A stretch of DNA of 32,021 nucleotides from Candidatus Acidiflorens stordalenmirensis (GTDB lineage Bacteria > Acidobacteriota > Terriglobia > Terriglobales > Acidobacteriaceae). Shown here one piece after another: positions 1-32,021 of the stretch. Every line of letters starts with the position of its first letter. The stretch's first letter is position 1. Where the stretch lies: positions 1 to 32,021 of the forward strand of contig PLIC01000246.1 of NCBI GenBank assembly GCA_003139995.1, read 5' to 3'. The notes under the pieces were generated by a model that saw nothing but the letters and a program-made list of their open reading frames with translations, had not been told where the DNA came from and did no database searches. The position numbers were made by a program, and so were the translations under genes.

Positions 1-215
1 TCTTGTATTGGACAAGACTGCCAGTTGCCAACGACTGCGTTTGATGCGAGCATTGTGGGAGCGAAGCGCGGGGTCGTTTTAGGCTTTGGCTTGACATTGA
101 ACCGATGGCGCGATAGCAATGCTGTCCTGTGGCGTTGGTCTGTTCTGCGGGGATTTGGTCGATGGCTACCGGTTTGAGTTAAGCCGCCGGATGGGGGCGG
201 AAGGGACGGGCGAGT
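1..215. other. Window edge, no gene supported
   Basis: No reading frame here resembles a known protein. One plus-strand frame is open from base 1 to about 171, but it has no visible start and its translation is not recognisable. It may be the 3' end of a gene outside the window or the leader of ctaB. Confidence 0.3.
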
Positions 216-1127
216 GTGGGGTCCATGTTGCAAAAATTAGTTTCTCTGTTGCGCGATTACGCCGAACTGACTAAGGCGCGCATTACGACTCTGATCGTCC
301 TTACGGCGTGGTGCGGTTACTTCTTTGGCGCGCACCGGATGGGCGTGTCGTCGTGGTCGCTGGGCCTCGTCCATGCCCTGCTGGGCGTGGCGCTGGTTTC
401 GAGCGGAACGGCGGCGCTGAACGAAGTGCTCGAATCGAGCGTGGATGCGCGGATGCGGCGGACGGTGCTGCGTCCTTTGCCTTCGGGACGCATGAGCACA
501 GCGCACGCGGCTATAGTAGGTCTGGCGCTGACTCTGGGCGGCTCCGCTTATCTGGCGATTTATGCCAACCTGCTAACTGGGTTATTGGTGTTTTTGACCG
601 CATTGGTGTACTTGGCGGCATACACTCCACTGAAAAAGGTTTCTCCGGTGTGCACGTTTGTGGGCGCGTTTCCGGGGGCGATGCCGGTGGTGCTCGGTTG
701 GACGGCGGCGCGAGGAAAACTGGAAGCCGAAACTCTGATTCTTTTTGCCATCATGTTCGTCTGGCAGTTTCCGCATTTTCTCTCGATCGCATGGCTCTAT
801 CGCGAGGACTATGCGCAAGGCGACATTCGCATGTTGCCGGTGGTGGACTCCGATGGGAAGTCCACGGTGTGGCGGATTCTGGCCTATTCCGGCGCGTTGA
901 TTCCGGTGAGCGTTTTGCCGGTCGCGATGGGAATGGCGGGACGCGTTTATTTGGTTGGGGCCATCTTGATGGGCGCGGCGCTGTTCCGTGTGTCCATGGG
1001 GATGGCGTATCCGCAACTGCCAGCAACGGCGCCGGCATCGAAACCCCACGCTCGGCGCCTGCTGCGGGCGACAATCATCTATCTGCCCGCGCTGTTTGCG
1101 CTCATGATGGCTAACTCAGGCAGTTAG
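216..1127 (+). CDS. ctaB: Protoheme IX farnesyltransferase (heme O synthase)
   Basis: This integral membrane prenyltransferase adds a farnesyl group to heme b, making heme O for heme-copper terminal oxidases. The 303-residue protein is close to the usual family length and is strongly hydrophobic, with several membrane spans. The first prenyl-diphosphate-binding motif is visible at residues 69-88, starting N-E-V-L-E and running to RRTVLRPLP. The second conserved loop is at about 195-211 (YREDYAQGD then MLPVVD). The start is uncertain: GTG at 216 has an AAGGGA-like element upstream, while ATG at 225 would remove only three residues. The gene stands alone and converges on the S1-protein gene. 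The cytochrome oxidase genes usually found beside it would lie to the left, outside the window. Confidence 0.93.
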   Translation: MGSMLQKLVSLLRDYAELTKARITTLIVLTAWCGYFFGAHRMGVSSWSLGLVHALLGVALVSSGTAALNEVLESSVDARMRRTVLRPLPSGRMSTAHAAIVGLALTLGGSAYLAIYANLLTGLLVFLTALVYLAAYTPLKKVSPVCTFVGAFPGAMPVVLGWTAARGKLEAETLILFAIMFVWQFPHFLSIAWLYREDYAQGDIRMLPVVDSDGKSTVWRILAYSGALIPVSVLPVAMGMAGRVYLVGAILMGAALFRVSMGMAYPQLPATAPASKPHARRLLRATIIYLPALFALMMANSGS

Positions 1128-1241
1128 TCGCCGTTAACAAGGCGGGTTCGAGTCTGATTGTTGGTTGTTAGTCGGAACTCGAGGTTATAGCGAATCCAGA
1201 ATTGCTGTGACCACAGGCAGCTGCCGAGCTGCGCTCGGCTT

Positions 1242-1263
1242 GGACGGGCGAGGGCACCCGTCC
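1242..1263. terminator. Hairpin between convergent genes
   Basis: A 7-bp perfect stem (ggacggg at 1242-1248, cccgtcc at 1257-1263) lies between the ctaB stop and the stop of the convergent S1 gene. A second 5-bp stem sits just before it at about 1224-1238. There is no T tract, so it may be an intergenic repeat rather than a true intrinsic terminator. Confidence 0.35.
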
Positions 1264-1287
1264 CCACACGGGCGCGCAGGTCTGGGA

Positions 1288-3060
1288 TTACTCCAACTCC
1301 AATTGAATGTTCTTTGTGGCCGGATCGAGCTTGGCGATCCGAAACTTGCGGATTTGCCCTGTCCGCGCGGCTTCGGGCTTAGCCCCGCTGGCGGGAGCGC
1401 CGCTCTTCCAGCGGGCTTGTAGCATGGAACCTAACGACGACAGGTCGGGCTTGGCTGAGGATGGTGGCGAATCCGGTTCGGCGCGCTTGTCTTCGTTCGC
1501 TTCCTTCGCCGGACGCTCTTCGGGAATCTGGCACGTCGCCACGACGCCTTCGCCTAGCTCCACGCGCGCGCATCCTTCGGAAACCTCGATCATGCGGCCA
1601 GTAACTATATCGCCTTCTTTGTGCTCAGCGAGATATTCATCCAAACCGGTTGGAATCAGTTGTTTCATGCTTAGGCGGATCAGCCGCCTTTCGGTGTCGA
1701 GCGCGAGCACCTGCGCCTTGACCACTTGCCCGGCTTTCAGCACTTCTTGCGGGTGATTGATGCGCTTCTCCGCGCTGATTTCGCTTACGTGAATCATGCC
1801 CTCAACGCCTTCGGCAAGCTGCACGAAGGCACCGAACTTCGTCAAGCTGGTTACGGGTCCTTCGATCGCCGTGCCCGGCGGAAATTTTTGTGCGGCCCCG
1901 GCCCAGGGGTCGCCCAGCGCCTGCTTCAAGCCTAGGGAGATGCGGCGTTCTGCCGTGTTCACCCCTAGAATCACAGCTTCGACGGTCTCGCCCGGTTTCA
2001 CCACGTCACCCGGAGTTTTCACTCGCTTGGCCCATGACATTTCGGAAATGTGAATCAGGCCTTCAATACCCGGCTCGATTTCTACAAACGCGCCGAAATC
2101 GGCGATGCGGGTGACAGTGCCGCGCACGCGTTCGCCGGCCTTGTATTTTTCGGCGACGGCGTCCCACGGATGCGGCTGAAGCTGTTTCATGCTGATGGCA
2201 ACGCGCCGCTTGTCCGAGTCGATCTTGACGATCACGGCTTCGATCTGCTGGCCCGCAGAGAGCACGTCAGAAGGCTTGTTCACGCGACGCCATGAAATTT
2301 CGCCGACATGAAGCAGGGCGTCCGCGCCACCGATATCGACGAACGCACCGTAATCGGTCAGGCTGCGGACCTCGCCGTGCACGATGTCGCCTTCCTTGAG
2401 TTCGGAGAAGCGGCGCTCCTTGCCGGCGCGTACTTCGTCTTCCGCAATGGCGCGGCGATCGACCACCACGTCTTCTTCTTCCACATCGAGCTTGATGATC
2501 CGGCAGCGGATTTCCTGCTCGACCAGTTTCTCCATTTCGGACGCGTCGCGGGTCCCGCTGCGCGATGCGGGCATGAAGGCTCGCACTCCGATATCCACGC
2601 TCAAACCGCCCTTGACCACGCCGGTCACGGTGCCCATGATCGTCGACTTCTCTGCGAAGGCCTTTTCCAGCGACGCCCAGTCGGTTGGACGCTCGACCTT
2701 GCCGCGGGTCAGTTCGTAGTAGCCTTCGGGATCGCGACCCTTGATGGTGACCTGCACTTTGTCGCCGGGCTTCGGCGGCTTGTCCGCGGGAAACGCCGTG
2801 AGCGGCAGAACGCCTTCGGTCTTGAATCCGATATCGAGAATGATGGAGTCGGCGGTCACGGCAATCACCGTGCCTTCGCGGCCCTGAGCGGCTGGTTCCT
2901 TCTTGCGGGAATGACTCTGCTCGTACTCGGAAAAAATATCTTTGAATGACTCGGCCGGCTCGCTGGCGGGCGTGGGTTCGGGAGTGCTCGAGTTGGACGT
3001 GTTTGGGTTGGACGTGCTTGGTTCGGACATGTTTGGATTGGACGTTTCTGGATTGGACAT
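1288..3060 (-). CDS. S1-domain RNA-binding protein, ribosomal protein S1-like
   Basis: A 590-residue protein with six S1 (OB-fold) RNA-binding domains. They start near residues 60, 141, 223, 308, 395 and 480. The third to fifth are the most canonical, with patterns such as DYGAFVDIGGADALLHVGEIS and DFGAFVEI. Number and order match bacterial ribosomal protein S1, which helps 30S subunits bind mRNA, so this is probably the rpsA product or a close paralogue. The first two domains are degenerate, as in S1 proteins where they bind the ribosome. The first 30 residues are a run of degenerate five-residue repeats (S/T-N-P-type) encoded by 15-bp tandem DNA repeats, an unusual N-terminus. The C-terminal 100 residues are rich in A, P, S and K. 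No strong ribosome-binding site precedes the ATG at 3060, and an in-repeat ATG at 3030 is an alternative start. Confidence 0.88.
   Translation of the reverse strand: MSNPETSNPNMSEPSTSNPNTSNSSTPEPTPASEPAESFKDIFSEYEQSHSRKKEPAAQGREGTVIAVTADSIILDIGFKTEGVLPLTAFPADKPPKPGDKVQVTIKGRDPEGYYELTRGKVERPTDWASLEKAFAEKSTIMGTVTGVVKGGLSVDIGVRAFMPASRSGTRDASEMEKLVEQEIRCRIIKLDVEEEDVVVDRRAIAEDEVRAGKERRFSELKEGDIVHGEVRSLTDYGAFVDIGGADALLHVGEISWRRVNKPSDVLSAGQQIEAVIVKIDSDKRRVAISMKQLQPHPWDAVAEKYKAGERVRGTVTRIADFGAFVEIEPGIEGLIHISEMSWAKRVKTPGDVVKPGETVEAVILGVNTAERRISLGLKQALGDPWAGAAQKFPPGTAIEGPVTSLTKFGAFVQLAEGVEGMIHVSEISAEKRINHPQEVLKAGQVVKAQVLALDTERRLIRLSMKQLIPTGLDEYLAEHKEGDIVTGRMIEVSEGCARVELGEGVVATCQIPEERPAKEANEDKRAEPDSPPSSAKPDLSSLGSMLQARWKSGAPASGAKPEAARTGQIRKFRIAKLDPATKNIQLELE
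2971..3060 (-). repeat. 15-bp tandem repeat at the 5' end of the S1 gene
   Basis: Read on the minus strand, about six 15-bp units related to ACGTCCAATCCAAAC follow each other from the start codon. They encode MSNPE, TSNPN, MSEPS, TSNPN, TSNSS and TPEPT. Units one and three both begin with ATG. The units differ at a few bases each, so this is an aged rather than recent expansion. Confidence 0.75.
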
Positions 3061-3200
3061 GACAGGTTACAGCCCTGCGGCGTGATCCCGCCATAGGATA
3101 ACACCGCCGAGGGCTGATCCGGGGGCTGGGAAGCTGGGCTGGGGGGATTTCAACCCTCGGGTGTAAACTAATTTCCGTTTTCAAAATCAAACAGTTCGTA

Positions 3201-3227
3201 CGATGTCAGCCGGCGGCTGAAACATCG
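3201..3227 (+). promoter_or_regulatory. Hairpin in the leader of the M16 peptidase gene
   Basis: CGATGT plus CAGCC (3201-3211) pairs with GGCTG plus ACATCG (3215-3227), with only an AA bulge, giving an 11-bp stem. It lies about 40 bases before the ribosome-binding site (GGAGG at about 3259-3263) of the M16 gene. It could be an operator dyad, an RNA structure in the leader or a mobile repeat. The sequence alone does not decide. Confidence 0.4.
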
Positions 3228-3269
3228 TTGAAGAATGCCAGTTCCAGGAAATTAGTTTGGAGGTTGAAG

Positions 3270-5996
3270 ATGCGGGTGGAATTTGCGGTTCTATTCCTTC
3301 TGGTCGCACTTGTGACGAGCGTTTCGGCACAGACTAAAGAGATCGATATTCCTTATGAGCGCTTTGTGCTGGACAACGGGCTGACGGTGATCCTTCATGA
3401 GGATCACAAGGCGCCGATCGTGGCCATTAACATCTGGTACCACGTGGGGTCGAAGAATGAGAAACCGGGGAAGACCGGGTTCGCGCATCTGTTCGAGCAC
3501 CTGATGTTTGGAGGCAGCGAACACGCGCCCGGGCGGTACATCGATGCCATGGAAAGAATTGGCGCGACGGATTTGAACGGCACCACCAATTCCGACCGCA
3601 CAAATTATTTCGAGAATGTCCCCACCTCAGCAGTGGATTTTACGCTGTGGATGGAGTCGGATCGCATGGGGCACCTGCTGGGCTCGCTGGACCAGAAGAC
3701 GCTCGATTTGCAGCGCGGCGTGGTGCAGAACGAGAAACGCCAGGGCGAGAACCAGCCGTACGGGGTGACGGAGCAACTGCTCACGCAAAATACGTATCCG
3801 GCGGGGCACCCGTATTCGTGGACAACCATCGGAGATATGGCGGACCTCGATGCGGCGTCGATGAAGGACGTGCAGGAGTGGTTCAAGACGTATTACGGGC
3901 CGTCGAATGTAGTGCTGGTATTGGCGGGTGACATCGACACGAAGACAGCGCGAGAAAAAGTCGAGAAGTATTTTGGCGACATCCCGGCGGGACCGCCGGT
4001 GGCGCACCAAGAAGTGTGGATCGCAAAGATGACGGGGACGCACCGCCAGGTGGTGCAGGACCGCGTGCCACAAGCGCGAATCTACAAGGTGTGGAACATT
4101 CCGGAGTATGGCAGCGCGGAAGCGGACTATCTGGACATGGTGAGCGATTGCCTGAGTTCGGGGAAATCGTCGCGCTTCTACAAGCGTCTGGTGTATGAGG
4201 ACCAAATCGCGACCGATGCCGCGGCCTTCACCGAGTTGCAGGAAATTGGCGGGCAGTTCATGGTGCGGGCGACAGCGCGGCCGGGACAGAGCATTGCGCA
4301 GGTGGAAAAGGAACTGGATGAAGAACTGGCGCGCTTCGTGAAAAACGGACCGACGCCCGCGGAGATGCAGCGCGTCAAAACGCAATATCAGGCGGAATTC
4401 ATCCGCGGGATCGAGCGGATCGGAGGGTTCGGCGGGAAATCGGACCGGCTGGCGCAAAGCCAGGTGTTTCGCGGAAGTCCGGACGCCTACAAGATCTCGC
4501 TCAAGCGCGTACAACTGGCGACGGCCGAGGATCTGAGAGCGGCGGCGCAGAAGTGGCTTTCGGACGGCGTTTACATCCTCGAAGTGGATCCTTTCCCCGA
4601 GTACAAGACCGCTTCCGCAGGCGCGGATCGCAGCAAAGCGCCGGATACCGGCACGCCGCCGGAGTTGAAGCTGCCGAAGCTGCAGCGGGCGACGCTGTCG
4701 AATGGATTGAAACTAATCCTGGCGGAGCGTCACGAGGTTCCGCTGGTGAATTTCACGCTGGCGGCCGACGCCGGATTCGCTTCCGACGCATCAGCGACGC
4801 CGGGGACTGCCAACCTGGCGATGCGGGTGCTGACCGACGGGACGCGCACGCGCAACACGCTCGAAGTCAGCGACGAACTGGAAGCGCTCGGAGCCACATT
4901 GCGCGGATATTCAAACCTCGATCTCTCGTTCGTTTCCCTTTCCGCGTTGACCTCGAAACTCGACCCGTCGCTCGACCTGTTTGCGGACGTGGTTTTGAAT
5001 CCGTCGTTTCCGGAGACCGAAGTCAAGCGCGAGCAGAAACTGGCGCTCGCCGGAATTGAGCGCGAACAAAACGCGCCCGTGACGCTGGCTTTGCGAGTGT
5101 TGCCGGCGCTGTTGTACGGAGCGGGGCACCCGTACGGAAATCCGCTGACGGGCTCTGGAACAAAGGAAAGCGTGGCCAAACTGACGCGAGAGGACCTCGT
5201 GAAGTTCCATGACACGTGGCTGCGTCCTAACAACTCGACGCTAATCGTAGTCGGCGACACAACGCTGACGGAGGTGACGCCGAAGCTGGAGAAGCTTTTT
5301 GCAGGGTGGAAGGGCGGAAGCGTTCCGGCCAAGAATGTGGAGACCGTTCCGGTTGCGGCGAAGTCCGCCGTGTACCTGATCGACAAACCTGGAGCGCTGC
5401 AATCGGTGATCATTGCGGGAGTGGTGGCGCCGCCTAGGGCGAACCCGCAGGAAATCGCAATCGAAGCGATGAACGACAGTCTGGGCGGCACGTTTGGCTC
5501 GCGGCTGAATACGAATCTGCGGGAAGACAAGCACTGGTCGTACGGAGTGCGCACCCTTCTTCGCGAAGCCCGGGCGCAGCGGCCGTTCTTCGCATTCGCG
5601 CCCGTGCAAACCGACAAGACGAAGGAATCGCTGGTGGAGATGAACAAGGAGTTCCGCGGGATCGTAGGCGACCATCCGATCGGCGCCGACGAGCTCGCAA
5701 AAATTCAAGCGAACGAAACGCTGAAACTCCCAGGGTCTCGCGAGACGCTGGACGCGCTCGGACAGTCAATCGTGGACCTGGTGCAATTCGGCCTCCCAGA
5801 CGATTACTACGATACATACGCAGGAAAAGTCCGCGCGCTCAAGACCAGTGATGTCAACGGAGCCGCAAAAGAAGTGGTGCGTCCGGATAACCTGATTTGG
5901 ATCGTAGTAGGCGATCGCGCGAAGATCGAAGCCGGTGTGCGCGAGCTGGGACTCGGCGAGTTCCGCCTGATGGACGTTGACGGCAAGGTGCAGTAG
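3270..5996 (+). CDS. Secreted two-domain M16 zinc metallopeptidase
   Basis: An M16-family (pitrilysin/processing-peptidase-like) protease of 908 residues, built as two fused M16 halves. The start is the ATG at 3270, because GGAGG lies six bases before it and a signal peptide follows at once (MRVEFAVLFL to about residue 20, ending SVSA). A TTG at 3228 in the same frame is less likely. The N-terminal half has the inverted zinc motif HLFEH at residues 73-77 and the third ligand Glu at about 155 (NEKR). The C-terminal half, from about residue 470, begins with a second LSNGLKLIL strand but has no HxxEH at the matching place (GTANLAMRVLTDG). It is therefore the inactive partner lobe usual in this family. 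A periplasmic role in peptide breakdown is inferred. Its last 40 codons recur as a relic at about 8,902-9,024. Confidence 0.93.
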   Translation: MRVEFAVLFLLVALVTSVSAQTKEIDIPYERFVLDNGLTVILHEDHKAPIVAINIWYHVGSKNEKPGKTGFAHLFEHLMFGGSEHAPGRYIDAMERIGATDLNGTTNSDRTNYFENVPTSAVDFTLWMESDRMGHLLGSLDQKTLDLQRGVVQNEKRQGENQPYGVTEQLLTQNTYPAGHPYSWTTIGDMADLDAASMKDVQEWFKTYYGPSNVVLVLAGDIDTKTAREKVEKYFGDIPAGPPVAHQEVWIAKMTGTHRQVVQDRVPQARIYKVWNIPEYGSAEADYLDMVSDCLSSGKSSRFYKRLVYEDQIATDAAAFTELQEIGGQFMVRATARPGQSIAQVEKELDEELARFVKNGPTPAEMQRVKTQYQAEFIRGIERIGGFGGKSDRLAQSQVFRGSPDAYKISLKRVQLATAEDLRAAAQKWLSDGVYILEVDPFPEYKTASAGADRSKAPDTGTPPELKLPKLQRATLSNGLKLILAERHEVPLVNFTLAADAGFASDASATPGTANLAMRVLTDGTRTRNTLEVSDELEALGATLRGYSNLDLSFVSLSALTSKLDPSLDLFADVVLNPSFPETEVKREQKLALAGIEREQNAPVTLALRVLPALLYGAGHPYGNPLTGSGTKESVAKLTREDLVKFHDTWLRPNNSTLIVVGDTTLTEVTPKLEKLFAGWKGGSVPAKNVETVPVAAKSAVYLIDKPGALQSVIIAGVVAPPRANPQEIAIEAMNDSLGGTFGSRLNTNLREDKHWSYGVRTLLREARAQRPFFAFAPVQTDKTKESLVEMNKEFRGIVGDHPIGADELAKIQANETLKLPGSRETLDALGQSIVDLVQFGLPDDYYDTYAGKVRALKTSDVNGAAKEVVRPDNLIWIVVGDRAKIEAGVRELGLGEFRLMDVDGKVQ

Positions 5997-6020
5997 CGGC
6001 TTGTGGCGGGAAAAGAAATG

Positions 6021-6045
6021 GACCGGCGGCGACAAGCTACCGGTC
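6021..6045. terminator. Weak hairpin between M16 peptidase and lipoprotein genes
   Basis: Six-base arms gaccgg (6021-6026) and ccggtc (6040-6045) lie in the 72-base gap between two convergent genes. There is no T tract and the loop is 13 bases, so a terminator function is only possible. Confidence 0.25.
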
Positions 6046-6068
6046 CGCGATTTGCACTGACGATAACG

Positions 6069-8645
6069 TCACTGGTGAAAGTCAATCAGCTTCGGGGTGT
6101 TACTTTGCGTCCCCAGGGCGACGACCTCCGAGGGAGAGATTATATAGATGATCGCCTGTTGGACGCCACCCTGGGTCACGAGCACTCGCCCACTGGAGTC
6201 GGCGGTGCAGGTACTGCCAGAGCTCGCCGTGCAGTAAGTCCAGCTAATGGCACCTGAGGACGGCCCCGAGCTACTATTCTTGTCCGACGTTCCGCTAAGA
6301 GTGCCGGTTCCATTGGCGTTTACGTAGTCGACCTCCTCGTCCACGTTCGCGCTGACCGGGTATTGACTTCCACCCAGGTAATTCCCGGACAACGAGGCGT
6401 TCGTGAAGCCCCCAGCAGGAGGCGTCGACTGCGGCTCGATCACGCCAAAGTCCACCCCTCCAGGGCTGGTCCCGACCAGAAAAGCCTGGTTCGGGCCAAC
6501 TAGGTAGAAGACCGGTGGGTAGCTGAAGACACCGATCAGCGTCATACGTCCGGTCGTTGGATCCACGCTATAGCTCCCCGACCCGCCCTGCGTGCTTATG
6601 GTTCCGCCGTCGTTCACGTCCATACTCACGGACAACGACCCGGCGCCGTCGGCGGTCGCGAGTCCGGTCTCTGCTGTAGGCGTGGTTCCACCGTCGAGGT
6701 ATTGGTCTTCGATGACGCTGACGCCGTTGAGCGACCCGTCGGTGAACGAACCGCTTTGCCACTGTAATACTTGACCAGCCATTATCATCGGCGGCGGTGA
6801 CGTGTCTTCTGCCATCATCAGCATCTCGGAGGCGCTGACCACGTAGAAGACGAAGTTCATGTTGCCAGTGCTGGAGGTCATGACTGCAGTGGCACGACCA
6901 GTGGACGCGACGCTGAAATCGCTGGAGCTAATCGTTTGCAGTGTCTGAAGCGCTCCGGCGTCGTCAGCATCGTACACTCCAGAAAGGGCGCCGCTGCCAT
7001 TGGAGTTAAATTCACCAGCCATGGCGAAGCTGCCAGCACTCCCGCTGTTATCGGCTCCGACGAGTCCAAAGGCATAGTTACCATTGATCTTGCCGGTCGA
7101 GAACGCGGTGGTGTCCTGCTTGCGCAACAGCCCTGAAGCCAGTTTGCCACTGGTGTCGTAGACAATGATATGGCCGTTGCCGTCGCTGGCATCGATCGCG
7201 GCTTCAAAAGTGCTTTGATTGCCATTGCTCGACTTTGTCAAGTTGATAGTGGCGAGATTGTTCGAGCCTACACAGTACGTCCCGGTGAACGTGTCGGTCT
7301 CGGGCGCCGATTTGGCCTGATCGGCGATGTCCATGCTTGCACTGGTAATGTTTCCCGCTCCATCGGCCACAAAACTGCCTATGGCAGAGGTGGCCGTCGT
7401 TGCACTGCTCCAGCCGTTAAGCATCAGGGCATAGGACCCGGAGAGGAGGGTGTTGTTCGTGCTCGTGCAGGCTTGAGCGGCATTAATCGTGATGCTCAGG
7501 CTGGCATGGGCTGTGGCCGGCGTACTTTCATTATCGGTGACCGTAACCGTAAAGGTTGGGGTGGTTCCGGCCGTGGTCGGCGTTCCCGACAGCACCCCGT
7601 TGTTGGAGTCAATGGAGAGCCAAGACGGATTGCCGCTGACGCTCCATTTGTAGGACGGAACTCCGCCGGTGGCATTCACCGTCGCACTGTAGGCCGTGCC
7701 GACGGTGCCGGACGGCAACGACGTCGTGGTGATGCTCAGAGGCGCAATGCTGATGGTGATACTCAGACCGGCGGATTGGGTGGCGTTCGTCGGCGTCTGC
7801 GAGTCGGTCACGGTCACGGTGAAATTGGACGTGCTGGCGGAGGTCGCGTTCGGCGTGCCCGAGATCACACCCGCGCTGCTCAAGCTCAAACCGGTGGGCA
7901 AACTTCCCGCCGTAAGGCTCCACTTGTAGGACGGAACTCCACCTGTCGCTGTCAGCATTTGGCTGTATGGCGTGCCAATCGTTCCCGCCGGCAAGGGAGA
8001 CATAGTCGTGATGGCCAACGCTGGAGGTGGGTTCACGGTGACGGCGATGGGCTGGCTGCTGGAGGAATTGCCCACTGCATCGGTGACCTTGAAGGTGACC
8101 GAGCCGCTGCCGCCGCCGGTCGGCAGGCCGGTGATAGCTCCCGTGCTGGTGGTCAAACTCAATCCCGGAGGCAGCGTCCCATTGGTGACGCTCCATGTAA
8201 ACGGACTTGTTCCGCCGGACTCGACCAGTGTTTGGCTGTAGGCGGTCCCTGCGATTGCCGCTGCAAGAGAGGTCGTCGTGATGGTGGGCAGAGGGCTGAC
8301 CTTAATCTGCAAGGTGGCCGACTTCGTCGTATCTGTGATCGAAGTCGCCGTCACGGTCGCCGTGAACGCGCTGGTCACAGAGGCGGGGGCGTTGTACGTG
8401 GCCGAGGTCGTGGTTTGGCCGCTCAGTGTGCCGTTACCCGAAACGCCCCACGATACTCCGGCGTTTTTCGCGTCGTTCGTAACCGAAGCGGTGATGGAAA
8501 CAGTTTGAGCTTGATCGATGCCCGTTGTGCCGCTTGGTGTTAACGCAACACCGATGGGATGACTCGAGTTGCTACATCCTGACAGACCCAGCGTAAGAAG
8601 AGTGATCAATCCCGACAGCAACAGCGCAACGGTTACGCGCTTCAC
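6069..8645 (-). CDS. Large surface lipoprotein with putative-Ig repeats
   Basis: An 858-residue exported protein. It has a lipoprotein signal peptide with lipobox LSGC, so Cys24 should become the lipid-modified N-terminus. An Ig-like domain spans about 30-118. Three putative-Ig (He_PIG-type) repeats follow at about 122-205, 210-300 and 303-388, each with the pattern TTTSLP..GT.GTAYS, then GG..SY.WS, then G.ISGTP, then VTVTD. The C-terminal 450 residues contain four looser repeats with the pattern (L/I)(S/N)G.Y...G, then a D/N-rich ADGAGN-type turn. The start is GTG at 8645, preceded by AAGGGGGT. Such proteins are typical of acidobacterial cell surfaces, probably in adhesion or polymer binding. 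No catalytic motif is seen. The gene lies between the intact M16 gene and a relic of a second M16 gene. Confidence 0.85.
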   Translation of the reverse strand: MKRVTVALLLSGLITLLTLGLSGCSNSSHPIGVALTPSGTTGIDQAQTVSITASVTNDAKNAGVSWGVSGNGTLSGQTTTSATYNAPASVTSAFTATVTATSITDTTKSATLQIKVSPLPTITTTSLAAAIAGTAYSQTLVESGGTSPFTWSVTNGTLPPGLSLTTSTGAITGLPTGGGSGSVTFKVTDAVGNSSSSQPIAVTVNPPPALAITTMSPLPAGTIGTPYSQMLTATGGVPSYKWSLTAGSLPTGLSLSSAGVISGTPNATSASTSNFTVTVTDSQTPTNATQSAGLSITISIAPLSITTTSLPSGTVGTAYSATVNATGGVPSYKWSVSGNPSWLSIDSNNGVLSGTPTTAGTTPTFTVTVTDNESTPATAHASLSITINAAQACTSTNNTLLSGSYALMLNGWSSATTATSAIGSFVADGAGNITSASMDIADQAKSAPETDTFTGTYCVGSNNLATINLTKSSNGNQSTFEAAIDASDGNGHIIVYDTSGKLASGLLRKQDTTAFSTGKINGNYAFGLVGADNSGSAGSFAMAGEFNSNGSGALSGVYDADDAGALQTLQTISSSDFSVASTGRATAVMTSSTGNMNFVFYVVSASEMLMMAEDTSPPPMIMAGQVLQWQSGSFTDGSLNGVSVIEDQYLDGGTTPTAETGLATADGAGSLSVSMDVNDGGTISTQGGSGSYSVDPTTGRMTLIGVFSYPPVFYLVGPNQAFLVGTSPGGVDFGVIEPQSTPPAGGFTNASLSGNYLGGSQYPVSANVDEEVDYVNANGTGTLSGTSDKNSSSGPSSGAISWTYCTASSGSTCTADSSGRVLVTQGGVQQAIIYIISPSEVVALGTQSNTPKLIDFHQ

Positions 8646-8662
8646 AATACCCCCTTTGACAC

Positions 8663-8686
8663 ACGGGAGTTCAGAATTTCTCCCGT
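8663..8686 (-). promoter_or_regulatory. Hairpin in the lipoprotein leader
   Basis: A perfect 7-bp inverted repeat (acgggag at 8663-8669, ctcccgt at 8680-8686) lies 18 bases upstream of the GTG start and just before its ribosome-binding site. It would form a stem in the 5' untranslated RNA. A regulatory effect is possible but unproven. Confidence 0.3.
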
Positions 8687-8901
8687 TTCTTCCCTGGAGG
8701 CATCATGTTGCAGCGATACGGTTACCTCAAGTTACGTAAGTACTGACTTCCGCGTACAATTCTTGTCCGCACCTCGATCGTGAACCCGCGAAATGCGGCG
8801 CTGGATCGGCATTCCGTTTCCTCCGTTCGCCTTTCTATGCCCCGGCTGCTGGCGGATAGAAGCGGCGGACCCATCCCATTACTATCGTTTGCCGGAAAAA
8901 A

Positions 8902-9024
8902 AGTGCGCGCCCGGATACCCTGATCAGGATCATTGTGGGCGATTGCGCGAAGATCGAACCCGGTGTGCAAGAACTGGGACTCGGCGAGTTCCGTCTGATG
9001 GACACCGACGGAAAAGTGCAGTAG
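8902..9024 (+). pseudogene. 3' relic of a second M16 peptidase gene
   Basis: The plus-strand sequence ending at the TAG at 9022-9024 reads, in one frame, as a close copy of the last 40 residues of the M16 peptidase encoded at 3270-5996. The relic has RPDTLIRIIVGDCAKIE followed by LGLGEFRLMD. The intact gene has RPDNLIWIVVGDRAKIE and LGLGEFRLMD. The DNA is also clearly alignable without gaps from about 8,902 onward. No start codon or upstream M16 sequence remains. It therefore looks like the tail of a former tandem paralogue whose body has been lost, with the lipoprotein gene now occupying the space between. It is not expected to be expressed. Confidence 0.85.
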
Positions 9025-9035
9025 GAGCTCGATGT

Positions 9036-9078
9036 TGGTGGCGGCGGTAGGACTCGAACCTACGGACTACGGCTTACG
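9036..9078 (-). repeat. tRNA 3'-end remnant, possible attachment-site half
   Basis: Read on the minus strand this ends in a full T arm (GTAGG, TTCGAGT, CCTAC), then CGCCGCC, A and CCA, exactly like a tRNA 3' end. It matches the start of the intact tRNA-Met at 14893 in 37 of 43 aligned positions and has the same orientation. One of the differences is a compensated base pair in the T stem. No convincing D arm or 5' acceptor strand precedes it, so it is not a complete tRNA gene. It fits the displaced 3' end left by integration of an element into a tRNA gene. Confidence 0.65.
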
Positions 9079-9083
9079 TTTGC

Positions 9084-10247
9084 CTACTGGTTCCTCTTAC
9101 CACGAACCACCGATCCGATTTTGCCCACGAATTGGAATGTCCGAAAGAGGCGCTGTTTCAGCAAAAGGTTCTGCGCCACTTGCTTGACTCGAGAGCCGTG
9201 AAAGTCCACGAGGTTGAGCTCGGCGAGGAATGCGAAGAGTTGATGATCTTCCGCGCCCGGCACTCCGATTGAGGTGCCGCGAAAAATGGGATTGCTCCGA
9301 AACATAAGTTGAGTAACTTCGAACAGGAACGCGTTGGGATTCGTGTTAGTTTTTCCAGTGTAATCGAAGTAGGGCCCGTCTTGGACGCGGACGCCGGGTT
9401 GAATCAAGCCCTCGATTACGATCTCAGACTGTGCGGGGACCTCGAGGTCCACCGTCTGGCATTGGACAAGCGGAACAGCTTCCTGCAGGAGACCTCCGGC
9501 TAAGTCGTATTCGTCCATGCCATCGGGGTATGCGGCGGCGGCCGCCATGATCACTGCCTCGCTGACGCCGATGGCGACCGCCATGGGCAAGGGTAAAGAT
9601 CGGCCCGCTTTTTCCGCCTTGGCGACATGCCGCCCCAGGTGGCTCCCTGGAGAAGCGCTAACCGTCGCCTGCTTTGGACCTAACAGTTGCATCCGATACA
9701 CGCCTACATTTCGAGAGCCTGTTTCCGGATCTTTGGTTACGTTGATGTGCCAGGTGCCGATATATCGGCCGCTATCGTAGTTACTCCACTGAGGAACGGG
9801 CAGATTCAGAAGGCTGACGCCGCTCGCCTGAACAATGTTCTCCAGTACCGGGCCAGTCTCGACGAGTCTCGGTTTGACGGGCGTGGCCATCCTCTTCCTG
9901 GCTTCTGTTATGAGAGTCTTCCGGGTGGTTCCTAACTCCAGGCCGAGAGCAAGCGCGATCGAGGTGGTATCGCACAATCCGTTCGTAAACACGCGTTGAT
10001 CTGGATAATCCTTGACGTTCTCGAAGAGGAGCGATGTCCGGCTCTCTCTGGTCATTCTCCCGATATCGACTTTCCAATCGATTGTTTCTCTGACGCGCAC
10101 GAGGCGGCCAGCGTCCGCGAGAACTTGAATGAAATGGCGCAGATCTCTTGTTTTCCCGGACAACCCCTCCTGCGAAGGCGAAAGCAAAGCAGCACCGGGA
10201 CGGGGATCGTTCTTCGAGAAAGTATCTTTCACTATTCTGCCGTTCAT
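9084..10247 (-). CDS. UbiD-family decarboxylase, short C-terminus
   Basis: This belongs to the prenylated-FMN-dependent UbiD family, which adds or removes carboxyl groups on aromatic, heteroaromatic or unsaturated acids. The best start is the ATG at 10247, preceded by AAGAAAGA and 44 bases after the hemB-like stop. It gives 387 residues. Visible family features are NVGVYRMQ at 180-187, where Asn180 and Arg185 match the metal-binding Asn and catalytic Arg. H203 follows, then VDLEVPAQSEIVIEG at 266-280, and DGPYFDYTG at 290-298. In that last loop the usual Glu...Glu/Asp acid pair is Asp290 and Asp295. Most UbiD proteins are about 450-500 residues, so roughly 60-110 residues are missing. The last codons run into the tRNA-like remnant, which suggests truncation, though a naturally short subgroup is possible. 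The substrate cannot be told from sequence. Confidence 0.8.
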   Translation of the reverse strand: MNGRIVKDTFSKNDPRPGAALLSPSQEGLSGKTRDLRHFIQVLADAGRLVRVRETIDWKVDIGRMTRESRTSLLFENVKDYPDQRVFTNGLCDTTSIALALGLELGTTRKTLITEARKRMATPVKPRLVETGPVLENIVQASGVSLLNLPVPQWSNYDSGRYIGTWHINVTKDPETGSRNVGVYRMQLLGPKQATVSASPGSHLGRHVAKAEKAGRSLPLPMAVAIGVSEAVIMAAAAAYPDGMDEYDLAGGLLQEAVPLVQCQTVDLEVPAQSEIVIEGLIQPGVRVQDGPYFDYTGKTNTNPNAFLFEVTQLMFRSNPIFRGTSIGVPGAEDHQLFAFLAELNLVDFHGSRVKQVAQNLLLKQRLFRTFQFVGKIGSVVRGKRNQ

Positions 10248-10291
10248 TCTTTCTTGAGGACGTCGCGCCCAGAATGCGTACAGCCTGAGCG

Positions 10292-11272
10292 TTATTTGCC
10301 GCGAAGCAGCTCTGCCGCCCGTTTCGCGAAATAAGTGATGATGATGTCCGCGCCCGCGCGTTTCATGCAAGTCAGCGCTTCCAGCATGATCGCGTCTCTA
10401 TCCAAACGCCCGAGCCGCGCCGCCGCATCGATCATTGCGTACTCTCCGCTCACGTCATATACGGCGAGTGGCATTTGGAATTCTTGCTTGGCGCGATACA
10501 CGATGTCCAGGTAAAAAAGCGCGGGCTTGACCATAACGATGTCCGCGCCTTCCTCGATGTCCAGGGCAATCTCGCGCATGGCCTCGTTGGAATTGGAGAA
10601 ATCCATTTGATGGGTTTGCTTGTTACCGAACTTCAGCGTCGAGTGTGTTCCTTCCTTAAAGAAGGGGTCATAAAGCTTTGAGGCGAACTTTGCCGCGTAC
10701 GCCATAATTGGCAGGTTGTGGAATCCGCGCGAATCCAACGCCTGTCTCATCGTATGAATCTGCCCGTCCAGCATGGCAGCTGGCGCAACTATGTCGCTGC
10801 CGGCCTCGGCATGGGAGAGAGTGATTTTTGCGATTAGCTCCAGCGAGGAGTCGTTATCGAGATAGCCGTTGCGCATAAGTCCGCAGTGCCCACTCGTCGT
10901 GTATTCGCAAGGACACACATCTGTAACGACAAGCATCCCGGGAACTTTGCTCTTCAAAGCTCTCACGGCTTCCTGCACGATTCCGTTCGGGGAGTAAGAG
11001 CCAGACGCTTGTTCATCCTTAGTCTCAGGCACGCCGAACAGAAGAACCGCGGGAATACCCAGGTCGCGTACTGCGACAGCTTCCTCGATCAAGCAGTCGA
11101 TCGACAAATGATAGTTGCCTGGAAGCGCTGCGATCTCCTCCTTAACCGCGCTGCCGGGGACCACGAAAAGGGGCAAAATGAAGCTGCTGGCGGAAAGCTT
11201 ATTTTCGCGGACGAGCCCTCGAATCGCTTCATTCTGCCGGAGCCTTCTAAGTCTTTGTGTTGGGAATCCCAT
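10292..11272 (-). CDS. HemB-like porphobilinogen synthase, divergent
   Basis: A HemB-family enzyme of 326 residues. The classical reaction condenses two 5-aminolevulinate molecules into porphobilinogen. The ATG at 11272 is chosen because AAAGGA lies six bases before it and the upstream gene ends 11 bases away. Both Schiff-base lysines are present: Lys195 (YAAKFAS) and Lys249 (MVKPA). So is the cysteine metal site DVCPCEY...GHCG (Cys120, 122, 130). Several substrate-pocket positions differ from standard HemB. DPFFKE (203-208) replaces GPFR(D/E), GNKQTHQMDF (216-225) replaces G(D/N)(R/K)xxYQMDP, and YDVSGEY replaces YQVSGEY. It sits between a PaaK-like ligase and a UbiD decarboxylase, which is not a heme-gene setting. 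It may be the organism's only hemB or a paralogue with a changed substrate; the neighbours favour the second. Confidence 0.88.
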   Translation of the reverse strand: MGFPTQRLRRLRQNEAIRGLVRENKLSASSFILPLFVVPGSAVKEEIAALPGNYHLSIDCLIEEAVAVRDLGIPAVLLFGVPETKDEQASGSYSPNGIVQEAVRALKSKVPGMLVVTDVCPCEYTTSGHCGLMRNGYLDNDSSLELIAKITLSHAEAGSDIVAPAAMLDGQIHTMRQALDSRGFHNLPIMAYAAKFASKLYDPFFKEGTHSTLKFGNKQTHQMDFSNSNEAMREIALDIEEGADIVMVKPALFYLDIVYRAKQEFQMPLAVYDVSGEYAMIDAAARLGRLDRDAIMLEALTCMKRAGADIIITYFAKRAAELLRGK

Positions 11273-11283
11273 GGTAGTTCCTT

Positions 11284-12909
11284 TCACTTCGCCGCATACT
11301 CGCTATGCTGGTTAGTTGGTTTCCGCAACTGGAAGGGCAGGATCTTGCCGCTTGCTGTGCAGACTGGATAATTGCGCCTGACTTGCACCATGCTGGACTG
11401 GCGCCACATCTCGACTCCAGACTGCGCCCATGATTCCGGACTGGCTTCACCACGCTTGAGCAGCATCATGAACTTGTCCAGAACCTCGGCTTCGTTTACC
11501 TTTCCCACTCGCGGGCTGACCAACAATTGCAGGTGGGTGAATCCCTTCGAGTCTTCCTCTTCGATCAACTGGTAATCTGTGCTTTTCCCGCCGAAGGTCT
11601 CAGGCAGCTCGTTTTCGATAATTCGAACGAAGTCCGTGTCGACAAACGTCACTCCTTCGCCGGTCAGCTTTTCATAGCTGCGGATATTGCCGAGACAGGT
11701 GTCGAAACCGAGCTCTCCGAATTCGCAGTTGCAGGCCGCCGAATCGAGACCGCCAAAATCGCCCATGCCAACGTTCAGAAGCAATTTGGGCGATTCATAG
11801 AGCAGGCTGGTGAAAAGGTAGGAATCCAGGCGGATATCGAAGTTCGGAACCACGTGCTCGTGAGTGATGATCGCAGTGGTGTCTTTGTAAAGGTGACAAT
11901 GATCGCTTTGCGAATGGGCTTGGTTGCAGCCCGCAGCGATTACGCCGGCTTCCGATATTCCGTAGACCGGAATCGCAGCGGCGCCAGTGGATTCGATTTC
12001 TCTCTTCTTGTGTGGCGTAAGAGGCTCGCCGGTTACTAGAAACTTGGCGCCCTTAAGATTCAGGTTCGCCTCTGCCGCGGCGATACACACCCTTACCGCC
12101 GAAGCCGCAAATGTGTAAATGACGCAGTTCGGGTGCTCGCTGAGGGCCTCCGAAGCCCATTGAGCGATGCGGTGGGCATCATTGAGTCCAGCGTACTCCG
12201 GCTCGGCCAAGGGACAACCATAGAGTCGATGGACCGCGAAAATAGTCTTCGTGCCCCACCTCTTTTCCCAGTTAACCCGAACCCGGTCTTCCGCAACCTG
12301 CGAGAACCACCGCTCGACCGGGTTCCCGATATGCGCGAATCGCAGGCTGGAGTTGATCCCCGGCGCTCCCGGGAACACCGGGAACCAATTTGCGATCGGA
12401 GCCGTTAGGCAGCCATGAAGATTAAGCAAAAACGCATCGTAGAGAGACCTTTGGTGCAGGTAATCAAAGTCGATCCGGATTCTCGTGCCAGCGCTTCGAG
12501 TCGCCCCGCTCCTCACTTCATACACGAAAGACAGATAGGGGTTATCGAACATTCCCTCTGCGCAGACAAACGTGGTCCCATTGCGTCGAACCGGCACCTT
12601 TCCCTTGAACTCGTCCACCGTGAAATAGACCCCTTCGAGTTCCAGAGCGCGCAGGCTGGCCTCCAGGCCGTCCTTTGAAACCCAGGACTTGAGATCGCTG
12701 AAGGCGATTCGCTTGGCGGCGAGCAGTGGCAAGTAAGGGCTGCGCGAATAGCCGAAAATGCTCCGCTCCGCAAGGCGCAAGAAATTGCCTTCGCGCTCGG
12801 CGATTCGTTTCTGGAGCAACAATCGCGCTAAGGCGATCGCCTCCCCGGGTTCCATTCGCGATTTCGCGAATTTCCGCAGGCCGTCGATGAATCGATAGTA
12901 TTTGCGCAA
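11284..12909 (-). CDS. PaaK-like adenylate-forming enzyme
   Basis: A 541-residue protein resembling the phenylacetate-CoA ligase branch of the ANL (acyl-adenylate) superfamily. These enzymes activate a carboxylic acid with ATP and usually pass it to CoA. The phosphate-binding loop is at about 133-142 (RSGATRSAGT). FLVTGEPLTPHKKREIE lies at 290-306, and YGISEAG at 316-322 matches the family's Y-G-x-(S/T)-E motif. A cysteine pair (CNCEFGELGF, about 393-402) follows and resembles the metal-binding cysteines of PaaK relatives. The C-terminal 100 residues form the usual small lobe but without an obvious catalytic Lys motif. The gene is 11 bases upstream of the hemB-like start, so the two are probably co-translated. 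The acid activated is unknown. Confidence 0.75.
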   Translation of the reverse strand: MRKYYRFIDGLRKFAKSRMEPGEAIALARLLLQKRIAEREGNFLRLAERSIFGYSRSPYLPLLAAKRIAFSDLKSWVSKDGLEASLRALELEGVYFTVDEFKGKVPVRRNGTTFVCAEGMFDNPYLSFVYEVRSGATRSAGTRIRIDFDYLHQRSLYDAFLLNLHGCLTAPIANWFPVFPGAPGINSSLRFAHIGNPVERWFSQVAEDRVRVNWEKRWGTKTIFAVHRLYGCPLAEPEYAGLNDAHRIAQWASEALSEHPNCVIYTFAASAVRVCIAAAEANLNLKGAKFLVTGEPLTPHKKREIESTGAAAIPVYGISEAGVIAAGCNQAHSQSDHCHLYKDTTAIITHEHVVPNFDIRLDSYLFTSLLYESPKLLLNVGMGDFGGLDSAACNCEFGELGFDTCLGNIRSYEKLTGEGVTFVDTDFVRIIENELPETFGGKSTDYQLIEEEDSKGFTHLQLLVSPRVGKVNEAEVLDKFMMLLKRGEASPESWAQSGVEMWRQSSMVQVRRNYPVCTASGKILPFQLRKPTNQHSEYAAK

Positions 12910-13444
12910 CCGTCAACCTCGTAACGAACGCGCCAGGATCTTTTCCTCTGCAGTCTCTGTTGGCTTGCGAAAAGCCGGTGTTGCTCAATCGGAATATAGC
13001 GGGGAATCGCCAAGCTGGGGATGGCGGAGGGAACGATCTCGCGCCGATACTCGACTGATAGATTATCTGAAATTCCGGGAAGAAAGTCAACGTCCTCAAA
13101 ACCGCGAAGTCTTGCGCCTGCGGACAAGATTGAGAGGCTGCCGCTGATGAGTAAGTTACCGATGTGCAGGCACCTCCGTTCCTGTTGCCGGTGCTCTTTG
13201 GGGGCCAGCCGGCTGACCCGGTCAGGGTCACTTTGTCGTTTGCAGAGCGGTTGGATGGGATTCCCGATAGTCAGCGTGGGGGTCTGGGTGGCCCGGTATC
13301 CGTGCGGGTTGGCATCAAGCTCGGCGAACAGCCGGTGCCGTCTCCGCGGTCGAAATACTCCCACTAGACATTGCGATGGACGCACACGCAGCCAGTGCGG
13401 CCGGCAGTTACGTCGGGCATCGTCCCTTTTCTCGCGCCCCGCCC
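12910..13444. other. 535-base gap inside the minus-strand cluster, no gene supported
   Basis: Several frames are open on both strands, as expected in GC-rich DNA, but none gives a recognisable protein. I looked for the small zinc-ribbon OB-fold partner that often accompanies SCP-x thiolases and found no cysteine-ribbon pattern. A plus-strand frame at 13164-13367 has protein-like composition, with no supported start signal. The stretch may be a decayed gene. Confidence 0.4.
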
Positions 13445-14650
13445 TTACGTCGTGGCCCTCAGCACTGTACAAACGGAGGCGCAGATGGGTCCGCCTATAT
13501 TGAACGTGGCGGCAACATTGGCATCCTTAACCTGCAACGGTTGTGGGACCTTGCCAAGCAATTGCCATGCGCACCATCCGAGCATCGCGACGCCGCTCGC
13601 GCCAATGGGATGGCCTTTCGCAATAAGTCCGCCGGAGGTATTGATGCCACATTCGCCACCGACCCTGGCTTTTCCGTCGACCCAATATTGCGCGCCTTTG
13701 CCGTATTCGGCTTTTCCTAAGACCTCCGTGCCGATGGCGCCCATTACCGTGAAGCAATCGTGGATCTCGGCGACCTTTACATCGTCCGGCTTGACCCCCG
13801 CCATTCGGTAAGCGCTTTGCATCGCTTTGATCGCACCCGCGGGACGAAGCACATCGCGGCCGGACTTTCTGAGAGGGTCGGTCGCCTGCGCGTATCCGGC
13901 AATCTCGACGCAGTCTCGCTTGTCGACGCCGAGCTTTGCCAACCCTTCCTCAGTAGCGAGGATGAGCGCGGCATACCCGTCGCTGATCTGCGAACAATCG
14001 TAGGTCTTGAGCGGCAGCCCTTCGACAATGTAGCGATTGATGCCTTCGATCTGCATCGCCTGTTCGACCGTAAGTTCGACATTGCGCATCTGCGCGTAGG
14101 GATTGTGACGGGCGTTTGCGTACTCTGTGACGGCGATCTGTGCCAGGTACTCTTCAGGGATGCCGTGCACTTTGAGATAGCACTCCATTACCTCCGCAAA
14201 GAGGTGGGGGAAGATATATACCTTGCCTTCCCGTTCGTCGGGATGCGAGAAATAGCCGAGGGCCTGGCCGATGAGCTTTCCATCCATCTTGCCTTCGGCG
14301 TCGCGCATTTTTTCGTAGCCGATCGCAATCCCAGTATCGCCCCATCCGATTTGCAGTTTCTGGATAACTGAGAGAATTGCCTGGCCACCGGAGGCGCACG
14401 CATTTTCGACCGATTCGATCGGCTTACCGGCGAGTCCCGGAATATCCGCCACGAGGCCCGCGAGCAGCCCTTGCTGGTTGAGGGAGATATTGCAAACGGC
14501 GCCCACAGAGCCGACATCGAGCGCGGAGGGTTCCACTTTGATCTCCGCACAGGTCTCTGTAACGGCGCGTTGAAGAATCTCGGGTACAGTCATGCCCATG
14601 AGTTTTCCGAATTTCGATTGATGATAGGTGGTGATGTAAATGCGTTTCAT
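13445..14650 (-). CDS. SCP-x-type thiolase / acetyl-CoA acetyltransferase
   Basis: A 401-residue thiolase-fold enzyme, closest in style to the SCP-x/acetyl-CoA acetyltransferase group that makes or cleaves 3-ketoacyl-CoA. The start is the ATG at 14650, with AGAGGTG nearby upstream. The nucleophile motif VENACASGGQA puts Cys85 in the active site. EIHDCFTVMG at 295-304 supplies His298, and GGLIAKGHPIGASG at 340-353 supplies His347. NIGG at 384-387 is the C-terminal glycine motif. The first gene of this operon was an acyl-CoA synthetase, of which only the tail remains 10 bases upstream. Many SCP-x-like thiolases act on steroid or branched substrates with a zinc-ribbon partner, but none is visible here. 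Substrate unknown. Confidence 0.88.
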   Translation of the reverse strand: MKRIYITTYHQSKFGKLMGMTVPEILQRAVTETCAEIKVEPSALDVGSVGAVCNISLNQQGLLAGLVADIPGLAGKPIESVENACASGGQAILSVIQKLQIGWGDTGIAIGYEKMRDAEGKMDGKLIGQALGYFSHPDEREGKVYIFPHLFAEVMECYLKVHGIPEEYLAQIAVTEYANARHNPYAQMRNVELTVEQAMQIEGINRYIVEGLPLKTYDCSQISDGYAALILATEEGLAKLGVDKRDCVEIAGYAQATDPLRKSGRDVLRPAGAIKAMQSAYRMAGVKPDDVKVAEIHDCFTVMGAIGTEVLGKAEYGKGAQYWVDGKARVGGECGINTSGGLIAKGHPIGASGVAMLGWCAWQLLGKVPQPLQVKDANVAATFNIGGPICASVCTVLRATT

Positions 14651-14660
14651 AAAACACCTC

Positions 14661-14804
14661 TTAGGATGAGTTGCGCCCCGGCGTAACAGTATCGCTTCCA
14701 CCGGCGACGTCAGACTTGAGAACCCTTAGTCGGTCCTGGAGTTCGAGTTTCAGAACCTTACCATAGGCGTTGCGGGGCAATGCTTCTATAGCGATGATTT
14801 GCCT
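14661..14804 (-). pseudogene. C-terminal relic of an AMP-forming acyl-CoA synthetase
   Basis: Read on the minus strand, 47 codons end at a TAA 10 bases before the thiolase start. They contain IIAIEALPRNAYGKVLKLEL, the A10 core of AMP-forming acyl-CoA synthetases (consensus LPRtatGKvlK), which carries the catalytic lysine. An in-frame TGA lies immediately upstream at 14805-14807, and no further synthetase sequence can be read before the tRNA. The gene has lost everything but its tail. The tight spacing shows it was once co-transcribed with the thiolase, which suits activation of an acid before or after thiolytic steps. Confidence 0.8.
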
Positions 14805-14892
14805 TCATTACAATTTCATTACAGTCACCCGATATTGGAGCTGCCCAAACTCCGGGGAACATCTCTAGCTTATTGAAAATGGATCTTAAATT

Positions 14893-14969
14893 TGGTGGCG
14901 GCGGTTGGACTCGAACCAACGACCTACGGATTATGAGACCGTCGCTCTAACCACCTGAGCTACACCGCC
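14893..14969 (-). tRNA. tRNA-Met (CAT), elongator type
   Basis: A complete 77-base cloverleaf on the minus strand including an encoded CCA. The acceptor stem GGCGGTG pairs with CGCCGCC (one G-T pair), and the discriminator is A. The D arm is GCTC/GAGC. The anticodon loop is CTCATAA with CAT at 14933-14935, and the T arm is GTTGG/CCAAC with loop TTCGAGT. The anticodon stem has one T-T mismatch next to the loop. It lacks the three G-C pairs in the anticodon stem that mark initiator tRNA. A lysidine-modified tRNA-Ile with the same anticodon cannot be fully excluded. It marks the left end of the putative island. Confidence 0.9.
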
Positions 14970-15129
14970 AATCCGGAAATACGCGGAAGGAAACCAGGGA
15001 CAGCCCGGAAATGGGCACAGAATCCGCAGACGCGGGTGGACGCGTCCCTGACTTATTCTAAAAGTGCATGGAATGGAGTGTCAATGGAATGTCGTGTCAA
15101 ACCGACCGTCTTCATGCGAAACTGGGCGC

Positions 15130-15852
15130 ATGAAAGTCATCGCTGTGATTCCGGCGCGGCTGGCTTCGACGCGCCTGCCTCGCAAGATGCTGCGCGAAAT
15201 CGCTGGCGAGCCGTTGCTGGCGCTAACCTACCAGGCCGTGCGTCGCTGCCCCCAACTCGACCAAGTCGTGGTGGCTACCGACTCCGACGAAATTTTCCAG
15301 TTTTGCCAGCGGCGCGGCTTTGGCGTGCGGATGACTTCACCCGCCCATCGCTCAGGCACGGAGCGCACCCACGAAATCTCCACGGTCATTCCTGCCGATA
15401 TCTACATCGATGTCCAAGGCGATGAACCGCTGACTCGCCCCGAACACATCGCCAAGCTGATCGAGGTCATGTGGCCACCCGAGGTCGAAGTCGGCACACT
15501 GAAAACGCCGGCGGCTGACATCGACGTCAACAATCCAGGCGCCGTCAAAGTGGTGACCGATGCTGCCGGTCGCGCCCTCTACTTTTCTCGCGCCACGATC
15601 CCCTTCGATCGCGATGGCGCGCATCCCCGATACTACAAGCACCTCGGAATCTACGGGCATCGCAGGGACGCGCTGGATAAGTTCGTGCGCTGGCCGGAGT
15701 CGTCGCTCGAGCGCAGCGAGCGGCTGGAGCAGCTGCGCTTTCTCGAGAACGGGGTCCCGATCTACGTGGCAGAAACGCCGTTCGACACCGTTGGCGTCGA
15801 CACGGAAGAGGATGTGCAGAGAGTCGAAGAGATTCTGGAGAAAAATTTGTAA
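15130..15852 (+). CDS. kdsB: 3-deoxy-manno-octulosonate cytidylyltransferase
   Basis: This cytosolic enzyme activates Kdo with CTP to CMP-Kdo, needed for the LPS inner core, so it indicates a Gram-negative outer membrane. The 240-residue product starts at the ATG at 15130, where the family alignment begins. The nucleotide-binding loop is at residues 7-19 (IPARLASTRLPRK). VQGDEP at 95-100 is the metal-binding motif. The conserved KHLGIYG stretch and the RLEQLRFLENG stretch follow in the expected order. It is a single gene, on the opposite strand from the next gene, which it faces tail to tail. Confidence 0.95.
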   Translation: MKVIAVIPARLASTRLPRKMLREIAGEPLLALTYQAVRRCPQLDQVVVATDSDEIFQFCQRRGFGVRMTSPAHRSGTERTHEISTVIPADIYIDVQGDEPLTRPEHIAKLIEVMWPPEVEVGTLKTPAADIDVNNPGAVKVVTDAAGRALYFSRATIPFDRDGAHPRYYKHLGIYGHRRDALDKFVRWPESSLERSERLEQLRFLENGVPIYVAETPFDTVGVDTEEDVQRVEEILEKNL

Positions 15853-15931
15853 TTGGGTAATTTGGAATTCAGATGCAAGCCCGAGACGCCGGGTGCGGCA
15901 TGTGATCGGTTTCAGATTACCAAATTAGAAA
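15853..15931. other. AT-rich gap with inverted repeats between kdsB and the M48 gene
   Basis: This short region holds AT-rich inverted sequences (aattgggtaatttgg at about 15852-15866 and ccaaattag plus aattaccaatt at about 15919-15950). The right arm reaches into the last codons of the minus-strand M48 gene. They could fold as a two-way terminator for the convergent genes. Confidence 0.4.
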
Positions 15932-17092
15932 TTATTCAATTACCAATTGTCTCTGTGCCTTCGCCCAAGCTTCCGCGGCGGCGATTCGCTTTACGATGGC
16001 GGGATGCGAGTGCAGCAGCCACTCGACCCACCGCGAAGGCGTTTTTTCGGCGAGATTCTGCTCGGCTAATTTATTCATCGATGAAATGAAGGGCTCGACA
16101 CTGGCCACAGACTGGAAGCAGTAGCGGTCAGCCTGCCGCTCATTGAAGCGCGAGTAGGCGTTGAGCGCGGGCATCAGCAAAAACGAGAGTACGGTCGAGA
16201 CCAGAATCAGCAGCGGCAGATTGGCGAAGTCGGACATGTACTCGAACATGTGGCGGCGTCCAACGGCGTAGCTGAGAACTTCGTTGGCCAGCCAGAAGCC
16301 GAACAGCGTGATTCCCGCCTGCACGAAAATACTCTTCAAAATGTGCCGGTGCACGTGGTGCCCGAGTTCGTGCGCGAGCACGGCTTCGATTTCGTCGTCG
16401 GAATAGTTGTCGAGTAAGGTGTCGGCGAGAATGATGCGCCGGGTTGCGCCGAGTCCGGTCAGCGCGGCGTTGGCCTTCTTGCTTTTTTCGGAGAGATGCC
16501 ACTTATAAACACCGCGCACGCGCGTGCCGGCGCGTTCGCTCAGAACGATCAGACGGCGCTTGAGTTCCTCGTTTTCTAGCGGCTCGAATTTGTAGAAAAT
16601 CGGGAAAAGCACAACCGGCGCGAGTTGCGCGAGCAGAACGAAGAGTCCGAGAAAAACAATCCACGCGATTACCCACCAGTGCTGCGGGGCCTGGCGTATG
16701 AGCATGTAGAGCAGTTCGACCACAATGGTGGCCATGACCAGGCCGATCAGCAGACTCTTGAATTCGTCCCAGAGCCAGGAGCGGAGTCGCTGGTTGGAAA
16801 GGTTATAGCGGTGCTCGAGCCGGAAGCCGTAGTAATCAAGCGGAGTTCCCAGCACTTTGCTGATCAGCATCAGCATCAGGACGTAGAGGAAAACAGCGAA
16901 GGAGTAATTCTGCGAAGCGCCGCGCTCAGCCAGATCGCGGAGCGTTCCGGTCCAGCCGGTGGCCAGCAGCACTACGAGCAGCCCCGAGCCAATCGCGAAA
17001 TCGGCGACGCCCAGCCACCGCTTGATGCGGTTGTAGCGGCGCGATTCCGGAGAATCGGCGAGAACCGGCGTGGTTTCGTTGGCGGCGACCAT
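15932..17092 (-). CDS. Membrane M48 (Ste24-like) zinc metallopeptidase
   Basis: A 386-residue M48-family protease. HELGHH at 241-246 carries the two zinc His and catalytic Glu, and the third ligand Glu is at about 318 (NERQADRYC). Hydrophobic segments at about 32-47, 65-82, 112-133, 140-165, 255-275 and 291-312 place it in the membrane with the active site towards the cytoplasm. The layout, with several membrane spans before the motif, matches Ste24/CAAX prenyl protease 1 more than the shorter HtpX. In bacteria such proteins are linked to membrane protein quality control, but the substrate here is unknown. It runs towards kdsB and is about 100 bases from the phosphohexomutase gene upstream. 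Confidence 0.9.
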   Translation of the reverse strand: MVAANETTPVLADSPESRRYNRIKRWLGVADFAIGSGLLVVLLATGWTGTLRDLAERGASQNYSFAVFLYVLMLMLISKVLGTPLDYYGFRLEHRYNLSNQRLRSWLWDEFKSLLIGLVMATIVVELLYMLIRQAPQHWWVIAWIVFLGLFVLLAQLAPVVLFPIFYKFEPLENEELKRRLIVLSERAGTRVRGVYKWHLSEKSKKANAALTGLGATRRIILADTLLDNYSDDEIEAVLAHELGHHVHRHILKSIFVQAGITLFGFWLANEVLSYAVGRRHMFEYMSDFANLPLLILVSTVLSFLLMPALNAYSRFNERQADRYCFQSVASVEPFISSMNKLAEQNLAEKTPSRWVEWLLHSHPAIVKRIAAAEAWAKAQRQLVIE

Positions 17093-17160
17093 CGTGAGAT
17101 TGTCACTATCCTATCGCGTTCTTGGGCTGGCCTGAACGCGAAAGTGCCGGGGACGCGGCT

Positions 17161-17180
17161 ATTGGCTCTTAGCTTTTGGC
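17161..17180. repeat. Single copy of an intergenic repeat arm
   Basis: The sequence attggctcttagcttttggc resembles the arms of the inverted repeat at 27879-27958 (ttggctcttagctcttagc). It fills the gap between the M48 and phosphohexomutase genes. Confidence 0.45.
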
Positions 17181-17193
17181 TTTCCGCCTCGGA

Positions 17194-18615
17194 TTAGCCC
17201 CGCCGCACGAATCTTTCCCCGGCTTCGAGAATTTCTTCGACCAGCTCAGGCGTAGCCGCTTCAACGTAGCACCGCAGCATCCGTTCGGTACCGGAGGCTC
17301 GAAACAATACCCACGCGTCGGCGCCGTTGCCATGCTTGGGAGCGTCGAGGTAGAACTTCACGCCGTCGCGATCTTCCTTGCGCAATATGGGATAAGCGCC
17401 GAGCTTCTTACTCTGCGGATCGGCGGCGCGGCGGATGGCGCCGTTCTTGATCTCATCTGAAATGTGCAGATCGCGCCGGCCGTAGTAGTGCGCACCGAAT
17501 TCACGCTGCAAGTCGGCGACCAACTGGCCGAGTGGCTTCTTTTCTTCCGCCATGACATTCGCCAGCAGGAGCGCGTTGAGAATGCCATCGCGTTCCGGAA
17601 GAAAGCGGCCGTATCCGATGCCGCCCGATTCTTCTCCGCCGATCAGAATTTCATGCTCCATCATGAGGTCGGCAATGTACTTGAAACCGATCGAGGTTTC
17701 GCGCAGCTTGCGTCCATACTTGGCGGCGATGCGGTCGATCATGCCGCTGGTGTTGAAAGCGCGCACCACATCGCCCGGCCATTTCTTGTACACCAGCAAC
17801 CAGTTCAGCAGAACCGCCATGCACTTGTGCGAATCGACGAAGCTCCCATCTTCAGCCACAGCGCCGATGCGGTCGGCATCGCCATCAATTGCCAGGCCGG
17901 CGTGGCATTTTTCTTTCACCACGGTTTCCTGCAGCAGCGCGACGTGCGGCAAAATCGGTTCGGGATTAATGCCGGGGAAGAGTGGGTTTACTTCCTGGCG
18001 GATCGCTACGTAGCGGACGCCGTGCGCGTCGAATATCTTTGGAAGAACTCCGCGACCGGAGCCGTACATGGAGTCGATGGTAAACTTGAAATTCGCGCGG
18101 CGGATGAGATCGAGATCCGCAAACTGGGTGACCGCTTCGACATAGGCGGGCTTCAGATCCACCTCTTCGATTTTCGCCGCGCGGCCGCTGGGCATGGCGC
18201 CCCCGTCCAGTTCGTTTTCGATGGATTTCATGATCGCGGGCGTGGCCGAGCCTCCAAACTTGGCTTTGAACTTCACGCCATTCCAGTTCCACGGATTGTG
18301 GCTCGAAGTGATCATGACGCCGCCGGCCGCGCCCAGCTTCTTGACGTTGTAGGAAACCGCGGGCGTGGGCACGTAGTCGTTGGCAAGCAGCACGGGAATA
18401 CCTGCGCCAGCGATGACTTGAGCGACGGCACGAGCGGCGCGGTCGGACAGGAAACGCGTGTCATAACCAACAACAACGCCGATGCCGCGAGTGGCGTCTT
18501 CATGCTTGAGGACGTAGCTGGCAATCGCTCCAGCTACGCGGCGCACGTTGTCGAAGGTGAAATCGTCGGCGATAAGGCCGCGCCAGCCGTCGGTACCGAA
18601 TTTGATTTGGGTCAT
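17194..18615 (-). CDS. Phosphoglucomutase/phosphomannomutase family enzyme
   Basis: A 473-residue alpha-D-phosphohexomutase that interconverts hexose-6-phosphate and hexose-1-phosphate. Residue order is canonical. The phosphoserine loop is MITSSHNPWNWNG (101-113, phosphorylated Ser105). The Mg-binding loop is DGDADR (244-249). The sugar-binding loop is GEESGG (327-332). The C-terminal phosphate-binding RASGTERMLR is also present. Neighbouring manC and manA on the same strand suggest it acts as phosphomannomutase (ManB) in making GDP-mannose for surface polysaccharide, but many members use both glucose and mannose phosphates. The ATG at 18615 begins the conserved KFGTDGWRG block, so the start is secure. 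A long inverted repeat separates it from manC. Confidence 0.93.
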   Translation of the reverse strand: MTQIKFGTDGWRGLIADDFTFDNVRRVAGAIASYVLKHEDATRGIGVVVGYDTRFLSDRAARAVAQVIAGAGIPVLLANDYVPTPAVSYNVKKLGAAGGVMITSSHNPWNWNGVKFKAKFGGSATPAIMKSIENELDGGAMPSGRAAKIEEVDLKPAYVEAVTQFADLDLIRRANFKFTIDSMYGSGRGVLPKIFDAHGVRYVAIRQEVNPLFPGINPEPILPHVALLQETVVKEKCHAGLAIDGDADRIGAVAEDGSFVDSHKCMAVLLNWLLVYKKWPGDVVRAFNTSGMIDRIAAKYGRKLRETSIGFKYIADLMMEHEILIGGEESGGIGYGRFLPERDGILNALLLANVMAEEKKPLGQLVADLQREFGAHYYGRRDLHISDEIKNGAIRRAADPQSKKLGAYPILRKEDRDGVKFYLDAPKHGNGADAWVLFRASGTERMLRCYVEAATPELVEEILEAGERFVRRG

Positions 18616-18621
18616 GGGGTC

Positions 18622-18757
18622 CGTCGTTCGCTATTCGTCGTTCGCGGTTCGCTGTTCGCAAATACGGATCCATTCCCTTCGGCGTCGCTCAGGGTCGGGA
18701 TGACAATCCAAAAGGGAGTCGCGAACAGCCAACGACGAACAGCGAACGGCGAACGAC
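18622..18757. repeat. Large imperfect inverted repeat between mutase and manC
   Basis: The left arm (18622-18659) is built from tandem cgtcgttcgc-like words. The right arm (18721-18757) is their reverse complement, such as gaacggcgaacgac. The loop contains a further repeat-like word, ctcagggtcgggatgac, that resembles the end of the family at 20971-21045. The whole gap between the two genes is repeat. It could act as a terminator-like stem in the mRNA. Confidence 0.7.
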
Positions 18758-18759
18758 TG

Positions 18760-19869
18760 TCACACCAGTTTCTTCAGCTTCTTCTCATCCAGATGCTTCA
18801 CCACTTTACCGACATCCTGCGAATGGTCGAGAGTGGTGATGAGCAAGGCGTCGTCGGTCTCTACAATCACCAGGTTGCTCACGCCGACCAGGGCGACGAA
18901 TTTGCCGGGAGCGTGAACGTAATTGTTTTTCGCATTCAAGGCAAAACTGCCGGACGCCGAGACTAGGCTTCCATCGCCAGGTTTCGCCTTCGCCACGCGG
19001 TGCTCGTGCAGCGATGTCCAGGAGCCGAGGTCGTTCCATCCAAAATCGGAGGGCAGACAGAAGATGCGCGACTGGGCTTCTCCCTTCGCCGAGCGGGGTT
19101 CGAGAACCGCATAGTCGATGCTGATGTTTTCGCACTTCGGGTAGAGCTTTCGAAAAGTTTCCGCGAACTTGCGCGTGCCATACGCGGCGGCAATTTTTTC
19201 GAGGAGCGGAGCGGTGTTCGGAAGATGCTCGCGCAGCGCGTTGGCGAGCGTGTCGGCGCGCCAGAGAAACATGCCGCTGTTCCAGAAGTAGTTGCCCGCG
19301 TCGAGAAACCGCCCAGCCGTGACGAGATCCGGCTTTTCGGTGAAGCGGCGCACGCGCAGAGAGCCCTGACGGTCTGGCGCGCCGGCCTCGATATATCCGT
19401 AGCCGGTTTCGGGGCGAGTCGGGCGGACGCCAAGCACAACGATGTTTTCCCCGGCGGCGGCGATCTCGATTCCTGCGTTGAGAGTAGCGCGGTACTGAGC
19501 AGGCTCGGCGATGACGTGGTCGGAGGGAAACAGACCGAGGACCGCATCTGGATCCTGACGAAGCAAAAGAAATGCCGCTAAGCCAATCGCGGGCGCTGTG
19601 TTGCGTCCGGCGGGCTCGGCGATGATCTGCTTCGCGGGAAGCTTCGGAAGCTGGCGAAGAATGGCGGGGCGCAGGTCGTCATTCGTGACGATCCAGAAAC
19701 GGCTCGGCGCGGTCATGGGTGCGAGGCGCGCTACGGTCTGCTGGATCATGGTCTCGTTGCCGTCGAGCGCGAGCAGTTGCTTGGCGCGGCGCTTGCGGCT
19801 CAGCGGCCAAAAGCGTGTGCCCCGGCCGCCGGCCAAGATTACGGGATAGAAATGAGAGTTCGTCTTCAC
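18760..19869 (-). CDS. manC: Mannose-1-phosphate guanylyltransferase
   Basis: This enzyme makes GDP-mannose from mannose-1-phosphate and GTP. The product has 369 residues, the size of the single-domain form without a fused isomerase. The nucleotide-binding signature is at residues 11-31 (ILAGGRGTRFWPLSR then KQ). EPAGRNTAPAI follows at 85-95 and FPSDHVI at 114-120. Later blocks are NSGMFLW, SIDYAVLE and GWNDLGSW. The neighbouring manA-like gene lies upstream on the same strand, so the isomerase missing from this protein is supplied separately. Both flanking gaps contain intergenic repeats or are short. Confidence 0.94.
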   Translation of the reverse strand: MKTNSHFYPVILAGGRGTRFWPLSRKRRAKQLLALDGNETMIQQTVARLAPMTAPSRFWIVTNDDLRPAILRQLPKLPAKQIIAEPAGRNTAPAIGLAAFLLLRQDPDAVLGLFPSDHVIAEPAQYRATLNAGIEIAAAGENIVVLGVRPTRPETGYGYIEAGAPDRQGSLRVRRFTEKPDLVTAGRFLDAGNYFWNSGMFLWRADTLANALREHLPNTAPLLEKIAAAYGTRKFAETFRKLYPKCENISIDYAVLEPRSAKGEAQSRIFCLPSDFGWNDLGSWTSLHEHRVAKAKPGDGSLVSASGSFALNAKNNYVHAPGKFVALVGVSNLVIVETDDALLITTLDHSQDVGKVVKHLDEKKLKKLV

Positions 19870-19910
19870 GGAATAGAAAGCCTACCACCTGAGCACGGGC
19901 GAGAGAAATC

Positions 19911-20912
19911 TCACATGCGCGTGGCGGGCTCCGGCACGGTCCCGCTGGGCACGCTGGCCTTCAGGAATTCCGACTGCCACTGCGGGCGGACTGTGAAACC
20001 TTGCACAGCGGCCGGGATCACGACCGCGTCGCCTTTGGCCAGTGTCACCGGGTCGCGGTCCTGCGCCTCGACAAACCCGCAGCCTTCAACGGCGACCATG
20101 ATCTGCACGGAAGTCTTGCCTGAATTGTCAACCGTTGAGAACACCTGCGGCTCATTCAATTCAAACAAGTCCACCGTGAAGTAGGGCGCGGCAATCATCG
20201 AAGATCGACGGCTCTTGCCGCCGTGGATACTGACCGGTGCGGGGCGGATCACTTTGCCAGCGGCAGTGTGCTCCTTGACCGACGCGAGGCCGCGCTCCAG
20301 ATCCAGCGGGCGCCCGCGTCCGTAGTCGTAGAGACGGTACGTGGTATCGGACTGCTGCTGCGTCTCCACGATGACCGACCCTGGTCCCAGCGTGTGCACC
20401 GTGCCGCCGGCCACGTAAATCATTTCGCCCTGATAAACGTTGATCCAGTTGAGCAGCTCCTCCGCGCGCTTTTCATGGATGCTTTGCTCGAATTGAGCCA
20501 CGGTAACTCCGGGCTTTAATCCGAGGGCGATCTGCGATCCGGGCTTGGCATGGGCCACGTACCAGCATTCGGTTTTGCCCCAAGGCTCGCCGAAGCGTTG
20601 CGCGGTGGCGTCGTCGGGATGCACCTGGACAGAAAGTTTTTCCTCGGGAAACAGAAACTTCACAAGCAGCGGAAATCGCTGCGGGTCGCGCGCGGCCGTG
20701 CCCACAAGTTCGGAACCGAATTCTTTGCTCAGGTCGGCGAGCGAGCGTTTCCCGAGCGGACCATTCGCGACCACGCAGTTGTCGCCGGTGAGCCAGGCCT
20801 CTCCGATGGGCTCGTTGAATTTGTGGTTGGGATAAATGGCGGAAAGATCGAGCGTGCCCCAGGGGCGCGGGTCGAAAACTGGCGACATCAGGAGTGGGTA
20901 GAGTTGGGTCAT
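19911..20912 (-). CDS. manA: Mannose-6-phosphate isomerase, class I
   Basis: A cupin-fold, zinc-dependent isomerase converting fructose-6-phosphate to mannose-6-phosphate, the first step to GDP-mannose. From the ATG at 20912 the protein has 333 residues, the length of the short Bacillus-type class I enzymes. Zinc ligands are visible as SVQVHPD (Gln96, His98), GKTECWY (Glu115) and GGTVHTLG (His173). The QQQSDTTYRLYDYGR block follows. An upstream ATG at 20975 would add 21 residues lacking family similarity, so the later start is preferred. The gene is co-directional with manC, 41 bases downstream. Confidence 0.93.
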   Translation of the reverse strand: MTQLYPLLMSPVFDPRPWGTLDLSAIYPNHKFNEPIGEAWLTGDNCVVANGPLGKRSLADLSKEFGSELVGTAARDPQRFPLLVKFLFPEEKLSVQVHPDDATAQRFGEPWGKTECWYVAHAKPGSQIALGLKPGVTVAQFEQSIHEKRAEELLNWINVYQGEMIYVAGGTVHTLGPGSVIVETQQQSDTTYRLYDYGRGRPLDLERGLASVKEHTAAGKVIRPAPVSIHGGKSRRSSMIAAPYFTVDLFELNEPQVFSTVDNSGKTSVQIMVAVEGCGFVEAQDRDPVTLAKGDAVVIPAAVQGFTVRPQWQSEFLKASVPSGTVPEPATRM

Positions 20913-20970
20913 CGAAGCAAACTCTGAAACCAGTGTCGTGTTCCGCAAGCTCCCGGCATAAATCCATGCT

Positions 20971-21045
20971 GTCATCCTGAGAGAAGCGAAGGACCTATGG
21001 ATTTGAATGCGTGATGCAGAGGTCCTTCGCTTCGCTCAGGATGAC
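20971..21045. repeat. 26-bp near-perfect inverted repeat (gtcatcctgag...aaggacct)
   Basis: Arms at 20971-20996 and 21020-21045 are reverse complements at 25 of 26 positions, around a 23-base loop. The arm begins gtcatcctgag and ends gaaggacct. It lies between the aminotransferase and manA genes and would form a very stable stem in RNA. A shortened relative is seen at about 18689-18705. Confidence 0.88.
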
Positions 21046-21101
21046 AACGCAAACTCGAGATGACAACGGAAGTTTATGTCGCGAATTTACGGGACACAAT
21101 G

Positions 21102-22307
21102 TTACAGCCCGCCAAAAAACTTCCTCATCCGCTCCAGCGCCTTGTCGAGATTTTCCATCGACGTCGCGTACGAAATGCGGACGTGATCGGTCGTGCCGAA
21201 GCCTTCTCCCGCAACCGTCGCAACGTGCGCCTGGTGCAGCAACCCGTGCGCGATGTCGGCGCCTGACTTCATGCCGCTCTTGCCGAAAAATGCCGAAACA
21301 TTCGGATACGCGTAGAACGCGCCTTCCGGCATGGTACACTTCACGCCCGGAATCGACCGCAAGCCGCCAACAATGTGGTCGCGCAGCTTGATGTACTCCG
21401 CGCGCATTTCTGCGACGCATTGCTGCGAACTGTTCAGCGCCGCGACCGCCGCCTTCTGCACAAACGACGTTGGATTCGATGTGGATTGGCTCTGCAGTTT
21501 CTGCACAGCACTTACTACCGGCGCTGGGCCCAGCGTGAATCCCAGCCGCCAGCCGGTCATGGCGTAAGTCTTTGAAAGCGATCCGACCACCAGAAATCGG
21601 TCGCGATATTCGTTCAGCGATCCAACAGAAAAATTCTTGCCTGTGTAATTCAGATACACGTAGCACTCGTCGGAGATGACCCAGATGCCGCGTTCATGCG
21701 CCAGCCGCACTACCGCGGTCATGTCCTCGGGACTCATCACCGCGCCGGAAGGATTCGAAGGCGAATTCAAAATAATCAGCTTCGTCTTCGGCGTGATCAG
21801 CCGCTCCACCATCTGCGCGGTGACGCGGAAGCCCTGCGACTCGTCGGCCGCGAGCAGGACGCAGTTGCCGCCGGCGTAGCGCACCATGTCCTTGAACGAG
21901 ACCCAGTAAGGCACGGGCAGAATCACTTCGTCGCCGTGGTCGACCAGCACCGAGATGACGTTGAAGAGCGCGTGTTTGCCGCCCACCGAGGCACACGTTT
22001 CCTCGCGCTTGTAGGCCGATCCGAAATCGGCCGCGTGGCGGCGGATGATGGCGTCCTTGAGTTCGACGGTGCCGCCCACCGGCGTGTACTTCGAGAAATT
22101 GCCCTGAATCGCCGCAATAGCCGCGTCTTTAATGTGCTGCGGCGTCGCGAAGTGCGGCTCGCCGGCGGTGGCGTCAACCACGTCGATCCCCTGTTGCCGC
22201 AGCTTCTCCGCCTCGGCCACGGCAGCCAAGGTGGCGGAGGGCTCAATGCGATGGATGCGTTCCGTCAGGCGGACGGGGTGAGTGACGGGCGACACGACTG
22301 TGCTCAT
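21102..22307 (-). CDS. Class I/II pyridoxal-phosphate aminotransferase, aspartate type
   Basis: A 401-residue fold-type I aminotransferase of the aspartate/prephenate aminotransferase group. The PLP lysine is Lys246 in SLSKTYAMTGWRLGF. NSPSNPSG (181-188) holds the pyridine-contacting Asn185. SDECYVYL gives Asp213 and Tyr216. HVRISYA near the C-terminus supplies the carboxylate-binding Arg. It most likely transaminates aspartate and 2-oxoglutarate, although some close relatives use prephenate or other amino acids. The start ATG is 10 bases after the coaD stop, so the two genes probably form an operon. Confidence 0.9.
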   Translation of the reverse strand: MSTVVSPVTHPVRLTERIHRIEPSATLAAVAEAEKLRQQGIDVVDATAGEPHFATPQHIKDAAIAAIQGNFSKYTPVGGTVELKDAIIRRHAADFGSAYKREETCASVGGKHALFNVISVLVDHGDEVILPVPYWVSFKDMVRYAGGNCVLLAADESQGFRVTAQMVERLITPKTKLIILNSPSNPSGAVMSPEDMTAVVRLAHERGIWVISDECYVYLNYTGKNFSVGSLNEYRDRFLVVGSLSKTYAMTGWRLGFTLGPAPVVSAVQKLQSQSTSNPTSFVQKAAVAALNSSQQCVAEMRAEYIKLRDHIVGGLRSIPGVKCTMPEGAFYAYPNVSAFFGKSGMKSGADIAHGLLHQAHVATVAGEGFGTTDHVRISYATSMENLDKALERMRKFFGGL

Positions 22308-22317
22308 GTTTACGATC

Positions 22318-22884
22318 TCAAGCTTTCTTTTTTCTGGATTTGCTCTTGCCCTCGGAAGGCGTCTTGTCCGCGAGCTGCTCGGCGTTGTCGAATTTGTGAG
22401 CCACGTCTATTTTCTCACGAAGCCTCTGCGCGACGAGTTCAGGCACCAGACAGTCAATCGATCCGCCCAGTTGCGCGACTTCGCGCACCAGCCGCGAACT
22501 CACGTAAGAATACTTTTCGGCGGGCATCATGAATACCGTCTCCAGACCAGGCTGGATTTTGCGATTCATCAGCGCCATCTGGAGTTCGTACTCGTAGTCG
22601 CTGATGGCGCGAATGCCGCGCAGAATGGCCGTCGCCTCGACCCGCAACGCGTAGTCCACCGTCAGGCCCTCGAAAGTGTCCACCGAGACGTTGTCAAAAT
22701 CCGAGGTCATCGCCTCCAACATCCTGCGGCGGTCGGCCACGCTGAACAGCGGGTCCTTCTCGGGATTCTGAAGAATGGCAACGACCAGCTCGTCGAAAAT
22801 CTTGCTGCCGCGCTCAATCAGGTCAAGATGCCCGTTGGTGGGAGGGTCGAACGATCCGGGATAAATCGCTTTAATACGCTTCAC
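22318..22884 (-). CDS. coaD: Phosphopantetheine adenylyltransferase
   Basis: This enzyme joins ATP and 4'-phosphopantetheine to give dephospho-CoA, the fourth step of CoA synthesis. The start is the GTG at 22884, with GAGG five bases before it and the conserved KRIKAIYPGSFDPPTNGH following. An in-frame ATG at 23043 would add 53 unrelated residues. The T/HxGH nucleotidyltransferase motif is T16-N-G-H19. LRGIRAISDYEYELQMALMN and the SSRLVREVAQLGG motif are present. The product is 188 residues, about 25 longer than usual, because of a Lys/Ser-rich tail (KSKSRKKKA). Confidence 0.94.
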   Translation of the reverse strand: MKRIKAIYPGSFDPPTNGHLDLIERGSKIFDELVVAILQNPEKDPLFSVADRRRMLEAMTSDFDNVSVDTFEGLTVDYALRVEATAILRGIRAISDYEYELQMALMNRKIQPGLETVFMMPAEKYSYVSSRLVREVAQLGGSIDCLVPELVAQRLREKIDVAHKFDNAEQLADKTPSEGKSKSRKKKA

Positions 22885-23043
22885 AGGAACCTCGCCGGGA
22901 AAGCCTTGATTGTATGCGGGTGCAAGCGGGGATGGCAATCGGCTGTCCGAACCCGTTCGTTGGAGCCAGCACGACCTCGAGTAGTATGATTGCCGTGACA
23001 AAAGGGGATTCTTGTCTGTTCTGAAACTTCTAACGAGCAGCAA
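22885..23043. promoter_or_regulatory. Divergent promoter region between coaD and the two-gene unknown pair
   Basis: This 159-base gap must carry promoters for both directions. No strong -35/-10 pair or operator dyad stands out by eye. The plus-strand gene starts right after aacgagcagcaa, a weak ribosome-binding site. Confidence 0.4.
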
Positions 23044-23529
23044 ATGCTTACGAAGTTTGCCGATTGGTCGAGTATTGTAGGCGCGGTGCTCGGTGCTGCC
23101 GGGGTTCTATTCAGTATTCTGGCATTCTGGGCCGCCAACCGAGCCAAACAAAGCGCGGAGGAAGCCCGGCGAGATGTCCGGAGCCTCGTTGCCGCTGACA
23201 AATTCCATCATCTGGACTCCAGCGCGAAGGAGTTGTGTAGCCATATCGAGCACGAGGACCTTCCTGTGGCGTCCTTCCTCGCCAGAGATCTATGGTTTGA
23301 AATTAATGGCGCTATTACGAGGTGGGAGTTCCTGGATTCCACCACCAAGGAGCGATTTCGAGAAGCCAGCCGCCTTGCCCTACAGGTCAGAGAGTTCATG
23401 CGCAGCAAGAACCAGTTGGAGGCGAAGGACAAGGCGAAAGTCCTCAAGAAGTGCGATGCGATTCTGGGAATTCTGTCGGGGGAATCGGGTAAAATACAGT
23501 CTGGGCTAGAAGCTAGGGGTGAACCATGA
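23044..23529 (+). CDS. Small membrane-anchored protein of unknown function
   Basis: I do not recognise a family. The 161-residue product has one clear membrane segment at about 10-31 (IVGAVLGAAGVLFSILAFWA), then a charged, probably helical region (ANRAKQSAEEARRDVRSL) that could form a coiled coil. The rest is mostly helical and charged (ARDLWFEINGAITRWEF, later KNQLEAKDKAKVLKKC). The short N-terminus before the membrane segment suggests a cytoplasmic C-terminal domain. Its TGA overlaps the ATG of the next gene (ATGA), so the two are translationally coupled and probably work together. The pair sits between coaD and recA, oriented against both. Confidence 0.75.
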   Translation: MLTKFADWSSIVGAVLGAAGVLFSILAFWAANRAKQSAEEARRDVRSLVAADKFHHLDSSAKELCSHIEHEDLPVASFLARDLWFEINGAITRWEFLDSTTKERFREASRLALQVREFMRSKNQLEAKDKAKVLKKCDAILGILSGESGKIQSGLEARGEP

Positions 23530-23897
23530 AGTCTGACCCAGCCGAGTACAAAGACATCATAAGAAAACTGCTTGAGAAAACGCGCCAGCGGCGGGTTCAG
23601 TGGGGGCGGCGATCTGTCCAACCCGGTAAGGTCTCACCATATTGGTGCGACATTGGGACTGGAACCCCAAATTCCGTTTCTTTCGAAACATGCCACGACG
23701 GTGATGAGATTTGGCTGTCAATGAGGGACCAGGAGGGGAACCGTATATTCCGTCTCGCCGCTAATGATCTCCCCACCTCTCCCGAAGAAGAAGAAGTGTC
23801 CCAAATGATCGACGAAATCTACGATCTCGCCCGTCGCCAGGCCCTGAAGGTCGAGCAGAAAATCGAGCTGGCTTCTAATCTTCTCGACCGCGTCTAA
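23526..23897 (+). CDS. Small soluble protein of unknown function, coupled to the preceding gene
   Basis: A 123-residue protein without signal peptide or membrane segment. It begins with a helical stretch (YKDIIRKLLEKTRQRRVQWG). A predicted beta-rich middle follows (PYWCDIGTGTPNSVSFE, then EIWLSMRDQEGNRIFRL). It ends with a helix containing an acidic run and DEIYDLARRQAL. The helix, strands, helix layout resembles small uncharacterised proteins found scattered across bacteria, but I cannot name a family. The ATG overlaps the upstream stop, and the stop is 14 bases from the convergent recA stop. Confidence 0.75.
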   Translation: MKSDPAEYKDIIRKLLEKTRQRRVQWGRRSVQPGKVSPYWCDIGTGTPNSVSFETCHDGDEIWLSMRDQEGNRIFRLAANDLPTSPEEEEVSQMIDEIYDLARRQALKVEQKIELASNLLDRV

Positions 23898-23911
23898 TCA
23901 TCCACAGGCAC

Positions 23912-25057
<1,146 letters not shown>

Positions 25058-25368
25058 AATGGCTGCTCCTGTTTATGAATCTGGAATCCCGGGGTACGAA
25101 TCCCCCGTAGCCTACACCCGCGGGCTGGAGTGTGAAGTGTTGGCTGTCACATCGGTTTTGGTCAGTTTAGCACGAAGCGAATAAAAGGCGAAGCGAGAAA
25201 TTGATCGCGCTGGTTCGGGGAGATGTTGTCCTTGCGCCAGTGGCGGAATTCTTCGCGGCAAAATTCCATCACGAAGTTTTCACCACGGAGGCAAGCAAAG
25301 AGTTTGTCTGTGACTTTCTCCGTGCCTCCGTGTCTCCGTGGTGAAAAGTTTCTTGCTAGACTCTTCCC
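25058..25368. other. Divergent recA-rsmI gap with an inverted repeat
   Basis: This 311-base gap carries the recA leader and ribosome-binding site at its left end and a repeat at 25277-25347. No further gene is supported. A LexA operator was looked for and not found by eye. Confidence 0.5.
25277..25347. repeat. Inverted repeat with ttttcaccacggag arms
   Basis: Perfect 14-base arms at 25277-25290 (ttttcaccacggag) and 25334-25347 (ctccgtggtgaaaa). Inside the loop the word ctccgtg recurs twice more just before the right arm. It lies about 20 bases before the rsmI start and could influence its translation or be a scattered repeat unit. Confidence 0.75.
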
Positions 25369-26262
25369 ATGCCCGAAGACACACGGAATGGCAGCGGCTC
25401 CGAACGAGACGCCTCCGTTGGAGGCCCATCGCTGTATCTAGTCGCCACCCCCATCGGCAATCTCGAAGACATCACCCTGCGCGCCCTGCGCGTCCTCAAA
25501 GAAGTCGACCTGATCGCCTGCGAGGACACGCGCCAGACCCTAAAGCTCCTCAGCCATTACGGCATCCATACGCGCACCGTCAGCTATCACGAGCACAACG
25601 AGATGACCAAGGCCGCCGAGCTCGTCGTCGACCTCGAAGGCGGAGCCAAGATCGCTCTTGTCACCGACGCGGGCATGCCCGGCATCTCCGACCCCGGATT
25701 CCACCTGATCGCGCTCGCCATCCGTCATCACGTGCCGGTCGTGCCGATTCCCGGAGCGTCGGCATTCCTCGCGGCACTGGTCGCCAGCGGCCTGCCCACC
25801 GATTCCTTTCGCTTCAGCGGCTTCCTCCCGGCGAAGGCAGGACAGCGCCGCAAGCTTCTGGACAGCGTGAAAGACTCTCCGCGCACGCAGGTATTCTATG
25901 AAGCCCCCCACCGTCTGCTGCAGACGCTGGCGGACGTGGTCGAAGTTCTTGGGAACAACCGCCACATAGTAGTTGCCCGCGAAGTGACGAAGATCCACGA
26001 AGAATTTCTTCGCGGGCGGGCAGGGGGAATTCTCAAACAACTCAAAGCCCGAGGAGACGTCAAGGGCGAAATCACGCTCTTGATCGCGAAAGCTGAAGAG
26101 GGAGCGGCTGCGTCCCCATCCGAAACCGTAAGCGTAGCCCAGCGCGTCCGCGAAATCATGGCCCAAGAGAACGCAAACGAAAAAGCCGCGCTGAAGAAAG
26201 TGGCCAAAGAGCGTGGGATTGGGAAGAGCGAAGCGTATCGGGAGTGGCAGCAGAGCAAGTAG
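25369..26262 (+). CDS. rsmI: 16S rRNA (cytidine(1402)-2'-O)-methyltransferase
   Basis: RsmI uses S-adenosylmethionine to methylate the ribose of C1402 in the decoding centre of 16S rRNA. The 297-residue product has the tetrapyrrole-methylase fold. The first block is SLYLVATPIGNLEDITLRAL at 21-40. VDLIACEDTRQT and the glycine-rich SAM-binding ALVTDAGMPGISDPG follow, then PIPGASAFLAALVASGLP, then FYEAPHRLL. The Lys/Ala/Glu-rich C-terminal helices are normal for the family. The first 20 residues are not conserved, so a later start is possible. It converges on the YqeY-like gene with a hairpin between. Confidence 0.95.
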   Translation: MPEDTRNGSGSERDASVGGPSLYLVATPIGNLEDITLRALRVLKEVDLIACEDTRQTLKLLSHYGIHTRTVSYHEHNEMTKAAELVVDLEGGAKIALVTDAGMPGISDPGFHLIALAIRHHVPVVPIPGASAFLAALVASGLPTDSFRFSGFLPAKAGQRRKLLDSVKDSPRTQVFYEAPHRLLQTLADVVEVLGNNRHIVVAREVTKIHEEFLRGRAGGILKQLKARGDVKGEITLLIAKAEEGAAASPSETVSVAQRVREIMAQENANEKAALKKVAKERGIGKSEAYREWQQSK

Positions 26263-26270
26263 CAGCACAG

Positions 26271-26310
26271 ACCACGTAGGCCCGGACGTCCTCGTCCACC
26301 CCTACGTGGT
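26271..26310. terminator. Hairpin between rsmI and the YqeY-like gene
   Basis: Perfect 10-base arms accacgtagg (26271-26280) and cctacgtggt (26301-26310) flank a 20-base loop between two convergent genes. The right arm contains the stop codon of the minus-strand gene. It could act as a two-way terminator, though it has no T tract. Confidence 0.5.
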
Positions 26311-26784
26311 TCCGGTGAACCCTACTTTCCCGCTCAACTCCTTCTTCACTGCCTCGCTGACCACCTTGCCGTCCACGCGCGTCCCGGCGGCGGCGAAGCG
26401 GGCCATGGCGGCTTTCATCACGGTTCCCATGTCTTTCATGGCGGGAGCGGGCGTCATCTCGGCGATAGCGGCGCGGACTCCGGCCACGATTTCTTCTTCG
26501 CCGGCGGCCTTGGGCAAGTAGGTTTCGATCAGCTTGATTTCGGCGGCTTCCTTATCGGCCATCTCCTGGCGTCCGCCCTTAGTGAACTGCTCGATTGAAT
26601 CCTTGCGCTGCTTGATCAGCGTGGAGAGCACTTGCTGCGATTCCTTTTCGTCGAGCGGCGCCATCTTCTCGATCTCGCGATTCTTGAGCGCGGTCTTGAC
26701 CATGCGCAGGGTGGAGAGCCGCTGCTCTTCGCGGGCCTTCATGGCCGCGACCATGTCTTTCTGGATCTGATCGATGAGGGGCAT
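26302..26784 (-). CDS. YqeY-family protein (GatB/Yqey domain)
   Basis: A 160-residue protein matching the YqeY family, a helical domain also found at the C-terminus of the GatB amidotransferase subunit. The family start MPLIDQIQKDMVAAMKAR begins at the ATG at 26784. An upstream in-frame start would add 14 residues lacking similarity. Typical blocks are TLRMVKTALKNREIEK, VLSTLIKQRKDSIEQF and AEIKLIETYLPK, with a C-terminal GKVVSEAVKKEL. The domain is thought to bind tRNA, but the function of the free-standing form is unclear. Nearby genes give no help. Confidence 0.9.
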   Translation of the reverse strand: MPLIDQIQKDMVAAMKAREEQRLSTLRMVKTALKNREIEKMAPLDEKESQQVLSTLIKQRKDSIEQFTKGGRQEMADKEAAEIKLIETYLPKAAGEEEIVAGVRAAIAEMTPAPAMKDMGTVMKAAMARFAAAGTRVDGKVVSEAVKKELSGKVGFTGTT

Positions 26785-26806
26785 GGCGGAATTATAGAAC
26801 GTCAAG

Positions 26807-26878
26807 CCTTGAACCACAGAGGACACAGAGCGCGCGGGAAAGCGCCTTTCCTAACGACCAGCGACTAACGACCAACGA
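26807..26878. repeat. Short repeat words upstream of the YqeY gene
   Basis: The gap between yqeY and moaA contains aaccacagaggacacagag (26813-26831) followed by near-tandem words of the type ctaacgaccaacga (26852-26878). Neither codes for anything visible. The first is related in style to the cacggag words at 25277-25347. Confidence 0.45.
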
Positions 26879-27871
26879 CTATCCCCCAATATGCACCATT
26901 GTCCGCGACGCCGGCACAAATCCCGGCTCTCCGATGTGGTGCCGCTCTTCTTTCTTCTCCACCACTTTCACAATGAATTCCGTGAGCTTCTCATCCGTCG
27001 CGCCGCGCTGCATCAACTCATGCAGGTCGTGGTCCCACGCGGAAAATAAACATGTGCGCAGCTTGCCGTCCGAGGTGATGCGAATCCGGCTGCAGTGTCC
27101 GCAGAACGGATGCGACACGGGCGCGATGATACCAATCTCGCCCACACCGTCGGAGAAGCGATATCGCCGCGCCGTTTCGCTGTGCTCGTGTGTCATCTCC
27201 TCCAGTGGCAGATACTCCGACATGCGCTCGACGATCTCGTCGAGCCTCACCACAATTTCCGGCGTCCAAACGCGGTCCTCTTCGAGCGGCATGAATTCGA
27301 TGAAGCGCACCACCACTCGCTCTTCCCGCGTGAACATCCCAAACGGAATAATCTGATCTTCATTGAAGCCGCGCAGCAGCACGCAATTGATTTTCACCGG
27401 ATCGAGCCCCGCCTGCCGCGACGCGCGCACTCCCGCCAGCACGCTGTCGTATCCATTCGGCACACGTGTGATGCGCGCAAATCGCTCCGGATCCACCGCG
27501 TCCATGCTGACCGTCACGCGGTCGAGTCCCGCGTCTTTCAGCGGCTGCGCGATCTCGGCCAGCAGGTGGCCGTTCGTCGTCAGTGCAATTTCCGGCTTTT
27601 TCCCGTCCAAGGTGCGTAGCTTCGCGAGATCCCGCACGAACTCGACAATGCCTTTGCGCAGCAGCGGCTCGCCGCCCGTCAGGCGAATCTTCGTGATCCC
27701 GAGCCCAACCAGTATCCGCGCCATCCGCAGATAATCATCGAACGGAAGCTCGGCATACGCCGCGCCGTTGGTTCCCGTCCGGCAGTACACACACCGGTAG
27801 TTACAGCGGTCCGTAATCGATATCCGCAGGTCGTGGATCGACCGCCCGAAATTGTCGGTAAGCTTCAGCAT
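26879..27871 (-). CDS. moaA: GTP 3',8-cyclase (molybdenum cofactor synthesis)
   Basis: This radical-SAM enzyme turns GTP into the cyclic intermediate that MoaC converts to cyclic pyranopterin phosphate, the first step of molybdenum cofactor synthesis. The 330-residue product has the radical-SAM triad Cys23-xxx-Cys27-xx-Cys30 (DRCNYRCVYC). The SAM-binding TGGEPLLR is at 65-72. The second 4Fe-4S cluster has ligands Cys257, Cys260 and Cys274 (CGHCSRIRITSDGKLRTC). The C-terminus is the conserved Gly-Gly that extends into the active site. No other moa gene is adjacent. A MoaD-like fragment and MoeB-like gene lie 2.5-4 kb away but look better suited to sulfur transfer. Confidence 0.96.
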   Translation of the reverse strand: MLKLTDNFGRSIHDLRISITDRCNYRCVYCRTGTNGAAYAELPFDDYLRMARILVGLGITKIRLTGGEPLLRKGIVEFVRDLAKLRTLDGKKPEIALTTNGHLLAEIAQPLKDAGLDRVTVSMDAVDPERFARITRVPNGYDSVLAGVRASRQAGLDPVKINCVLLRGFNEDQIIPFGMFTREERVVVRFIEFMPLEEDRVWTPEIVVRLDEIVERMSEYLPLEEMTHEHSETARRYRFSDGVGEIGIIAPVSHPFCGHCSRIRITSDGKLRTCLFSAWDHDLHELMQRGATDEKLTEFIVKVVEKKEERHHIGEPGFVPASRTMVHIGG

Positions 27872-28236
27872 TTAGCTGTTGGCTCTTAGCTCTTAGCGAT
27901 TCGGCCCCGCGTCGCCGAGCCGAGCGGGTCAGGCTAAGAGCTAAAGGCCCAGAGCCAATGGCAGTGAAAGGAAACAGGCAGGTTAGCACAACCCCGGCGA
28001 GCGTTTCCTTTCCAACACGGGAGGCGCGGACGTTTCCATCCGCACCCTCGGATCGCACCTCTCAAACTGGCGCAACCCTCGCCCCCGCTGCCAGAAATCT
28101 CTCAGGCCACGGGGATCGGAAACTCGATCACCATTATAGATGCCGAAGCTGAACTCCGCGAAGCGGATTCTCGCTGCAAAGACGCCCAGGCTCCGTCGCC
28201 CATGCTCGATCGAATCGAGACTGTTAAACTGGCCCC
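27872..28236. other. Divergent gap between moaA and the oxidoreductase gene
   Basis: The first 90 bases are an inverted repeat (27879-27958). The remaining 280 bases contain no supported gene. Open frames on the minus strand here continue from antisense of the oxidoreductase and are unlikely to be real. Promoters for both flanking genes must lie here but no clear boxes are seen. Confidence 0.45.
27879..27958. repeat. Inverted repeat with ttggctcttagctcttagc arms
   Basis: The left arm at 27879-27897 (ttggctcttagctcttagc) is matched by an interrupted reverse complement at 27933-27958 (gctaagagct, then agagccaa). The loop is GC-rich. A single related arm is at 17161-17180. It lies immediately upstream of the moaA start. 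Confidence 0.7.
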
Positions 28237-29229
28237 ATGAAAGCACTCGTCATCACTCGTTTCGGCGGTCCCGAGGTCCTCCAATTGCAACAGGTCCCCG
28301 ACGCGCATCCCGCGCCGGAGCAGCTTCTGGTGAAAGTGGAGGCGGGCGGCTTGAACTTTGCCGATCTGCTCACCGCGCGCGGCGGATACGCCGGCACTCC
28401 CAAGCCGCCGCTCACGGCCGGCCGCGAATTTGCCGGCAACGAATTGCTCGCCAACAACGAGCCGAGTGGACGCCGCGTCATGGGCTACACGCAGTGGGCC
28501 GCCTTCGCCGAAAAAACGGTGGCGCAGCGCAACCTCGTCTGGCCCGTCCCGGAAAATTGGACCGCCGAACAGGCCGCCGCTTTCCCCGTAAATTTCTTCA
28601 CCGCCTACTTCGCCTACTGGAAGGCCGGTTTGCTCGCCCAGCCCAGCGTCCAGCCTAACGACAAGTCCGCCGGCGCCCGCGTCCTGATTCACGCCGTCGC
28701 CGGCGGGGTCGGCACGGCCGCCGTGCAAATCGGAAAAATTCTCGGCATCGAAATGTACGGAACTTCTTCTTCCGAAGACAAGCTGGCCCGAGTGCGCGAG
28801 CTCGGCCTGCAACACGGCATCAACTACAAGCAGCGCGATTACGTCGAAGCAATCAAGGATCTAACGAGCGGCGAGGGCGTCGACGCGGTTTTCGAAATGC
28901 TTGGCGGCGAGCACGTCGCGAAAAGCGTGCGCTGCGTGCGCGACTTTGGACGTGTCATCGTCTACGGCGCTGCCACTGGCGAAATTCCGCAGCTCGACAC
29001 TCGCCTTCTCTACGCGAAAGGCGCGAGCGTGCACGGACTCTGGCTCTCCTATCTCAGTGCGAACCGCCCGCTCATGGAAGCCGCGTGGAAGCAGCTTTCC
29101 GAATGGCTGGCAGCCGGCAAACTCCATCCCGTGATCGGAAAAGTTTTCCCGCTGGAGCAGGCGCGTGAGGCCTACACGCTGATGCAGGAAGGCAAGAATT
29201 ATGGCAAGATTGTGCTGAAGATTAACTAG
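28237..29229 (+). CDS. MDR-family oxidoreductase, quinone oxidoreductase-like
   Basis: A 330-residue medium-chain dehydrogenase/reductase. It resembles zinc-free NADPH:quinone oxidoreductase. The catalytic GroES-like half has LNFADLLTARGGYAG, and the Rossmann half has the nucleotide loop AVAGGVGTAAVQIGK at 153-167. No zinc-binding cysteine set is seen. Conserved GEGVDAVFEMLGG and a C-terminal LEQAREAYTLMQEGKNYGKIVLKI complete the family pattern. It probably reduces quinones or enones with NADPH. The start ATG at 28237 begins the conserved KALVITRFGGPEVL block. It stands alone, divergent from moaA. Confidence 0.9.
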   Translation: MKALVITRFGGPEVLQLQQVPDAHPAPEQLLVKVEAGGLNFADLLTARGGYAGTPKPPLTAGREFAGNELLANNEPSGRRVMGYTQWAAFAEKTVAQRNLVWPVPENWTAEQAAAFPVNFFTAYFAYWKAGLLAQPSVQPNDKSAGARVLIHAVAGGVGTAAVQIGKILGIEMYGTSSSEDKLARVRELGLQHGINYKQRDYVEAIKDLTSGEGVDAVFEMLGGEHVAKSVRCVRDFGRVIVYGAATGEIPQLDTRLLYAKGASVHGLWLSYLSANRPLMEAAWKQLSEWLAAGKLHPVIGKVFPLEQAREAYTLMQEGKNYGKIVLKIN

Positions 29230-29779
29230 CGACTCCCAGCCGGATCTGTCATAAAACTTATAGATTTGTCCTCCCAAGCGACCGGGGTCCCCAGCGCGCC
29301 CGCTTTTGGCGCGATGGGTAGGGGACCGAGGGATCTGCAGTTCTTCAACATCGTCTGGACTCCTGATAAAAGATTCCTGTTTTGTTACTCCAGCAACATC
29401 CACCATGCTCTGCTAACGCGCCGAGCGCTCGCGCGTCCAATACGCATGTTCGCGGAAAACATGGTTCGCAAAGAAAAAAGAAATCGGGAGCTTACTCAAG
29501 GCGGGATGCGGTATCCTGTAGCTAAGCAGCGTGGGGTGTACGAAACGAATCTCGAACCACTTAAGAGAATTTTCAGGGTGACGGGACTGGCGCGCACATG
29601 GTTTGGCGGCCCTGGGTGCGCCGAGTCCCGGCGAAAAGCACGAGTTTGAGGCTCGCGTCTTTTTGCGTCACCCTGACACGCGCATTGCGGGAGTTTGCAC
29701 GAAAAAGGCAAGCCCTCAGTCGAACCACCACCAGCCGCCCCTAACGTCCCGGCCGAAACCGGGCAGAAAGAAGGAGCAT
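29230..29779. other. 550-base gap upstream of the small secreted protein gene
   Basis: An open plus-strand frame at 29266-29649 gives a 127-residue product with no recognisable features and no ribosome-binding site, so I do not call it a gene. The gap holds a strong inverted repeat at 29287-29326 and presumably the promoter of the secreted-protein gene in its right half. Confidence 0.45.
29287..29326. repeat. Inverted repeat, gtccccagcgcgcc type
   Basis: gtccccagcgcgcc (29287-29300) pairs with ggcgcgatggg (29309-29319) and ggggac (29321-29326), with one mismatch and one small bulge, around an 8-base loop. It may end transcription of the oxidoreductase gene 58 bases upstream. Confidence 0.6.
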
Positions 29780-30181
29780 ATGAAACTGAACCATCTGGCG
29801 CTGAACCATCTGGCAAAGACCGTTGTGCTCGGGCTGGCCGTGCTGCTCGCGTCGAGCGCTTTCGCAAGTAACAGGGGTTCGCTGCAGGTGCAGGAGCCGC
29901 TCGAAGTCAACGGCCAGCAGCTCGCCCCCGGCGACTATCAACTGCGATGGGACGGCACCGGCTCGAACGTCGAGGTAAGCTTCATGCAGGGCAAGAAAGA
30001 AGTCGCAAAGGCTTCGGCGAAAGTCATCGCACTCGACAAAGCCGCCGACTATGACACCGCGATCGTCGACCACGACAGTGGCAAGGCAGCCATTTCCGAA
30101 CTGCGCTTCGCCGGCAAGAAGTACGCCCTGGCGATCGGGGCGACCGGGAAATCCGAAATGAGCGGAAATTCAAGCAAGTAA
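29780..30181 (+). CDS. Small secreted protein of unknown function
   Basis: A 133-residue protein starting at the ATG at 29780, three bases after AAGGAG. A signal peptide spans about 1-30: a basic start with a duplicated LNHLA word (NHLALNHLAK), a hydrophobic core (VVLGLAVLLASSAFA) and a cut after Ala. The mature part is about 100 residues with alternating beta-type sequence (VNGQQLAPGDYQLRWDG, then NVEVSFMQGKKEVAKA). Similar small exported proteins with a LPAGDYQ...W word are frequent in acidobacterial genomes, but I know no function. A strong hairpin after the stop suggests a single-gene transcript. Confidence 0.75.
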   Translation: MKLNHLALNHLAKTVVLGLAVLLASSAFASNRGSLQVQEPLEVNGQQLAPGDYQLRWDGTGSNVEVSFMQGKKEVAKASAKVIALDKAADYDTAIVDHDSGKAAISELRFAGKKYALAIGATGKSEMSGNSSK

Positions 30182-30217
30182 CTGACTAACTCACTCCTGG
30201 AAAATAAAACCAAACAG

Positions 30218-30240
30218 GGGAGCACTCCGGTGCTCCCTTC
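30218..30240 (+). terminator. Intrinsic-type terminator after the secreted protein gene
   Basis: A perfect 8-bp stem GGGAGCAC (30218-30225) and GTGCTCCC (30230-30237) closes on the very stable tetraloop TCCG. It is followed by TTC rather than a long T tract. It lies 37 bases after the stop codon. Confidence 0.65.
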
Positions 30241-30290
30241 TGCGGTCCAGGCGGCAAAGAAAGCCACCGACTGACAACTGACAACCGCCG

Positions 30291-31475
30291 TCAGTACTTA
30301 GGCATCTTCGGATCGATTCGATCCGCCCACGCTAAGATGCCGCCGGTCAGGTTATAGACTTTCGTGAATCCCGCGCGGCGCAGAAAGTTTACGGCTTTCG
30401 CGCTTCGTGCGCCCATTTTGCAATGGGCCACGATCTCGCGGCTCGAGTCGAGCTCACTCACGCGCTTCGGTAAGTCACTCACCGGGATGAGATATCCCTT
30501 CAGGTTACAAATCTGGTATTCGTGCGGCTCGCGCACGTCGAGAATGAAGACGTCGGCCTTTGCGTCTAACTTCTTCTTTAACTCTTCCACGGAAATCGCC
30601 GGCACGTCATTTCCAGCGGGCTCCTCCTGCCCGCGGATTCCGCAGAACTGCTCGTAATCAATCAGCTTCGTGATCGTGCGGTGCGTGCCGCAGACGGGGC
30701 AATCGGGATTCTTACGCAGCTTCAGTTCGCGGAACTTCATGCCGAGCGCATCGATCAGCAACAATCGCCCGGCGAGCGAATCGCCTTGTCCAAGAATCAG
30801 CTTAATGGTCTCGGCCGCCTGAATCACTCCGACCAGTCCTGGCAGAATGCCGAGTACGCCGCCTTCGGCGCACGAAGGCACCAGGCCCGGCGGTGGCGGC
30901 TCCGGATAGAGACAGCGATAGCATGGTCCCTCTTCGGTCGCGAACACGCTGGCTTGCCCCTCAAAACGAAAAATGGAGCCGTAAACATTGGGCTTGCCGG
31001 TGAGCACGCAAGCGTCGTTGACCAGGTAGCGCGTGGGAAAATTGTCGGTGCCGTCGACGACAATGTCGAACTCGCGAAACAAATCCAGCGCGTTGGCGCT
31101 GGTCAGTTTCATGTCGAACGTCCGCAGACTCAGGAACGGATTGAGCGCGTGCAGCTTGTCGGCGGCGGAGTCGAGCTTCTTGCGGCCGACGTCGTTGGTG
31201 GTGTGGATGATCTGGCGCTGAAGGTTGGTGTAGTCCACCACGTCGAAGTCGACGATGCCGAGCGTGCCAACGCCCGCGGCCGTTAGGTAGAGTGCGAGCG
31301 GCGACCCGAGTCCACCCGCTCCGATGCACAGGACTTTCGCGGCCTTCAGCTTCCGCTGGCCGTCCATGCCGACTTCGGGCAGGATCAAATGGCGCGAGTA
31401 GCGCAGGATCTCGTCGTTGCTTAGAACGGCTTCGGCTTGGGCTTCGGCAGGTTTGACATCGGTAAGGGTGGCCAT
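30291..31475 (-). CDS. MoeB/MoeZ-type adenylyltransferase with rhodanese domain
   Basis: An E1-like ThiF-fold enzyme fused to a rhodanese domain, 394 residues. It adenylates the C-terminal glycine of a ubiquitin-like sulfur carrier and then helps load sulfur onto it. The start is the ATG at 31475, because AAGGAC lies five bases before it. The ATP loop is GAGGLGSP (52-59). The zinc cysteines are CYRC (185-188) and CPVC (259-262). The rhodanese domain runs from about residue 293 to the end, with active-site Cys352 in HCKMGARS. The fusion matches mycobacterial MoeZ, which serves both molybdopterin synthase and CysO. A carrier fragment and a JAMM peptidase are directly upstream, so the CysO-type role in cysteine or other sulfur metabolism is favoured by context. 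Confidence 0.93.
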   Translation of the reverse strand: MATLTDVKPAEAQAEAVLSNDEILRYSRHLILPEVGMDGQRKLKAAKVLCIGAGGLGSPLALYLTAAGVGTLGIVDFDVVDYTNLQRQIIHTTNDVGRKKLDSAADKLHALNPFLSLRTFDMKLTSANALDLFREFDIVVDGTDNFPTRYLVNDACVLTGKPNVYGSIFRFEGQASVFATEEGPCYRCLYPEPPPPGLVPSCAEGGVLGILPGLVGVIQAAETIKLILGQGDSLAGRLLLIDALGMKFRELKLRKNPDCPVCGTHRTITKLIDYEQFCGIRGQEEPAGNDVPAISVEELKKKLDAKADVFILDVREPHEYQICNLKGYLIPVSDLPKRVSELDSSREIVAHCKMGARSAKAVNFLRRAGFTKVYNLTGGILAWADRIDPKMPKY

Positions 31476-31562
31476 AGGGTCCTTTTTCAGTTTCAATCAG
31501 TTTGACGGCGAACTACAGACAGCGGCGACAGTGCGAGGGGCGGGACATTCGGCAATGTGTCA

Positions 31563-31618
31563 GGCCGCAAGTCATACTCAGAAAATCATACTCGACAAAC
31601 CATAGTCAACAAATCATA
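31563..31618 (-). repeat. Four diverged 14-bp tandem repeats after the carrier gene
   Basis: Read on the minus strand: TATGATTTGTTGAC, TATGGTTTGTCGAG, TATGATTTTCTGAG and TATGACTTGCGGCC follow each other without gaps. The first unit supplies the last codons and stop of the sulfur-carrier reading frame, so its C-terminal extension comes from repeat sequence. Confidence 0.7.
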
Positions 31619-31779
31619 ACGCCGCCGCCGGCAATCGACGGCACGATGGAAATGGTATCACCGTCTTTAAGCGCGGTGACTTCTTTTTGCAGGTAGCGCA
31701 TGTTCTCGTCGTTGACGTAAACGTTGACGAACGCGCGTAGCTTACCGTCATCGGTGCGGAGATGGCGCTTCAGGTCAAA
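31606..31779 (-). pseudogene. MoaD/CysO-like sulfur carrier, N-terminal part missing
   Basis: Read on the minus strand, 57 codons encode FDLKRHLRTDDGKLRAF, FVNVYVNDENMRYLQKE and DGDTISIVPSIAGG. These are the second half of a ubiquitin-like MoaD/ThiS/CysO sulfur carrier of about 90 residues. The first 35-40 residues are absent. The frame is closed by a TAG directly upstream, and the sequence abuts the stop codon of the JAMM gene, so about 100-130 bases seem deleted. After the diglycine come five more residues, GVMIC, before the TGA. Known carriers of the QbsE type with such tails are trimmed by a JAMM peptidase to expose Gly-Gly. The only internal ATG would leave about 33 residues, so a working protein is doubtful unless the break is an assembly error. 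Confidence 0.8.
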
Positions 31780-32021
31780 CTACTTCGGTTTTGTCGTCCA
31801 CGAATTTCTTGTCGTTCTCGTTTTTGCCCACGAGTTCAAACGAATTCGTAATCGTCGCCTTGCCCTTCTCCACGCTCGTGATCACGTAGGAGCAGCCGAA
31901 CCAGTGCGCTTCCGCGAGGTCGGTGGGCGACCACTGCGCGGGGTGATCGGGATGAGAGTGATAGAAGCCGACGATGTCCTCGCCGCGCTCGCGGCCTTCG
32001 CGCTGAATGCGGATGAGATCC
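31775..32021 (-). CDS. JAMM/MPN zinc metallopeptidase (Mec-like), partial
   Basis: This is the C-terminal 81 residues of a JAMM-family peptidase whose 5' part lies beyond the window. The motif GFYHSHPDHPAQWSPTD gives the zinc His pair, then Ser and Asp in the exact H-x-H-x7-S-x2-D spacing. Mec, the mycobacterial member, releases cysteine from the CysO carrier; QbsD trims the tail of a carrier. Here it directly precedes the carrier fragment and a MoeZ-like activator, the expected partners. Its last residues (DDKTEVV) are immediately followed by carrier sequence, and its own TGA falls within the carrier's TTTGACCTG. The original stop codon may therefore have been lost in the deletion. It is likely still active. 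Confidence 0.9.
   Translation of the reverse strand, partial: DLIRIQREGRERGEDIVGFYHSHPDHPAQWSPTDLAEAHWFGCSYVITSVEKGKATITNSFELVGKNENDKKFVDDKTEVV

Follow-up and report, generated by a model that had tools for sequence, protein, structure and literature searches.

Why should forty codons from the end of an M16 peptidase gene lie by themselves, 3 kb from an intact gene that possesses the same end, in the same orientation, and stop 11 bases short of a remnant resembling a tRNA? This arrangement occurs in the 32,021-nucleotide stretch of acidobacterial DNA analysed here (hereafter the window). The initial annotation, made from the letters alone, described the fragment as the orphan tail of a second M16 gene, recording an old tandem duplication or a recombination event, and proposed that two breakpoints fall together within a very short distance. 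Comparison with related genomes leads to a different account of how the fragment came to be isolated. Coordinates of the features discussed are collected in Table 1.

Table 1. Features around the isolated M16 gene end (positions in the window; G numbers denote genomes of the genus).
Feature	Position	Strand	Remarks
Intact M16 peptidase gene	3228..5996	+	922 aa (putative start codon); 86-97% identity to the G001 gene
Left junction	5997..6008	+	First bases of the old M16/tRNA spacer, then start of the Ig cassette; by eye
Ig cassette, 2.8 kb	6009..8830	-	Gene with its own flanks, homologous as a unit to the G006 cassette
Ig-domain gene	6069-8645	-	858 aa, three He_PIG stretches; only long gene in 5997-8890
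Stretch without M16 homology between Ig cassette and relic	8831..8890	.	Short
Putative displaced M16 3' end (relic)	8891..9024	+	TAG at end
Spacer of the ancestral M16/tRNA-Met junction	9025..9035	+	11 bases; equal length in G001 and G011
Apparent 3' half of the original tRNA-Met gene, broken off in the anticodon loop	9036..9076	-	41 bases; T-stem as in the G001 gene
Island between tRNA fragment and intact tRNA-Met, 5.8 kb	9077..14892	.
UbiD-like gene	9084-10370	-
HemB (delta-aminolevulinic acid dehydratase) gene, probably a second copy	10292-11287	-
ORF, 541 aa, unknown	11284-12909	-	No Pfam or NCBIfam match
ORF, 214 aa, unknown	12828-13472	-	No Pfam or NCBIfam match
Thiolase	13445-14701	-
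tRNA flank, 87 bases	14806-14892		Common to G014
Intact tRNA-Met (CAT)	14893..14969	-	Taken as the island's regenerated target

The relic and the end of the M16 gene

On translation, 8902-9024 (+) yields 40 codons followed by a TAG, and its ungapped alignment with 5874-5996 contains 22 differences in 123 bases (82% DNA identity; 6/5/11 by codon position). The resemblance to the M16 end is thereby borne out, and the coordinates agree with the distance of 3 kb, the shared orientation and the gap of 11 bases (9025-9035) before the tRNA-like remnant. The protein similarity had been called near-identical, which overstates it, as only 31 of the 40 residues are the same when counted from both translations. 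The initial annotation also advised alignment with 5,860-5,996 and with the M16 genes of relatives; this confirmed the homology, which begins at 8891 rather than 8902, one base having been lost in the relic near its start, and it revealed no relative with a second M16 gene. Overall, 8891-9024 (the relic) shares 84% DNA identity with the last 135 bases of the intact gene (5862-5996). The 245 bases before 8891 show no M16 similarity by sensitive local alignment, their score of 13 being equalled or exceeded by 84 of 300 shuffles.

A DNA search of the source genome with a 261-base query spanning the relic (E <= 0.001) returned three matches: the query's own locus, the tRNA-Met gene at 14893 and, with an E value of 5e-34, the end of the M16 gene. 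It thus disclosed no further copy of the relic elsewhere in that genome. Plasmid and phage collections contained no match to 8830-9142. Three stretches of viral contigs fit a pattern, and none of the three encodes a relative of the M16 end. With only three matches in its own genome and none in plasmids or phages, chance resemblance and a dispersed repeat are excluded for the relic; the short mobile repeat that the initial annotation had named as a competing account is rejected because no copies occur at unrelated sites in these collections. The source assembly is a single draft genome of 313 contigs, in which a doubled gene end might arise by misassembly. We find this exceedingly improbable here, since the two tails differ at 18% of their bases and are therefore not one sequence assembled twice, and since another draft genome (G011) has a similar tRNA-fragment anatomy beside its M16 gene.

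The relic might instead be the rest of a complete tandem M16 duplicate, the first 2.6 kb of which were replaced by the Ig cassette. Its place on the tRNA side is formally compatible with such a history, which we nevertheless judge highly improbable, for homology ends abruptly at 8891 and two copies were found in none of the nine relatives with a DNA match. These counts come from a genus search with the last 297 bases of the M16 gene, covering 24 genomes (10 with a match and 14 without): the source genome gave two matches, the gene and the relic, and each of the nine relatives gave one, without a second M16 tail in the sequence compared. Nor does the source genome hold another M16 gene of the same subfamily, its other M16 proteins being only 24-30% identical in longer matches. 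The notion of a second M16 gene was abandoned on these grounds, and the broader view of the relic as an M16 3' end that records a recombination or duplication event is supported.

An ancestral M16/tRNA-Met junction

The closest relative, G001 (99% complete), preserves the arrangement from which the relic can be understood. Exactly 11 bases lie between its M16 stop codon and an intact tRNA-Met gene on the opposite strand, beyond which the sequence matches the window from 14893 onward. The window segment 8891-9076 aligns in one piece to this junction (187 columns, 86.6%). In G011, 11 bases likewise separate M16 from a 43-base tRNA 3' fragment that stops in the anticodon loop, with an intact tRNA-Met gene ~8.6 kb further on. 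The same spacing in both relatives and the one-piece alignment argue that the relic and the tRNA fragment were inherited together and that no two breakpoints meet between them, contrary to what was first proposed; the join is unbroken. As judged from these alignments, relic, 11-base spacer and 41-base tRNA 3' half form one inherited unit, the ancestral M16/tRNA-Met junction. The true breakpoints lie at ~8890/8891 and ~9076/9077.

The other seven relatives with an M16 match were compared as well. In G021, tRNA-Met follows at ~1.6 kb with a LigB-family gene in between, and in G005 it follows at ~0.6 kb in a copy that includes unknown bases. A worn tRNA-like stretch can be discerned by eye behind M16 in G019, where BLAST for the tRNA was negative. 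The sequence compared from G004, G013 and G017 contains no tRNA-Met behind M16 (scan of 20 of 80 loci), and G009 gave no tRNA match in a BLAST comparison against the window only.

The tRNA fragment differs from the G001 gene at 3 of 41 bases, and the following 36 bases differ at 27 positions, which places the end of tRNA similarity in the anticodon loop. Against the window's own intact tRNA-Met, similarity stops at 9076, the counterpart of 14933, at the anticodon; integrases are known to cross over in the anticodon loop of tRNA genes. The G011 fragment ends no more than 2 bases from the same place. The intact tRNA-Met gene of the window differs from that of G001 solely by one swapped T-stem pair, whereas the fragment keeps the G001 pair. 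When tRNA-Met copies in the genus were listed by BLAST, the swapped version was present in 2 of the 17 full-length copies listed, the window's own included.

We also considered 9035-9111 as a complete, divergent tRNA and rejected it: the predicted fold lacks the cloverleaf shape, ARAGORN makes no call, and past base 41 the sequence departs from the G001 gene to the extent given above. The 77 bases of 9035-9111 (-) do fold better than shuffled sequences (z -3.5), perhaps because the old acceptor end met a chance partner. A search of 5800-9400 against Rfam returned nothing at E up to 1, as the tRNA fragment is too short or too worn to be recognized.

A probable island at tRNA-Met

The segment bounded by the fragment and the complete tRNA-Met gene has an unoccupied counterpart in G001, which matches the island only inside HemB, along one stretch at 67% (with 12 of 32 first-look candidates scored). 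Parts of the island recur elsewhere in the genus, the thiolase part in G002, G006, G007, G008 and G011, and the UbiD/HemB pair in G004. Another contig of the source genome (C304) has a short match to the HemB region (78% over 81 bases), and the island HemB is probably a second copy in that genome. The two ORFs without assigned families overlap and are perhaps not both genes. There is a sharp border at 14805/14806: the thiolase matches of G002 and G006 stop at 14803-14805, and 14806-14970, comprising flank and tRNA, is common to G014. Because this border separates different patterns of sharing, the island itself appears to be a mosaic. Truncation of the UbiD-like gene by the tRNA-side junction was considered and left no clear sign, the G004 relative being short too (366 aa); the last UbiD residues, beyond ~9142, have no match to the G004 protein.

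In the Islander database description (PMC4383910), tRNA-targeted islands are recognized with a displaced 3' tDNA fragment, and one attachment class is centred on the anticodon. The window resembles these islands in having a complete tRNA at one end, a 3' fragment in the same orientation at the other that breaks off in the anticodon loop, foreign genes enclosed by the two, and an empty site in a close relative. Unlike them, the 5.8-kb block lacks a tyrosine-integrase gene and has metabolic content. The tyrosine-integrase domain (PF00589) has 33 matches in the source genome and none on the window's contig (C170, six frames), nor was it present in the island ORFs scanned; in 13 genomes of the genus, among the matches listed, none lies near a tRNA-Met copy. 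Segment 9077-14892 therefore combines an intact tRNA, a same-orientation fragment, an anticodon-loop breakpoint and an empty relative site with no integrase inside. Its anatomy is that of a tRNA-targeted genomic island, but with the integrase missing it would at best be a member of the class that has decayed. A further departure from Islander islands is that the fragment here still bears the end of the neighbouring protein gene, because another cassette came between it and that gene.

The tRNA-Met gene itself looks like a recurrent insertion site in this acidobacterial genus. Fragments of tRNA-Met cut in or near the anticodon loop are also present in G002, G013, G014, G015 and G021, some of them at contig ends. 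Across the genus loci L065-L093 and at 14806-14970, both 3' and 5' fragments of tRNA-Met(CAT) with cuts in or near that loop were observed in several genomes. By eye, the flanks of complete tRNA-Met copies fall into look-alike groups, with 3' sides like CAAGTTATTGAAGGAAT and 5' sides like ACGGTGTGTTTAC..AAGTTACGG; these groups may be the attachment arms of related elements.

The Ig cassette and the second M16 end

On the other side of the relic, the intact M16 gene is followed by about six bases of the same spacer, as judged by eye (CGGCTT in the window, CGGGTT in G001 and CGGTTT in G011). From ~6007 to ~8828 the window is homologous to a locus of G006 (73%) that lies in different surroundings, on a contig without an M16 match. 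Since this homology elsewhere takes in the flanks, the Ig gene behaves as a cassette with flanks of its own. The alignments place its entry just behind the M16 stop codon, with the last 134 M16 bases on both its sides. Among nine Ig-cassette loci, the window included, such a flanking direct repeat was seen in the window alone (the cassette end at L101 was guessed and some flanks are shorter than 3 kb), so no insertion rule is visible. Relatives of the cassette Ig gene are clustered on single contigs of G002, G003 and G012 (L100, L102, L105 and L109), either as several genes or as long multi-domain genes.

The two tails have diverged in different ways. Comparison of present tail, relic and G001 revealed 15 changes confined to the relic, 9 confined to the present tail and 2 confined to G001; the relic thus shares the base of G001 at the 9 sites where the present tail stands apart, and the base of the present tail at the 2 where G001 does. 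Sorted by codon position, changes unique to the relic number 5/4/6 (n=15), and those unique to the present tail number 2/1/6 (n=9), a third-position bias. The even spread in the relic, together with its lost base, reveals drift without coding constraint. Relic-only divergence is 15/134 (JC 0.12), and four-fold sites of the M16 gene differ from G001 at 75 of 459 (JC 0.184 for both lineages together, ~0.09 each if halved). From these sequence distances the relic would have been cut off roughly when the window species and G001 parted, a coarse estimate from 15 changes. Maximum likelihood on the 135-base tails places the relic beside G001 with 69% bootstrap support; the AU test does not reject the other placements (p 0.13).

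We consider it probable that the resident M16 gene originally ended in the relic, which remains on its original spacer and tRNA-Met 3' half and was isolated by two insertions. In one, the island would have entered the tRNA-Met gene at the anticodon loop, presumably by means of an integrase; the old tRNA 3' half would have stayed in place, and a complete tRNA-Met (14893-14969) would mark the far end of the island, the usual outcome for tRNA-targeted islands. In the other, the Ig cassette would have inserted just behind M16 together with a second copy of the last ~140 M16 bases, which would now complete the working gene; the old end would have been shoved 3 kb downstream, where it drifted free of coding constraint. 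The most likely route for the cassette would be one-sided homologous recombination involving a close relative's DNA, in which M16 homology served as the anchor and an illegitimate join formed at 8890/8891. The anatomy of 5997-9024 fits a new end joined at homology and an old end left behind an illegitimate join. The sequences themselves show the ancestral junction, the empty G001 site, the tRNA fragment with its spacing and the lost constraint; we infer the island's integrase, the cassette's route and the order of the two insertions.

A serious rival to one-sided recombination is that the last ~140 M16 bases were copied locally, on the window's own chromosome, when the cassette joined, either by fill-in of a wide staggered break or by unequal exchange. 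This account is possible, and several features suit it. The left junction retains those ~6 bases of the same spacer, and no donor is needed. Indeed, the present tail bears no positive trace of a foreign donor, being no more diverged from G001 than the gene at large: when the M16 gene is divided into twenty 135-base bins, identity to G001 ranges from 86 to 97%, with 92% in the last bin (the present tail), and the tail has 6 window-side versus 2 G001-side changes, an excess not clearly distinct from the 106 versus 78 in the remainder. Furthermore, the relic-only distance roughly equals what unconstrained sequence should have accumulated after the G001 split, given the four-fold value for both lineages. 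Against local copying, the relic has none of the special changes of the present tail. As the relic equals G001 at those 9 sites, a local duplication would have to date almost exactly to the G001 split.

Some islands integrate into the 3' ends of protein-coding genes and regenerate them, with a short identical core. The cassette could be such an element, with an attachment site that duplicates the M16 end, so that its entry restores the gene and displaces the old end in the manner of integrases at tRNA genes and certain protein genes; a regenerated end, an insert and a displaced old end in the same orientation are the expected anatomy. We regard such site-specific integration as unlikely. The contig has no tyrosine-integrase domain in six frames (the tyrosine family being the one searched), and the sole long gene of 5997-8890 encodes the Ig-domain protein. 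The related cassette in G006 is not flanked by an M16 end, and none of the nine M16-bearing relatives has a second M16 tail in the sequence compared. Although the window shares with these islands a regenerated gene end and a displaced old one, it has a diverged repeat of ~134 bases in place of a short identical core, and no tyrosine integrase.

One-sided recombination has a counterpart in type VI secretion clusters. Homology-facilitated illegitimate recombination is proposed for orphan 3' gene ends in T6SS effector/immunity arrays of Vibrio (PMC5361080; see also PMC3240628), and C-terminal displacement in Rhs genes is cited in PMC5361080 as a comparable case. As in those arrays, a conserved gene part would act as anchor, a new downstream module would enter, and the old 3' end would be pushed behind it. 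The window differs from those cases in that old and new ends encode one and the same domain, without any evident functional change, and in that the incoming gene, on the opposite strand, encodes an unrelated Ig-domain protein; the route here is our inference.

A more general reading would make the M16 3' end a preferred entry point, at which integrase-less cassettes come in, supply a copy of the gene end by which the protease stays intact, and leave the old end behind, so that M16 and tRNA-Met together form a two-sided acquisition site in these acidobacteria; we hold this to be very improbable. Our literature search returned no paper on tRNA-Met genomic islands or on M16 peptidase pseudogenes in Acidobacteria. 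Most likely, the relic is a fossil of ordinary gene-island turnover and not of a lost second protease gene. It is an ordinary case of a well-known kind, yet a tidy and datable example, and it changes no general picture. Its interest is that an orphan fragment becomes readable history, an ancestral gene/tRNA junction fossilised between two later insertions, and that it directs attention to tRNA-Met(CAT) as a site where islands recur in a little-studied acidobacterial group.
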